Positions 1-56,712 of a stretch of DNA of 56,712 nucleotides are shown here, one piece after another (within the stretch, counting starts at the first letter, position 1; the number at the start of each line of letters is the position of its first letter). The position numbers and the translations under genes were made by a program. Source of the stretch: Verrucomicrobiota bacterium (GTDB lineage: Bacteria; Verrucomicrobiota; Verrucomicrobiia; Chthoniobacterales; UBA10450); the NCBI GenBank assembly GCA_003218395.1, contig QHNJ01000018.1, positions 1 through 56,712 of the forward strand, written 5' to 3'. The notes beneath the pieces were generated by a model. The model was not told the DNA's origin. It did no database searches and saw nothing but the letters and a program-made list of their open reading frames with translations.

Positions 1-1404
1 CCACTGAAGGCGGGTAGTGGTATCGGTGTTCAATTTGACTGGCGCGCCAAAGGTCTGCCCCTTGTCGGTAGAGCGGATGTAAAAGACGTCGCCCGGGTCG
101 GCGCCGGCGCCGTGCTGGGCATAGACTAAGCTAACTACGCCGTTTAGCGCCGCAGGCTCGCCCCAGCCCATGTGCCGCCAGTAGCCAGTGAAGCCAAGGT
201 TGCTATCGGGATACATACAGACGAAGTAAGTGTTCGCGCCGCAATTGACACGGCCGGGAGGGGCGAAGTTGGGGCCGGTGTAGGTATTGGTCCAAGTGTT
301 GCCGCCGTCGGTGGAGCGGTAGATTTTGTTGGAACGGGGGCCAGCGAGGCCGCCATTCGGCCCTTCGTTCATGGCTGCGACGTACACGTCGCCTGTCGCC
401 AGGTCGCCGGTGATCTGAACGTCGCGGAAGAAGGTGGTGCTCAGCTGTCGCTCGTTGGTCCAGGTGAGACCGTTGTCAGTGGAGTAGCGGACGAAGAGGG
501 CACCTCCTCCAACATTGAAGTTGTTCCATGAAACGTACATGCGCCCAAAGAAGAGACTACTCGGGTTGTTATCGGCCCAGCCAGACTCTCGGTCATCTGG
601 GGCAAAGATGTTGTTGTTATTGTGAACGCAGAAATGGGTCCAGCTATTCGGGTCCGAGGGATTGGTGGACTTGTACCCGCCGAGGCCAGCAGCCGAGCAG
701 CCGGTGTCGAGCCAGACGGTGAACCAAGTGCCGGTTGGGCGGTTGTACAGAACAACGGGGTCGCCTTCAGTTCCATCGAAGGGGCTTTGACCGTTCCCCT
801 TAGTGAGGCGAGTGAAGGTGGTGCCGCCATCGGTGGAGACCGATGCGCCAGAGATGTTGATGGGGTTGGCCAAGCGGCCTCGTGAGTCGTTGTAGGCGAC
901 GACTATCTGGTTGGGGTCATCTGGGTTAGTCGTAGCGTATGTCTCCGACTGGGTAATATTTGTGCCCGAGTCGGTTTGCGGGCTGATCAGGTCGACGTCA
1001 GTGGTGCCAAATGTCAGGGGCGGTGGCAGCAGCTTTTGGATAAACTGGGAGAACGTGCCGGAAGGGGAAGCTGAACCTCCCTGTGTCTCGCCGCACGCAA
1101 TCATGATGAGTCCGGCGCGGAGGTTTTCTTGCTTATCGATGCCCAGCTCATAAATTTTGGAACAGTCAAATCCATTAGGGACGAGGGGGTCCGTGGAATT
1201 GGTGATAATGCGCGGCTTCTGCTGCGCTTGTGCGGAGTTGGCAGTAACTGCGGAGAACGTGCCAAGGCCTGCCAGCGCCAGAAAGACGCCGGCCAGGACT
1301 ATAAACAGGCCGATTAAGAGACGGAGATTAAAGAACCCGCCTTCGCCGAGGCTACGGCGGGCAGGTGCGGATTGTGAAGCTGTCGTTTTTTTCATAGGTT
1401 TCAT
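1..1404 (-). CDS. Secreted Asp-box (BNR/sialidase-like) repeat protein, C-terminus beyond window
   Basis: The minus-strand frame is open from an ATG at 1404 to the window edge (468 codons, no stop), so the gene is partial. Residues about 24-46 form one hydrophobic segment (LRLLIGLFIVLAGVFLALAG) ending near an AQAQ stretch, which looks like a signal peptide or membrane anchor. Four Asp-box motifs of the form S-x-D-x-G-x-T-W/F are readable: STDGGTTF (about residue 190), STDNGLTW (308), STDGGNTW (364) and STDKGQTF (445). Asp boxes mark beta-propeller blades of the sialidase/sortilin type. No catalytic sialidase residues were identified, so this is called only an exported beta-propeller protein. 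A second ATG lies three codons in, at 1395. The substrate is unknown. Confidence 0.85.
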   Translation of the reverse strand, partial: MKPMKKTTASQSAPARRSLGEGGFFNLRLLIGLFIVLAGVFLALAGLGTFSAVTANSAQAQQKPRIITNSTDPLVPNGFDCSKIYELGIDKQENLRAGLIMIACGETQGGSASPSGTFSQFIQKLLPPPLTFGTTDVDLISPQTDSGTNITQSETYATTNPDDPNQIVVAYNDSRGRLANPINISGASVSTDGGTTFTRLTKGNGQSPFDGTEGDPVVLYNRPTGTWFTVWLDTGCSAAGLGGYKSTNPSDPNSWTHFCVHNNNNIFAPDDRESGWADNNPSSLFFGRMYVSWNNFNVGGGALFVRYSTDNGLTWTNERQLSTTFFRDVQITGDLATGDVYVAAMNEGPNGGLAGPRSNKIYRSTDGGNTWTNTYTGPNFAPPGRVNCGANTYFVCMYPDSNLGFTGYWRHMGWGEPAALNGVVSLVYAQHGAGADPGDVFYIRSTDKGQTFGAPVKLNTDTTTRLQW

Positions 1405-1463
1405 AGGAGATTTTCTCTATGTGGATGGATTCTGATGGAACGATCTGTCCGATGCCACACGGG

Positions 1464-1487
1464 AAAAGTAACACCGTTGTTACTTTT
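1464..1487. promoter_or_regulatory. Palindrome upstream of the Asp-box gene
   Basis: A perfect 10-bp inverted repeat, AAAAGTAACA and TGTTACTTTT with a CCGT centre, lies about 60 bp upstream of the Asp-box gene start. A second GTTAC...GTAAC pair sits at 1561-1576. This could be a regulator binding site or a short hairpin. The rest of the 1405-1721 spacer shows no convincing gene. Confidence 0.4.
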
Positions 1488-1620
1488 GGCGGGCCGCTAC
1501 AAATCTTCGCCTGTTAATGGAGGTTATCGGAATGGTCAAGTCGATATCACGGTCTTTTTTGTTACAATTTCGTAACGTCGCCCCTGAGCGCACGCGCGCG
1601 GTCCTGCTCGCGGCTTGCGA

Positions 1621-1659
1621 TAAAATTGGGAATCGCAAATCTGAAAACTTGTCCTGAGC
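1621..1659 (+). repeat. Direct repeat, copy 1 (before RES-Xre cassette)
   Basis: The core at 1631-1659 matches 2714-2742 at 26 of 29 positions in the same orientation. Similarity continues weakly about 10 bp to the left. It precedes the toxin-antitoxin promoter. Confidence 0.6.
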
Positions 1660-1721
1660 AACGTTGAATCGATTGCGAATTCTTATGCTCCGCCGTTCAA
1701 CGGGTGGAACGAAAGTTTTCA

Positions 1722-1761
1722 TTGACTTCGCTCAATTGATTCATTAGATTGTATCAATTGA
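1722..1761 (+). promoter_or_regulatory. RES-Xre promoter with twin TCAATTGA operator boxes
   Basis: TTGACT (1722-1727), a 17-bp spacer and TAGATT (1745-1750) form a good sigma-70-type promoter ahead of the antitoxin gene. Two copies of the palindrome TCAATTGA (1732-1739 and 1754-1761) start 22 bp apart, about two helical turns. One lies in the spacer and one just after the -10 box. Xre-type antitoxins usually repress their own operon, so these are the likely operator half-sites (inference). Confidence 0.6.
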
Positions 1762-1777
1762 ATCAGACACTCATTTT

Positions 1778-2194
1778 ATGAAAACAGCGACGCTCGAGAG
1801 GAAAACGGCTAGCGCGAAAGCAAAGCATCCCACCGAACTGATCCGACAGATTCAGAAGGGATTACCCTTCTCCGATCTGAAAGTTTTGCAGGGCAGCATC
1901 GACATGCCCTTTGAACAGCTCGCAGCAAAGCTTTCCATCTCGCGATCCACTTTGCAGCGGCGCAGAGCGGCCGGGCGATTGTCGCCGGATGAATCGGACA
2001 AGGTGCTCCGTTTTTCGCGACTACTTCGCCAAGCCGCAGACCTTTTCGGCGACATTGATAAGGGGCGGGCCTGGCTGAAACATCCGCAATACGGTCTCGG
2101 CGGCGCCGTTCCTTTGGACTATGCGGAAACAGAGATCGGCGCGCGCGAAGTTGAGAACTTGTTGGGTCGAATGAAGTACGGGGTCTATTCCTAA
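1778..2194 (+). CDS. Xre/MbcA/ParS-family antitoxin (DUF2384) of a RES-Xre pair
   Basis: This 138-residue protein has a helix-turn-helix-like middle (about residues 48-70, with KLSISRSTLQRRRAAGRLSP) and a C-terminal toxin-binding DUF2384 region. That region carries the family signature GRAWLKHPQYGLGGAVPLD followed by a conserved tail rich in Glu and Gly. It should bind and neutralise the RES toxin encoded 6 bp downstream and repress the shared promoter. The start is supported by the promoter about 30 bp upstream and by the family's usual length (about 130-150 residues). The pair looks intact. Confidence 0.93.
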   Translation: MKTATLERKTASAKAKHPTELIRQIQKGLPFSDLKVLQGSIDMPFEQLAAKLSISRSTLQRRRAAGRLSPDESDKVLRFSRLLRQAADLFGDIDKGRAWLKHPQYGLGGAVPLDYAETEIGAREVENLLGRMKYGVYS

Positions 2195-2200
2195 GACCCG

Positions 2201-2665
2201 ATGGCTTCGGCTTGGCGTATTGTTCTGGAAAGCGAAGCGGCTGCCGCTTTCTCTGGAGAAGGAGCGTGGCGCTACGGCGGACGCTGGAACTCCCGAAATG
2301 TCCGGGTCATATACGTCAGCGAACATCAATCGACCGCTGCGTTGGAAGTTTTCACTCATAACAAACCGTTTTCTCCCAATGAAAAATACAAAGCATTTCG
2401 TTTGGAATGGTCGGACAATCTCGCGGAAATTTTTCCGGTAAAGAAATTGCCTGCGAACTGGCGCGTTACGCCGCCACCGGCAGAAACGAAGGAAATTGGC
2501 GACCGCTGGGTTCAAGAGCGGCGTTCGGCCGTATTGGCTCTGCCGAGTGCCATCAGTCCCGCCGACACAAATTTCCTGTTAAATCCCGAACACCCAAATT
2601 TTCGACGCATCCGCATTCACCGGCCGATCGATTTCGCGTTCGATCCACGCCTCCACGGCCGCTGA
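2201..2665 (+). CDS. RES-domain toxin (predicted NAD+-degrading)
   Basis: This 154-residue protein matches the RES family: WRI near the N-terminus, then GGRWN with Arg28, IYVSEH with Tyr38, ALE with Glu49 and LPSA with Ser116. These are the Arg, Glu and Ser that name the domain. It ends with the NPEHP...FDPRL block typical of full-length members. Characterised RES toxins deplete cellular NAD+ and halt growth. All key residues are present, so the toxin should be active. It starts 6 bp after the antitoxin stop, consistent with coupled translation from the promoter near 1722. Confidence 0.93.
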   Translation: MASAWRIVLESEAAAAFSGEGAWRYGGRWNSRNVRVIYVSEHQSTAALEVFTHNKPFSPNEKYKAFRLEWSDNLAEIFPVKKLPANWRVTPPPAETKEIGDRWVQERRSAVLALPSAISPADTNFLLNPEHPNFRRIRIHRPIDFAFDPRLHGR

Positions 2666-2703
2666 TCAACGTCCGCTGAGAATCGGCTGCTACTGCCTTT
2701 GCC

Positions 2704-2742
2704 TTAAATCGGCAATCGAAAATCTAAAAACTTGTCATGAGC
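2704..2742 (+). repeat. Direct repeat, copy 2 (between RES-Xre and CPBP gene)
   Basis: The core at 2714-2742 repeats 1631-1659 with three mismatches, in the same orientation. It separates the toxin-antitoxin pair from the convergent CPBP protease gene. Confidence 0.6.
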
Positions 2743-2763
2743 TAGCAAAGCGAATAGGATGGA

Positions 2764-3492
2764 TCAAAATGCCGCCCAGCCAAGTGGCGGACCTTGGAAA
2801 TAAAATAGTACGAATCGGCTCGCATCGTAAACGCCATGGCCGATGATCGCCGGCCAAAGATTGCGGCCGGAAGCGAGGACTAGGAAGCCCATTAACATCC
2901 CGAGCGTGCCGGTGATCAACATGCCAAGAGGATTTTGGTAGGAATGCCCTGCTCCGAAAAGCGCCGCTTGCACGATGCAGGCAGCGATCCACGCGCCGCG
3001 ACTCGCGTCAAAAAGCATGGCCAGCCCTTGAAAGAGAAATCCTCGAAACATGAATTCCTCGTAAAAGCCGGCTCCGATCAGCGCATAGAAAACGCCATAC
3101 ACAGTCAGTTCGAGATTCCCCTGGACCGCCTTGAACCGGCTCAGATCGCGGCGGAATCCTGCTTTTTCGGAAAAATACATCGCCGCGAAAACAAGAGCGG
3201 CGGCGAGAAGGCTGATGATCACCGTCCGCCACCAGTTCTCGGGTCGTTTCAGCCCGATGTCTGCGAGCCTTTCCCCGCGCAGGCGAACCAGTAGCCATGC
3301 GACTGCGACAGCGGCAAATTGGGCAACTGCCGCGAACACAAATTGAGATTGAAGGCTTTGCGGGGTGTAAACAGCGCCGAAACCGATCGGCAAAACGATG
3401 CTGGCGATCACCAGCACGATGATGTCGATCAAATAACGAAACCGACGCAAGCCGCGCACCCTCTTCTCAGGCTGGACTTGATCTTCCGCCAT
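2764..3492 (-). CDS. CPBP-family intramembrane glutamic protease
   Basis: From the ATG at 3492 the protein has 242 residues; an upstream in-frame start at 3558 is only TTG and adds 22 residues without hydrophobic character. Several membrane segments are visible (about residues 21-45, 51-70, 90-107, 170-185, 190-208). The CPBP/CAAX-protease motifs are complete: EEFMFR (Glu145, Glu146, Arg150), FGAGH (His183) and a GHGVYD block (His219, Asp223). Family members cleave within membranes and act in processing, signalling or abortive-infection-like immunity. The substrate here is unknown. It lies convergently after the RES-Xre cassette. Confidence 0.9.
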   Translation of the reverse strand: MAEDQVQPEKRVRGLRRFRYLIDIIVLVIASIVLPIGFGAVYTPQSLQSQFVFAAVAQFAAVAVAWLLVRLRGERLADIGLKRPENWWRTVIISLLAAALVFAAMYFSEKAGFRRDLSRFKAVQGNLELTVYGVFYALIGAGFYEEFMFRGFLFQGLAMLFDASRGAWIAACIVQAALFGAGHSYQNPLGMLITGTLGMLMGFLVLASGRNLWPAIIGHGVYDASRFVLFYFQGPPLGWAAF

Positions 3493-3582
3493 CCTGAAAG
3501 AGTTAGACTTTCTGACCCAGGCTTGAACAGGAAATTTTGTGTCGCGATTCCCGCACAAGTTCGCGCGGAAAATCTGCTACAC

Positions 3583-3604
3583 TGAAATCGACAATCGAAA
3601 ATCT
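3583..3604 (+). repeat. Direct repeat, partial copy 3
   Basis: The segment matches the left part of the copy at 2704-2742 at about 20 of 22 positions. It places a repeat on the far side of the CPBP gene, just before the tRNA. Confidence 0.45.
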
Positions 3605-3661
3605 GATCTCTGGATTTTTGCCTTTCATCCTTCTAACTTCTTCCTTCTGACTTTCTGAAGC

Positions 3662-3733
3662 GTCCCCGTAGTTCAACGGACAGAACGGAGGTTTCCTAAA
3701 CCTTAAATGTGGGTTCGATTCCCGCCGGGGATA
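3662..3733 (+). tRNA. tRNA-Arg (anticodon CCT)
   Basis: The cloverleaf folds by eye. The acceptor GTCCCCG pairs with CGGGGAT. The D stem is GTTC/GAAC. The anticodon stem GAGGT/ACCTT has loop TTCCTAA, giving anticodon CCT. The T stem GTGGG/CCCGC has loop TTCGATT. The discriminator base is A, and CCA is not encoded. Confidence 0.95.
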
Positions 3734-3774
3734 ATTAACACAGCTATTTCTCAAACTCACCCCAATGCACGTGC

Positions 3775-3806
3775 GGCCATTTACCCCGCGTGAATAAGGG
3801 GTGGCC
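3775..3806. repeat. Interrupted inverted repeat between tRNA-Arg and the HEPN-like gene
   Basis: GGCCA...CCCC pairs with GGGG.TGGCC around a GCGTGAATAA loop. It could be a tRNA transcript terminator without a T-tract, or an operator for the next gene. No second copy of the tRNA 3' end (an att site) was seen nearby. Confidence 0.35.
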
Positions 3807-3861
3807 GAAATAGTTTGTAACATGCTGTATATGTCTCGTTGTCGGTAAGGGTGACCGGTAT

Positions 3862-4683
3862 ATGCCATCCGAACGTTTACATCCAGTGGTCAAAATCGAA
3901 CCCGCGACGCCCGCGATCATTCTCGATGGGTTGGAGACCTTGGAAGGACGATCTGGACAAGGTGTCCTCGTTGATCCACCGGGTGATGGCCCTGACAGGC
4001 TTCTAAACTGCGCGCTTCAGGAGGTCAACAACGCGATGCAGTCTGGATCCGAGGAGGACAAGAAGCATTATTGCGTGGATGCGGTTCTACATGCTCGCCG
4101 TGGTCTGGCTTGCCTCGTGGACTGGTATCTTGAGCGAGACCTTGCAACGCGCTGCAAGAATGCGCCGCGGACTACAAAGCAGAAGGTGAGATTCCTGATC
4201 ACGCGCGGCGTGATCGACGAGCTAACCTCTCGCGTGCTGGAGCGCGCGATTGAGAAGCGAAACAAAGCCGAGCATCGCTATGTATCGCCGATTCTGGAGG
4301 TGGCAGAAGATGTAGTCGAGCTTCTTCGTCGCACCGTCGCTGCGATTCGCACACAATCGTCACCAAAGTACGGGCCGTGGATTTTTGGCGGTTTTCTCCA
4401 TGCGTCGGGAGCTGGCAACAAAGGTCGCTATGCGGAGTTTCACGGTTGGTGCAAGCCACTGGTGGTTTTCTCCCGATTCGCACCGCAGCCATGGGTAGGA
4501 CTCGTGCTGCCAGAGAACAAGACGAAAGCCGTCATTTGTAGAGCGTCGCTCAAAGAGACGACGACCGACGAATTGGTTCAATTGCTTCTCCTCGCGGGGC
4601 GGAAGTTTGCCGCGCCATCGTCGTATGCGGACGCACAATCCTGTAAGTTACTCGCGTTAGAGGCACATTTGCATGATGCATGA
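3862..4683 (+). CDS. Unknown protein with a HEPN-like RNxxxH motif
   Basis: The protein has 273 residues and no family was recognised with certainty. Residues about 65-165 look all-helical and contain R-N-K-A-E-H (Arg133 to His138), the spacing of the RNxxxH motif of HEPN ribonucleases, with amphipathic helices on both sides (HARRGLACLVDWYLERDL before, EVAEDVVELLRRTVAAI after). Residues about 170-273 appear alpha/beta and are unassigned. There is no signal peptide or membrane segment. It starts about 130 bp after tRNA-Arg(CCT) and is followed by an AlbA_2-like gene on the same strand. HEPN proteins often cut RNA in defence or toxin-antitoxin systems. That role is inference, and a non-enzymatic HEPN fold is also possible. 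Confidence 0.8.
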   Translation: MPSERLHPVVKIEPATPAIILDGLETLEGRSGQGVLVDPPGDGPDRLLNCALQEVNNAMQSGSEEDKKHYCVDAVLHARRGLACLVDWYLERDLATRCKNAPRTTKQKVRFLITRGVIDELTSRVLERAIEKRNKAEHRYVSPILEVAEDVVELLRRTVAAIRTQSSPKYGPWIFGGFLHASGAGNKGRYAEFHGWCKPLVVFSRFAPQPWVGLVLPENKTKAVICRASLKETTTDELVQLLLLAGRKFAAPSSYADAQSCKLLALEAHLHDA

Positions 4684-4861
4684 TGCAAACGAGGTTTTTA
4701 ACTTAAGAACTGTTCCCACCTAGATTTTTTGGCTACACCTTCTTTGGGCAATGTCAAAAAGGGGTTCTTGTGCCTGTATCCAGTGCAGAGCCCCTGGAGC
4801 TAAAGATTAAGCTTGCACCTCGTACGGTCCCCAGTTCTTTTACGGTAGACGTAGTAAGGAA

Positions 4862-5470
4862 ATGGGGAGTTTACCGATACTAAAGACGAGTGACGATGTG
4901 GTTGCTGTAATCGAAACGGGCAACAGCCGAGAGTATCTCCATCTTAATCTCGAGCTAAAGGGAAAATGGGCACAGGATCATGGCGACAAAATCAGCGCGT
5001 TCGCCAATAAACTTGATCAACCTACAACATTTCTCGCGGTGGGCGTTTCGGATGACGGTACCGTCATGCAGCACGATGAAAACTGGGCCAAAAAAACTGA
5101 AGCTGTGGTTTCACACCACGTGAACCAGAATCTGGATCCGCAGCAGTCTTGCAAAGCGATATCTTGTAAAAAGACGAAAGACGGCTGGGTTGTTATATTG
5201 ACGATTCGGAATGCCGGAGAGGTGACGTACTGGGGCGGGTATGCCTATTGCGCATCGGGAACTACCACCAAGCGGATGGGACCGGCCGAAATATTGACGC
5301 TCAGGATTCAGCTGCCAGGCTTGATCGATTATAGCAAGCAGCATCACAAGTCGTTATACAATCAGGGACTGGTTCGTCGCTTTGTGGCAGAGGAAGCACG
5401 GGATCTCACTCAATGTTTTTTGCGCGTCTGTAGAGAAAAGTGCGCGAGCAATCGAATCAATGTGAGATGA
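4862..5470 (+). CDS. AlbA_2/Schlafen-like putative nucleic-acid-binding protein
   Basis: The protein has 202 residues. The start is supported by AAGGA five bases upstream of the ATG. Residues about 20-75 follow the AlbA_2 pattern: an N-terminal strand ending L-E-L-K-G, a helix with ISAFANKLD (compare I-x-A-F-A-N in the family) and then FLAVGVSDDGTV (compare I-G-V-x-D-D-G). The following residues, to about 140, alternate as strands. AlbA_2 domains bind nucleic acids and occur in transcription factors, Schlafen nucleases and defence genes. The C-terminal 60 residues are unassigned. The 178-bp gap from the HEPN-like gene holds no other gene, so the two may be co-transcribed, but this is not certain. 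Confidence 0.8.
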   Translation: MGSLPILKTSDDVVAVIETGNSREYLHLNLELKGKWAQDHGDKISAFANKLDQPTTFLAVGVSDDGTVMQHDENWAKKTEAVVSHHVNQNLDPQQSCKAISCKKTKDGWVVILTIRNAGEVTYWGGYAYCASGTTTKRMGPAEILTLRIQLPGLIDYSKQHHKSLYNQGLVRRFVAEEARDLTQCFLRVCREKCASNRINVR

Positions 5471-5686
5471 ACAGCCCCATGTCCAACCAGCGTTGCTGAG
5501 GTGATCGGCGATGATTTTCTACTATTCACGCGTAACCTAGTGCTCTCGAAGCAGTAGGCAACGGGGCCAAAATTGATTGGAATAATGCGCAACCCCCTTA
5601 TGTCAACGGGCGTTTAATTGGTTAAAGGGATTAAACAGAGGGCATGGAGGGCCATGTCTAACCTTGAAAGGAGAGGAATCGCAAAT

Positions 5687-6412
5687 ATGAAAGGGATTCT
5701 ATATTCAATATGCATTGGCAGTCTCGCTTTGGCGCTGACGGCGCAGGGCGAAGAAGTCAAGGGCGGTGCGAATGCCCGCGTAAAAGCGAAGGCGCGGCAC
5801 ACATCGAATGTGCACGCGACGACACCGGCAAATACACGCGCGGCGGTGAGCAGCGCGCGATCGCGCGGGAACGTGGCTGGCACGCGCTTTCATCAGCGCA
5901 GTTCCGTGACGCCGCAAACGAGTACGCGCGCGACTGTTAACAGGAACAATATGCCGACGAATCGCGTTCGCGCTCTTAATGAGCGTGAGCGAAACGTGAC
6001 CGTCAATCAGAACGCTAACCTGCGGAATCGCATAAGTTTTTCCCAGGCGGTGAGCCTGCATCGTCACGAATTTCATAACCGTGACTGGTGGAGACGGCAC
6101 TTCCAGGTCGTCATAATCAATAACAACGCTTTCTTCTTTGACGCCGGTTTTTGGTTTCCGGCGTGGGGCTATTTCCCCGGAGCGTATTATCCATATGACG
6201 GTCCGATCTACGGCTACAACGGTCTAACGCCGGATCAGGTGGTGGTGAACGTGCAACTGCAATTGCAACGGGACGGTTATTACGCCGGACCAATCGATGG
6301 CGTGCTCGGACCGATGACGCGACATTCAATTGCCGCCTTTCAGGCCGATCACGGATTGGCCGTTACCGCGGCAATCGATCAAACAACGGTCTCGACCCTT
6401 GGTCTAACATAA
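5687..6412 (+). CDS. Secreted peptidoglycan-binding-domain protein
   Basis: The ATG at 5687 (241 residues) is preferred over one 69 bp upstream. It begins a clear signal peptide (MKGILYSICIGSLALALTAQG) and has AGGAG upstream. The middle is basic and rich in Arg, Asn and Ala, apparently unstructured. A W/Y/F-rich segment follows (about 150-185). The last about 65 residues form a PG_binding_1 domain with the LQLQRDGYYAGPIDGVLGP signature and a final AIDQTTVSTLGL. The protein probably sits in the periplasm bound to the wall. No catalytic domain was found. A strong terminator follows, so this is a single-gene unit. Confidence 0.88.
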   Translation: MKGILYSICIGSLALALTAQGEEVKGGANARVKAKARHTSNVHATTPANTRAAVSSARSRGNVAGTRFHQRSSVTPQTSTRATVNRNNMPTNRVRALNERERNVTVNQNANLRNRISFSQAVSLHRHEFHNRDWWRRHFQVVIINNNAFFFDAGFWFPAWGYFPGAYYPYDGPIYGYNGLTPDQVVVNVQLQLQRDGYYAGPIDGVLGPMTRHSIAAFQADHGLAVTAAIDQTTVSTLGLT

Positions 6413-6431
6413 GACCGACAATGCATTCCGT

Positions 6432-6469
6432 GAGCCGCACGGTGAAATTCATCGTGCGGCTCTTTTTTT
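6432..6469 (+). terminator. Rho-independent terminator
   Basis: The stem GAGCCGCACG/CGTGCGGCTC (10 bp) with an 11-nt loop is followed by seven T residues. It lies 20 bp after the peptidoglycan-binding protein gene. Confidence 0.93.
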
Positions 6470-6582
6470 CACAACACAGTCTTGGCCCGACTTATCAAGG
6501 TGCGAAGCTTCCCTCAGGTGGGAAACCAGCGCTTATCTTGTCTCGTTCTCCGGATTTTCTAGCCAAACCAGCGCGATCTTCG

Positions 6583-6738
6583 TTATTTCTCGCTATCGAA
6601 TAAAATGAATTCGACGCGCCTGCCGTCGATGCTCACATATCGCGCCATCTCACCTGGCAGGTGAAAGGCTGTGTTGTTGCCATCAGTTCCGGTGTGACAA
6701 GCGGATCGACAGTCGGCGCTTGGCTGGTCATCGACACT
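6583..6738 (-). pseudogene. Possible gene remnant with a CxxCH motif
   Basis: Between 6470 and 6969 there is no complete gene. On the minus strand a 51-codon open stretch, bounded upstream by a TGA and lacking a start codon, reads C-R-S-A-C-H (codons 6711-6694), a c-type heme motif. It continues with FHLPGEMARYVSIDGRRVEF and ends at TAA 6583-6585. The composition looks protein-like, and the same frame upstream (ending in SEPADSLT) is also open. This may be a decayed cytochrome-like gene or a chance motif. Confidence 0.25.
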
Positions 6739-6969
6739 TCACGTCAAAGAATCTGCAGGCTCGCTCACGTTGATCTTGTCCTCGCGAGGCCGAAGATTTG
6801 TGTCACCTGGCGGGCAACTACGGCTACGGCAAGACAGGCAAAAGTAAGAAGGGTGAAGGAAAAATCCAGATGTCAGATTGCGGATCGGCCAACGCCGATT
6901 TGAACGGCTGAAACATTGTCCATCTTGGCTTCGCATCCGAAGCGATTCCTATAGTGGAGGGACGCGCAT

Positions 6970-7902
6970 ATGAGCAACAATTCGGCGCGTAAGTCAATCT
7001 TCGGCACCGCCTTGGAACTGTTGAAGCTGACAGCGGAGAAATGGCTGGATGATAAAGTGCCACAGTTGGGCGCGGCGCTGGCGTATTACACCGTCCTCTC
7101 GCTCGCGCCACTCGTCCTGATTTTGCTCGCAATTATCGGTGTGATTTTCCGGCATGATCCCGCTGGTGCATGGACGAAATTCACCGAGCAAATGAGCTAT
7201 TTTCTCGATAAAAGTGCGATCCAAGTGGTGCAGGACATTGCACGAACAGCTTCGACTCCTGGGAAAAGTACGCTCGCCACGGTCATCGGGATTGCTCTCG
7301 CCTTATTCGGCGCAACCGGAGTGTTCGGTCAGTTGCAGGATGCGTTAAACACGATCTGGGGCGTAAAAGCCAAACCTGGCTTAGGCATCTGGAGATTCTT
7401 GCGGGCTCGCTTTTTATCTTTTGCGATGGTCGCCGGCGTTTGTTTCTTACTACTTGTTTCGCTCGTGATCGAAGCGCTGCTGAAAGCGTTTAGCCATTAT
7501 ATTCAAGCAGCATTGCCCGGCGGCCTGGCTATTGCTGTCAGCGTTTACTTAATCTTTGATTTCGCGGTGGTCGTCGCACTTTTCGGCATGATCTTCAAGA
7601 TTCTGCCGGACGTGAAGACGCGATGGCGGGATGTCTGGGTGGGCGCGATCATGACGGCCGTTTTCTTTGTGATCGGCAAGTGGGGGCTCGGCTTATATCT
7701 TGGTAGCGGTACGGCTGCGTCAGCTTATGGCGCGGCCAGTTCGCTAGTCACGCTGCTCCTCTGGGCTTATTATTCGTCGCAGATTTTGCTCTTCGGCGCT
7801 GAGTTTACTCAGGTTTATGCCAGTGAATTCGGAGCACAGCTCGAACCAGACAAGTACGCTGTGCGCATCGAACGAAAGGAAATCGAAAAGCCACCACGCT
7901 GA
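6970..7902 (+). CDS. YihY/BrkB-family inner-membrane protein
   Basis: The protein has 310 residues with about six membrane segments (roughly 44-64, 108-124, 150-172, 185-212, 225-240, 252-275). It carries family-typical stretches: GAALAYYTVLSLAPLV near the N-terminus, a GVFGQLQDALNTIWGV block, and AYGAASSLVTLLLWAYYSSQILLFGAEFT near the C-terminus. A strong ribosome binding site (GGAGGG) lies before the ATG. YihY/BrkB proteins have no settled biochemical role despite older labels such as ribonuclease BN. It stands alone between a 500-bp empty region and the convergent LuxR gene. Confidence 0.93.
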   Translation: MSNNSARKSIFGTALELLKLTAEKWLDDKVPQLGAALAYYTVLSLAPLVLILLAIIGVIFRHDPAGAWTKFTEQMSYFLDKSAIQVVQDIARTASTPGKSTLATVIGIALALFGATGVFGQLQDALNTIWGVKAKPGLGIWRFLRARFLSFAMVAGVCFLLLVSLVIEALLKAFSHYIQAALPGGLAIAVSVYLIFDFAVVVALFGMIFKILPDVKTRWRDVWVGAIMTAVFFVIGKWGLGLYLGSGTAASAYGAASSLVTLLLWAYYSSQILLFGAEFTQVYASEFGAQLEPDKYAVRIERKEIEKPPR

Positions 7903-7995
7903 CAATCCTTGCGCCCTGCATGTGACGGCGAACCCGAATCTGTGCGCGGGCACACGCGATTGTCGCGCACCGGATGGAACGCGAGACACGATGCT

Positions 7996-9156
7996 TTATC
8001 GCATCAGCGTAATCAGTCGGCTGCGGCTTGGGACTTCGAGCTTGCGGAAGATTGCATGAAGATGCTTTTTCACCGTCGGCAAAGTCAAGCAGGCGTCATC
8101 AGCAATCTCCTGATTACTCCGCCCTTCGCAGACAAGCCGGGCAACTTCCTGTTCGCGGCTCGTAAGTTGAGCCAAATGCGGCAAATGCGAGCTCGCCGAC
8201 CCCGCGTGCGGAGCGACCTGACGGCGCAAATCTTCGCACTCGATAAGGAAATGCGGTCGCGCCACGCCGATTGAACTGAGCTGTTTCAGATGCAGGGTCG
8301 CGCGCAAATGCGGGGATCGCGGATGATGCACACGTTCTTCTTTGAAGTCTGTTTGCTCTGCAATAGGGTGTTGCGCATGTGTCCATTGTTGCTTGAGCAG
8401 ACGGCAGCGATCCAAAATCTCGGCCGGGACCGGTGAGGTCGCTTTCATCAGTTGCGCCTCCTCCGGCCCTTTTTCCCATATCGCACAGAAGTCACGCGCG
8501 GCCCGGTTTTGATAAATTAACTTTAAGTTCCAGCGCAACAGCATCGTCGGCAAAGGCAGGCGGCTCAAAAATTCCTCAAACGCCATCCGCGCCAGATGCT
8601 CGCGCTCGAGCGACCGGAGCCGATCAAGCGCGGTCAGAAACTGTGGGTAAAGATGCTGGAGCAACTTCATCTCCGCCGGGGATAGATCGCCCTGCGTCGC
8701 AGTGCGCAGGATTGCAATCACACAAATGAGGCGCTGGCTCCTCCAAAAAAACAGGACCACGCCGTGTCGGCAGCGTTGAGGCGCCATGTAACGGCGGTAC
8801 AAGGCCGATCTCATCAAGCTGCTTCGATTCGAGAAGACGTCGCAAATCCGCACAAACTTTTCACGCGGTCGCCCTGCGACATAACTTTTGAGCGGATCAG
8901 CGGCGAAGAAGCCATCAGCCATGGGCAGGGTCCATCTCGCGATCAGCGGCAAAATTGGATTGGGTTGAAGCATGAGGCCTATCAAGCGATGTGGGATCGC
9001 GGCGGCGAGCAACTGCTGGACGGCTTTCCAGAAGGAACCAAGATTCATGGCGGCGTGCAGACTGAGCAAAGTCTTTTCCAGTGACGGATCGATCACCGCC
9101 TCGCGCTTCATGCCAACCCTAGAGGTCCGCCTCATTTGCCTGTCCCTGCGCCTCAT
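7996..9156 (-). CDS. LuxR-family transcriptional regulator
   Basis: The protein has 386 residues. The C-terminal about 60 residues are a GerE/LuxR helix-turn-helix: LTSREQEVARLVCEGRSNQE, then an IADD...TLPTVKKHLHAIFRKL block. Residues about 190-225 (FLSRLPLPTMLLRWNLKLIY) look like a PAS-type sensor. The N-terminal half is unassigned but may be GAF-like. There is no receiver domain, so it is not a classical response regulator. ATGs at 9156, 9135 and 9111 are possible starts; the one at 9135 has AGGGACAGG upstream. It is divergent from a small gene whose promoter it could share. The ligand and targets are unknown. Confidence 0.88.
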   Translation of the reverse strand: MRRRDRQMRRTSRVGMKREAVIDPSLEKTLLSLHAAMNLGSFWKAVQQLLAAAIPHRLIGLMLQPNPILPLIARWTLPMADGFFAADPLKSYVAGRPREKFVRICDVFSNRSSLMRSALYRRYMAPQRCRHGVVLFFWRSQRLICVIAILRTATQGDLSPAEMKLLQHLYPQFLTALDRLRSLEREHLARMAFEEFLSRLPLPTMLLRWNLKLIYQNRAARDFCAIWEKGPEEAQLMKATSPVPAEILDRCRLLKQQWTHAQHPIAEQTDFKEERVHHPRSPHLRATLHLKQLSSIGVARPHFLIECEDLRRQVAPHAGSASSHLPHLAQLTSREQEVARLVCEGRSNQEIADDACLTLPTVKKHLHAIFRKLEVPSRSRLITLMR

Positions 9157-9286
9157 CCTCGCGCAGCCACCGTTCTTTCGCCCCAGCCGAAGGCTGCGCT
9201 CATTCCCGCCACGTTCAATAATCGGGAGATTAAAAAGGCAACTTAAGTTACCTGGCGATTATCCAGTATTGCGCGACGTTTTACAG

Positions 9287-9574
9287 ATGCAAACGAAACT
9301 ACCACTAAATGGGACAATTCAACATCCGGACTTGGCAGAGGCGTTGCGCGGAGAGAGCGGCACATTCTTTTGCCAGCAAGGTGGCCAAGGCTACATTGTG
9401 ACGGCAGCGGAAGGCTTCTCCATTAAATCATTGCGGCCAGTCGGTCGCAAGATTGTGGAAGCCAATGTGCTCATGCAGACTACTCCAGAACCCTGGGCGA
9501 TTACCAAAATCTCCGAGGATGTTCTTGAGTTTAGCGCTGTACCACAACCCTCTCGCCAACAGCGAGCCGCCTAA
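9287..9574 (+). CDS. Small conserved-looking hypothetical protein
   Basis: From the ATG at 9287 this encodes 95 residues. The frame is also open upstream, but that part lies antisense to the LuxR gene and looks like a shadow. The sequence has regular hydrophobic spacing (GTFFCQQGGQGYIVT, KIVEANVLMQTTPEPWAITK) suggesting a small beta-rich domain, followed by a charged tail. No family was recognised. There is no clear ribosome binding site. A terminator begins 80 bp after the stop, which supports a real transcript. Confidence 0.5.
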   Translation: MQTKLPLNGTIQHPDLAEALRGESGTFFCQQGGQGYIVTAAEGFSIKSLRPVGRKIVEANVLMQTTPEPWAITKISEDVLEFSAVPQPSRQQRAA

Positions 9575-9653
9575 AGGCTGAAATAGCGTGCCCCGCATGT
9601 TTACCACGCGCGGGGCGACTGGCGGCAAATAGATCGGCTAAAGCAAGAAAGCA

Positions 9654-9687
9654 AAAGCCTCGGTGGGGAAACTCACCGGGGCTTTTT
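9654..9687. terminator. Bidirectional terminator between small gene and efflux permease
   Basis: AAAGCCTCGGTG pairs with CACCGGGGCTTT (12 bp, one G-T). It is flanked by A and T tracts on both sides, so it can serve both the plus-strand small gene and the minus-strand RND permease gene ending at 9748. Confidence 0.85.
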
Positions 9688-9747
9688 GTTTCTTGGTCAG
9701 GTCGAAATGTTCCAAGCGGCTGACACAGCTGCCTCTACACCGTCCGT

Positions 9748-12700
9748 TCAGGCTTGCTTCCAGCCGTTCCCATCTGGCGCGAGCGCAGGCGCGTACTCGG
9801 GCGTGAGATCTACATCTTCTGCGACAGATTCCTCTTCAGCTTCTGCCAAGGATTTTTCGTGATGTTCTTTCGCGATCAGCATGTAGAGCGACGGAACGAT
9901 GAAGAGGGTGAAGATGGTTCCAATTGTCATCCCGCCGACGAGGACAAGACCGATGGAATTTCGCGCTGCCGCGCCCGCGCCGCTCACCAGCGTCAGCGGA
10001 AAGTGGCCGGCAACCGTCGCGACGCTTGTCATCATGATGGGACGCAAACGAATGCGCGCCGCTTGCGCGACGGCCGCGAGTTTGGCCAAACCCTGCCGCT
10101 GCAGTTGGTTGGCGAATTGAACGATCAGAATTCCGTTTTTCGAAACCAGCCCGACCAGTGTGACCAGACCAACTTGCGAATAAATGTTCAGCGTCGTCGT
10201 CCAGCCGTCAGTAAAGAATTTTCCGAACGGCATCTTCAGAAAAGTGAAAAGAAGCGCGCCGAACATGGCGAGCGGAACGGAGCCAAGCAGAATAATGAAC
10301 GGATCGCGGAAGCTGTTGAATTGCGCGGCGAGGACGAGAAAGATCAGGATGATCGCCAGGGCGAAGACTGCTGTGAACTTGTCTCCCTCGGTGCGCAACT
10401 GGCGCGATTCTCCGGTATAATCAAGCACATACCCTTTTGGTAAAATCTTGCGCGCTTCGTCTTCGAGAAATTTTAGAGCAGCATCGAGTGACCGTGTCGG
10501 AACCCCGCTGATGGTTACGGCATTCAGCTGTTGCATGCGATTGAGCGAACGCGCGACCGTTTTGGGTCGCATTGATGCCACCGTGCTCAGCGGCACAAGC
10601 TGATTGTTCGGACCGGTAACGTAAATGTTTTCGAGCTGTTCCGGATTCAAACGATCGACGCGTTTGACCTGCGGAATGACCTTGTAACTACGGCCGGCAA
10701 TATTGAAGCGATTAACAAAATTGCCGCCGATCGCGGCCGACATGTCAGTACCAACCTGCTGCATATCGAGACCAAGGGACGCGACTTTGTCGTGATCGAA
10801 AACAATCTCGGATTGGGGCTGGTCAATTTTGGTGTCGATATCTGCAAACCGAAAAACGCCAGCCTGCATCGCCTTCATTTGAAGCTGTTGCGCGAATTCA
10901 AGGATCCGTTCCGGGTCGGCTGTGGAAGTGATCACGAAACTCACGGGAAAGCTGTCGCTGCCCGGAAGAGCCGACGGCATGACTGGGAACATCTGAATTC
11001 CCGGAATAGCGCCCAGCTGCTGTTGCACCATCGGTAGATAATTTTTTGTCGGCGTTTTGCGCGTGCCCCATGGTTTTAACACCATTCCGCCGAACCCTTG
11101 GTCGGGATTCGTAATTTGAAATGTGAACCGCGTGTCCGGAATATCCTGGAAGACTTTCCCCGCGGCATCCGCATAACGAATTGTGTCGTCGATCGTCGCA
11201 TTGGCTGGCGCCGTGACGATACCAAAAATGACGCCTTGATCCTCGGTCGGCGCCAATTCTTTCGACGCGAATGTTGGTATCAGTAGAGCCATGATAACGG
11301 CGAGGGCCGAGATGCCGGCCCACACGACATAGACAGCCGGCCGCGCGGCGAGCGTGCGATCGAGATGTGCGCCATACCAATCCCGGAACCGATCGAACGT
11401 GCGGTTAACAATGGCGGTGAATCCTTTATCCACGTGCTCGGCGCGCAGCAGATGGGCCGACATCATTGGCGACAGCGTCAATGCGACCACGCCCGAGATG
11501 AAAACGGCGCCAGCAAGCGTGAGCGCAAATTCGCGGAAGAGCGCTCCGGTCAACCCGCCTTGCAGCGCGATGGGCGTGTAGACCGCCGCCAGCGTGATTG
11601 TCATCGCGATGATCGGGCCTACCAATTCGCGCGCGCCTTTCAACGCAGCATTCATGCGCGTCATGCCTTCGCGAATGTGACGTTCGACATTTTCGACGAC
11701 GACGATCGCGTCGTCGACGACCAACCCGACCGACAGCACAATCGCGAGGAGCGTCAGCAAGTTCAGCGTGAAGCCAAACGCCTGCATGAGGAACAATGCC
11801 CCGATAAGCGAGATAGGGATTGCCACCACCGGCACGATGACCGAGCGGAAAGATCCGAGGAACAAGAAGATCACAACCATCACGATGAGCAACGTATCGA
11901 TCAACGTTTTTACGACTTCGTGGATCGCGTCGTTGATGTAAGCTGTCGCGTCATACGCGATTTGCCCGGTCATGCCAGTCGGCAATTCCTTTTGAATTTG
12001 CTCCATTTCCGCGCGAACGCGTTTGATTACGTCCACAGAGTTCGCATTTGGCAGCACCCATATGCCCATGAACACCGCTTTCTCCCCAGAAAAGCGAACT
12101 TCGGTATTGTAATCTTCGGCACCGAGGACGACGTCCGCAATATCGCTGAGCCTGACGAGATTCCCTTTATCTTCACGCACGACGAGTTTCTTAAAGTCGT
12201 CCGCCGTGTGTAAATCCGTGTTGGCCGTGAGGTTTACCTGAAGAAGCGACCCTTTCGTGCTACCGACGGCGGCGAGGTAATTGTTGCGCGAAAGCGCGCT
12301 GCGGACTTGGGCCGGACTGATGTTCAATGCGGCCATGCGATCCGGTTTCATCCAGATGCGCATCGCGAAAGTGCGTCCGCCGAGAATGTCGGCTTTCTGG
12401 ACGCCGCCGACCGCAGTCAGCCGCGGCTGCACCAGGCGAACAAGATAATCGGTGACCTCGTTAGGCTGAAGAATGTCCGACGTGAAACTGAGATACGCCG
12501 AAGCAAACCGCGAATCTGCTGTTTCAATACTGATGACTGGGATTTCCGCTTCAGGCGGCAGGTCTTTCCGGATTGCATCAACCTTCGAGGTAACGTCGGA
12601 CAACGCTTTATTCGCGTCGTAATTCAGCTTGAGACGCACGGTGATCAGCGATTCGCCCTGCTTACTTTGCGATTGGATGTAATCGATACCATCCGCTGCG

Positions 12701-12951
12701 GCGATCGCGCGCTCAAGCGGCGTGGTAATAAATCCGCGCACCAGTTCCGCATCCGCGCCAACGTAAACGGTGCTGATCGTGATTGCGGCGATATCGCTGC
12801 GCGGATACTGCCGCACGTTTAAACCCCCAAGCCCTTTCAGCGTTGGAAAGACCACTGGAAGAATCGCCTGCGCCCCGGCCAGCAAAATGACAAAGCTGAC
12901 GACCAGCGCCAGCACCGGGCGTTTGATGAAAAGGTCCGTAAAGGATTTCAT
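9748..12951 (-). CDS. RND-family multidrug efflux permease (AcrB-like)
   Basis: The protein has 1067 residues, the usual length for an HAE1-type RND pump. It starts MKSFTDLFIKRPVLALVV, the standard first membrane helix after an amphipathic turn. The proton-relay pair is in LSVGLVVDDAIVVVENVERH. The second half repeats the first, with GLVSKNGILIVQFANQL and ending in a helix before an acidic tail. It should export drugs or other amphiphiles from the inner membrane together with the adaptor gene upstream; a TolC-type outer-membrane partner is not in this window. It is the last gene of the tetR-adaptor-permease operon, 156 bp after the adaptor stop, and that gap is full of ATTCGAA-type repeats. 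Confidence 0.96.
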   Translation of the reverse strand: MKSFTDLFIKRPVLALVVSFVILLAGAQAILPVVFPTLKGLGGLNVRQYPRSDIAAITISTVYVGADAELVRGFITTPLERAIAAADGIDYIQSQSKQGESLITVRLKLNYDANKALSDVTSKVDAIRKDLPPEAEIPVISIETADSRFASAYLSFTSDILQPNEVTDYLVRLVQPRLTAVGGVQKADILGGRTFAMRIWMKPDRMAALNISPAQVRSALSRNNYLAAVGSTKGSLLQVNLTANTDLHTADDFKKLVVREDKGNLVRLSDIADVVLGAEDYNTEVRFSGEKAVFMGIWVLPNANSVDVIKRVRAEMEQIQKELPTGMTGQIAYDATAYINDAIHEVVKTLIDTLLIVMVVIFLFLGSFRSVIVPVVAIPISLIGALFLMQAFGFTLNLLTLLAIVLSVGLVVDDAIVVVENVERHIREGMTRMNAALKGARELVGPIIAMTITLAAVYTPIALQGGLTGALFREFALTLAGAVFISGVVALTLSPMMSAHLLRAEHVDKGFTAIVNRTFDRFRDWYGAHLDRTLAARPAVYVVWAGISALAVIMALLIPTFASKELAPTEDQGVIFGIVTAPANATIDDTIRYADAAGKVFQDIPDTRFTFQITNPDQGFGGMVLKPWGTRKTPTKNYLPMVQQQLGAIPGIQMFPVMPSALPGSDSFPVSFVITSTADPERILEFAQQLQMKAMQAGVFRFADIDTKIDQPQSEIVFDHDKVASLGLDMQQVGTDMSAAIGGNFVNRFNIAGRSYKVIPQVKRVDRLNPEQLENIYVTGPNNQLVPLSTVASMRPKTVARSLNRMQQLNAVTISGVPTRSLDAALKFLEDEARKILPKGYVLDYTGESRQLRTEGDKFTAVFALAIILIFLVLAAQFNSFRDPFIILLGSVPLAMFGALLFTFLKMPFGKFFTDGWTTTLNIYSQVGLVTLVGLVSKNGILIVQFANQLQRQGLAKLAAVAQAARIRLRPIMMTSVATVAGHFPLTLVSGAGAAARNSIGLVLVGGMTIGTIFTLFIVPSLYMLIAKEHHEKSLAEAEEESVAEDVDLTPEYAPALAPDGNGWKQA

Positions 12952-13107
12952 TTTCTAAAATTCGAAATCCGAAGCACGAAATTCGAAACAAATTCGAAGC
13001 ACGAATCGGCAAAACGCATACCTTTCATCGCGTCGCTGTCGGTTGCGGTCATTTGATTCAAGTTTGAAAATTGTTTCGGAATTCGATATTCGAATTTCGG
13101 ATTTTGA

Positions 13108-14280
13108 TTACGAGTCTATCGGCGTCGGATTAATCTGCGGCTTTGGTGCAAGATCGTTATTGATCGCCACCGCCATTCCGTTCCGCAATTTAAAGACGCC
13201 TGTTCCCACGACCGTCTCGCCGGCTTTCAACCCAGTCGTGATGGAAACGAAATCGCCGCGCGCCTCGCCCACGCGCACGAATTGCTGACGCAGTACCTGC
13301 GATTCTTTTCCCGTCTTGTTATCCTTTTGTTTCTCGATTACGAAAACGGAATCGCCGTAGGGCGCGTACGAAATCGCCGACCCCGGAATAACGAGCGACT
13401 TGTGTTTCTCCGGCAATACAATGTCGATCTTGATGAACATTCCCGGCCGCAACGCATGATCCGGATTCTCCAGCGTGGCTTGCAACGTCAAATTTCGCGT
13501 CACCGTGTCCACGGCGGAATTGATCGCCGTCAGTTTGCCGACGAACTCGCGCCCCGGGAGCGCATCGGTGCGCACACGCGCTTCCAATCCGGTCGAAAGG
13601 TTCTGGAGATGTTGCTGCGGTAATGCAAAATCGACATATACCGGATCGAGCGATTGCAACAGCACAACCTGCTGACCGGCATTGATCATTTGTCCGACGT
13701 TCACCTGGCGAATGCCAAGCTCTCCATCAAACGGAGCCACAATCGTCTTCTTCCGAATATTGGAGCGCATCTGATCGACAACGGCAGTCAGTCTCCTGAA
13801 TTTTGACTCAGCAGCGTCGAGTTCAGCCTTCGAAACGACGTTTTGTGAGGCAAGACCGCGAGTCCGTTCCAAGTCCGTGCGCGCCAGCTCAGCTTCGGCT
13901 TCCGCTGATCGCAAAAGTGCTTCCTCCTGGGAGGCGTCTAGTTTTAAGATTACGTCTCCTTTTTTGGCAACGCCTCCGTTTTGAAACATGATCTCGCTAA
14001 CCGTCCCAGCGAGTTCGGTTGAAACCATCGCGCCTTGAACGGCCGAAACCGCCCCAACAGCCGACAACATCGGCGCCCAATCTTCTTCCTTCACCGGCGC
14101 GCTAGTTACCGTTGCGACAGGCATCGGTGGCTTCGTCGTCACCATCGTGACGATCTGCATTGCCTTGATTCCACAAATCACCAGAACCAATGCCCCCACA
14201 GCCAAAAGGGCTTTGATCACCATTTTGCGCGTTGATTTCACTTTCGCTTCTCTCCTCAAAGGTTTCGCCACGTCATGCAT
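13108..14280 (-). CDS. RND efflux periplasmic adaptor (membrane fusion protein)
   Basis: The protein has 390 residues. An N-terminal membrane anchor (about 20-40) is followed by the HlyD/AcrA plan: a lipoyl half-motif (STELAGTVSEIMFQNGGVAK), an alpha-helical hairpin (about 110-165, rich in Ala, Glu and Arg), the second lipoyl half (IVAPFDGELGIRQVNVGQMI) and a beta-barrel ending near GMFIKIDIVLP. It links the RND pump to an outer-membrane channel. Its ATG lies inside the end of tetR (8-bp overlap), so translation is coupled and the gene should be under TetR control. Confidence 0.95.
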   Translation of the reverse strand: MHDVAKPLRREAKVKSTRKMVIKALLAVGALVLVICGIKAMQIVTMVTTKPPMPVATVTSAPVKEEDWAPMLSAVGAVSAVQGAMVSTELAGTVSEIMFQNGGVAKKGDVILKLDASQEEALLRSAEAEAELARTDLERTRGLASQNVVSKAELDAAESKFRRLTAVVDQMRSNIRKKTIVAPFDGELGIRQVNVGQMINAGQQVVLLQSLDPVYVDFALPQQHLQNLSTGLEARVRTDALPGREFVGKLTAINSAVDTVTRNLTLQATLENPDHALRPGMFIKIDIVLPEKHKSLVIPGSAISYAPYGDSVFVIEKQKDNKTGKESQVLRQQFVRVGEARGDFVSITTGLKAGETVVGTGVFKLRNGMAVAINNDLAPKPQINPTPIDS

Positions 14281-14902
14281 AGGCTGGTTCGCTCTCCTTT
14301 TTGAATAACAGCCGCCACAATCGGCGTGTGACTTCGAGCTGCCGCGTGCGCCTTTCCGCCGCAGTCATCTCCTGCGGCTGCAAAACATCGCGCATCAACA
14401 TTCCGCGCGAGACAGCAAAAATTAATTCCGCCAGCTCATGAGGTTTTAGACCATGCGCGGCACTCTCTGCTTCCGGCGAGCGCGCGATCAAATCGGTCAC
14501 GCCATCCATCGCCGTCTGCAAAACGTCGCGCACCAAGTCGGCCACGTGCGGATTGCGCGACGCTTCCGCGTAAAGATCGACAACAAACGCAGAGACAACT
14601 TGCGGCGCGTCTTCGCAACAATGCGCTGTGAATAAAATCTCAAGCGACTCAAGCAGCGTCGGCGCCCGTCGCGCGCGCTCCAGCACTTCGTGGATTTCTT
14701 TTTTATGCCGATCGGCCATTGCGGAAATAACCGCATCCTTATTCTCGAAATAGCGATAAATCAGACCGACGCTAATCCCGGCTTCGGCACTGATGTCGTG
14801 CATGCTGGCCTGGTGGAAGCCTCGTTTGGCGAAGCAGATCAGGGCGGCATCGAGGATTTGGGTGCGTCGGTCCTGGCTGGATTCTATCTGGGGTTGCGGC
14901 AT
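14273..14902 (-). CDS. TetR-family repressor of the efflux operon
   Basis: The protein has 209 residues. The N-terminal helix-turn-helix reads RTQILDAALICFAKRGFHQA, then a block ending GISVGLIYRYFENKDAV, the canonical TetR_N pattern. The C-terminal domain is helical and should bind the inducing ligand. It is the first gene of the operon, and a perfect 20-bp palindrome 12 bp upstream of its ATG is the likely operator. By analogy with similar operons, substrate binding would release the repressor and induce regulator, adaptor and pump together. Confidence 0.95.
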   Translation of the reverse strand: MPQPQIESSQDRRTQILDAALICFAKRGFHQASMHDISAEAGISVGLIYRYFENKDAVISAMADRHKKEIHEVLERARRAPTLLESLEILFTAHCCEDAPQVVSAFVVDLYAEASRNPHVADLVRDVLQTAMDGVTDLIARSPEAESAAHGLKPHELAELIFAVSRGMLMRDVLQPQEMTAAERRTRQLEVTRRLWRLLFKKESEPAYA

Positions 14903-14914
14903 GATCTTGGGAAG

Positions 14915-14940
14915 ATGAATGAACGTTCATTCATTGTCAA
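14915..14940 (-). promoter_or_regulatory. tetR operon promoter with TetR operator
   Basis: The palindrome ATGAATGAACGTTCATTCAT (14915-14934) is perfect over 20 bp. Directly upstream on the minus strand is a consensus -35 box TTGACA (14940-14935), so the operator fills the -35/-10 spacer; a weak CATCTT would be the -10. Repressor binding here would block RNA polymerase. Confidence 0.8.
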
Positions 14941-15087
14941 ATGGGACTCCAAATGCATACTGCCGGCTTTCTGTTCAACGGCCAGCCCGGGCCACTCAAA
15001 CGCGCTAGGCAGTAATGCTGCTGATCGCGATCCGATGCCGCATTCGACCGGCTGCTAGCCGCCCGGCCTCCTCCCCTCCAGATCCAA

Positions 15088-15117
15088 AGGAAGGGCCACC
15101 GTGACGGCGCCCTTCCT
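15088..15117 (-). terminator. Hairpin terminator after the choice-of-anchor-P gene
   Basis: AGGAAGGGC and GCCCTTCCT (9 bp) enclose a 12-nt loop, about 40 bp after the stop codon at 15159. The long GC-rich stem with hardly any T-tract resembles terminators of high-GC bacteria. Confidence 0.6.
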
Positions 15118-15158
15118 GTTCGCATGCTCTTCGTCGTCGTCCGCGAGCGGCACTTGTC

Positions 15159-16376
15159 CTAGTGAACAGATGCCTCCGCCACGGCGACCTGGATGTCGGT
15201 GCCGATCGGGATCCCGAAGCTATTCGCCTCGGTCACGATGACCTCGATCATCCGGACCTCGATATTGTTCGACGTCTGGATGACCCGGTGGAGCCAGAGC
15301 GTTCCCAGCCCGACGATGTGAAGCCTTGTGTTCGGTGGCGGGTCATCGCCGATGTTCGGGAACCCGGTGACGTGGAGGTCGACGAACATCGAGCCGGTAT
15401 CGCTGAAGGTCAGGGTTCCACCGATGTTTGAAGCGTGCGCGTCGGCCTTCACCAGGCTCGCCGTCACCAAGCCGGTGATGACGTCGACGCCCTGGACCGT
15501 TGATGTCATCTCACCCACTGCCGACGTGCTGTTCACGGTCCCCTGCGCGGTGTCCACCACTTCGCCGACCGAGAACAGAGGAGGGACCTGAACCTGAGCA
15601 ACCGAGTTGGTCCTGAGGTGGCCATTGGTCCCCAAGCACGACATGTTCACGAGAGCGCTCGGGCCCGACGTGATCACGTGTGCCAGGGTGGCTTTCGTCC
15701 CGTACGCCTGCCCGTCCAAAGTCCCCTCGACCCCAGAGGTCAAGCCGCTAGAGGCGTGAGACACGATCTTCGTGATCTGCTCGTTGAGCACCACGTGACC
15801 GAAGCCGACGAGGTTGATCTGCGTGTTCGGCGGAGGAGTACCCATGATGGGGATCCCGGCCACCACCAGGTTGACGAAGGTCGAGCCCTCCGCGCTCGTG
15901 TGGAAGCCGGTGGCATCATGCGTGGTCGTACTCACGGCCTTGACCTCATCCGCGGTGATAACCCCCCCCAGCTGTGTGATCAGCAAATTGGCGTCGTGGA
16001 CGTCAGCGGTGGCCATGGCCTGCAGCGTGCCGCCGATCAGCGTGGTGCCGTCGGCTGTCGTGTTAATGACGCCAGTGGTGAATAGCGGGCTGGCGTCAGT
16101 GCTCGCGACCGTGTTCTCGTTGTGCACAGGTGGCTCCACAGTACCGCACGGTCCCAGTGTCGAGACCGCGGTCTTGCCTGCGACGACCACGTTTCCGAGG
16201 TTCGCTTGCGTACCGTAGGCGTCTGCGACGAATTGGAATCCGGAGCTCGTTGCTACATCGAGCGATGGCGTCGCCGTGCGGGCGGCGGGGCCGAACCCGA
16301 AGGCCAATCCAAGTCCGAGGATCACTACTGCAAATCTCTTCATCGTCCCTTTGTCGATGCTGTTTTTTTCTTTCAT
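15159..16376 (-). CDS. Secreted choice-of-anchor-P-like protein, probably acquired
   Basis: The ATG at 16376 (405 residues) is chosen because AAAGGA lies eight bases upstream; the frame opens 45 bp earlier. A signal peptide is visible (MKRFAVVILGLGLAFGFGPA...TA). The mature part is two tandem repeats of about 165 residues. Each has an AYGT-A-L segment, a TADG/TAQG block and a closing PPPNT-x-I/L-x-x-V-G-x-G motif, matching what I recall of choice-of-anchor-P proteins, which are frequent in Actinobacteria. The codons (GTC, GAC, CTC, ACC) are more GC-ending than in neighbouring genes, and it has its own high-GC terminator. Horizontal transfer is therefore likely. The function is unknown; it is presumably extracellular. 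Confidence 0.8.
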   Translation of the reverse strand: MKEKNSIDKGTMKRFAVVILGLGLAFGFGPAARTATPSLDVATSSGFQFVADAYGTQANLGNVVVAGKTAVSTLGPCGTVEPPVHNENTVASTDASPLFTTGVINTTADGTTLIGGTLQAMATADVHDANLLITQLGGVITADEVKAVSTTTHDATGFHTSAEGSTFVNLVVAGIPIMGTPPPNTQINLVGFGHVVLNEQITKIVSHASSGLTSGVEGTLDGQAYGTKATLAHVITSGPSALVNMSCLGTNGHLRTNSVAQVQVPPLFSVGEVVDTAQGTVNSTSAVGEMTSTVQGVDVITGLVTASLVKADAHASNIGGTLTFSDTGSMFVDLHVTGFPNIGDDPPPNTRLHIVGLGTLWLHRVIQTSNNIEVRMIEVIVTEANSFGIPIGTDIQVAVAEASVH

Positions 16377-16431
16377 GTTAATTTTTCCTTTCATTCTCTC
16401 TTTGTGAATGTTCATAATCAATAAAAGCGAG

Positions 16432-16458
16432 ACTTATTTAAACTTATTTAAACTTATT
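16432..16458. repeat. AT-rich 10-bp tandem repeat upstream of the acquired gene
   Basis: ACTTATTTAA occurs twice in a row followed by ACTTATT. The 10-bp period equals one helical turn, which favours bending or stacked protein binding. It lies about 55 bp upstream of the secreted-protein start. Confidence 0.7.
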
Positions 16459-16574
16459 GGCTTCGTCATAAGATGCTTCGGCGCGATGTTAACGGCTACG
16501 CGGAAATATATTTAACTTTATTTTTGCAATAACATCAGAAAAATAAAGCTATGGCACGCGCTATGCTGGCCGCG

Positions 16575-16900
16575 ACGGAAATTGGAATCACGGCAAACGA
16601 TCGCCGGCCCTGGGGGCCCCACGATCGCGCTCGACGTCTATTGCGCTTCGCTCAAGGGAAAGCCTGCGCAGGTGCTGGACGGACTAACGCGCGATTCGCT
16701 GGTGTTCCTCGGCTGACCGCAAGCCTGACGCAGCAAGCTGGGTGACGACGCCATTCGCAAGCAAGTCGTAAGCGATCCGCAGTCGCCTCGGCAGTACCAA
16801 GTAAACGGCGCCGTCCGGAAACCCGGCCGCCTGGTACACCGCCATCGACGTGAAGCCAGTGCAATCACCTGAGCAATGCTTGACGTGCCTCTCGCATAGT
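16575..16900 (+). pseudogene. Remnant of an M13-family (neprilysin-like) metallopeptidase gene
   Basis: Short pieces in changing plus-strand frames match the C-terminal part of M13 peptidases in order: GGPTIALDVY, then SLKGKPAQVLDGLTRDSLVF, then KQVVSDPQSPRQYQVNGAVR, then after a frameshift AAWYTAIDVKP and PEQ. These correspond to the family blocks near N-I-A-D-x-G-G, G-K-P-A-P-V-I-D-G-L-T, D-P-H-S-P-x-x-Y-R-V-N-G and W-Y-x-A-F-x-V-K-P. In-frame stops interrupt it, and the upstream part, including the HExxH zinc site, is missing. It ends just before tilS. Confidence 0.6.
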
Positions 16901-16917
16901 GGCCTCCTCTTATACTA

Positions 16918-17886
16918 ATGAGGCGTCGCTGCATTCGATTTGAATCCGACACCCTGCGGAAATTTCCGCGGCGCCGTCGCTACCTCATTGGTGTTTCGGG
17001 CGGGCGCGATTCGGTCGCACTGCTTCATTGGCTAGTCGATCTTGGTTATCGCAAGCTGATCGTTTGCCATCTCGACCATCAACTGCGCGGCCGATCTTCC
17101 CGGGCCGATGCGCGCTTTGTGAAAAAACTCGCCGCGAAATACGATGTCGATCTCGCAATGGAGTCAGCAGACGTTCGGACATTGGCAAAAAGAAACAAGA
17201 TGTCGATCGAGACCGCGGGGCGCGAAACGCGCTACAAGGTCTTTGCGAAAATCGCGCATAAGAGACGCTGTGGCACAATTTTTCTCGCCCATCATGCCGA
17301 CGATCTTGTCGAAACGTTTTTGATCAACTTGTTTCGCGGCTCAGGCAGTGCCGGACTGGCCGGCATGCGCGAAGTTTTCCACCGCCGCATCGACGATGTC
17401 CATCTTACGATTGTCCGACCGCTTCTCGACGTTTGGCGCGATGAAATCAATAAATATGTGCGCAAACATCGATTAAAATTCCGCGAGGACGCTTCCAATA
17501 AAAATCTCACGCCACTGCGCAATCGAGTTCGTCAGCGCATCATTCCGTACATCGAGAAGCAGCTCGGCCGAAAGATTCGGATGAGCGTTTGGCGCGCGGC
17601 CAGAATCGCAGCCGACGAAGAAAACTGGATCGACACTCAACTGCGAGTTCCCCCAAACCGCGACGGCCATCTCAACGTGAGAGAATTGCGCCCCCTGTCC
17701 GTCGCGCTTCAGCGCCGAACGATTTTGAAATGGCTGCGGGCGCAAAATGTTTCCGAAATCGGATTCGAAGCTATCGAGCGCGTCCGCTCGCTTCTCGATC
17801 CAGCAGCGCACATTGCAAAGGTGAACCTTGCGCAAGATCGGCATGTGCGTCGTCGCGCGGGCAAGCTATTCATCAATAACCTGTAG
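16918..17886 (+). CDS. tilS: tRNA(Ile)-lysidine synthase
   Basis: The protein has 322 residues. The PP-loop ATP-binding motif SGGRDS is at residues 27-32, followed by CHLDHQLRGRSSRADARFV and by FLAHHADDLVETFLINLFRG, the standard N-type ATPase blocks of TilS. It is the short form, lacking an extended C-terminal domain. The enzyme converts cytidine 34 of the CAU-anticodon tRNA-Ile to lysidine so that AUA is read as Ile; it is normally essential. The stop codon lies within the left arm of a palindromic repeat (17881-17991). It was probably not transcribed with the M13 remnant. Confidence 0.95.
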   Translation: MRRRCIRFESDTLRKFPRRRRYLIGVSGGRDSVALLHWLVDLGYRKLIVCHLDHQLRGRSSRADARFVKKLAAKYDVDLAMESADVRTLAKRNKMSIETAGRETRYKVFAKIAHKRRCGTIFLAHHADDLVETFLINLFRGSGSAGLAGMREVFHRRIDDVHLTIVRPLLDVWRDEINKYVRKHRLKFREDASNKNLTPLRNRVRQRIIPYIEKQLGRKIRMSVWRAARIAADEENWIDTQLRVPPNRDGHLNVRELRPLSVALQRRTILKWLRAQNVSEIGFEAIERVRSLLDPAAHIAKVNLAQDRHVRRRAGKLFINNL

Positions 17887-17991
17887 CCGTTGCCCTGTGG
17901 GCGAGGCAACGCATCCGGGGCTAATATCTCCGCCGCGCCTCGCACCCGCCTTCGCGAAACTCCGGCGCGGCAGATAACGAGGCGGCTACAG
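17881..17991. repeat. Palindromic intergenic element with CTGTAGCCG/CGGCTACAG ends
   Basis: Nine-base perfect terminal inverted repeats bound 111 bp of GC-rich sequence between tilS and gltX. The left arm contains the tilS stop codon. The same end sequences occur at 26619-26697 and near 56021. A different common spacer sequence (AATCTGCG...AATCTGTG) follows directly. Confidence 0.6.
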
Positions 17992-18036
17992 CAATCTGCG
18001 AAAATCTGTGTAATCTGTGGGTGAATTGATTTTCGA

Positions 18037-19241
18037 ATGAATCCGGAAATCCGCGTTCGTTTTGCCCCCTCGCCCACCGATTATTTGCACATCGGCGGGG
18101 CGCGCACGGCGCTTTTCAACTGGCTTTTCACACGGCATCACGACGGCAAATTCGTTTTGCGCATCGAAGACACCGACCGAACGCGCAATATCAAGGAAGC
18201 AATGGCGGCGATTTGTGACGGACTCCAATGGCTTGGCCTCAATTGGGACGAAGGCCCCCACATCGGTGGAGATTTCGGCCCTTATTTGCAAAGCGAACGC
18301 GCAGAACTTTACGAGAGCTACCTGAAGAAACTACAAGATGGCGGCCATATTTTCGAAGATCAGGGGGCTCTCCGATTTCGTTCGCCGCGCGAACATGTGA
18401 TTGTCGATGATCTCGTTTGCGGCAAGATCGATTTCGATTTGTCAAATGAACAGACGCATCCCGACATGACCATCCGTCGGCCGGATGGCTCATGGATTTT
18501 CCATTTTGTGAATGTGATTGACGACATGGAGATGAAAATTTCGCATGTGATTCGCGGCGAAGATCATCTTTCGAATACGCCCAAGCACATTGAGATTTTC
18601 CGCGCGCTTGGCGCGACGCCGCCGCGTTACGCGCACATCCCGCTCATTCTGAACAAGGACGGCTCAAAGATGAGTAAGCGGGACGAAGGCGCGCGCGTGG
18701 AGTACTACATTAAGAGAGGCTATCTGCCGGCGGCCGTTCGCAATTACCTTTGCCTGCTCGGCTGGTCGCCGAAGGACAACCGGGAAAAGATCAACATCGA
18801 AGAGATCATCCGACTTTTCGATCTCAATAATGTTGGGCGCAGCCAGGCCACGTTTGATCCCGATAAATTGCATTGGTTGAACGGCGAGTATGCGCGCGAG
18901 CTGAGCGACTCGGAGTTTTATGCTCTTGCGTTAACGAAGCTCAAGTCGAGCGGTGTAAAGATCGACAATTATCCGGAGCAATACATCCACTCGGCTCTGC
19001 AAACGTGCAAAGGCAAGATCAACACGTTCGACAAACTGCCCGCCTACTGCGGGTTCTATTTCACCGACGATTTTGATTACAACCCGGAAGGCGTCGCGAA
19101 ACATTTCACCGCCGAGAACAAGCCCCGACTTAAGGCGTTAGCGGCAGCAATATTGGTCCGAGCCTTTATCATCTGCTCGAAGTTCTCGGTAAAGAGAAAG
19201 TGCTGGCGCGCATCGATCGCGCGCTCTCTAAGTTTTTTTAG
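18037..19241 (+). pseudogene. gltX: Glutamyl-tRNA synthetase gene with internal deletion and frameshift
   Basis: The first about 370 codons are a normal GltX: RFAPSPTDYLHIGGARTALF with the HIGH-type motif at 18-21, and SKMSKRDEGARVEYYIKRGY with KMSKR from residue 211. At 19132-19150 the family order breaks. ENKPRLKA is followed in the original frame by unrelated sequence, while the true C-terminus ([15 protein letters not shown]..., ending ALSKFF and TAG at 19239-19241) continues in a different frame. Family spacing between these blocks suggests about 120 bp are missing and the frame is shifted. As written, translation would run to 19566 antisense through glnS. The lost part lies in the anticodon-binding domain. 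Either this copy is dead, or the deletion is a sequence or assembly error. Confidence 0.85.
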
Positions 19242-20919
19242 CTTCCTTCGCCCACGTATCTTTCAACGTAATCGTGCGGTTCCACACTTGTTTGTCAGGC
19301 GTGGAATCCGGATCGAGCGCAAAATAGCCGAGCCGCTCGAATTGATAACGCTCTGGCGGCCGCGCCTCGGCGAGCGCGGGCTCGCATTTCGCCGTCACCA
19401 CTTCGAGCGAGTGCGGATTGATGAACGTTTTGAAATCGCCGCCCACATCGGGTTCGGAAACGGTAAAGAGCCGATCATACAACCGGACTTCTGCCTCGAT
19501 CGCATGCGCCGCGCTGACCCAATGGATCGTCCCTTTGACTTTGCGATTGGAAGTGGCACCGCCTGATTTGCTCTCAAAATCGACGCTGCAGCGCAATTCG
19601 GTAACCTTGCCAGCGTTGTCTTTTACCACTTCATCGCACTTGATGATGTAGGCGTATTTAAGTCGCACTTCGCCGCCCGGTCTCAGCCGAAAATATTTCG
19701 ACGGCGGCGTTTCCATAAAATCGTCGCGGTCGATAAAAAGCTCGCGGCTGAACGGGATTTTGCGCGTTCCGGCATTCGTGTCTTCGGGATTATTAACGGC
19801 ATCCACTTCTTCGACCCTATCTGCGGGATAATTCGTCAGTACAACTCTGATTGGCCGCAGCACAGCGAGCCGGCGGGCGGCTGTGCGATTGAATTCATTG
19901 CGCATCGTGTGTTCCAGCACGGCCATGTCGGTCATGCTCGGATATTTTGTGATACCGATGTTGTAGGCGAACGCCCGCAACGCGCTCGCGGTCACGCCGC
20001 GCCGGCGCAACCCGGAAATGGTCAGCATGCGCGGATCGTCCCAGCCGTTCACGAGTTTATCGTTCACGAGCTGGATGAGCTTTCGCTTGCTCATGACCGT
20101 GTAAGTCAGATTAAGCCGTGCAAATTCATATTGATGCGGCCGGGGCCGCGGCACTTCGAGGGCATCGAGAATCCATTCGTAAAGCGGCCGGTGCACTTCG
20201 AATTCCAAAGTGCAAACCGAATGTGTAATCCCCTCGATGTAATCACTCAACGTATGCGCCCAATCGTACATCGGGTAAATGCACCATTTGTCGCCAGTCC
20301 GATGATGCGAGGCGTGCCGGATGCGGTAGAGCACCGGATCGCGCAGCCACACGTTGGGCGCGCTCATGTCGATCTTCGCTCGCAACGTGCGCGCGCCATC
20401 CGGGAATTCGCCCGCTTTCATGCGCGCGAAGAGATCGAGGTTTTCTTCGATCGAACGATTGCGAAACGGACTTTCCTTGCCGAGCCGGCGATACTCGTCG
20501 GTCTCCTCCGGGGTCATGTCGCAAACGAATGCCTTATTCTTGCGCACCAATTCAACTGCGCATTCGTAAAATCGATCGAAATAATCCGAGGCGTAGAAGG
20601 GGGTGTTTCTATTTAATGCAAGATGCGAAGCGCCCCAGTCGTCAACGAGCCATCGCACGTCCGCCATGATGGAATCGACGTACTCGGTTTCTTCTTTTGT
20701 GGGGTTTGTGTCGTCCATTCGCACGTTGCAAATGCCCCCGAACTCGCGCGCGATGCCGAAATTGAGGCAAATCGATTTCGCGTGGCCGATGTGCAGATAA
20801 CCGTTCGGCTCAGGCGGAAAGCGCGTGTGGATTAGTTTGTATTTTCCAGTCCGGACATCCTCCGCGACAATGTCGCGAATGAAGTCCGAAGGAACAAGAG
20901 TGCTAGTCGATGCCGTCAT
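19228..20919 (-). CDS. glnS: Glutaminyl-tRNA synthetase
   Basis: The ATG at 20919 (563 residues) is chosen; the upstream extension to 21000 overlaps aroE and is not family-like. The class I signatures are present: [20 protein letters not shown] (HIGH at residues 43-46) and VMSKRKL as the KMSKS equivalent. [20 protein letters not shown] and the two C-terminal beta-barrel domains ([20 protein letters not shown] onwards) are also typical. It charges tRNA-Gln directly. The end overlaps the gltX stop by 14 bp in convergent orientation. A genome with GlnS still needs GltX for Glu-tRNA, which makes the damaged neighbour striking. Confidence 0.96.
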
Positions 20920-20980
20920 CGTAATCGCGCGACAGTAGCAGACGAATGAACCGGGCGGTAGTATCCTCGACGCCGCAGCA

Positions 20981-21910
20981 ATGAAAGAAAAGCGCACCAC
21001 CGAGCGTTACACACTCGCCGATCTTGAAAATTGGTCCGAGGGGGCGCGCGATGTAGATCCGCCGATCCGACTTGGGGTATTCGGCGATCCGGTCGCACAT
21101 TCGCTCTCGCCGCAAATACAGAACGCTGCCCTGCGCGAGTGCAAGATCGAGATGCAATACGCGCGCTTTCATATTCGAGGGAATGAATTGAGATCGGCAC
21201 TGCGTTTTCTGCGCAAGCTCGATTTCATTGGAATCAACTTGACCGTGCCGCACAAAATCGCGGCGTTCGCGCAAATCGACGAAGTGGATGAACGGGCGCG
21301 TCGCGCAGGCGCTGTAAACACGATCCGTGTTCGCGATAAGAAGCTGATCGGCTCAAATACCGACGGCGAAGGATTCTTGCGAGCCATCCGCAGCGAATTC
21401 TCAGCCGATGTACGCGATCTGCGGGTACTAATTGTTGGCGTTGGTGGCGGAACGGGCCACGCAATTGCCTGGCAATGTGCGCTCGAGAATTGCGAACGCC
21501 TCGTGCTTGTCAACCGTACGCTGGAAAAAGCAAATGCCCTCGCCGAGCGGTTGCGGTCTTTCTTTGCCGGGCCGCACGTGCTTGGTCCGGTGGCGCGCCT
21601 CGAAGCGGTGGCGTGGGATGAAGCGGCGTTGCGGGCACAAGTTGGGGATGTCGATCTCATCGTCAATGCCACGCCGCTCGGAATGAATCCGAGCGACCCA
21701 ACGCCAATCCCAGCGCGATTGCTGGCACCGCATCACATGGTCTTCGATGCGGTATATGGTCCGTCGAAAACGTCTTTGCTTCGCGCAGCTGATGAAGCGG
21801 GCGCGCGTGGCGCAAATGGATTGCCGATGTTACTACATCAGGGGGCACTCTCTTTTTCCAATTGGTTCGACCGTGAAGCTCCGATTGACGCGATGCGTAG
21901 AGCGCTCTAA
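20981..21910 (+). CDS. aroE: Shikimate dehydrogenase
   Basis: The protein has 309 residues. The family motifs are VFGDPVAHSLSPQIQNAAL, INLTVPHK (with Asn86 and the catalytic Lys92), GAVNTI and GSNTDGEGF (Asp128). The NADP-binding loop reads VGVGGGTGHAI rather than the usual GAGGA pattern, a mild variant. The C-terminus has FDAVYGPSKTSLL and GLPMLLHQGALSF. It reduces 3-dehydroshikimate to shikimate in aromatic amino-acid synthesis. It is divergent from glnS with 61 bp between the starts. The N-terminus is about 25 residues longer than many AroE proteins. Confidence 0.95.
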   Translation: MKEKRTTERYTLADLENWSEGARDVDPPIRLGVFGDPVAHSLSPQIQNAALRECKIEMQYARFHIRGNELRSALRFLRKLDFIGINLTVPHKIAAFAQIDEVDERARRAGAVNTIRVRDKKLIGSNTDGEGFLRAIRSEFSADVRDLRVLIVGVGGGTGHAIAWQCALENCERLVLVNRTLEKANALAERLRSFFAGPHVLGPVARLEAVAWDEAALRAQVGDVDLIVNATPLGMNPSDPTPIPARLLAPHHMVFDAVYGPSKTSLLRAADEAGARGANGLPMLLHQGALSFSNWFDREAPIDAMRRAL

Positions 21911-21978
21911 CCGCTGGCGGTGCAAGGTTTAGCGATGGAGTGGTGCAGCGCCCGCGCGGCGTCGCTCTAGGGCGACAG

Positions 21979-22806
21979 CTACGGATTCTCTCTCGCCATT
22001 TCGCGGCCGCGTTTGGTTGCCGCTTCGACTGCGGCAATCAAACCTTTCGCTGTTTGAAGCTTCTCCATCTCCGCCAGACCGGCGGCGGTCGTGCCGCCGG
22101 GCGTGACGATCATCTCACGCAGCTCCTCCAGAGAAAGTTTGCTTTCGTCCGCGAATTGCGCTGCGCCGAATACCATCTGAATTGCGAGCTCGACGGCCAC
22201 GTTAGCATCAAGCCCCATTTTCACGGCGCCTGCCGCGAGCGCTTCGATGATCGCGTAAATAAATGCCGGCCCGCTGCCGCAAAGCGCGGTCACCGTATCG
22301 ATTTGTTCGTCTGCGACCTCAGCGACAATGCCGATCGCGCCAAAGATTTTTCGCACAAGATCGACATCGGCATTTGTCGTGCGCGTTCCGCATGCGGTCG
22401 CAGTCGCGGCCTGGCACACAGCCGACGGTGTGTTTGTCAGCGCGCGCATAAATCGCGCACCGGCGATTTTTTCCATGCTTGAAATGCGAACGCCGGCGGC
22501 AAGCGAGATCACAAGCTTGTTGTCGATCCTGCCTCGAATTTCGCGCAGCGTCGGCAGGACAATGCTGGGCTTCACACCAATCAAAATAGTTTTCGCTTTC
22601 TCTGCGGCCTCCCCGTTCTCAGCAGCAAAAATAACATCGGCATCTTTGCGCAGCTCAGCGCGCGCCGCCTCACTCGGTTCGCTGGCAATGATTTCGCCCG
22701 GCTGACAGAATCTTGCCCGGACCAAACCGCGAATGACCGAGCCACCCAGCTTGCCCGCACCGATGAAACCGAGGCGATATCGGGCCTCGCTAGTTTGTGA
22801 ATTCAT
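21979..22806 (-). CDS. proC: Pyrroline-5-carboxylate reductase
   Basis: The ATG at 22806 gives 275 residues. The frame stays open 225 bp further upstream, but that part is antisense to nadA and is rejected. The N-terminal Rossmann motif is LGFIGAGKLGGSVIRGL. The C-terminal family signature covers VTALCGSGPAFIYAIIEALA and VTPGGTTAAGL. It performs the last step of proline synthesis, NAD(P)H-dependent reduction of pyrroline-5-carboxylate. It is divergent from nadA; the two starts are only 21 bp apart, so their promoters must overlap the coding starts. Confidence 0.95.
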   Translation of the reverse strand: MNSQTSEARYRLGFIGAGKLGGSVIRGLVRARFCQPGEIIASEPSEAARAELRKDADVIFAAENGEAAEKAKTILIGVKPSIVLPTLREIRGRIDNKLVISLAAGVRISSMEKIAGARFMRALTNTPSAVCQAATATACGTRTTNADVDLVRKIFGAIGIVAEVADEQIDTVTALCGSGPAFIYAIIEALAAGAVKMGLDANVAVELAIQMVFGAAQFADESKLSLEELREMIVTPGGTTAAGLAEMEKLQTAKGLIAAVEAATKRGREMARENP

Positions 22807-22827
22807 AAGAAACCGTGATATTAGGCA

Positions 22828-23715
22828 ATGGTAGGTGCTGGTATAAATTTCGGAGTCGATCTTGCTAAAGAGCTGCAACAGCTCAAGCGCGAGCGGAACG
22901 CTATCATACTGGCGCACAATTATCAGGTCCCGGAGTTGCAGGACGCCGCGGACTTTGTCGGTGACTCGTTGGGCCTTAGTTATCAGGCGGCAAAAACGAG
23001 TGCCGACGTAATCTTGTTTTGCGGTGTCCATTTCATGGCTGAAACAGCGAAGATCATTAATCCAGACAAACGGGTGATTTTGCCTGATCTCGATGCCGGC
23101 TGCTCGCTCTCCGAATCGTGTCCGCCCGAAAAGCTAGCGCAGTTTTTGAACGAGCACGGCGATAAGAACTATTACGTCATCGCTTACATCAACTGCAGCG
23201 TCGGCGTGAAAGCTCAGGCTGATGTGATTTGTACGAGCGGCAATGCGGACAAGATCGTGCGCGCGGCGCCCGCTGATCGAAATATTCTCTTCGTTCCAGA
23301 CCAAAACCTTGGCGCCTGGGTGATGGAACGGACCGGGCGCAAGATGGATTTGTGGCAAGGCACTTGTTACGTGCACGTCGAGTTCACCGCACGCAGCATC
23401 AATCGCATCCGGGAAGAATATCCCGATGCACCGGTCGTTGCGCATCCGGAATGCACCTATGCCGTGCGCATGCTGGCTGATGAAGTTTGTTCGACAGAAA
23501 AGATGGTGACTTTTTGCAGAGAGTCGCCTGCGCATGAGATTATCGTCGTGACCGAAGCTGGATTATTGCATCGGCTGAGCAAAGAGATTCCCGATAAAAC
23601 ATTTATTCCCGGACCAACCGACACCTGCTTCTGCGGCGAATGCCGGTTCATGAAGATGAACAGCCTCGAGAAGGCGCACGACGCGCTCTTGAACATGGAG
23701 CCGGAAATTATCTAG
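22828..23715 (+). CDS. nadA: Quinolinate synthase
   Basis: The protein has 295 residues, a compact NadA. Motifs run in order: AHNYQVPELQDAADFVGDSL, then LPDLDAGCSLSESCP (Cys92, first 4Fe-4S ligand), then YINCSVGVKAQADVICTSGN, FVPDQNLGAWV, the WQGTCYVHVEF cysteine and the final PTDTCFCGECRFMKMNSL. It condenses iminoaspartate with dihydroxyacetone phosphate to quinolinate for NAD synthesis. nadB and nadC are not in the window. It is followed after 23 bp by an M19 dipeptidase on the same strand, possibly co-transcribed. Confidence 0.96.
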   Translation: MVGAGINFGVDLAKELQQLKRERNAIILAHNYQVPELQDAADFVGDSLGLSYQAAKTSADVILFCGVHFMAETAKIINPDKRVILPDLDAGCSLSESCPPEKLAQFLNEHGDKNYYVIAYINCSVGVKAQADVICTSGNADKIVRAAPADRNILFVPDQNLGAWVMERTGRKMDLWQGTCYVHVEFTARSINRIREEYPDAPVVAHPECTYAVRMLADEVCSTEKMVTFCRESPAHEIIVVTEAGLLHRLSKEIPDKTFIPGPTDTCFCGECRFMKMNSLEKAHDALLNMEPEII

Positions 23716-23738
23716 TCGGAAAACGTGCGCCACACATT

Positions 23739-24782
23739 ATGACCACTGCCGAGAAATCGATCGAAGAGCGAATCGACCAGCTGCACGCCGATGGAATTGT
23801 CGATCTTCACTTCGACATGCCAATGGACTTGTACGAAAAACGGTATCGCACAAACGTATTGGCCACGGATTTTCTGCCGGAACTCGAAGCCGGCGATATC
23901 AGCGTCCTGAGCGCGGCGATTTATATCGAAGATCGCTATATGCCAGAGATGCGTTTGCGCGTGGCGCTCGATCAGATCTCTCGTCTTTATTCGGAAGCAG
24001 GAGAATCTGGGCGCTTCGCTATTTGCAAAAGTCATGAGGAGATTCTTGATGCGCACAAGGCTCGCAAAATCGCGCTCCTCATTACCATGGAAGGCGTCGA
24101 GCCGCTCGGCACCGATCTGGAATTGTTGCGAGTTTTTTATGGGCTCGGTGTCCGTGCAATTGGGCTGACACACGCCCAGCGCAACGCTGCGGGTGATGGC
24201 GGCATTTTCGCCTCAACGGGCTCTTCGCGCGACGGCTTGACCGAGTTCGGGCGCGACGTGGTCCGGCAATGCGAAGCGCTCGGTGTAATCGTCGATCTTG
24301 CCCACATCAGCCCGACCGGGTTCGAAGACATTCTCGCAATCACCACCAAACCTCCCATCGTTTCACATACAAACGCGAGAAAGTATTACGATATCGAGCG
24401 CAATGTCAGCGACGAGCAAATCAAGATGATCGGCGAACGTGGCGGAGTGATCGGCGTTAATGCCGTCCTCGTTAGCCCGAGAGAAGAAGAGAGCACACTC
24501 GATCGCTACGTCGATCACATCGAACACATCGCAAACTTGATCGGCATCGACTGCGTCGGGATCGGCTTCGATTTTTTCGAGTTCATTTACTGCCAGTGGC
24601 CTGAGTCAAGGCAGAAAGAGCTCGCCGCAAAATTCACGACTCCGCATTTTATTCCCGATCTAAGGAATCACTCGCACGCGCGCAATCTCACCCGCAGCCT
24701 GATCGAGCGCGGATTCAGCGATGCGCAGATCGAAAGGGTCCTGCGCGGCAACTGGATGCGGATATTCAAAGAGCTGCTGTAG
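23739..24782 (+). CDS. Membrane dipeptidase (peptidase family M19)
   Basis: From the ATG at 23739 there are 347 residues; an upstream in-frame start inside nadA adds 33 residues that are a nadA shadow. The metal-site motif near the N-terminus is VDLHFDMPMDLY (H-x-D). TMEGVEPLG supplies the bridging Glu, and GLTHAQRN and VDLAHIS supply His ligands. GIGFDFFEF and LRGNWMRIFKELL close the amidohydrolase barrel as in M19 enzymes. It probably cleaves dipeptides, perhaps those with D-residues from wall turnover. No signal peptide is seen, so it is likely cytosolic. The stop codon context CTGTAGCG resembles the repeat arms seen elsewhere. Confidence 0.92.
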   Translation: MTTAEKSIEERIDQLHADGIVDLHFDMPMDLYEKRYRTNVLATDFLPELEAGDISVLSAAIYIEDRYMPEMRLRVALDQISRLYSEAGESGRFAICKSHEEILDAHKARKIALLITMEGVEPLGTDLELLRVFYGLGVRAIGLTHAQRNAAGDGGIFASTGSSRDGLTEFGRDVVRQCEALGVIVDLAHISPTGFEDILAITTKPPIVSHTNARKYYDIERNVSDEQIKMIGERGGVIGVNAVLVSPREEESTLDRYVDHIEHIANLIGIDCVGIGFDFFEFIYCQWPESRQKELAAKFTTPHFIPDLRNHSHARNLTRSLIERGFSDAQIERVLRGNWMRIFKELL

Positions 24783-24791
24783 CGCAAGACT

Positions 24792-25148
24792 TCACCGGTT
24801 GGGAACAGTAATCGTGTAAGTGATCAGCGTACAAACCACGACCATCCCGATCATCGCGAAAATAAATATGCCATCGGCGAGTCGTTCAAGTCGGTGCATC
24901 CGTCTCCATCCGCGCGAGCGAAGCGCCCAGTAAGAAAGGAGACACGAGATGAGAAACAATAACGCGTCCATTGCGAGGCAATCGTCCGCGAGCGTGTCTG
25001 CGGTCCCGAGTGAGATTACGACGCGAATGAGCCCTATCACAGTCAAACAAACGCCAACCATCGCGGAAGAAACGGTAAAAATGTGGATAGAAATATCCTG
25101 CTCGAGGCGCTGGTTTTGATTCCCCTGCCGCTGCGGCTCTTCCTTCAT
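24792..25148 (-). CDS. Small membrane protein, three predicted helices
   Basis: The protein has 118 residues and was not assigned to a family. A short basic/polar N-terminus (rich in Gln) precedes hydrophobic segments at about 25-45, 60-75 and 92-113. Charged loops such as RSRGWRRMHRLERLAD lie between segments 2 and 3. It ends 10 bp from the convergent dipeptidase gene and is divergent from the metallohydrolase gene, so it forms its own unit. Role unknown. Confidence 0.75.
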   Translation of the reverse strand: MKEEPQRQGNQNQRLEQDISIHIFTVSSAMVGVCLTVIGLIRVVISLGTADTLADDCLAMDALLFLISCLLSYWALRSRGWRRMHRLERLADGIFIFAMIGMVVVCTLITYTITVPNR

Positions 25149-25247
25149 TGAACGTGTATTTAGACCGTGAGCAAGACTGCCCGTTCAGATTTCAACGTGA
25201 TTGCATGCACGTGAGAAAAGTTCAAAGTCCAGCGCGGAGAAACGTAC

Positions 25248-26624
25248 GTGAAATTCATTAATCTCACGCGCCGCACAGAGATCGGGGCTAACTCATATTA
25301 TCTCGAGATTAGCGGCCATCGTCTCGTGCTCGATTGCGGAATGCATCCAAAGAACACCGGCGATGAAGCGCTGCCGAATTTCAAAGCGATCGCAGACCGG
25401 AAAATTGAAGCGATCCTGATTTCGCACGCCCATCAGGATCACATCGGCACATTACCGGTGCTCATGCGACGGCAACCCGGCGCGCGCATTTTCATGACGG
25501 AAACGACCGCGGAAATCGGCAACACGCTTTTGCATAACTCAGTCAATGTGATGACGCGACAGCGCGAGGAGATTGGCGCGATGTTATATCCACTTTTCAC
25601 ACATCGCGAAACCGATCACGCGGCGGATCTCTGGCATTGGTGTCCGCTGCGGCAATGCATCTCGATCTCTGCCGAACGTGCGCCACAGGACGGAACAGAG
25701 GGGCTGACATTCGAGTTCTTCGATGCAGGGCACGTCCTCGGCTCCGCCGGAATTTTGCTGCGCGCCGAAGGCCGCACGATCTTTTACACAGGCGACGTCA
25801 ATTTCGACGATCAAACGATTATGGAAGCGGCGATCTTTCCGAAGGAGAAGATCGACATCCTGATCATGGAGTGCACGAGAGGTGATCACGCCAAGCCTGC
25901 GGGTTGGACGCGCGGCGATGAAGAACGCCGTCTGGCGGAAGCAATCGATCGTGCTTTCAAGCGTGGCGGATGCGTGCTCATACCAGTTTTTGCGCTCGGT
26001 AAAACGCAGGAGGTGCTGGCGATGTTCTATAAATTCCGCCGTGAACGAATCCCACCCGATTTTCCAATTTACATCGGCGGTCTCAGTTCAAAGATGACTG
26101 ATATTTACGATCGCCGCGCATCGAGGGCTCGGCGGCAGTTGGCGCGTTTGCAATTGATGGAGGAAACAGCGCCGTTCGTCTTGAATGGCCAAACAATTCA
26201 TGATGCGCCCATCTGCGCCGAACGAATTTACGCGCTCTCAAGTGGCATGATGACGCCGAAAACTCTCTCCAATATTTTTGCGCGTCGCCTTGTTGAGAAG
26301 CCGCAGCACTCGGTTTTTTTTGTTGGTTACGCCGATCCAGAATCTCCCGCCGGTCTTCTTCGGAACGCGGCGCCGGGCGCGAAAGTCACGCTCGATCCCG
26401 ACGAAGCGGCACAGCGCGTCCGCTGCAACATCGAACAGTTTCAATTCAGCGCACACGCAACACGCGAGGCGCTTATCGACTACGCCGAGAAGCTTTCACC
26501 CCGGAAAATTGTTCTCGTGCACGGCGATCCACCGGCAGTGGAATGGATGCGCACGAAGCTGGCGTTGGACCTTCCTGGCTCGAAAGTAATCGTGCCGGCA
26601 CCGGGAGTGGAACTGGAGCTGTAG
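25248..26624 (+). CDS. MBL-fold/beta-CASP metallohydrolase (RNA-processing type)
   Basis: The start is GTG at 25248 and the protein has 458 residues. The zinc-binding HxHxDH motif is H60-A-H62-Q-D64-H65 in ISHAHQDHIGTLP. GHVLGSAG and YTGDVNFDD supply the next ligands. A beta-CASP insert (about 200-350, with IPVFALGKTQEVLAMFY) and a C-terminal SAHATREALIDYAEKL and LVHGDP follow. This order matches the CPSF73/YSH1-like bacterial exo/endoribonucleases. The substrate RNA is unknown. The stop codon lies in the arm of a palindromic repeat, and xthA follows on the same strand. Confidence 0.93.
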   Translation: MKFINLTRRTEIGANSYYLEISGHRLVLDCGMHPKNTGDEALPNFKAIADRKIEAILISHAHQDHIGTLPVLMRRQPGARIFMTETTAEIGNTLLHNSVNVMTRQREEIGAMLYPLFTHRETDHAADLWHWCPLRQCISISAERAPQDGTEGLTFEFFDAGHVLGSAGILLRAEGRTIFYTGDVNFDDQTIMEAAIFPKEKIDILIMECTRGDHAKPAGWTRGDEERRLAEAIDRAFKRGGCVLIPVFALGKTQEVLAMFYKFRRERIPPDFPIYIGGLSSKMTDIYDRRASRARRQLARLQLMEETAPFVLNGQTIHDAPICAERIYALSSGMMTPKTLSNIFARRLVEKPQHSVFFVGYADPESPAGLLRNAAPGAKVTLDPDEAAQRVRCNIEQFQFSAHATREALIDYAEKLSPRKIVLVHGDPPAVEWMRTKLALDLPGSKVIVPAPGVELEL

Positions 26625-26697
26625 CGGCGCTCTATCAGCGTCGATCGTAAGTTGTCACGGGTCGAATTGCTGCGACGATCATAGACCGCCGCTACAG
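26619..26697. repeat. Palindromic element with 11-bp CTGTAGCGGCG/CGCCGCTACAG ends
   Basis: Perfect 11-bp terminal inverted repeats bound 79 bp between the metallohydrolase and xthA genes, and the left arm carries the metallohydrolase stop codon. The inner right part (26672-26697) is 23 of 26 identical to a stretch inside the lipase maturation factor gene (28906-28931). The size and palindromy suit a REP/RAYT-associated or MITE-like element. Confidence 0.7.
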
Positions 26698-26702
26698 CAA
26701 CA

Positions 26703-27470
26703 ATGAGAATCGCGTCCTGGAACATCAATTCGCTGCGCAAACGTCAAGACCGGCTGTTTGCCTGGCTCGACGCGACAAAGCCGGACATCGTTTGCTTGCA
26801 GGAAACGAAATGCACAGACGAGCAATTTCCCTTGCTCGCTCTGCAAGGGGGTGGTTATCGCTCAGCCTATCACGGAGAGAAATCGTACAACGGCGTTGCC
26901 ATTCTTGCGAAAGGCGAGCCGCGCGATGTGCGCCCGTCACTGTGCGATGAAGTTATCGATGCGCAAGCACGCGTTATCGCGGCTACAATCGATGACATCC
27001 GCGTCTTTTCGGTTTACGCGCCGAACGGACAAGCCGTAGGCTCGCGTGCGTACGATTACAAATTGAGCTGGTACGCGCGGCTGCGAGATTGTTTATCGAA
27101 AGAAGAAACTGCCGAGTTGGTTGTTTGCGGCGATTTCAACGTCGCTCCGGAGGATATCGATGTTCACGATCCTGATCTCTGGCGCGGCGCGATCATGTGT
27201 TCTGATGAGGAGCGGACAGCATTCCGCCGCCTATGCGAGGCCGGTTTCGCCGATACGCTCCGATTGCACCACAAAGAGGGCGGTCTCTTCACCTGGTGGG
27301 ATTATCGGATGCTTTCATTTCCAAAAAATCGCGGCCTTCGGATCGACGCGATTCTGGCGAGCAAAACTTTCACGAAGAAATGTCATACGGCAGGAATAGA
27401 TCGTGACATGAGAAAAGGAAAAGAACCTTCCGATCATGCGCCGGTCTGGGCAGAGTTTAACGAATCGTGA
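26703..27470 (+). CDS. xthA: Exodeoxyribonuclease III (AP endonuclease)
   Basis: The protein has 255 residues. Motifs: MRIASWNINSLRKRQ at the start, LQETK with the metal-binding Glu34, SVYAPNGQAVGS, GDFNVAPEDIDVHDP and the terminal PSDHAPVWAEF with the catalytic His. RIDAILAS completes the fold. It cuts DNA at abasic sites and removes nucleotides 3' to 5' in base-excision repair. The ATG follows the palindromic element by five bases, so its ribosome binding site would lie inside the repeat arm or be absent. Confidence 0.96.
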   Translation: MRIASWNINSLRKRQDRLFAWLDATKPDIVCLQETKCTDEQFPLLALQGGGYRSAYHGEKSYNGVAILAKGEPRDVRPSLCDEVIDAQARVIAATIDDIRVFSVYAPNGQAVGSRAYDYKLSWYARLRDCLSKEETAELVVCGDFNVAPEDIDVHDPDLWRGAIMCSDEERTAFRRLCEAGFADTLRLHHKEGGLFTWWDYRMLSFPKNRGLRIDAILASKTFTKKCHTAGIDRDMRKGKEPSDHAPVWAEFNES

Positions 27471-27472
27471 AT

Positions 27473-27492
27473 CGTTAAAAGGTTACATCGTT
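27473..27492 (+). repeat. 20-bp repeat, first copy (inverted at 29830)
   Basis: CGTTAAAAGGTTACATCGTT occurs here and, as an exact reverse complement, at 29830-29849. The two copies flank the lipase maturation factor gene and infA. Confidence 0.7.
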
Positions 27493-27630
27493 ACATCGGA
27501 AGACCCATCTTCGTAACTCCCTTAACTTTTTTAGCGATTCAACGATTAATGCTTTGTGGTGCATCCTCCATGAGCGCCTGGCGCGCCGTAGCCTTGCGAA
27601 GGCTGGTTCGGCGTTGAACGTTGGGCGTTG

Positions 27631-29511
27631 ATGACTAACGAATCGCACATCCGCGTCGCCAATCCGCCGCCCAAGTCGCTTATGATTTGGGACGGCGAAT
27701 GTCATTTTTGCAAACGCTGGATCGAACGCTGGCGTGAAATCACCGCGGGCGCAGTTGATTACGTAACTTACCAGGAAGCAGCGGAGCGATATCCCGAAAT
27801 TCCGGTCGAACAATTCAAACGCGCGGTCGCTTTGATCGAACCAGACGGGAAAATCTTTTTCGCCGCTGAAGCGGTGTATCGCTCGTTACGATGTCGATCT
27901 TCGAGAAAATGGCTGTCGCGAAGTTATGATCGCGTTCCCGGTTTCGCAGCGATTTCCGAACTTGGTTACAAATTTATCGCTCATCATCGGAAGCTTGGCT
28001 CGACGGTCACTCGGCTGCTCTGGGGAACAGACGTTCGCCCGCCGACTTATTTTTGGTCCCGGCGCTGGTTTCTTCGCACGCTGGGCGTCATTTACTTAAT
28101 CGCGTTCGTTTCGCTTTGGGTGCAAGTGGACGGGCTTATTGGCAGCAACGGGATCTCGCCGGTAAATCAATTTCTGCCAGCCGTTCACGAACAACTCGGC
28201 GGCCGCGCTTACTCGCTGCTGCCGACGCTTTGCTGGTTCAATTCGAGCAATGCATTTCTTCATTTTCTTTGCGGCGGCGGTGCCGTTTCGTCATTGCTCC
28301 TAATCGCCGGATTCGTTCCAGTGCTTTCGCTCATCGCGCTGTTTGTTTTTTACCTGTCACTTACGATCGCTGGACAAACTTTTCTCAGCTTTCAATGGGA
28401 CATTCTGCTGCTGGAGACGGGCTTTTTGGCGATCTTTCTCGCGCCGTGGCAAATTTGGCCAAAGCGTGGACGCGAACCACCAGTCTCGCGCACCGCGCTG
28501 TTTTTGCTCAAGCTGCTCCTTTTCAAATTGATGGTGATGTCTGGCGTCGTGAAGCTAACGAGCGGTGATGATTCCTGGGGTTGGCTTAATCACTCATTTC
28601 ATTGGAGCGCGCTCACGGCGCTCGATTATCATTACTGGTCGCAGCCGCTACCGACTGTGTTCGGATGGTGGGCAGACAAAAGCCCGGAATGGTTCAAGCA
28701 TTTCTCGGTCGCATTTTGCCTCGCGGTGGAGATCATTGCGCCGTTTTTTATCTGGTCGCCGCGCCGGCCGCGGCTCATCGCTGCTGGCTTGATCGTTTTT
28801 TTGCAAATCGCGATTGCTGTCACCGGCAACTACTGCTTCTTCAACCTGATGACGATCGTGTTGTGTTTATTGTTGATTGATGACGCTGCGATCGGCCGAA
28901 AGTATGCGACGGTCATAAACCGCTGCTACAGTTACAGATTGTCGACCTACGGCGCGATTGCGGTGATTGTTGTCACGCTGCCGATCAATGCCTGGCTCAT
29001 TTTCACTGTGTTTAAACCGGACGCTCCGTGGCCGCGCCCGCTCGCGGCTGCTTATCGCCGTGTCGAAGCGTTTCGAATCGTGAATGGTTATGGACTTTTT
29101 CGTGTAATGACGAAGGACCGCGCCGAAATTGTAATCGAAGGCAGCGCAGATGGCATTGACTGGCTGCCTTACGAATTCAAATGGAAACCAGGCGACGTTA
29201 AACGTGCGCCCGGCTGGTGTGCACCACATCAACCGCGACTTGATTGGCAAATGTGGTTCGCCGCCCTGGGAACTCCGCAGCAAAATCCATGGTTCGGAGG
29301 ACTGACCATCAGACTCCTGCAAGGGTCAGCGGACGTAAACCGATTGCTTGCGCACAATCCATTTCCAGATAAGCCGCCGCGCTATATCCGCGCACGTTTT
29401 TATCGTTACCGTTTCACCACTACGGAGGAACATCGCCGATCCGGGGCATGGTGGAAACGCCAGGAACTCGGTGAATATTTGCCCACCGTTTCGTTAGATC
29501 AGTTTCGATAA
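27631..29511 (+). CDS. DUF393 thiol-oxidoreductase domain fused to a lipase maturation factor-like membrane protein
   Basis: The ATG at 27631 gives 626 residues (a TTG precedes it directly). Residues about 15-125 are a DUF393 (DCC-type) domain with [11 protein letters not shown], i.e. D-G-x-C-x-x-C. From about 145 a multi-helix membrane region follows, with LMF-family blocks: [49 protein letters not shown] and [11 protein letters not shown]. The C-terminal soluble part ends with YEFKWKPGD and [12 protein letters not shown], the LMF1-type finish. LMF proteins help fold lipases; a thiol-redox domain in front would suit disulfide formation in the client (inference). Residues about 426-434 (ATVINRCYS) are encoded by sequence resembling an intergenic repeat. 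Confidence 0.9.
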
Positions 29512-29569
29512 GAGTCGGGAATTCGCGGCGCCGGTTGAGCGACACACGCTCAAGAGTATAATTCAGGCG

Positions 29570-29785
29570 ATGCCGAAGGAAGGACAGATCGTAACCCAAG
29601 GAACGGTGACTCAAGTGTTGCCGGGCACGATGTTTCGTGTCGATCTTCCCGGGCAACGCAATGTGCTGGCGCATATCTCGGGCAAAATGCGAAAGCATTT
29701 CATCCGCATTGTTCCGGGTGACAAGGTTTCACTGGAGCTTTCGCCCTACGATCTGACAAAAGCGCGCATCGTTTTCCGTGAGTAG
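29570..29785 (+). CDS. infA: Translation initiation factor IF-1
   Basis: The protein has 71 residues, full length for IF-1, as a single S1/OB-fold: [19 protein letters not shown], then [20 protein letters not shown], then [19 protein letters not shown]. It binds the A site of the 30S subunit during initiation. It is not next to ribosomal protein genes here. A second, more canonical infA could exist elsewhere. Confidence 0.97.
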
Positions 29786-29829
29786 TAGGCTGCGCGAAGC
29801 GTTGGATCGTTAAATCGTGAATCTGTTGG

Positions 29830-29849
29830 AACGATGTAACCTTTTAACG
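29830..29849 (-). repeat. 20-bp repeat, second copy (inverted)
   Basis: Exact reverse complement of 27473-27492. It sits in the 190-bp spacer between infA and the ElaB-like gene. Confidence 0.7.
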
Positions 29850-29975
29850 AATCACGCGCGGTTGCCTGACATAACGTCTTAAACCATTCAAGGTCCTTTT
29901 CCAGTGGCACGAGATTTGTTTGCCGAATCTGCAAAGCGCGCGGATAATTAGGCGAAAATCAACTGGAGATTACCA

Positions 29976-30296
29976 ATGGCTGAAGAAGATAAAGAACAAA
30001 AAGCGTCTGCCGCGGCGGACGCGCAAGACAAATTGGAGAGCAGCAAACAACATGCACGCAAAGCAGCCGAGGATTTGAAATCTGCGGCGGGCGCCATCGC
30101 CGGAGAGTACCGCGGCAAGGCCGAACAGGCGTGGGGCGATGCGCGTGGCAAAGCGGAACAAGCTTGGGGCGATGCGAGGGATCGCGTTCGGACGTTCCAG
30201 GAAGACGCGGAGCAATATGTGCGCGAAAATCCGACCAAGGCGGTGTTCACAGCGCTCGGAATCGGGTTTGTCCTGGGTTTGATCTTCCGGCGCTAA
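29976..30296 (+). CDS. ElaB/YqjD-like (DUF883) membrane-anchored protein
   Basis: The protein has 106 residues. It has a long charged helical region rich in Ala, Lys, Glu and Asp, then a C-terminal anchor with the YVRENPTKAVFTALGIGFVL pattern typical of ElaB/YqjD proteins, which are inner-membrane proteins that can bind ribosomes in stationary phase. An 11-residue unit GKAEQAWGDAR is tandemly duplicated (33-bp DNA repeat at 30114-30179). It is first of three genes resembling the yqjD-yqjE-yqjK order. Confidence 0.88.
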   Translation: MAEEDKEQKASAAADAQDKLESSKQHARKAAEDLKSAAGAIAGEYRGKAEQAWGDARGKAEQAWGDARDRVRTFQEDAEQYVRENPTKAVFTALGIGFVLGLIFRR

Positions 30297-30311
30297 ACGC
30301 GCTGCTGCCGA

Positions 30312-30743
30312 ATGATCAGCGAGCCCCCTCGGTCCCGCAATCCTGCGGGGCATGTCGGTTTGCTTGAAAACCTGCTCGCGCTCGCAAGTGCGCTGACAGA
30401 GTTTTTTGAAAGCCGCTTTGCCCTAATCGCGCAGGAATCGAAAGCGGCGCTCGTGCAATTACTAGTGCTCGCAAGTTGTTTGATTCTTGCTCTGATTCTT
30501 TTCGCATTTGGCTACGGCTTCCTGATCGCAAGCCTGGTTGCCGGCCTGGCGCACGTTGCTCGGATTTCGTGGTTATGGATAGCGCTGGTGGCCGCCGGAC
30601 TACACTTCGCAATTGCGCTGGTCTTGCTTCTGGTCGCGCGCAATCGAATGACCAAGCCGCTCTTTCGCGCCGCGGCGTCTGAATTGAAGAAAGATCGCGA
30701 ATGGCTGAAAAATCTGGACACGACAAACCAATCGACGAGCTAA
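30312..30743 (+). CDS. YqjE-like phage-holin-family membrane protein
   Basis: The protein has 143 residues. After a polar start, a helix with ESRFALIAQESKAALVQLL leads into two membrane segments (about 50-76 and 84-108) and a basic/acidic C-terminal tail. This matches the YqjE/holin-X group that usually follows an ElaB/YqjD gene. It begins 15 bp after the ElaB-like gene and overlaps the next gene by 43 bp. The role is unknown, presumably envelope stress. It is not evidence for a prophage. Confidence 0.85.
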   Translation: MISEPPRSRNPAGHVGLLENLLALASALTEFFESRFALIAQESKAALVQLLVLASCLILALILFAFGYGFLIASLVAGLAHVARISWLWIALVAAGLHFAIALVLLLVARNRMTKPLFRAAASELKKDREWLKNLDTTNQSTS

Positions 30744-31090
30744 GAGCCGAAATTGCCCGTTCACGCGAGCGTGTGGGACGCGACTTGCGCGGCCTGCACT
30801 ATGAATTGGATTTCCCCGCGAAACTCCGCAGATCGTTTCGAGAACAGACCGTCTCCTGGATCACGGCCGCAGCCGCTGTCGGTGCACTGATCGTCCTTTT
30901 ACCCGTGCGAAGGAAAAAAATTTACATCGATAAGAAAAGCGGCGGCAGATCGAAAAACACACTTCTCGAAACCGGCTTTGCCTTGGGTGCGTTGAAAATC
31001 GCGGCAAGCTTGGTTCGGCCGGTGATTGTCGAGCTTGTAAAAAATCGACTGGTTGATTTTGCCGGGCAATCTCGCCCGTCAAGAAAGTAG
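30701..31090 (+). CDS. YqjK/DUF3618-like small membrane protein
   Basis: The protein has 129 residues. The N-terminus (ELRAEIARSRERVGRDLRGL) resembles the DUF3618 motif. Hydrophobic segments follow at about 49-66 and a weaker one at about 88-108. The 43-bp overlap with the YqjE-like gene argues for a single transcript of three genes. No enzymatic motif was seen. Confidence 0.75.
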   Translation: MAEKSGHDKPIDELRAEIARSRERVGRDLRGLHYELDFPAKLRRSFREQTVSWITAAAAVGALIVLLPVRRKKIYIDKKSGGRSKNTLLETGFALGALKIAASLVRPVIVELVKNRLVDFAGQSRPSRK

Positions 31091-31151
31091 TGAGCGCGTT
31101 TTAGCATTTACGCGCGTGCATGTATCACATAATCATCTCGAAGGCGTGCCA

Positions 31152-32255
31152 ATGATCGCAACGGTTCCGGACCTTCCAGTCAAATCGCATCCGCTGGGAC
31201 ATGTGGATGAATATCTCGAGATCGGGCAAAAAGCAGATGCATCCGATGTTCATCTGGCCGTGAACGCGCAGCCAATCTGGCGTGTGCACGGGACATTGCA
31301 GCCGATCTGGCCCGACGCGCCGCGTCTAACCAGCGAGCAAACGGCGGCTTTGGCTGAAAGCTTTGTTCCTGATGTCTATAAACAGGAACTCAATACGCGC
31401 GGGGACTCCGACTTCGCGTACGCAAATGAGTTCGCTCGCTACCGCACCAGCGTCGTGCGCCAGCGCCTGGGGATCGAAATTGTTTTCCGCGTGATCAACA
31501 CCAAGGTGCGGACGATGGACGAACTCGGTTTGCCGGAGCATCTCAAGTTGCTCACCCGTTATCAGAACGGGCTGATTTTAGCGACAGGTTCGGTCGGCAC
31601 CGGCAAATCGACGACGCTGGCGGCGATGATCGAGCAAATAAACATGGAGCGGCGGGATCACATCATCACGCTCGAGGACCCGATCGAATACGTCCTGAAA
31701 TCGAAAAACTGCCACGTGTCGCAACGCGAGGTATTCACACACACCGAATCTTTCGCCGCGGGGCTGCGTGCTTCACTCCGGGAGGACCCAGACGTGATCA
31801 TGGTTGGCGAAATGCGCGACCTGGAAACGATTTCACTCGCCATCACCGCGTCCGAGACCGGGCATCTTGTTTTGGCGACACTGCATACGAGTAATGCTTC
31901 GCGCACACTTGATCGATTACTCGATGTGTTCCCGTCGGATCAACAGGAACAAGTCCGGGTGATGGTGAGCGAATCATTGCGCGGGGTCATCAGCCACCAG
32001 CTGATACCGAGGGCGGATGGCACCGGTCGCGTGCTAGCGCTGGAAATTCTTACGAACACGCCGGCGGTGGCCAACGTTATTCGCGAAGCAAAAACATACA
32101 TGTTGCCCGGGATTATTCAGACCGGTAAGAAACAAGGTATGCGTTTGATGGACGACGCGCTGATCGATCTTTATGACCGCGGCCTGATCAGCAAGGAGGA
32201 AGCGTACGCGCGCGCCGACCAGAAACAGATGATGCGCCAGCATCTTAAAATCTGA
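31152..32255 (+). CDS. PilT-type twitching-motility ATPase
   Basis: The ATG at 31152 (367 residues) follows AAGG and is preferred over a start 99 bp upstream that overlaps the preceding gene. The Walker A is GSVGTGKST (146-154), an unusual variant of GPTGSGKTT. The Asp box is IITLEDPIEYVL, the Walker B is DPDVIMVGEMRD, and the His box is ATLHTSNASRTLDRLLDVFP. PilT hexamers retract type IV pili. No pilin or assembly genes are nearby. It is followed after 36 bp by a paralogous ATPase gene. Confidence 0.93.
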   Translation: MIATVPDLPVKSHPLGHVDEYLEIGQKADASDVHLAVNAQPIWRVHGTLQPIWPDAPRLTSEQTAALAESFVPDVYKQELNTRGDSDFAYANEFARYRTSVVRQRLGIEIVFRVINTKVRTMDELGLPEHLKLLTRYQNGLILATGSVGTGKSTTLAAMIEQINMERRDHIITLEDPIEYVLKSKNCHVSQREVFTHTESFAAGLRASLREDPDVIMVGEMRDLETISLAITASETGHLVLATLHTSNASRTLDRLLDVFPSDQQEQVRVMVSESLRGVISHQLIPRADGTGRVLALEILTNTPAVANVIREAKTYMLPGIIQTGKKQGMRLMDDALIDLYDRGLISKEEAYARADQKQMMRQHLKI

Positions 32256-32291
32256 CGTCCGACTTCTTCCTTCTTACTTTTTACTTATCAC

Positions 32292-33464
32292 ATGGCATAT
32301 CTCAATCGCCTTCTCAGTGTCATTGTCAGACACGGTGGGTCAGATCTGCACATCGGTGAGGGAGAACCACCGAAAATGCGCATGCATGGCGATATCATGC
32401 CCATCCGCAAGGACCCGGTGACACGCGAAGAAGCCGTGCAAATGATGATGGAAGTTTGCGGCCCCCACAACTGGAAAATTTTCGAGCAACGCGGGGATCT
32501 CGATTTTGCTTACGAGATGGACACGGCATCTCGCTTTCGCAGTAACTATTTCAAACAGTCGAATGGTTATGGTGCGGCTTTTCGTCTGATTCCCACCAGG
32601 ATTTCGACACTGGAGGAACTGGGGATTCCGGTGGTTGTAAAACAATTTGCCCACTTGCGCGGCGGCCTTGTCCTTGTCACCGGCCCAACTGGTTCTGGCA
32701 AAACGACGACGCAAGCCGCTCTGGTTGATTACATTAATCAAAACTTTTCGAAACACGTCGTGACAATCGAGGAACCGATCGAATTTGTGCACGATAACAA
32801 GCGCAGCACGATCACGCAGCGGGAAGTGCCGGGAAATTCGAGTTCTTTTCCCGTTGGGCTCAAGGCCGCGCTGCGCGAGGACACCGATATTGTGCTCGTG
32901 GGGGAGATGCGCGACCTCGAGACAATCTCGCTTGCGCTCACTGCGGCCGAAACCGGTCTGCTCGTCTTCGGCACGCTGCACACAAACAACGCTCGCAAGA
33001 CGGTTGACCGTATGGTGGATGTCTTCCCAGCGGAACGGCAACCGCAGGCGCGGGCCATGCTTGCGAATTCACTTCGCGGCGTAGTTGCGCAATTGCTTTT
33101 AAAAAGATCGGACCGGCCGGGCCGAATCGCGGTAAACGAAATCTTGATCGCGAATGCCGCCGTTGCCGCCATCATTCGCGAGGGCGCGACGCAAAAGCTC
33201 CAGGACGTGATCGTTTCCGGCAGGGCCCAAGGTATGCAATTCATGGACGACACGATTTGGGCGTTGCTCGAAAAAGGCATCGTCTCGCCACATGAAGCCT
33301 TCATGAAAGCGATCGACAAAAATCGGTTCAAACCGTTTCTCTCGGCAGAGGAAGAAGCTCTCGCCAATGCTGCCGGCGCAGCCCCTGATGACGAGAAGCG
33401 GATCCCCGGCAATTTCGTGAAACCGTTTGGCGCGCCCGCTGTGGTGAAACGCGCGGTCAGGTAG
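32292..33464 (+). CDS. PilT/PilU-type pilus retraction ATPase (second copy)
   Basis: The protein has 390 residues and is paralogous to the preceding gene. The Walker A is canonical (GPTGSGKTTT, 131-140). VTIEEPIEFVHDN, DIVLVGEMRDLETI and GTLHTNNARKTVDRMVDVFP complete the PilT signature. The C-terminal extension (about 345-390, rich in Ala, Glu and Lys) is longer than in PilT and recalls PilU. PilU usually works only with PilT, so the tandem suggests a two-ATPase retraction motor (inference). Confidence 0.93.
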   Translation: MAYLNRLLSVIVRHGGSDLHIGEGEPPKMRMHGDIMPIRKDPVTREEAVQMMMEVCGPHNWKIFEQRGDLDFAYEMDTASRFRSNYFKQSNGYGAAFRLIPTRISTLEELGIPVVVKQFAHLRGGLVLVTGPTGSGKTTTQAALVDYINQNFSKHVVTIEEPIEFVHDNKRSTITQREVPGNSSSFPVGLKAALREDTDIVLVGEMRDLETISLALTAAETGLLVFGTLHTNNARKTVDRMVDVFPAERQPQARAMLANSLRGVVAQLLLKRSDRPGRIAVNEILIANAAVAAIIREGATQKLQDVIVSGRAQGMQFMDDTIWALLEKGIVSPHEAFMKAIDKNRFKPFLSAEEEALANAAGAAPDDEKRIPGNFVKPFGAPAVVKRAVR

Positions 33465-33490
33465 AAGAACTAACCGTACGGATCAGCGGG

Positions 33491-34483
33491 TTACGCTGAT
33501 GACATCAGCAGCACTGCAGTGCCGTTGAGCTCGCCGGCACGAAATCTATCTAAGGCGATGTTCGTGTCTTCGAGGAGAAATGTTTCCGTTTCCGTCTGGA
33601 CGGGAACGCGTGGCGCGATCTCAAGAAATTCTTCACCGTCACGGCGGGTTAAGTTCGCCACCGAACAAATCGCGCGTTCGCCCCAAAGAGCGGCATAAGG
33701 AAACGACGGGATATCACTCATATGAATGCCGCCGCAAACTACGATCCCGCCTTTCGCGAGCGCTCGCAGCGCGGCGGGCACAAGTGGTCCCACCGGCGCG
33801 AAGACGATCGCGGCGTCGAGTCTCTCCGGCGGGATTTCATCGGAACCGCCGGCCCATTTCGCACCCAATTTTTTCGCTGCTTCCTGGCTAGCTTTATCGC
33901 CCGGTCGCGTGAACGCGAAAAGCTCGCGGCCCTGATAAAACGCAACCTGAGCGATCAAGCGCGCGGCGTTACCAAAACCATAAATGCCGAGCCGATGCGC
34001 CTCGCCCGTTTTGCGCAGCGACCGATAACCCAGCAGGCCCGCGCAAAGCAGCGGCGCGGCCTCGACATCGTTGTAACGATCGGGCAGCCGAAAACAAAAC
34101 CGCGCGTCGGCGACGGTAAACTCGGCATAACCGCCATCGATGGTGTAGCCAGTGAAACGCGCGTTGTCGCAAAGATTTTCGCGGTTGGACCGACAATAAG
34201 CGCATTCCCCATCTGTCCAGCCAAGCCACGGAATGCCGACGCGATCGCGGACGGAGAATTCTTCAACACCTTTGCCGATCTCTTCGACGCGCCCGACAAT
34301 CTGATGCCCAGGAATCAGCGGCAGTTTCGGATCTGGCAGCTCTCCATCGACAACATGGAGATCAGTCCGGCAAACCGCACAGCTACTCACGCGAACGAGC
34401 AATTGCCCCGCTCCCAGAGTAGGCCTTGGCACATCGCGGAGCTGCAGCGGCTGCCGCGGATTATCGAGAACCATCGCGCGCAT
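33491..34483 (-). CDS. Zinc-dependent alcohol dehydrogenase (MDR family)
   Basis: The protein has 330 residues. The GroES-like N-terminal half contains SCAVCRTDLHVVDGE (catalytic zinc Cys), LIPGHQIVGRVEEIG (His ligand) and the structural-zinc lobe DGECAYCRSNRENLC. That lobe lacks the usual first Cys, which here is Asp. The Rossmann half has IYGFGNAARLIAQVA, and TYPICAL family end pieces follow (AGELNGTAVLL). It probably oxidises or reduces small alcohols or aldehydes with NAD(P). It is convergent with the second PilT gene and not obviously linked to the efflux operon downstream. Confidence 0.93.
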   Translation of the reverse strand: MRAMVLDNPRQPLQLRDVPRPTLGAGQLLVRVSSCAVCRTDLHVVDGELPDPKLPLIPGHQIVGRVEEIGKGVEEFSVRDRVGIPWLGWTDGECAYCRSNRENLCDNARFTGYTIDGGYAEFTVADARFCFRLPDRYNDVEAAPLLCAGLLGYRSLRKTGEAHRLGIYGFGNAARLIAQVAFYQGRELFAFTRPGDKASQEAAKKLGAKWAGGSDEIPPERLDAAIVFAPVGPLVPAALRALAKGGIVVCGGIHMSDIPSFPYAALWGERAICSVANLTRRDGEEFLEIAPRVPVQTETETFLLEDTNIALDRFRAGELNGTAVLLMSSA

Positions 34484-34616
34484 GTCGATGAATATAAAAT
34501 GCCGAAGCTCGAAAGAAAAAGTGAAGCCCGAAAGGCGAAACGACCTTTCAATTCCGCACTTCGGATTTCGTCATTCCTTTCATCGTTCGACATTCGTGCT
34601 TCGTCATTCGCAGATC

Positions 34617-37600
34617 TCAGGCTACACCAGCAGGCACGGGCTCGCGTAATTTGCCGTCGCCGTCAGTGGCGGGCTCACCTTCGTGATGCATGTGCGCACT
34701 ACGCAGAAACGGCACTCTGTCGAGAACGTGCTCCTGGAACCATTCGAGCCAGAGATAAATCACCGGCGTCACAAAAAGAGTGATCAACTGTGAGAAAATC
34801 AGGCCGCCGACAATGACAAGGCCAAGCGGACGCCGCGCCGAGGCGTCGTGACCGAATCCGAGTGCAAGGGGCACAGCCCCCATCAGAGCGGCAAGGGTCG
34901 TCATCATGATCGGACGAAAACGCTCCAGGCTGGCTTCGTGAATTGCCTCTCGCAGACTCAACCCCTCGTCGATTCGTTTTAGCGCGAAATCGACCACAAG
35001 AATTCCGTTCTTCTTTACGATGCCGAGCAGAAGAAACAGACCAATAACGCTGTAAAGAGACAAGCTTGATCCAAAAGCCCAGAGGGTGAATAACCCACCC
35101 ACGACCGCCGGCACGATCGCGGGGAAAAGCACCGTGATCGGATGGACGTAGCTTTCGTAAAGGATTCCCAGAATCACATACATGACAAAAATCGCGGAAA
35201 GTAGGAGCAGCGGCAGCGACTTAAAGAGTTGGCGAAAAACAAGCGCTTCACCTTGAAACGTGGCTTGGACACTGGGGATTTGCTGGTGCACTTGTGCGAA
35301 GCTGTCTTCGATGAATTTGGTGGCATCACCGATCGCGACGTTCGGCAATAGATTGAAGTTGATGGTCACACTGGTGAATTGATTGAAGTGATTGACCGCT
35401 TGCGGACCAACGATCTGCTTGGTCGATGTTACGACGCGCAGCGGCACGAGATTGGAGGCGGTACCGGTAGTGGTTGTGATCGTTCCACCGCCTGCTCCTG
35501 TTCCGCTGAAGGTGCCGCCGGTGTTACTGCGTACGTAAAGGTTGTTAAGATCAGCCGGCGTCGCGCGCTCGCTGTCCTTCACTTCCAAGATGACCTGGTA
35601 TTGGTCTTCGGGCTGTTTGATTAGATAGACATAGTTTTGCGAATAAGCCGTGCGCAACAAACTCTGGACGGCGGAGGTAGAAACACCATAAGTAGCAGCA
35701 CGCTCGCGATCGATATCGACGGTGAGATTCGGTGTGCTGTTGTAATAATCGGAGCGGACGGAAGCGAAGCCTTTGAAAGCCTTCAGCTTCGTCATCAACT
35801 GATCGGCGGCGGCGTAAACTTCATCGGGCACAATGCCGCTGAGCGTATAGGCGTATTGCCCCTGCGTCTGACTGGTCGCGCCGACATTGATTTGCAGCAC
35901 CGGGTTCGGTTGCAAAATGGCAGTGATACCCGGAATAGAGCTGATGGATTTCTGCAGTGGCGGGATGCACTGTTCGATTGGCGGGCGTTGACTTCTCGGT
36001 TTGAGAAAACAGAACATCAGGCCTTGTGAGGACGAAGTCCGAGCTGCGAAGCCGGCAAGCGTGAAAAATTGTCCGATGTTTGGATCGTCCTTCAGCTTTT
36101 GATTGACCTGTTGCTGATAGGCACGCATCTGCGCGGGCGAAGAACCTTCCTGCGCGATGAAAACTCCCCTAATGAAGCCGCTATCGCCCGGGGGGAGTAA
36201 GGTGAACGGCAGATGGGTGAAGAAAAACCAGAGCCCGAGAATGCATCCGAGAAGGATCGGAACGGTCAGCCAGGCGCGATCGAGAAATTTGTCCAGAGCC
36301 CTGCCATACCCTGCGATCACGCGTTGGATGAAATCGCTGGTCCATTTTTCCATGCGTGCGCGCTTATGTCCGGCTTTGCGTTCGCCCAGAATGCGCGCGC
36401 ACATCAGCGGAGTGAGTGTTAACGAAATAAGTCCCGAAGCGAGAATGGCGACGATAATCGTAACCGAAAATTCACGGAAGATGCGACCAAGCAAACCGGG
36501 CAAAAACACCAGAGGAATAAAAACCGCAGCCAGCGACAGCGTCATCGACATAATGGTGACGGAAATCTCGCCAGCGCTGTTGAAAGCGGCTTTCAGAATC
36601 GATTCACCATGCTCCGCGCGACGCACGACGTTTTCCAGAAACACAATGGCGTCATCGACGAGGAATCCGATCGCCAATGTCAGGGCCATCAAGGTCAAAT
36701 TGTTGATGGAATAGTTGAGTGTGAACATGACCGCGACCGTGAGCAGCAAAGACAGGGGAAGCGCGACCGCGGGAATAAGCGTATCCGTGGCGCGTCCAAG
36801 GAAGACGTAGATCACCATTACGACCAGAACGAACGCAATCATGAGCGTGATTTGCACATCGTGAACGGAATCGACAATGCTCTGAGACCGGTCGAATACC
36901 GGAACGAGTGTGATCGATCCCGGAAGACTCGCGCGGATCTGGGGAAAGAGTGCTTTGACCGAGTTCGCGACCTCGACCGCGTTTGCGCCCGCCTGTCGCG
37001 AGACGGCAAGTACGACGACGGATCCAGGTGGATTGAAGCCGCGCATCCAAAATGTACGTGAGATCCTCTCGTCCTGCACGCTTTGGTAAACGTCGGCCAC
37101 ATCGCGCAGATAAACGGGCGAGCCATCTCTGTTCCGCGCGACAATCAGATTGCGATATCCCTCCGCCTGATCGATTTGCCCATTCGGCAGAAGAACAAAC
37201 GTGCGGTGCGCTCCGTCGAATTGGCCGGCGCCAGCGTAAACTGTCCCCGCTTTGATCGCGCTAGCGAGATCGTCCATTGTCAATCCGCGCGAAGCGAGCC
37301 CAGCGGGATCGGCTTTGATTCGAATCGCGCCCTGAACGCCGTAGATATTCACCTGTGATACACCAGGCAAAATCGCGATTCGTTGCGCCACGGCGGTGGA
37401 CGCATACTTGTAGAGATCGCCATCGGTCAACGTATCGGAAAGCAGACCGACCAGATAAATCGCCTGATCGTTCGGATTTGTTTTTGTGAACGTCGGGGGG
37501 CTGGGCAGATCCAGAGGCAACTTCCCGGTTGCCCGCTGGATCGCAGCCTGCACATCTGTGGCAGCGTCAACGATACTTTTGCTGAGAACAAACTGGAGCG

Positions 37601-38024
37601 TGAACGACGTATTCCCCTGTGTGCTTGCGCTCGTGATGATGTCGAGCCCTGGAATTTGCAGGAATTGTTTTTCGAGCGGCGTGGCGATGTTGTTCGCCAT
37701 GGTGGTCGGATTGGCGCCAGGATAGGAGCAGGTGACCTGGATAACCGGGTAATCAACCGCGGGCAGATCGTTGACTGCGAGCTTGCCGTAGGTGGCGATA
37801 CCGGCGACAATAACCGACAAGGTCAACAGGACTGTCATCACCGGCCGGCGAATGAACGGCCCCGAGAGTCCCGAGCCTTTCACCTGAATCAGCGTGTCGC
37901 CTGCTTTATTTTTCGGCGATGCAGCCGCTTTGGCCGGTCGCGTCCCCTGTTGTCGATCCCGGGCAGAATGGGTCGAATTATGCTCATGATCGCCCGCCCC
38001 GTCGTGTTGCTCCTCTCCAGCCAT
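34617..38024 (-). CDS. RND-family efflux permease (MdtB/MdtC-like)
   Basis: The protein has 1135 residues. A 50-residue hydrophilic His/Asp-containing N-terminal extension precedes the normal RND start (FIRRPVMTVLLTLSVIVAGI). The proton-relay Asp pair is in LAIGFLVDDAIVFLENVVRR. LGIVKKNGILVVDFALKR and ALMGAVPLALGFGHDASARR mark the second half. A G/T-rich loop (GGTFSGTGAGGGTITTTTG) is inserted in the second periplasmic region. It is the third gene of the marR-adaptor-permease operon, 15 bp after the adaptor. The substrate is unknown and no outer-membrane channel gene is present. Between this gene and the alcohol dehydrogenase is a 130-bp spacer of ATTCG-type repeats. Confidence 0.96.
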   Translation of the reverse strand: MAGEEQHDGAGDHEHNSTHSARDRQQGTRPAKAAASPKNKAGDTLIQVKGSGLSGPFIRRPVMTVLLTLSVIVAGIATYGKLAVNDLPAVDYPVIQVTCSYPGANPTTMANNIATPLEKQFLQIPGLDIITSASTQGNTSFTLQFVLSKSIVDAATDVQAAIQRATGKLPLDLPSPPTFTKTNPNDQAIYLVGLLSDTLTDGDLYKYASTAVAQRIAILPGVSQVNIYGVQGAIRIKADPAGLASRGLTMDDLASAIKAGTVYAGAGQFDGAHRTFVLLPNGQIDQAEGYRNLIVARNRDGSPVYLRDVADVYQSVQDERISRTFWMRGFNPPGSVVVLAVSRQAGANAVEVANSVKALFPQIRASLPGSITLVPVFDRSQSIVDSVHDVQITLMIAFVLVVMVIYVFLGRATDTLIPAVALPLSLLLTVAVMFTLNYSINNLTLMALTLAIGFLVDDAIVFLENVVRRAEHGESILKAAFNSAGEISVTIMSMTLSLAAVFIPLVFLPGLLGRIFREFSVTIIVAILASGLISLTLTPLMCARILGERKAGHKRARMEKWTSDFIQRVIAGYGRALDKFLDRAWLTVPILLGCILGLWFFFTHLPFTLLPPGDSGFIRGVFIAQEGSSPAQMRAYQQQVNQKLKDDPNIGQFFTLAGFAARTSSSQGLMFCFLKPRSQRPPIEQCIPPLQKSISSIPGITAILQPNPVLQINVGATSQTQGQYAYTLSGIVPDEVYAAADQLMTKLKAFKGFASVRSDYYNSTPNLTVDIDRERAATYGVSTSAVQSLLRTAYSQNYVYLIKQPEDQYQVILEVKDSERATPADLNNLYVRSNTGGTFSGTGAGGGTITTTTGTASNLVPLRVVTSTKQIVGPQAVNHFNQFTSVTINFNLLPNVAIGDATKFIEDSFAQVHQQIPSVQATFQGEALVFRQLFKSLPLLLLSAIFVMYVILGILYESYVHPITVLFPAIVPAVVGGLFTLWAFGSSLSLYSVIGLFLLLGIVKKNGILVVDFALKRIDEGLSLREAIHEASLERFRPIMMTTLAALMGAVPLALGFGHDASARRPLGLVIVGGLIFSQLITLFVTPVIYLWLEWFQEHVLDRVPFLRSAHMHHEGEPATDGDGKLREPVPAGVA

Positions 38025-38039
38025 ATCCGGAACGCGACG

Positions 38040-39242
38040 CTACATTGGGGCCTTGGCAGCAACCTGACCGCCGTTGGGTGGACCGGGAGGATTGTATGGT
38101 TTTGGATCTACTTTTGTTCCTGGCGCCAGCGCCAGCTGTCCGGTGACCACCACCGTCTCTTCGGCCTTGAGACCGCTTTGAATCACTATCGTGTCGCCCT
38201 CCTGACGCTGACCGGGTTTGACCTGGCGCAGATCAACCGTGTTGTCCGGCTTTAACACGAAAACAAACGGGCCACTCTGGCTGATTTGCACGGCTTGCGA
38301 CGGTACAAGAGCCGCATCTTTCAGCTTATCCAGAATGAAGCGCACGCGCACAAATTCCGATGGCCAAAGAGCATGGTCCGGGTTCGGCGTGACGGCGCGC
38401 GCTTTCACTGTGCCCGCACCAGGTTGGACAGCAGTGTCGATGAAATAAAGATCGCCGACTCGTGGCGGAAGATTCTCGTCCGGCGAATTCGTTTGCACCT
38501 TCACATTTGGCCCGCCGAGATAACGCCGCACGAGCGGCAAGTCTGTTTCGGAAACCGTGAAATCTGTGTAGATCGGATCGAGTCCCTGAATCGTAAGGAG
38601 GACTGCGCCGCCCCCGCCGCCGTTGCCGCCCGTCACGACATTTCCAACATCGACGAGTCGCAATCCTGCCCGGCCATTGATAGGCGAGCGGATGTTGCAA
38701 TAATCAAGATTCACCTGTGCGGCCGCCACTGCGCCTTCCGCCGTTTTTACCATAGCTTCATCGCTCTTTACTGTTGCCTGAGCAGTATCGAGATCTTGCG
38801 GTGAGATCACGTTCCGCGCGCGCAGCTCCTGCTGGCGCTTCAGTGTAATTTGATCGAGAACCAGTTTCGATTTGGCTTGCCCAAGCTGTCCTTGTGCCTG
38901 TTCGAGCGCCGCTTGATAGGGGCGCGGATCAATCGTAAAGAGCAAATCACCTTGTTTTACATCCGCGCCGTCTTGAAAATTACGTGCGATGATTTGCCCG
39001 CTGACTTGCGCTTGCACTTGAACAGTTTCGTACGCAGCGCAGGTGCCAATTTCATCGAGATAAAGCGGCACGTCCTTTGTAATCACTTTCGCGACAAGAA
39101 CCGATCGCACTGGGGGCTGGGCCGCTTCGGCCTCGGTCGCCCTATGTTGAAAAATCCGAAACAAAACAAAGGCGGCCAGCAGGACGAAAAGCAGATATGC
39201 CCACCGAGGAATAGCCTGCTTTGAGACATCCGCGCGCTTCAT
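38040..39242 (-). CDS. RND efflux periplasmic adaptor (membrane fusion protein)
   Basis: The ATG at 39242 overlaps the marR stop as ATGA, which decides this start (400 residues). A membrane anchor (about 13-30, AYLLFVLLAAFVLF) is followed by the lipoyl half QVQAQVSGQIIARNFQDGAD, a helical hairpin with LDQITLKRQQELRARNVISP, the second lipoyl half RSPINGRAGLRLVDVGNVV and a barrel domain. A poly-Gly stretch (GGNGGGGG) interrupts the loop after VDVGNVV. It is the adaptor for the RND pump downstream and is translationally coupled to the MarR regulator. Confidence 0.95.
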   Translation of the reverse strand: MKRADVSKQAIPRWAYLLFVLLAAFVLFRIFQHRATEAEAAQPPVRSVLVAKVITKDVPLYLDEIGTCAAYETVQVQAQVSGQIIARNFQDGADVKQGDLLFTIDPRPYQAALEQAQGQLGQAKSKLVLDQITLKRQQELRARNVISPQDLDTAQATVKSDEAMVKTAEGAVAAAQVNLDYCNIRSPINGRAGLRLVDVGNVVTGGNGGGGGAVLLTIQGLDPIYTDFTVSETDLPLVRRYLGGPNVKVQTNSPDENLPPRVGDLYFIDTAVQPGAGTVKARAVTPNPDHALWPSEFVRVRFILDKLKDAALVPSQAVQISQSGPFVFVLKPDNTVDLRQVKPGQRQEGDTIVIQSGLKAEETVVVTGQLALAPGTKVDPKPYNPPGPPNGGQVAAKAPM

Positions 39243-39784
39243 TTTGGTCCTCTTACAGCGCCACGAAGCGCCTTTTTCTTTGTAATCGGATACCGTTCCC
39301 TGTCCTGGCCGTTGTGACCGGGACAAACCGATGATCCGGTGCTCCCCCGGACCTTATCGCCCTTCTCCGCTTTCTGACTAATCCGCACCAACACCTTGAT
39401 GCACGTTTGCAACTCGGACCGCGGAATGCCGGCAAGCAGTTCATGCCGAAGTTTGTCCGCTGCCGCGTTGATCTGCGCGATCACGCGCTGGGCCCGCCGG
39501 CCGAGAAGCACCATTTTGCAACGGCGATCTACTGGTGAACTCTTGCGCGTGATCCAACCTTCTATCTCCAGTCTATGCAGCAAGGTCACTACAGAGGGCT
39601 CTTCCACACCCAGACGCGCCGCAATCTCCGCCTGAGTAAGGGCGTCTGGGGCGAGAGACAGATGCAGTAGCGTGCGCCACTTTGCCTGGCTGAGACCCAT
39701 TGGTTTGAGTCGTTGGTCCAGTTTTTGCCGCCAGGCACGAGCAGTCCCGTGGAGCAGTGGGCCAAATGTTTCGCCATCGGACAT
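39239..39784 (-). CDS. MarR-family regulator of the second efflux operon
   Basis: The protein has 181 residues. The winged helix covers about 30-105, with LSQAKWRTLLHLSLAPDALT, AARLGVEEPSVVTLLHRLE and the wing KSSPVDRRCKMVLLG. The last about 35 residues (after EKGDKVRG) are basic and unusual for MarR proteins. It is the first gene of a marR-adaptor-permease operon. A perfect 24-bp palindrome 10 bp upstream of the start is its likely autoregulatory operator. Members usually respond to phenolic or drug-like ligands. Confidence 0.94.
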   Translation of the reverse strand: MSDGETFGPLLHGTARAWRQKLDQRLKPMGLSQAKWRTLLHLSLAPDALTQAEIAARLGVEEPSVVTLLHRLEIEGWITRKSSPVDRRCKMVLLGRRAQRVIAQINAAADKLRHELLAGIPRSELQTCIKVLVRISQKAEKGDKVRGSTGSSVCPGHNGQDRERYPITKKKALRGAVRGPK

Positions 39785-39794
39785 ATACAGATCA

Positions 39795-39818
39795 AATTGG
39801 TTAGCATGCTAACCAATT
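39795..39818 (-). promoter_or_regulatory. MarR operator
   Basis: A perfect 24-bp palindrome with the core TTGGTTAGCATGCTAACCAA lies directly upstream of marR. A TTGACA box on the minus strand (39838-39833) lies 14 bp further upstream and may be the -35 element of the operon promoter, although no good -10 at normal spacing is seen. Confidence 0.8.
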
Positions 39819-39845
39819 CCAATTTGCGAGCCTGTCAATGTTCGT

Positions 39846-41273
39846 TTAGGGACCGACTTCGAAGAGAAGCATCTCGCGTTTGCGGTAATCCCGTATGCGA
39901 GCAAGTTGATGCGCATGCCGGGGCGCCCACTTTTGCGTGGCCGCCGCTTCAGCTTCGTTGTTGGTTTCAACGAGAAAATAATGTGCGTTGATCGGCAAGT
40001 TTTTGATGTAGCTCACGTATTCCACCGGTGCCTCCACATAGAAAAATACCGGCTGATAATCTGGGTTCACCGCATAAAGCCTCTCACCCGCTGGCACGAG
40101 AGTATTGATTTCCGCAGCGGCTTTTTTTATCTGCTGCCTGTTTCTCAAAACGACCGCGGTGAGGGGATAGCCAATCGCGCCAACGACGAGCCCGAGTCCG
40201 ACGAAGGCCGCGACTATTTTGGCCCAATCTCGATCGCTCCTTATCCACCTCTTTGGGGGCCACTGCAGTGCTTTCCCGGCATAACTCATCGCCAGCAACC
40301 ACGAGGCAGGAACTAATACCGGCATGCTATATCGAGCGACCGCGCCGGGCACCAGATTAACCGCGAGAAACGGCACGGTAATTCCCCAGGCAAGAGCACG
40401 CGCGAGCCGCTGCTGCGCGTCATCGTGAAATTTCGAAAGCCGAACGAATGGGAAGAGGAGAATCCATGGCAGAAAATAGATAAGACCCCGCGGAATATTT
40501 CGAATCCAGCTGAAAAACTTGAAATCGATGCCTCGTAATCGGCCGGTGAATTGAACCGACCACTTGGACACCACCACATGCGTGGTTGTGCTTCTGGCAA
40601 AGGGAATGGCCCAAGCCGCAAAGATGGCGAGCATAACGGCGAGTGCGGCGAAGTGCGCAGGATGATAGAGAAGCCGCCAATTCTTCGTCTGCCAAAGGAC
40701 GGCCAGCACGATCGCGTAAAAAAATACCAGATGCGTTGGACCTTTCGCCAGCAGAGCAAGTCCAAGCAAAATAGATGCGGGAATCCAAATGAGCCACGGA
40801 GATTTCTTTTGAACGCAAAAGCTTAGCCAAAAAATAATTGCGAGACCGCAAAGGGAAACATAGAGCGCTTCGATCTCAATTAATCGGCCTTTTTCTATCA
40901 TGCCGATATTTGTTAACCAAATGAGCGCGGCGACCGCAGATCCGCTTGGGCCAAGACTGGCGCGCGCAACCGTGACGAACGCAATGGCCACCGCGAGCAC
41001 GGCAATCGCCGAGGGCAGGCGGGCTGTCCATTCGTTACGCACCCCAAAAATCTTGAACGACGCGGCCACCAGCCAGTTCACCAATGGCGGCTTCCGGAAA
41101 TAAGGGTTGCTTCCCACTTGCGGGACAATGTAGTTGCCCGTCTCGAGCATCCGGATCGCCGGCAAAATTCGCCGTCCCTCTTCTCCTTTGATCGCGATAG
41201 AACCAAGCGCCGGCAAATAAATCGCCGCCCAGACCAGAAGAATGACAAACAAGGCTCGGAGACGCGAATTCAT
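39846..41273 (-). CDS. GT39-type (ArnT/PMT-like) membrane glycosyltransferase
   Basis: The protein has 475 residues and about ten membrane segments. The N-terminal loop after the first helix contains KGEEGRRILPAIRMLETGNY and NPYFRKPPLVNWLVA. These match the catalytic-loop region of ArnT-like transferases (normally D/E-E-x-R ... KPPL). Family members move sugars from polyprenyl phosphate carriers to lipid A or proteins in the periplasm. The acceptor is unknown here. It is divergent from nusA and not linked to other polysaccharide genes in the window. Confidence 0.88.
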   Translation of the reverse strand: MNSRLRALFVILLVWAAIYLPALGSIAIKGEEGRRILPAIRMLETGNYIVPQVGSNPYFRKPPLVNWLVAASFKIFGVRNEWTARLPSAIAVLAVAIAFVTVARASLGPSGSAVAALIWLTNIGMIEKGRLIEIEALYVSLCGLAIIFWLSFCVQKKSPWLIWIPASILLGLALLAKGPTHLVFFYAIVLAVLWQTKNWRLLYHPAHFAALAVMLAIFAAWAIPFARSTTTHVVVSKWSVQFTGRLRGIDFKFFSWIRNIPRGLIYFLPWILLFPFVRLSKFHDDAQQRLARALAWGITVPFLAVNLVPGAVARYSMPVLVPASWLLAMSYAGKALQWPPKRWIRSDRDWAKIVAAFVGLGLVVGAIGYPLTAVVLRNRQQIKKAAAEINTLVPAGERLYAVNPDYQPVFFYVEAPVEYVSYIKNLPINAHYFLVETNNEAEAAATQKWAPRHAHQLARIRDYRKREMLLFEVGP

Positions 41274-41382
41274 TGAATGTTCATGTTGAATGTTGACCTC
41301 CCAAGGTCAAATCAAACTGAACAGCGGCTTGACGAGAAGGGTTCACAAAGCTATGCTAGGTGGTAGTCCGCGGGCTGAACGG

Positions 41383-41408
41383 AGTGGGAACTCGTATCCC
41401 ACTCTTTT
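41383..41408 (+). promoter_or_regulatory. Terminator-like attenuator in the nusA leader
   Basis: AGTGGGA (41383-41389) pairs with TCCCACT (41397-41403) and is followed by CTTTTT, ending 24 bp before the nusA ATG. Near-identical 13-mers, TAGTCCGCGGGCT (41365-41377) and TAGTCTGCGGGCT (41409-41421), flank it. The position resembles the known rimP-leader hairpins upstream of rimP-nusA operons; here rimP is absent. Feedback by NusA on readthrough is an inference. Confidence 0.65.
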
Positions 41409-41431
41409 TAGTCTGCGGGCTACATGTTTTT

Positions 41432-42682
41432 ATGAACGCGGAATTTATCGCCATGCTCGATTACCTAGAGCGGGAGCGCGGGATCAAACGCGAAATCCTG
41501 CTCGAGGCGGTCTCGAACGCCCTGCTCTCGGCCTCGAAAAAGAGCGTCGGCGCGTCGCGCGACTTGCGCATCGATATCAACCCGAAAACCGGCGAAATCC
41601 GTGCGCTCGCCAACCTGGTGGTCGTCGATCACGTCGGCAATCCACAGGATGAGATCGAACTTTCGAAAGCGCGTAAGATCAAACCGAACGTCAACGTCGG
41701 GGACACCGTCGAAATGGAAGTGACGCCGAGAAATTTTGGCCGCATCGCCGCGCAGACGGCCAAGCAGGCTATGATGCAACGGATTCGCCAGGTCGAAAAG
41801 GAAATGATTTACGAGGAGTTCAAAGATCGCGCCGGTGAAATCGTGAGTGGCACGGTGCGTCGTTTTGACCGGTCGGATGTGATTCTCGATCTTGGGAAAT
41901 TTGAAGCCATCATGCCACAACGCGAGCGAGTGGTCGTAGAAGATTACAATGTGGGCGACCGGCTCCGCGCTTACGTCGTCGCAGTAGAAAACGGCATCCG
42001 CGGTCCCGAGATCATTGTCTCGCGCAGTCACCCGAATTTCGTCCGTCGTCTCTTTGAATTGGAAGTAAGCGAAATTGCCGATGGCACAGTGGAAATTCGC
42101 GGCATCGCACGGGAGGCAGGTTATCGCACCAAGATAGCGGTCTGGAGCGCGAACGAGAAGGTGGACCCGGTAGGTGCGTGTGTCGGGATGCGCGGCTCAC
42201 GAGTCAAAAACATCGTTCGTGAATTGAATAACGAAAAGGTGGACATCATTCGATGGAGTTCCGATCCGAAGGAATACGTTCTGGAAGCGCTTAAGCCGGC
42301 GAAAGTAAAGAATCTCGTTTTCGATACCGAGAAAAAGAGCGTGCAGATCTCTGTCGATGAAGATCAGCTCTCGCTCGCGATTGGGAAAAAGGGACAGAAC
42401 GCGCGTTTAACTTCGCGACTAACCGGATGGGAAATTAACATCGGCAAGGACATTTCTGCCACCACCGCAGTCGAACAAAAAGTGATGCAAGCCGCGCAGG
42501 CGCTCGCGGGTGCGCTGCCCATCACCGAAGAACAAGCAGTCACCCTCGTAAAATCCGGTTTCACGAACCTGGAAGGATTACGCGATGCGGATGTGCAGGA
42601 TTTGGTGGATATTCTTGCGGTCGACGAGACAAAGGCGCGCGAGATTCACGACGCGGTGCACAGGCAAGAGCTCGTGCAGTAA
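41432..42682 (+). CDS. nusA: Transcription termination/antitermination protein NusA
   Basis: The ATG at 41432 gives 416 residues; the 24 upstream in-frame codons run through the leader hairpin and are rejected. The order is: NusA N-terminal domain (MLDYLERERGIKREILLEAV), an S1 domain (about 110-175), two KH domains (VGACVGMRGSRVKNIVRELN and LAIGKKGQNARLTSRLTGWE) and a short helix-hairpin C-terminus (about 355-416). It binds RNA polymerase and nascent RNA at pauses and terminators. It is the first gene of the nusA-infB-rbfA-nrnA-truB-ribF operon; rimP, which often precedes nusA, is not here. Confidence 0.96.
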   Translation: MNAEFIAMLDYLERERGIKREILLEAVSNALLSASKKSVGASRDLRIDINPKTGEIRALANLVVVDHVGNPQDEIELSKARKIKPNVNVGDTVEMEVTPRNFGRIAAQTAKQAMMQRIRQVEKEMIYEEFKDRAGEIVSGTVRRFDRSDVILDLGKFEAIMPQRERVVVEDYNVGDRLRAYVVAVENGIRGPEIIVSRSHPNFVRRLFELEVSEIADGTVEIRGIAREAGYRTKIAVWSANEKVDPVGACVGMRGSRVKNIVRELNNEKVDIIRWSSDPKEYVLEALKPAKVKNLVFDTEKKSVQISVDEDQLSLAIGKKGQNARLTSRLTGWEINIGKDISATTAVEQKVMQAAQALAGALPITEEQAVTLVKSGFTNLEGLRDADVQDLVDILAVDETKAREIHDAVHRQELVQ

Positions 42683-42736
42683 TATGGCTCTGGTTTAACA
42701 CGCTCGAGCCATGAGCGAAATTTTAGAGGAACAACA

Positions 42737-45001
42737 ATGGCAACGAAGACGAGCAGCAAACCTGCGCGCAAACCAGCCGCGCGCAAGACCGCTGCTGTCC
42801 ACAAGCCAGCAGCCGCACCGGTATCTAGGGTCTCGAAGAAAAACCTAAAAACTGACGCCGATCCCCCGCATGGAGGTGCGGGTGCACCGGTTAAACTGCG
42901 CGCTGCCGAGCCGTCGTCCGCAAAAGTCGCTCCGCAAACTGCTCCAGCCCCGCGCCACGAAGCTGGGAGCGTATCCCTCATCGACACGAAGAAACCGCGT
43001 AAGAAGACGGAAGACGGCGAAGTAAAAACGAAGCCCGAGGTTCTGCCTCCCATTTCACGCATCCGAAGGTCGCTGGAGGCAACGGTTGTTCCCCCAAAAC
43101 CCGCAGCGCCAGCAAAGACCGAACCGGCGCCACCGCCCCCAACCGAAGACCGGGGCGCCATTGCCGATCGCACGACTGCGCTGCCAGCGGCCGTGTCGCC
43201 TCCCATTGAAGCTGAAGCGAAGGCGCAGAAAGTCATCCTTATCAAACCTCCAATTGTGGTTAAGCAATTGGCAAGCGAGCTCGGCTTAAAACCGCATCAG
43301 CTCATCGCGGAACTGATGACGTACAACATCTTTGCGAACATCAACCAGACTATTGAGCCCGATATCGCGTCCAAAATTTGCGAAAACCACGGGTTTGTCC
43401 TCGAAAAAGAGCGCCGTGAAAAAGGCGCCGGTGTTCACAAAGTGGAACAAGTAGTGGTGGCGCCTCCCCCGCCAGTCATTCAAAAGGAAGAGGAGCTAAA
43501 GCCGCGTGCGCCCATTATCACGTTCATGGGACATGTCGATCACGGCAAGACCACACTTATGGACGCGATCCGCCAGACGCGTGTGGCTGCCGGGGAGGCT
43601 GGCGGGATCACCCAGCACATCGGCGCCTATAGCGTCGCTCGCAACGGAGCGAAAATTACCTTTATCGATACACCAGGTCACGCCGCTTTCACTGCGATGC
43701 GCGCGCGTGGGGCCAATGTAACGGACATTGTCGTGCTCGTTATCGCGGCCGATGACGGCATCATGCCGCAGACGATCGAAGCAATTAATCACGCCAAGGC
43801 CGCGCCGCATGTGAAGATCATGGTCGCGCTCAACAAGATTGATCTTCCGGGAGCAAATATCGACAGGGTGAAAAAACAGCTCCAGGACCGGGGGCTCACG
43901 CCAGAAGACTGGGGTGGCGAAACGATTGTTTGTCCCGTCTCTGCAACCAAAGGCACGGGTATCGATCACCTGCTGGAGATGATGGCGTTGCAAGCGGAAG
44001 TGATGGAACTCAAAGCATCGCCGACTGCCAGAGCTCGTGGCACTGTGATCGAAGCGCAAGTCGAAGCAGGGCGCGGTCCCACAGCCACCGTCATTGTACA
44101 GATGGGAACCTTAAAAACCGGCGACCCCTTCATTTGCGGCGATTACAGTGGCAAAGTGAAATCGCTGCTGGACGATCGTGGCCAGTCGGTCAGGGAAGTC
44201 GGGCCGTCCACGGCGGTAAAAGTGCTCGGTTTTACCGGGCTGCCGAATGCCGGTGACGAACTCCTCGTTATGGAGTCGGAACGCTCGGCGAAGACTTTAA
44301 GCGACGAGCGCCTCGAGACGAAGCGTGCGAACAAGTTGACCCTGCCGCAACGCGCCACTCTCGAAAGTTTGCTCGAAGCGGCTGACGGAAAAAAAGTTTT
44401 GCGGATTGTCTTAAAGTGCGACGCGCAAGGTTCGCTCGAAGCCTTGGTCGGTGCGTTGCAGCAGATCGAGAGCAAAAAAGTCGATCTGGAGATCCTCCAT
44501 TCGGCGGTGGGACCGATTTCGGAATCGGACATTCTGCTCGCGAGCGCGTCGGATGCAGTCGTGGTCGGTTTCAACGTCAAAGTCGAGGCCATGGCGGTCT
44601 CCGCCGCAAAACGCGAAGGCGTACAGGTCAAACTCTACAGCATCATTTACGAGCTACTCGATCAGATCAAAGAAGCGATGGTCGGTTTACTTGAGCCCGA
44701 GCATAGAGAAACCGTCATCGGTCATGCCGAAGTAAAACAGGTTTTCCAATTAAGCAGAGGCATTGTAGCGGGCTGTTTGGTTACCGATGGCCGCGTCGCC
44801 CGCACCGCACGCGCTCGCGTGCTCCGTAAGCGGCAGCCGGTTTACGATGGCGGGATTTCTACGCTGCGCCGCTTCCAGGATGACGTGAAAGAGGTGCGTT
44901 CAGGTCTGGAATGCGGGATAAAGCTGGGCGACTTCAGCGAATATAAAGTCGGCGATGTGATCGAGTGCTATCAGCTTGAAGCTATTGCGCAGAAACTCTA
45001 A
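42737..45001 (+). CDS. infB: Translation initiation factor IF-2
   Basis: The protein has 754 residues. A long basic, Pro/Ala-rich N-terminus (1-160) is followed by an IF2_N domain ([20 protein letters not shown]). The GTPase domain follows, with G1 [10 protein letters not shown]3 DTPGHAAF and G4 NKID, and then domains II to IV ending [20 protein letters not shown]. It delivers initiator tRNA to the 30S subunit. The start has GAGGAACAAC upstream. It lies 54 bp after nusA in the same transcript. Confidence 0.97.
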
Positions 45002-45073
45002 ACCGGAGAGCAATGGAGCGAAATGGAGTATTGAAATCTACTGCTCTAGCACCCCGATACTCCAGCTAGAATC

Positions 45074-45424
45074 ATGAAACACCGCATGCTGCGCATCAAC
45101 GAAGTTGTCAAACGAGAGCTGAGCGGAATCATTGCGCGAGAGATGAGCTTTGACGGCGCGCTGGTCAGCGTCAATCATGTCGACGTAACTTCCGATCTAA
45201 AAAATGCGCATGTGTTTGTGAGCGTTCTTGGATCGGACATCCGCGAGAGTGTCGTGAACAAACTCGCCTCTCATCGTGCAACATTGCAGGCTGAGCTTGC
45301 CCGTAACGTCACCATGAAATATACGCCGCATCTCATTTTTCACCTCGATGATTCCATCCAACGCGGCGCTCGCGTCATCGAGATTCTACAGGAAATCGAA
45401 ACGCCCCGCGAAGACGACAAGTGA
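45074..45424 (+). CDS. rbfA: Ribosome-binding factor A
   Basis: The protein has 116 residues and the standard RbfA KH-like fold: RINEVVKRELSGIIAREM at the start, VTSDLKNAHVFVSVLG in the middle and KYTPHLIFHLDDSIQRGARV near the end. It assists 16S rRNA 5'-end maturation and cold adaptation. It lies 72 bp after infB. A pair of REP-like hairpins separates it from nrnA. Confidence 0.95.
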   Translation: MKHRMLRINEVVKRELSGIIAREMSFDGALVSVNHVDVTSDLKNAHVFVSVLGSDIRESVVNKLASHRATLQAELARNVTMKYTPHLIFHLDDSIQRGARVIEILQEIETPREDDK

Positions 45425-45442
45425 AGGCTGTAGCCACTGAAA

Positions 45443-45501
45443 GTGGCGCAGGTTTGCAACCTGCGGGCTAATCAAATGCGCAAGTTGAAAACTTGCGCCA
45501 C
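45443..45501. repeat. Pair of REP-like hairpins in inverted orientation
   Basis: Unit 1 has the stem CGCAGGTT/AACCTGCG with a TGC loop (45447-45465). Unit 2 has GCGCAAGTT/AACTTGCGC with a GAA loop (45478-45498). Each unit carries GTGGCGCA on one flank, and the two are arranged head to head, like a BIME. They lie inside the nusA operon between rbfA and nrnA and might shape mRNA stability. Confidence 0.65.
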
Positions 45502-45544
45502 ATTCCATTTCGCTGGGATGGGAGATGGCAAATAGAGCGATGTT

Positions 45545-46525
45545 ATGACCAGATTCAATTTTGAAGAGATCGGCCAAATATTGCGCGACCATCAGCGCTT
45601 CGCGGTCTTGGGTCATGTCCGTCCGGATGGGGACGCGCTTGGCAGTCAGCTTGCACTTGCGCTCTCGCTTCAACAACTTGGGAAGGAAGTTCGCGTGTGG
45701 AATGAAGATGGAATGTTGGAGAAATATTCCTTCCTTCCACGCGCAGAATTGCTGACCAAACCGCCTTCCTCCCCGGAAAATGTCGATGTCGCCATTGCAC
45801 TCGATACGGCAATTCAAAACCGGCTCGGAACCGCGCTTGCGGCTGTTCGATCGGCGAAGATTTGGATCAACATCGACCACCACCTAAGTAATCCCGGCTA
45901 CGGGAACATTGCGTATGTCGACCCCAGCGCTCCTGCCACGGCAGAAATCGTTTTCGGGCTGATCAAGAGCCAAGGCTTGCCGTTCAATCGCGACATTGCC
46001 GAAAATCTTTACGCAGCGATCTCCACCGACACCGGCTCGTTTCAGTATCCAAAAACTAGCGCGCACACCCTCGAGATTGCAGCAGAGCTCATTCGCGCCG
46101 GTCTCGACGTTGGCCGCTTAAACCAGCAGCTTTACGAGAATTATCCGCGACGCCGGCTGGAACTCTTACGAGAACTGTTGCGCACGATGCGTTTTCGACA
46201 AGGCGATTCCGTCGCGAGTTTTAGTCTCAGTCTAAAAACGGCCGCGGAGCTAGGCGTTCTTCCCGAAGACAATGAAGGGCTGATCGACCATCTCCGCGCG
46301 ATTCGCGGTGTGATCGTTGCCGCCTTCTTCGAAGAATTGACCGACGGCAAGGTACGCGTCAGCATGCGTTCGAAAAGCAATTTCGTCGACGTTTGTGCCA
46401 TCTGCCAGAAGTTTGGCGGTGGCGGACATACTCTCGCGGCGGGCGCGCGCGTACGCGGGACGCTCGCTGAAGTCGAAGAGAAAGTCCTGGAGGAAATTGG
46501 TGAAGTCCTTGAATCCCACTCCTGA
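45545..46525 (+). CDS. nrnA: DHH/DHHA1 nanoRNase/pAp phosphatase (NrnA-like)
   Basis: The protein has 326 residues. VLGHVRPDGDALGSQLAL (first metal site), ALDTA, and INIDHHLSN with the DHH at 111-113 define the N-terminal domain. GSFQYPKTSAHTLEIAAEL follows, and the DHHA1 domain ends with FGGGGHTLAAGARV. Such enzymes degrade 2- to 5-nt RNAs and dephosphorylate pAp. A gene of this family between rbfA and truB is a common arrangement. The 3' end overlaps truB by 26 bp. Confidence 0.95.
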   Translation: MTRFNFEEIGQILRDHQRFAVLGHVRPDGDALGSQLALALSLQQLGKEVRVWNEDGMLEKYSFLPRAELLTKPPSSPENVDVAIALDTAIQNRLGTALAAVRSAKIWINIDHHLSNPGYGNIAYVDPSAPATAEIVFGLIKSQGLPFNRDIAENLYAAISTDTGSFQYPKTSAHTLEIAAELIRAGLDVGRLNQQLYENYPRRRLELLRELLRTMRFRQGDSVASFSLSLKTAAELGVLPEDNEGLIDHLRAIRGVIVAAFFEELTDGKVRVSMRSKSNFVDVCAICQKFGGGGHTLAAGARVRGTLAEVEEKVLEEIGEVLESHS

Positions 46526-47225
46526 CGGCGTCCTGCTCGTCGACAAGGCGGAAGGGATGACTTCGCACGACGTCGTCGCACTGATCCGTCGCAGGCTCGG
46601 GATCAAAAAAGTAGGCCACTGTGGCACGCTTGATCCGATTGCGACCGGATTGCTTTTGCTGACGCTAGGCCGCGGAACAAAAATTCAGGATTTGCTCATG
46701 AGCGAAGACAAGGAATATGCCGGCACGCTGCTGCTCGGCGTAACTACCACCACGCAAGATCGACAAGGCGAAGTCATCAATCAGCGCAACGTCCCGCCAC
46801 TCGACGAGAATACAATTCGCGCAGCCTTTGAGAAATTTCGCGGAGATTCTTACCAGATGCCACCCATGGTCTCCGCGAAAAAACACGGAGGCGTGCCGCT
46901 ATACAAACTGGCGCGCCAGGGAAAAGTAGTCGAGCGCGAGCCGCGCCTCGTTCATGTCTATCGTTATAGTGTGGATCGAGTCGCGCTGCCAGAAATAGAT
47001 TTCAGTGTTGTTTGCAGCAAAGGTTTTTATGTTCGCACGTATGTTCATGACATCGGCGAGGAACTCGGCTGCGGCGCGCACTTGAAATCGCTGCGGCGCA
47101 CAAAGTCAGGTCGTTTTGATGTCGCTCACGCAATTAGTGTAGATCAGATCAAAAACGCGGCGCGCGAAAAAATTCTCAGCCACCTCCTGACACTTCCTGA
47201 AGTCTCGCGCATGCGGGGCGCATGA
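46500..47225 (+). CDS. truB: tRNA pseudouridine(55) synthase
   Basis: The start is taken as GTG 46500 because GGAGG lies seven bases upstream and the protein then begins shortly before DGVLLVDKAEGMTSHDVVAL; an in-frame ATG 105 bp upstream lies within nrnA. This gives 241 residues. The catalytic motif is VGHCGTLDPIATGLL with Asp45. QMPPMVSAKKHGGVPLYKLA and SKGFYVRTYVHDIGEELG are family blocks. It makes pseudouridine 55 in the tRNA T loop. The short C-terminus lacks a PUA domain. Confidence 0.95.
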   Translation: MKSLNPTPDGVLLVDKAEGMTSHDVVALIRRRLGIKKVGHCGTLDPIATGLLLLTLGRGTKIQDLLMSEDKEYAGTLLLGVTTTTQDRQGEVINQRNVPPLDENTIRAAFEKFRGDSYQMPPMVSAKKHGGVPLYKLARQGKVVEREPRLVHVYRYSVDRVALPEIDFSVVCSKGFYVRTYVHDIGEELGCGAHLKSLRRTKSGRFDVAHAISVDQIKNAAREKILSHLLTLPEVSRMRGA

Positions 47226-47365
47226 AGGAAATCGTTAAGCGCAAATGATGAAACAATGACGAAGCACGAACCTCGAGATCGAACCGTCGTCGAATTATTT
47301 GTCACTTGTTATTCGGATTTCTTTCGTCCTTCCTCATTCGTCGTTCGTCATTCGTTATTTAGCTG

Positions 47366-48295
47366 GTGAAAACGCTGCATTCCATTTCCCAGTTGACGCA
47401 CCTGCACGGCTCCATCTTTCTCGCGATCGGCGTTTTCGACGGCGTGCATCTTGGTCATCAAGCCGTGATCTCCACCTCAACGAGTCACGCGCGATCGGCC
47501 GACGGAACGCCGGTCGTTATAACGTTCGACCCACACCCACTCAAAGTGCTGCGGCCGCGCAACGCGCCTCACCTGCTTACTGCCACCCAGCACAAAATCG
47601 CGTTGATCCGCGATTTGGGCGTCGAGCACCTTCTCGTCATCAACTTCGACAAGAAATTCGCCGCCACCCCACCGGAGAATTTTATCCAACAACTCGTGAC
47701 ACATTCAAGACCGCTGCGCGAGATTTGCGTCGGGCACGAATGGTCATTTGGAAAAGATCGGCGCGGCAATCTCGATCTTCTCAAAAAACTTGGTGCGCAA
47801 TTTGATTTCGACGTCGTTGGGATTCCTCCAGTGAAAGTGAACGGCGCGGTTGTTAGCAGCACGGCCATCCGGCAAGCGGTGGAGAAAGGCGATTTCGCAA
47901 AGGCCGCTGCAATGCTGGGACGTGATTACACGATTTGGGGAACAGTCAAAGCTGGCGACAAGCTCGGAAAAAAACTCGGTTATCCTACTGCCAACTTGAG
48001 CGCGCACAGCGAGCAGTTCCCACCGAACGGCGTTTATTTAGTGGAAGCGCGGATACAAGGCGTCTTCTATCACGGCGTCGTCAATCTCGGCTATCGGCCA
48101 ACAATCAGCAGCGGAAAATCCGAGCGTGTGCTGGAAATTTATCTGCTTGATTTCGATCGCGACATTTATGGCGAAAACGTTGAAGTCCGCTTTGTGCGCT
48201 ACCTCAGACCGGAACGAAAGTTTGACAGCTTGGAAGCGCTTGTCGGGCAGATCGAGCTCGATGTTCGGCAGGCGCGTGAACTTTGCGCGAGTTAA
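47366..48295 (+). CDS. ribF: Bifunctional riboflavin kinase/FAD synthetase
   Basis: The start is GTG at 47366 and the protein has 309 residues. The FAD-synthetase half has AIGVFDGVHLGHQAVI, TFDPHPLKVLRP, GHEWSFGKDRRGN and SSTAIRQAVEKGDF. The riboflavin-kinase half has GKKLGYPTANL, PPNGVYLV and VVNLGYRPT. It turns riboflavin into FMN and FAD. The usual neighbour rpsO is not found downstream; the convergent sigma-factor operon overlaps the end by 4 bp. The 140-bp spacer before it consists of CATTCGTCATTCG-type repeats. Confidence 0.96.
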   Translation: MKTLHSISQLTHLHGSIFLAIGVFDGVHLGHQAVISTSTSHARSADGTPVVITFDPHPLKVLRPRNAPHLLTATQHKIALIRDLGVEHLLVINFDKKFAATPPENFIQQLVTHSRPLREICVGHEWSFGKDRRGNLDLLKKLGAQFDFDVVGIPPVKVNGAVVSSTAIRQAVEKGDFAKAAAMLGRDYTIWGTVKAGDKLGKKLGYPTANLSAHSEQFPPNGVYLVEARIQGVFYHGVVNLGYRPTISSGKSERVLEIYLLDFDRDIYGENVEVRFVRYLRPERKFDSLEALVGQIELDVRQARELCAS

Positions 48296-48633
48296 GGCCG
48301 CAATTCGCTTGCCTTAGAGATTGCGGCAACGACGCCAGCGGCCATCAATATGAGGCCGCTGCCGAACGCGAGCGCGAGAAGCCAAAAAGTCGGCAACGCC
48401 GTCATCCGCGCCATCGCCACGACGAGAAAACGTCCTCCGTCCGAAAGCACGTAAGCCAATGCACTCGCGAGCAAGGCCATTCCGAGAACAATGACAGCAC
48501 GCAACGAATCGCGACGTCGCCGTCGCGCTGGCAATTGCTGCAACACGCGCCAAGTAAACCCCGCATCGTCGATGTACGGCGCCGCCTGGCGCAGTTGTCG
48601 ATCCAGCCAATCTTCCTGGTGTTTCGCGTCCAT
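48292..48633 (-). CDS. Two-helix membrane protein, possible anti-sigma partner
   Basis: The protein has 113 residues. The N-terminal about 40 residues are soluble and charged (EDWLDRQLRQAAPYIDDAGF), and two membrane segments follow (about 44-63 and 78-106). No anti-sigma signature such as ZAS is visible. However, it begins directly after the stop of an ECF sigma gene, the usual place for an anti-sigma factor, so that role is inferred from context. Confidence 0.75.
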   Translation of the reverse strand: MDAKHQEDWLDRQLRQAAPYIDDAGFTWRVLQQLPARRRRRDSLRAVIVLGMALLASALAYVLSDGGRFLVVAMARMTALPTFWLLALAFGSGLILMAAGVVAAISKASELRP

Positions 48634-49170
48634 TTAATCAGGTCCCCAAGCTGCCAGCGTACGTTTCAGTTTCTCTCGTCCTCTTAACACGTTGGTCTTC
48701 ACCGTGCCAAGGGGAATATCCAATACCCGAGCGGCTTCCTCATGCGACAGGCCATTTTGGCAGCAAAGCAAAATCGCCGAACGCTCGTGCAAGGGAAGCA
48801 AACTCAGCGCATGCATAAGATCGTGTCTGAGACCAGGATCGGCGACCTGGGGATCGTACGCGGATTGCAGTTGCTCTTCATTGATTCCGATAAATTCCTT
48901 ACGCCGTCGCGCATCTTCTCGAAAGCAATTGTAGGCAATGCGATAAAGCCAAGTCGAGAAACGGGCTTCACCGCGAAAACTGCGGATGTTTTTGTAGGCA
49001 CGCAGGAAAGTATCCTGTGCCAGGTCATCGGCGAGCGCGACGTCCGTTCGGGTGAGTTGACGAAGCAGGCCTCGCACACTCGATTGATGCCGTCGCACCA
49101 GCTCGCCGAAAGTGTGCTGATCATCATCAACAAGAACTCTCGCGACGAGGTCTGCATCGGTCAGCTCCAC
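48634..49170 (-). CDS. ECF-type RNA polymerase sigma factor
   Basis: The protein has 178 residues. Region 2 contains DDLAQDTFLRAYKNIRSFRG and ARFSTWLYRIAYNCFREDAR. Region 4 contains LSLLPLHERSAILLCCQNGL and EEAARVLDIPLGTVKTNVLR. It should redirect RNA polymerase to a stress or envelope regulon. It lies nine bases after a DUF6249-like gene and directly abuts the downstream membrane protein gene, so all three are probably one operon. Confidence 0.95.
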   Translation of the reverse strand: MELTDADLVARVLVDDDQHTFGELVRRHQSSVRGLLRQLTRTDVALADDLAQDTFLRAYKNIRSFRGEARFSTWLYRIAYNCFREDARRRKEFIGINEEQLQSAYDPQVADPGLRHDLMHALSLLPLHERSAILLCCQNGLSHEEAARVLDIPLGTVKTNVLRGREKLKRTLAAWGPD

Positions 49171-49179
49171 GCCCGAAGA

Positions 49180-49557
49180 TTAAGTTACCGGCGGCGCATT
49201 GTCCTTCTTTCCTTCCAGCTTCCACACCAGGAGATAACCCGCGCCAATCAGGAAGGGAATAAGCCCAATGCTCCAAGCGCCGCCCTCCCAATCATTCATG
49301 GCGGCAAGGAAGATCATAAGACCGAGGCCAATCATGGCCAACACAACCCCACGGCGCATGTCCGACCGTTGGCGTTGTGCCGCTGCAGGCGGCGCGAGCA
49401 AAGCGGGCGGTACCGGCTGTCCTTTTTCAACCATCAATCGTATGGTGCGATGCATCATGCGGTTCTTCGAAAAACCGAAATACATGATCACCGCGACAAT
49501 CAAAATTGGGGCGCCAAAGATCGTCAGGAAAACGATTCCAACAAGTGGAATCACCAT
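49180..49557 (-). CDS. DUF6249-like membrane protein
   Basis: The protein has 125 residues. The first membrane segment spans about 4-26 (GIVFLTIFGAPILIVAVIMY). A basic cytosolic loop with MHRTIRLMVEKGQPVPPALL follows, then two more segments (about 70-86 and 92-110). The arrangement and the EKGQPVPP element fit what I recall of DUF6249 proteins often found beside ECF sigma genes. It is the first gene of the sigma operon. The 268-bp spacer upstream, up to tRNA-Gly, shows no convincing gene. Confidence 0.85.
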   Translation of the reverse strand: MVIPLVGIVFLTIFGAPILIVAVIMYFGFSKNRMMHRTIRLMVEKGQPVPPALLAPPAAAQRQRSDMRRGVVLAMIGLGLMIFLAAMNDWEGGAWSIGLIPFLIGAGYLLVWKLEGKKDNAPPVT

Positions 49558-49825
49558 TGCTGGAATATCCTCATTCGACTTTTCGTGATCGGCGCTGGTT
49601 TCGTGGTCGCCTATCGTAAAATTGAAATGCTTTTTCTGTTTCTTCCTGACCGATCGCTCTATTTCGCTCTCAGGTGTAGAAGTCGGGGAGACAGTGATCC
49701 TTTGGAGTGAGATGCGGTCAACGCCCTGTTTGGATTCAACTATTTCGAGGACATTTGAGCTTGTGGGAGCAATTAAAAGGTTGCGCAGCGCGGCGCGCTG
49801 GACATTATTTCTTCCCCTGAAAATT

Positions 49826-49897
<72 letters not shown>

Positions 49898-49995
49898 CAA
49901 AAAACCCAAGCTGCGGCTGGCAAGCCAGCCTTTTGATGCATTACGTTTAGTGTTAAAGGTTGCCCGCAACCCGCGTGGTCATAGAATCCCGTATT

Positions 49996-50757
49996 ATGAA
50001 AACAATGTCGCTCTTCCCGTGTGCGCTTGTTGCAGGTCTTCTCTGCGTTGGGGCCTCTCTTCGAGCTGCAAATGAACCTGAAGACAAAACCCCGTGGAAA
50101 ATCACGGGTCAACTCGAAGAAGCCTGTTCGTGCGACGCCGCGTGTCCCTGTTGGTTCAATTCCAAACCGACCAAGATGACCTGCGGCGGCGGCCAGGTAC
50201 TCTTCATTCAGAAAGGTAATTACGGAAAAGTGAAACTCGACGGACTTGCCATCGCGGCTATAGGGCAAAGCCCCGAGGGTCAGACGATGATGGAATCGTT
50301 CGGCAACTGGAACTTCTCTTACAATTACATCGACGAGAAAGCGACTCCGGAACAACGCAAAGCATTGGAAGCGATCGCTGCGAAGGTGTTGACGCCAGGC
50401 GCATCGAAGAAAACCGAAACGCGCTACGTGCCGATTACCCGCAAGCTTGAGGGCAAAGATCACGAGATCACCCTTGGGCAGTATGGCACGTTTCGCGGTC
50501 ACCTCGTCGAGGGCGGCATGGGTAGCGCTTCGAAAATTGTCAACCCACCGGGCGCCGATCCGATTCATCACGAATATGCGCAAGGGCGGACATCGAAGAT
50601 GACATACACAGATGCGAACCAGAATTGGGCCTGGGAAAACTCGAACTATATGTTTGGGACTTTCACCGTTGACGACGTCCAATACGAAAAATTCGCGGCG
50701 GGTCTCGCCCAAAAGATCGCCCACATGAAGGACGCAAAAGCACTCGAGAACAAATAA
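49996..50757 (+). CDS. Secreted DUF1326 domain protein
   Basis: The ATG at 49996 (253 residues) begins a signal peptide (MKTMSLFPCALVAGLLCVGA, then SLRAANE); a TTG 36 bp upstream is less likely. The mature part opens with ITGQLEEACSCDAACPCWF, the Cys-rich DUF1326 signature. It ends with a region containing NYMFGTFTVDDVQYEKFAAG. The cysteines suggest metal binding or a redox role, but the function of the family is not known to me. It stands alone between tRNA-Gly and the kinase gene. Confidence 0.88.
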   Translation: MKTMSLFPCALVAGLLCVGASLRAANEPEDKTPWKITGQLEEACSCDAACPCWFNSKPTKMTCGGGQVLFIQKGNYGKVKLDGLAIAAIGQSPEGQTMMESFGNWNFSYNYIDEKATPEQRKALEAIAAKVLTPGASKKTETRYVPITRKLEGKDHEITLGQYGTFRGHLVEGGMGSASKIVNPPGADPIHHEYAQGRTSKMTYTDANQNWAWENSNYMFGTFTVDDVQYEKFAAGLAQKIAHMKDAKALENK

Positions 50758-50913
50758 GACTCAACATCGTAATTTCGATTACCGGAGCGCACGCCTGCGT
50801 TCTGGCCAAAACTATTTGACGCGACGCGCGACGGAAAGCTAGGTTCCTGCAGCCTGGCGGCTTCGGTTTTTCTGCATCCCACGCGGTTTAATCATAAGCC
50901 GCGAGTATAAGCC

Positions 50914-51990
50914 ATGCAGAACGAAGAACTTTCCTACGCAATCATCACGCCATACTCGATGCGCAAATCGCGTACCGGCGGCATCGTTGGCCGGCTAATT
51001 TCGCGCACCGGACTCGATCTAGTTGGCGGCCGGATGTTTGCGCCAAGTCCAGAACTGGCAAAGCGCTACGCAGAAACCATCGTCACGGAAACGGAGCCGC
51101 GTCATCGCGCGACCCAGGAACTGATTCGCGATTACGTGCTGAAAAATTTCACCGGCACTATCAATGGTGAGCGGCCGCGCGTGTTGTTCCTCATCTTTCG
51201 CGGTCCGGATGCGGTGGAAAAGGTTCATCGCACGGTGGGTCATATCGTGCACGAGCGCACCAGCGGGGAGACGATTCGAGATACTTACGGCGATTACATC
51301 ACCGACGATTCGGGAAAGGTAACTTACTTCGAGCCCGGAGTACTGGCGACTTTTGATCCCAAAGCTGTCGAACGCGATTTGAAACTCTGGGCGGAATTTT
51401 CCGATTCGGACGGGGGAATCCTGGATCAGGTCATTCCTTTTCCAACTGATGCAAAAACCGAGAAGACACTCGTCCTGATTAAGCCGGACAATTTCAAATT
51501 CCCAAACTTGCGGCCGGGTGGCGTTATCGAAGTTTTTTCTCGTTCCGGTCTCTGCATCATTGGCTTCAAGGTCCATCGAATGAGCGTCGCTCAAGCAGAG
51601 GCGTTTTACGGCCCCGTGCTGTCCGTTCTTGAGAGCAAGCTGGGCGCGAAAAGCGGCCGCGAAAACTGGGACAGCATTATAGAATTCATGGCGGGCAAGA
51701 AGCCAAGCGAATGCCAACTGGAAGAACGCGACATTCCCGGCAGCGAAAAATCCATCGCTATTGTTTATCAAGGCGAGGACGCGGTGCGCCGAATCCGCGA
51801 CGTACTTGGTCCAACGGATCCAGCGAAAGCGCCGCCAGGTTCGATCCGAAAAGAATTTGGCCAGACAATCATGATCAACGCCGCGCATGCTTCCGATTCT
51901 GCTGAGAACGCGAAACGTGAAATGGCGATCATCCAGACCGACGAGAATAACTTCAAACCTTTGATTGAAAACTTTTACCGCCGCCAATAG
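50914..51990 (+). CDS. ndk: Tandem nucleoside-diphosphate kinase
   Basis: The protein has 358 residues, over twice a normal NDK. The N-terminal copy (1-165) begins SYAIITPYSMRKSRTGGIVG and keeps FLIFRGPDAVEKVHRTVG, but the active-site His segment is replaced by DTYGDYITDDSG. The C-terminal copy (about 183-350) has LVLIKPDNFKFPNLRPGGVI, VYQGEDAVRRIRDVLGPTDP and the catalytic block MINAAHASDSAENAKREM with His. So only the second copy should transfer phosphate; the first may be structural or regulatory. It balances NTP pools. The gene may be co-transcribed with the aminotransferase gene 44 bp downstream. Confidence 0.9.
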   Translation: MQNEELSYAIITPYSMRKSRTGGIVGRLISRTGLDLVGGRMFAPSPELAKRYAETIVTETEPRHRATQELIRDYVLKNFTGTINGERPRVLFLIFRGPDAVEKVHRTVGHIVHERTSGETIRDTYGDYITDDSGKVTYFEPGVLATFDPKAVERDLKLWAEFSDSDGGILDQVIPFPTDAKTEKTLVLIKPDNFKFPNLRPGGVIEVFSRSGLCIIGFKVHRMSVAQAEAFYGPVLSVLESKLGAKSGRENWDSIIEFMAGKKPSECQLEERDIPGSEKSIAIVYQGEDAVRRIRDVLGPTDPAKAPPGSIRKEFGQTIMINAAHASDSAENAKREMAIIQTDENNFKPLIENFYRRQ

Positions 51991-52034
51991 CTTGCGCTCC
52001 CATTTTGAACAACCTCACTATTAATTCTACTGCC

Positions 52035-53198
52035 ATGGAAATTTCCGAACGCGCCGCTCAACTCAGCCCTTCGCTCACGCTCTCGATCGACAGTAAGGCC
52101 AAAGCCATGAAAGCCGAAGGGATCGATGTTTGCGGTTTCGGCGCAGGGGAACCAGATTTCGATACGCCAGAACATATCAAAAAGGCAGCGATCGAGGCGT
52201 TGGAGGCTGGCTTCACGAAATATACTCCCAGCGCGGGCATCCCGGAATTGCGCCAGGCGATTTCGGAAAAATTGGCTGTCGACAACGACCTCAACTATCG
52301 CGCCGCCCAAGTCATCGTGAGTAACGGCGCAAAGCACGCATGTTACAACGCCATTCTCGCAACGTGCCAGGCAGGCGATGAAGTCATCATCCCAGCGCCA
52401 TATTGGGTCAGCTATCCCGACATGGTTAGATTGGCCGGGGCCGAGCCAGTAATCGTGCCAACCAGCGAGCGCAATTCCTGGAAATTTCGCGCGTCAGATT
52501 TTGAAAATGCGATGACGCCGCGCACAAAGATGTTGATCCTGAACAGTCCGGGCAATCCGACCGGCTCCGTTTACACGCGCGAGGAAATGCAGGCGATTGT
52601 GGATGTTGCCGCTGAAGAGGACATTTATATCTTGTCAGACGAAATTTACGAGAAGCTCGTTTACGACGGCGCAAAGCACGTAAGCGTCGCGTCGCTCTCG
52701 AAGGAAGCCTACGATCTCACGATCACAATCAACGGGTTCAGTAAATCCTATGCGATGACGGGTTGGCGCCTCGGCTATCTTGCCGCGCCGGAAGCGGTGG
52801 CCAAAGCGGTCGATTCCATTCAAAGCCACACCACTGCAAATCCTTCCTCCTTTTCACAATATGGCGCACTCGCTGCCTTGAAGGGCGACCAGCAACCGCT
52901 GGCTGATATGCGCGAGGAGTTCGATATGCGTCGCAATTACATGTTCGATCGCGTCTCGAAAATTCCGAACGTGACCGCAGTCAAACCGCAGGGCGCGTTC
53001 TATGTGCTAGTCAACATCAGCCAGCTCGGACTGACTTCTCAAAATTTCGCCGACCGTTTGTTGAGCAAAGCCAATGTCGCCGTTATTCCCGGAGCCGCAT
53101 TCGGCGACGACCGCACCATCCGGCTTAGCTACGCCACGAGCATCGACGTCATCAAAAAAGGCTTGGACCGCTTCCAAGATTTTTGCCGGACGCTCTGA
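52035..53198 (+). CDS. Class I/II PLP aminotransferase (aspartate aminotransferase-like)
   Basis: The ATG at 52035 gives 387 residues; a TTG 30 bp upstream is less likely. The family motifs are GAGEPDFDTPEHIKKAA, YTPSAGIPELRQAI, NSPGNPTGSVY, SDEIYEKLVYDG and the PLP-lysine segment NGFSKSYAMTGWRLGY with Lys237. R-L-S-Y near the end is the carboxylate-binding Arg region. It is most similar to the AspC subgroup I-gamma type, which transfers amino groups from Asp, and sometimes aromatic residues or prephenate, to 2-oxoglutarate. The exact substrate cannot be told from sequence. Confidence 0.94.
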   Translation: MEISERAAQLSPSLTLSIDSKAKAMKAEGIDVCGFGAGEPDFDTPEHIKKAAIEALEAGFTKYTPSAGIPELRQAISEKLAVDNDLNYRAAQVIVSNGAKHACYNAILATCQAGDEVIIPAPYWVSYPDMVRLAGAEPVIVPTSERNSWKFRASDFENAMTPRTKMLILNSPGNPTGSVYTREEMQAIVDVAAEEDIYILSDEIYEKLVYDGAKHVSVASLSKEAYDLTITINGFSKSYAMTGWRLGYLAAPEAVAKAVDSIQSHTTANPSSFSQYGALAALKGDQQPLADMREEFDMRRNYMFDRVSKIPNVTAVKPQGAFYVLVNISQLGLTSQNFADRLLSKANVAVIPGAAFGDDRTIRLSYATSIDVIKKGLDRFQDFCRTL

Positions 53199-53284
53199 TA
53201 ATCGCGGATTGGCGATAGCGGATTTTCGATTTCAATTTGAATTCGTAGCGGAATCAGTCCGTAATCCGCATTCAGAAATCCTGT

Positions 53285-54859
53285 ATGTCTTTCGGCTCCC
53301 TCGCGCTTATTCTCCACGCGCATCTGCCGTTCGTCCGCCACCCCGAATACGAGCATTTCTTCGAAGAAGACTGGCTCTTTGAAGCAATCACCGAGACTTA
53401 CATTCCGTTGCTACAAATGATGCAGCGATTAGTGAACGACGGCATGCCATTCAAGCTCACGATGTCGATCACGCCAACGCTCTGCGCGATGTTGGAGGAC
53501 GAACTCTCGCGCGGGCGCTACGTGCGACATCTCGATCTTTTGATCGATCTGGCCGCGCGCGAGCGAAAGCGAAACCGGAATCATCCGGAACTTCGAGAGC
53601 TAGCCAGCTTTTATTTAGACATTTTTTCGGAAAGCCGGCGCTTCTTTGTGGACGAAAGGAAATGCGATCTGCTTTCCGGTTTTCGCGAAATCCGGGAGAC
53701 GGGCGCGCTTGAAATCATCGCCTGCGCTGCGACGCACGGTTTACTTCCCATTCTTCACCAGCACTCACGCGAAGCCGCACGCTCGCAGGTGTTGATCGGA
53801 CGAGATGTGTATGTCGATCTTTTCGGCGCCGAGCCGGCTGGTTTTTGGTTGCCAGAATGCGCTTATGCGCCCGGACTGGAAACGCTGCTCCAAGAAGCGA
53901 ACATTCGCTGGTTCATTCTCGACACGCACGGATTGCTGTTTGGAACACCGCGACCGCAGCGCGCGATTTATGCACCGTGCTATACTCAAGCGGGCCCAGC
54001 CGCTTTCGCGCGTGACCGTGATTCAAGCCGGCAGATTTGGAGCGCGCAGGAGGGTTATCCGGGCGATCCAGCTTATCGTGAATTTTATCGTGACGTTGGT
54101 TTCGACCTTCCAATGGAGCATTTGGGGCGAATTGCACGCGGGCAGAGAAAATTCGCCGGCATGAAATATCATCGCATTACCGGCCTCGGCGAAGAGAAGG
54201 AATTATATGATCGCGAGGCAGCAGAGAAAGCGGCGGAGACGCACGCCATTCACTTTCTAGAACAGCGACGACGGCAAATTCGGGAAATCAGCGCAGTCGG
54301 CTTTGATCCGGTGATTGTGGTACCTTTCGATGCCGAATTATTTGGCCACTGGTGGTTCGAAGGGCCGCGTTTTCTTGAACATGTCATTCGTAAAGCCGCC
54401 AGGGAACAGGACCTTTACCTGACAACGCCGAGCGAATACCTTGCCGCTCATCCGACGCTGCAAACTATTCAGCCAGGTGCTTCGACATGGGGTGAAAACG
54501 GTCATCTCAGCGTCTGGCTGGACCAGAGCAACGCTTGGGTTTATCCGCGTCTGCATGTCGCAACGGAGCGCCTGTGCAAGAGCGCACGCGCGCACGCAGA
54601 TAATTCGAAATCGATGGCAAATCGTATCCTCAAACAGCTCGCACGCGAACTCTTGCTGGCACAATCGAGCGACTGGGCGTTCCTGATGAAAACGGGAACC
54701 GCCGCAGAGTATGCTGCCAAACGGACGTCAGCTCATCTCTTCCGCTTCAACCGTTTGCATGATCAGTTTGCGACAAATGATGTCGATGAGGAATTTCTGC
54801 GCGCCTGCGAATGGCGCGACAATCTTTTCCCGAACGTGAACTGGCGCTATTACATTTGA
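53285..54859 (+). CDS. GH57 family (DUF1957-type) alpha-glucan branching enzyme
   Basis: The protein has 524 residues, typical for GH57 branching enzymes. It starts with ALILHAHLPFVRHPEYEHFF. The predicted nucleophile Glu191 is in FWLPECAYAPG. The acid/base Asp349 is in VVPFDAELFGHWWFEGP. A W/E/N-rich closing domain with STWGENGHLSVWLDQSNAWV and the C-terminal helical domain follow. It likely introduces alpha-1,6 branches into glycogen; no other glycogen gene is in the window. A short spacer with GATTTTCGATT-type repeats precedes it. Confidence 0.92.
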   Translation: MSFGSLALILHAHLPFVRHPEYEHFFEEDWLFEAITETYIPLLQMMQRLVNDGMPFKLTMSITPTLCAMLEDELSRGRYVRHLDLLIDLAARERKRNRNHPELRELASFYLDIFSESRRFFVDERKCDLLSGFREIRETGALEIIACAATHGLLPILHQHSREAARSQVLIGRDVYVDLFGAEPAGFWLPECAYAPGLETLLQEANIRWFILDTHGLLFGTPRPQRAIYAPCYTQAGPAAFARDRDSSRQIWSAQEGYPGDPAYREFYRDVGFDLPMEHLGRIARGQRKFAGMKYHRITGLGEEKELYDREAAEKAAETHAIHFLEQRRRQIREISAVGFDPVIVVPFDAELFGHWWFEGPRFLEHVIRKAAREQDLYLTTPSEYLAAHPTLQTIQPGASTWGENGHLSVWLDQSNAWVYPRLHVATERLCKSARAHADNSKSMANRILKQLARELLLAQSSDWAFLMKTGTAAEYAAKRTSAHLFRFNRLHDQFATNDVDEEFLRACEWRDNLFPNVNWRYYI

Positions 54860-54901
54860 TGTCACCTCAAGCGGAATCGAGACGTCTCTTACTTTTGAAG
54901 A

Positions 54902-55627
54902 ATGACTAGAAAAGTTAACGTTCCGATTTTGATCGCCTTGGTATCAGCTTGTACGGCATTCGCGCAAGAATCGCCGACGGCAACTCCTCCGCCAGCGCCA
55001 GAGAAATCTGCTACGCCATCGCCAACGCCGGAACAAACGCCTTCGGCGCCACCTACCCGGACTGTTCGACTTAGTTTCGTTCCGCCGCCGCTCGAGGGCA
55101 CGATTAGCCTCGGCATCTACGATGGTAGTGGCAAGCTCGTGCGTGTCCTCCATCAGGAAGCTGAATTGAACGAATTCACAATCGGCGCGGACGCGCTGGT
55201 AACGCAATGGGACGGCAAGAATGACGATGGCGCAAATTTACCCGCTGGAAAATATCACGCCCGCGGTTATCTCGTCGGCCATTTTACGGTCGAAGACCTC
55301 GGCCATGCGATGACTCTGCCTTTGGAAAATAATGCGACCGCCAACGTAAAAGTGAAACTGATGCCGAATCCCCTGGCGAACGACAAACGCTCGATTGTCG
55401 ACCTTGGCGTCGGATTTGACAGCGATGGGAGCTACTTGAAAACGATCGACGAGCTGCCGTTATTCACCGTGAGCGAGACGCCAAACTTAGTCCGCGCATT
55501 AATCACAAAAAAGAGTGAAAAATCAGTCGATGTTTGGCAGGATGACGGCACACTAATTCATCAATTCCGTGTCTCTAACGTGGACAAGATGATGGCGTTT
55601 GATTGCGGCGAGTTCGAATTGAAATGA
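54902..55627 (+). CDS. Secreted protein with a FlgD-like Ig fold
   Basis: The protein has 241 residues. A signal peptide (VPILIALVSACTAFAQ) is followed by a Pro/Thr/Ala-rich linker (about 22-52). A FlgD_ig-like domain then covers about 65-125, with LGIYDGSGKLVRVLHQEAEL, WDGKNDDGANLPAGKYHARG. The remaining about 110 residues are beta-rich and unassigned. It is probably periplasmic or surface-associated. It follows the GH57 gene by 42 bp. No homologue with known function was recognised. Confidence 0.82.
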   Translation: MTRKVNVPILIALVSACTAFAQESPTATPPPAPEKSATPSPTPEQTPSAPPTRTVRLSFVPPPLEGTISLGIYDGSGKLVRVLHQEAELNEFTIGADALVTQWDGKNDDGANLPAGKYHARGYLVGHFTVEDLGHAMTLPLENNATANVKVKLMPNPLANDKRSIVDLGVGFDSDGSYLKTIDELPLFTVSETPNLVRALITKKSEKSVDVWQDDGTLIHQFRVSNVDKMMAFDCGEFELK

Positions 55628-55752
55628 ACGAGACTGTAGTCGCCGCGCTGCGCGCGACGCGACCGCGGCGTCGACACGGAATCAGCGAATCAGCTACGCA
55701 CGATCGATGATCACAAGCTCCCCTGGATAGGGCCGGTCTCTCGCTTTGCTCC

Positions 55753-55947
55753 CTAATCCAGCGCGCGCCGGATTCTCCCGAACATAATTCCAAAGGCTAC
55801 ATTTACGGAATTTGTCGCCAGAAGTTTCCTCCGCCGATATGCGCAAAATGTCACGAAGAAAACAGGATTGTTTACAAATATTCGGCCAAGTCTTGGCGGA
55901 AAGCGTGGGTACTCATTCATGATTCTCGATCTACGCAAAGTTGCCAT
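55753..55947 (-). pseudogene. N-terminal remnant of a REP-associated tyrosine transposase (RAYT)
   Basis: The 64-codon frame reads RFPPRLGRIFVNNPVFFVTF followed by CAYRRRKLLATNSVNVAF, the N-terminal strand of Y1/RAYT transposases (x-x-Y/F-F-V-T-F-C-x-x-R-R-K). It then runs into unrelated sequence and stops, so the His-x-His and Tyr catalytic parts are missing. CTGTAGTCG (55634-55642) and CGGCTACAG (56021-56029) lie on either side in inverted orientation. The rest of the 440-bp spacer before lpxC has no other gene, only a short hairpin at 56004-56022. Confidence 0.6.
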
Positions 55948-56003
55948 CCTGCGGGTAGTGTTCTTTTGACGCCGAGTATAGCAACAAGCTCATAAGAGAA
56001 GTT

Positions 56004-56029
56004 CGCTTCGCACAGCGAAGCGGCTACAG
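56004..56029. repeat. Hairpin plus CGGCTACAG arm upstream of lpxC
   Basis: CGCTTCGC/GCGAAGCG with an ACA loop (56004-56022) runs directly into CGGCTACAG (56021-56029), the right-end sequence of the elements at 17881-17991 and 26619-26697. Confidence 0.6.
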
Positions 56030-56068
56030 GGTTGGCAATCGCAGCATATCTCTGTTTAGTTAGCGCGC

Positions 56069-56712
56069 ATGGCCGTTTCTCCGGAGTTTCAACATACCGT
56101 TAGCAAGACCGCCAGCCTTAGCGGCACGTCCCTGCACACCGGCGAAAAAGTTTCGCTGAAGTTGCATCCGGCGCCTGTCGGCTACGGGATTAAGTTCAAG
56201 CGCAAGGATTTGCAGGACGAGCCGACAATTGACGCCAAGATCGAGAATCTCAAAACCGTTGAGCGCGCGACGACCATCGGCGAAGGCTCCGTGCGCGTGC
56301 ACACAGTCGAGCACGTTCTCGCCGCTCTTTCAGCGATGGGCGTGGACAACGCCATTGTGGAAATGGACGCAAACGAACCGCCGATCGGTGACGGCAGCGC
56401 GCAGCTCTATGTCGATCTCATCAAGAGAGCCGGTGTGACCGTTCAGGAAGAGCCGCGAAAGTTCTTCGACGTGCGCGAACCGATGCATGTGGAATCTAAA
56501 ACCGGCGCGCTGCTTGTTTTGCTGCCGGATGAGAAATTTCGGATCTCATGTACGCAAGCCGGTCCAAATAATCGGTTCCCGCAATATCTGTCGATGGAAG
56601 TCACACCGGCTGCTTTCGAGCGCGAGATCGCTCCGGCACGGACATTTGTTTACTACGAAGATGTTCAGCCGCTCATGGAGAAAAATCTGATCAAGGGCGG
56701 CAGCCTCGAAAA
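56069..56712 (+). CDS. lpxC: UDP-3-O-acyl-N-acetylglucosamine deacetylase, C-terminus beyond window
   Basis: The frame is open from the ATG at 56069 to the window end (214 codons). LSGTSLHTGEKVSLKLHPAP opens domain I, and the zinc-binding segment is VRVHTVEHVLAALSAMGVDN with His78 and Glu81-His82. EPPIGDGSAQLYVDLI and ARTFVYYEDVQPLMEKNLIK follow as in LpxC. It commits the pathway to lipid A, showing a Gram-negative outer membrane. In this phylum LpxC is sometimes fused to FabZ; the window ends too early to tell. Confidence 0.95.
   Translation, partial: MAVSPEFQHTVSKTASLSGTSLHTGEKVSLKLHPAPVGYGIKFKRKDLQDEPTIDAKIENLKTVERATTIGEGSVRVHTVEHVLAALSAMGVDNAIVEMDANEPPIGDGSAQLYVDLIKRAGVTVQEEPRKFFDVREPMHVESKTGALLVLLPDEKFRISCTQAGPNNRFPQYLSMEVTPAAFEREIAPARTFVYYEDVQPLMEKNLIKGGSLE

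Follow-up and report, generated by a model that had tools for sequence, protein, structure and literature searches.

The 273-residue protein P0001, encoded beside a tRNA-Arg(CCT) gene of a soil verrucomicrobial bacterium, belongs to a rare, mobile and previously undescribed HEPN family bearing a HepT-like signature. It is considered fairly probable that P0001 acts alone as a HEPN ribonuclease effector of HepT/DUF4145 type and is carried as one-gene cargo in integrons, in integrase islands and at a tRNA-Arg hotspot. The window (the whole stretch of DNA analysed, 56,712 nucleotides) is the entire contig G000:C64 of a 2.95-Mb genome that is about 88% complete. The tRNA-Arg(CCT) gene, both ORFs downstream of it, the RES-Xre pair and the CPBP protease were all located where a sequence-only reading of the window had placed them:

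1778-2194: Xre, upstream of tRNA-Arg(CCT)
2201-2665: RES, upstream of tRNA-Arg(CCT)
2764-3558, minus strand: CPBP/Rce1-like protease, upstream of tRNA-Arg(CCT)
3662-3733, plus strand: tRNA-Arg(CCT), integration hotspot (ARAGORN and Rfam), with 5'-half copies in many same-genus genomes
3862-4683, plus strand: P0001, HEPN protein, ORF of 273 amino acids, HEPN helical domain at about residues 42-168 and a conserved alpha/beta C-terminal half
4258-4281, plus strand: codons of R133-N-K-A-E-H138-R-Y140, with positions invariant in five homologues
4703-4778, plus strand: ~60-nt repeat (model R1), an imperfect hairpin between P0001 and P0002
4862-5470, plus strand: P0002, SLFN_AlbA_2 protein (Pfam PF04326), ORF of 202 amino acids

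The RNKAEH segment to which the sequence-only reading had drawn attention occupies residues 133-138 of P0001, within a predicted helical region. The motif goes beyond a bare Rx4H and is a complete RX4HXY (R133, H138, Y140), which class I HepT toxins carry as their signature (PMC7641770). In HepT the tyrosine of this signature is polyadenylylated by MntA (PMC7641770), and Y140 is the equivalent residue in P0001. In an alignment of five homologues with identity down to 24%, R133, N134, E137, H138 and Y140 were invariant, and the pattern R-N-x-x-E-H-x-Y was kept in 5/5 homologues from two phyla. R[NDH]xxxHxY arose in about 0.1% of P0001 shuffles. P0001 therefore has both the Rx4-6H with a polar residue after the arginine that characterises the HEPN superfamily (clan CL0291) and the RX4HXY within a HEPN protein that characterises class I HepT. 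Comparison with the 75%-identical relative from isolate AV82 gave dN 0.17, dS 1.10 and dN/dS of about 0.16, which indicates purifying selection and a maintained protein. The arginine and histidine of Rx4-6H are required for metal-independent RNA cleavage in HEPN enzymes (PMC3710099). Some HEPN families have lost catalysis (PMC3710099), but the invariance of the arginine, the following asparagine, E137, H138 and Y140 across two phyla makes a catalytically dead domain, retained as a nucleic-acid- or protein-binding adaptor, extremely unlikely.

P0001 itself was not matched beyond chance level by any Pfam, PADLOC, NCBIfam or PHROG model. Three of its relatives matched DUF4145 in Pfam and two of these also matched HepT-like, all below threshold and over the same helices; the DUF4145 matches (P0003, E 0.006; the Desulfobacterales relative L009, E 0.012) covered residues 72-160 and were below the gathering score. 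The Pfam HepT-like gathering score of 23.5 bits was missed by P0001 and its relatives, which reached at most 13.8 bits. PDB sequence searches with P0001 and with its alignment returned nothing relevant, and scans of IMG/VR and tblastn against phages and plasmids returned no relatives.

Structure models of P0001 were generated with AF2 from an alignment of three sequences, leaving out the G582 and G224 homologues. The full-length model (pLDDT 41.7) was too poor for use. The model of residues 42-168 (pLDDT 73, pTM 0.63) has five helices in the HEPN order, the fourth of which ends in the motif; the motif segment was the least confident part (pLDDT near 50). In a Foldseek search of the domain model against the PDB, ranks 1-25 were all HEPN or HEPN-like chains with HepT first (best TM 0.69), and unrelated bundles appeared from rank 26 on; the best E-value was only 0.013. 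The HEPN four-helix fold was thus recovered at moderate confidence, weakest at the motif, and given the modest E-values and the low-confidence motif segment the fold evidence is good but not final. The earlier assignment of a HEPN domain is upheld by the RX4HXY motif, the fold matches of the domain model and the sub-threshold Pfam matches of the relatives taken together.

Three known groups were compared with P0001. With HepT of MntA-HepT (PF01934; PDB 6m6u, 7bxo, 5yep) it shares the modelled HEPN fold (TM up to 0.69) and RX4HXY, but it has no adjoining MNT gene, falls below the Pfam HepT cut-off, and carries an extra N-terminal segment and a C-terminal half of about 105 residues. DUF4145 (PF13643, clan CL0291) was matched below threshold by the relatives, whereas the window P0001 gave no match. 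The integron cassette HEPN family (PDB 3jrt; PMC3710099) is alike in having a HEPN domain with Rx4-6H, in being cassette-borne and in its proposed role as a dormancy RNase; however, no PDB sequence match was obtained from P0001 or its alignment, 3jrt was absent from the best 50 fold matches, and the window copy has no attC.

Only four full-length members of the family are known, the window copy included. The others were found in the MAG 'Verrucomicrobia bacterium isolate AV82' (G053; same genus as the window genome, 75% identity), in Desulfobacterales CSMAG_2504 (53%) and in a genome of the same class as the window genome (G582; 46%). A distant relative with 24% identity was found in G224. Loci of the two last were as follows:

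L094 (G582:C58), 3893-11447: island with tyrosine integrase, NYN-type RNase, DUF2806/Abi_alpha-like protein, HEPN, AbiGi, XRE and DUF5906-like protein
L095 (G224:C17), 4618-13252: attC array with one HEPN-motif cassette, in a verrucomicrobial genome

Two attC-like palindromes enclose the Desulfobacterales homologue (L009) and no other ORF, the arrangement of an integron cassette, and the neighbours of this homologue are unrelated cassette genes. More attC-like junctions occur along the contig. The palindromic junctions scored z -2.8 before and -2.1 after the ORF and down to z -5.5 elsewhere, with controls near 0. Counts of strict attC end motifs on this contig were not clearly in excess of shuffles, so it is the folding scores, together with the regular one-gene layout, that make the case for a cassette. 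No integrase gene was present on the 7.2-kb contig. As the sole ORF between the palindromes, this homologue appears to move without a partner. The G224 relative occupies one cassette of an array that has at least 10 near-identical attC sites of ~100 bp. At the window copy, neither attC nor an RYYYAAC..GTTRRRY pair was found in 3600-5700. In AV82, the gene after the P0001 homologue resembles DUF4365 (sub-threshold).

The G582 homologue is carried by an island in which a tyrosine integrase adjoins tRNA-Arg(ACG), accompanied by a DUF5906-like gene and an XRE regulator. It is flanked on one side by AbiGi (PADLOC E 3.6e-9, and above the Pfam cut-off) and on the other by a DUF2806 protein that matches Abi_alpha. 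The island is likely a satellite-like element carrying defence cargo; no repeat of tRNA-Arg(ACG) was found within 16 kb at its far end. The defence-like context anticipated by the sequence-only reading was borne out at this homologue only, and the putative defence association of P0001 comes from these neighbours. AbiGi and Abi_alpha/DUF2806 are defence-type proteins distinct from P0001 and are absent at the window locus. The G582 homologue and the AbiGi-like and DUF2806/Abi_alpha-like genes that flank it are all on one strand, and the gap that follows the homologue is short, as might be expected if P0001 were an exchangeable RNase subunit with different partners in each island. Such genes are absent beside the other three full-length members, however, and the Desulfobacterales relative is a single-gene cassette, which renders this reading quite improbable.

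A six-frame search around P0001 and its relatives found no strict MNT motif (GSX10DXD); loose matches fell in unrelated or non-coding frames. Control in trans, by an antitoxin that is encoded elsewhere or is an RNA, with Y140 modified by a nucleotidyltransferase, would suit the invariant tyrosine of RX4HXY, which corresponds to the adenylylated residue in HepT (PMC7641770). One small NTP_transf_2 ORF is also present elsewhere in the genome (G000:C140). That gene presumably has a partner of its own, which counts against this arrangement, as do the lack of an MNT motif adjoining P0001 or its relatives and the difficulty of spreading, as one gene, a toxin dependent on a remote antitoxin; control in trans is accordingly unlikely. 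P0001 behaves as mobile single-gene cargo, found in an integron, in an integrase island and at the tRNA-Arg(CCT) hotspot (window and AV82), and this one-gene mobility suggests that it works without a co-inherited partner.

P0002 contains an AlbA_2 domain, as had been proposed from its strand pattern (SLFN_AlbA_2, 29.3 bits against a Pfam gathering score of 25.3, E 1.3e-6, residues 30-140). The match to PF04326 exceeds the curated cut-off, but P0002 has no recognised second domain and no close relatives in the genomes searched: none was found in 83 same-family genomes, in 388 phylum-wide genomes or in PLSDB plasmids. IMG/VR gave no match and the PDB sequence search nothing relevant. The two genes had been read as a single module in which a HEPN RNase effector and an AlbA_2 nucleic-acid-binding sensor act jointly. 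They are adjacent on the same strand, 178 bp apart, and HEPN-Schlafen fusions in the MAE_18760 family (PMC3710099) make such a module possible in principle. An AlbA_2 neighbour was nevertheless present in 0/3 of the other full-length relatives (G053, Desulfobacterales, G582), one relative is an integron cassette that travels by itself, and the mobile-element-associated ~60-nt repeat, which is conserved at other loci, lies in the 178-bp gap and separates P0001 from P0002. Homologues of both genes were not found together elsewhere, P0002 being without relatives in the genomes searched. The missing AlbA_2 neighbours and the repeat in the gap mean that the pairing is not supported, and a joint module is very unlikely. 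P0002 is probably a separate AlbA_2 passenger, independent of P0001.

The repeat was present 1-3 times per genome in 15/117 related genomes. Copies were located at the following positions:

Window: 4703-4778
L041: 3961-4036 and 4962-5037
L043: 7551-7625, minus strand
L006: 1577-1653
L061: 1485-1558
L104: 1501-1574
L107: 1501-1576

In G067, G066, G013, G039 and G078 (first copy) the repeat begins 10-200 bp after tRNA-Arg(CCT). The distance is about 570 bp in G045, and in G057 the repeat begins 27 bp beyond a tRNA 3' half. In G000:C17 and G038 it lies immediately downstream of the stop codon that ends a REP_ORF2-G2P-like (HUH Rep) gene, both Pfam matches being just below the cut-off, and in G022 it overlaps the end of a similar ORF. 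The repeat may represent a terminus or a site of recombination in an element of rolling-circle type that exploits the tRNA-Arg(CCT) site. It was also observed that, in this bacterial family, the repeat often lies 10-90 bp ahead of a same-strand cargo gene. DNA similarity between the window and AV82 was confined to the P0001 gene, the tRNA half, the repeat and a single short sequence of dispersed occurrence. On the reading adopted, P0001 inserted between tRNA and repeat, and P0002 lies on the far side of the repeat.

The surroundings of the tRNA gene are syntenic across the genus, with Xre-RES upstream and BrkB-LuxR-RND downstream, and the stretch from the tRNA to BrkB is variable. RES was found near the site in eight and Xre in seven other same-genus genomes. 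The RES-Xre pair had been pointed out as lying just upstream; with RES and/or Xre near the site in eight other genomes, it represents shared chromosomal synteny and gives no evidence of a defence cluster. For a toxin-antitoxin pair, Xre-RES (window 1778-2665) is unusually stable near the tRNA site.

Extra 5'-half copies of tRNA-Arg(CCT) occur in many same-genus genomes, one of them on the AV82 contig that carries the P0001 homologue. Nearly all end in or next to the anticodon loop, and most span tRNA positions 1-38; sometimes several stand in tandem, followed by similar DNA. Such copies were located on these contigs (loci L040, L042-L045 and L006):

G079:C87
G070:C214
G063:C308
G049:C103
G072:C159
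G053:C321

These extra copies support an integration hotspot, in line with the tRNA-associated integration site suggested earlier. They look like the trace of elements that bring along a 5' tRNA half when they integrate, and are reminiscent of tycheposons. No displaced tRNA fragment or second att copy was found in the window. A dedicated defence island at the hotspot was considered and rejected, the 53 cargo ORFs being mixed across the genus; they include TPR, LysR, peptidase S9, sulfurylase, deaminase and a TIR-type protein. Two more hotspot ORFs have Rx4H-like motifs, and neither gave a HEPN match in Pfam:

L043, 6878-7585, minus strand: MRDKINHF
L006, 2-460, plus strand: RNIAVHD

HEPN-type proteins may recur at the hotspot, although the numbers are small.

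For P0001 as a stand-alone effector, the following mechanism is proposed. At a dimer interface, the R-N-x3-H residues would make up an RNase site that needs no metal, like that of characterised HEPN proteins. The protein would be kept inactive during normal growth, perhaps by its own C-terminal half; restraint is assigned to this half because no MNT or other constant partner gene accompanies P0001. Phage infection or stress would then release it, and the resulting RNA cutting would stop translation and growth, as abortive infection or dormancy. Integron HEPN proteins have already been proposed to cause dormancy by RNA cutting (PMC3710099). In its fullest form the proposal is tentative, and possible rather than probable: P0001 would found a new HEPN family of self-contained HepT-like abortive-infection or dormancy RNases, its own C-terminal domain replacing the MNT antitoxin and sensing the trigger, and the family would travel by way of integrons, integrase islands and the tRNA-Arg hotspot.

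Known HepT-type RNases are restrained by a partner enzyme. If P0001 is self-controlled, a one-gene family with the HepT active-site signature would be a compact case of an RNase effector regulating itself. For genome scans, the locus is a caution that adjacent, same-strand, defence-like genes at a tRNA are not necessarily one system. The family further indicates that, across phyla, HEPN effectors pass among integrons, integrase islands and tRNA hotspots.
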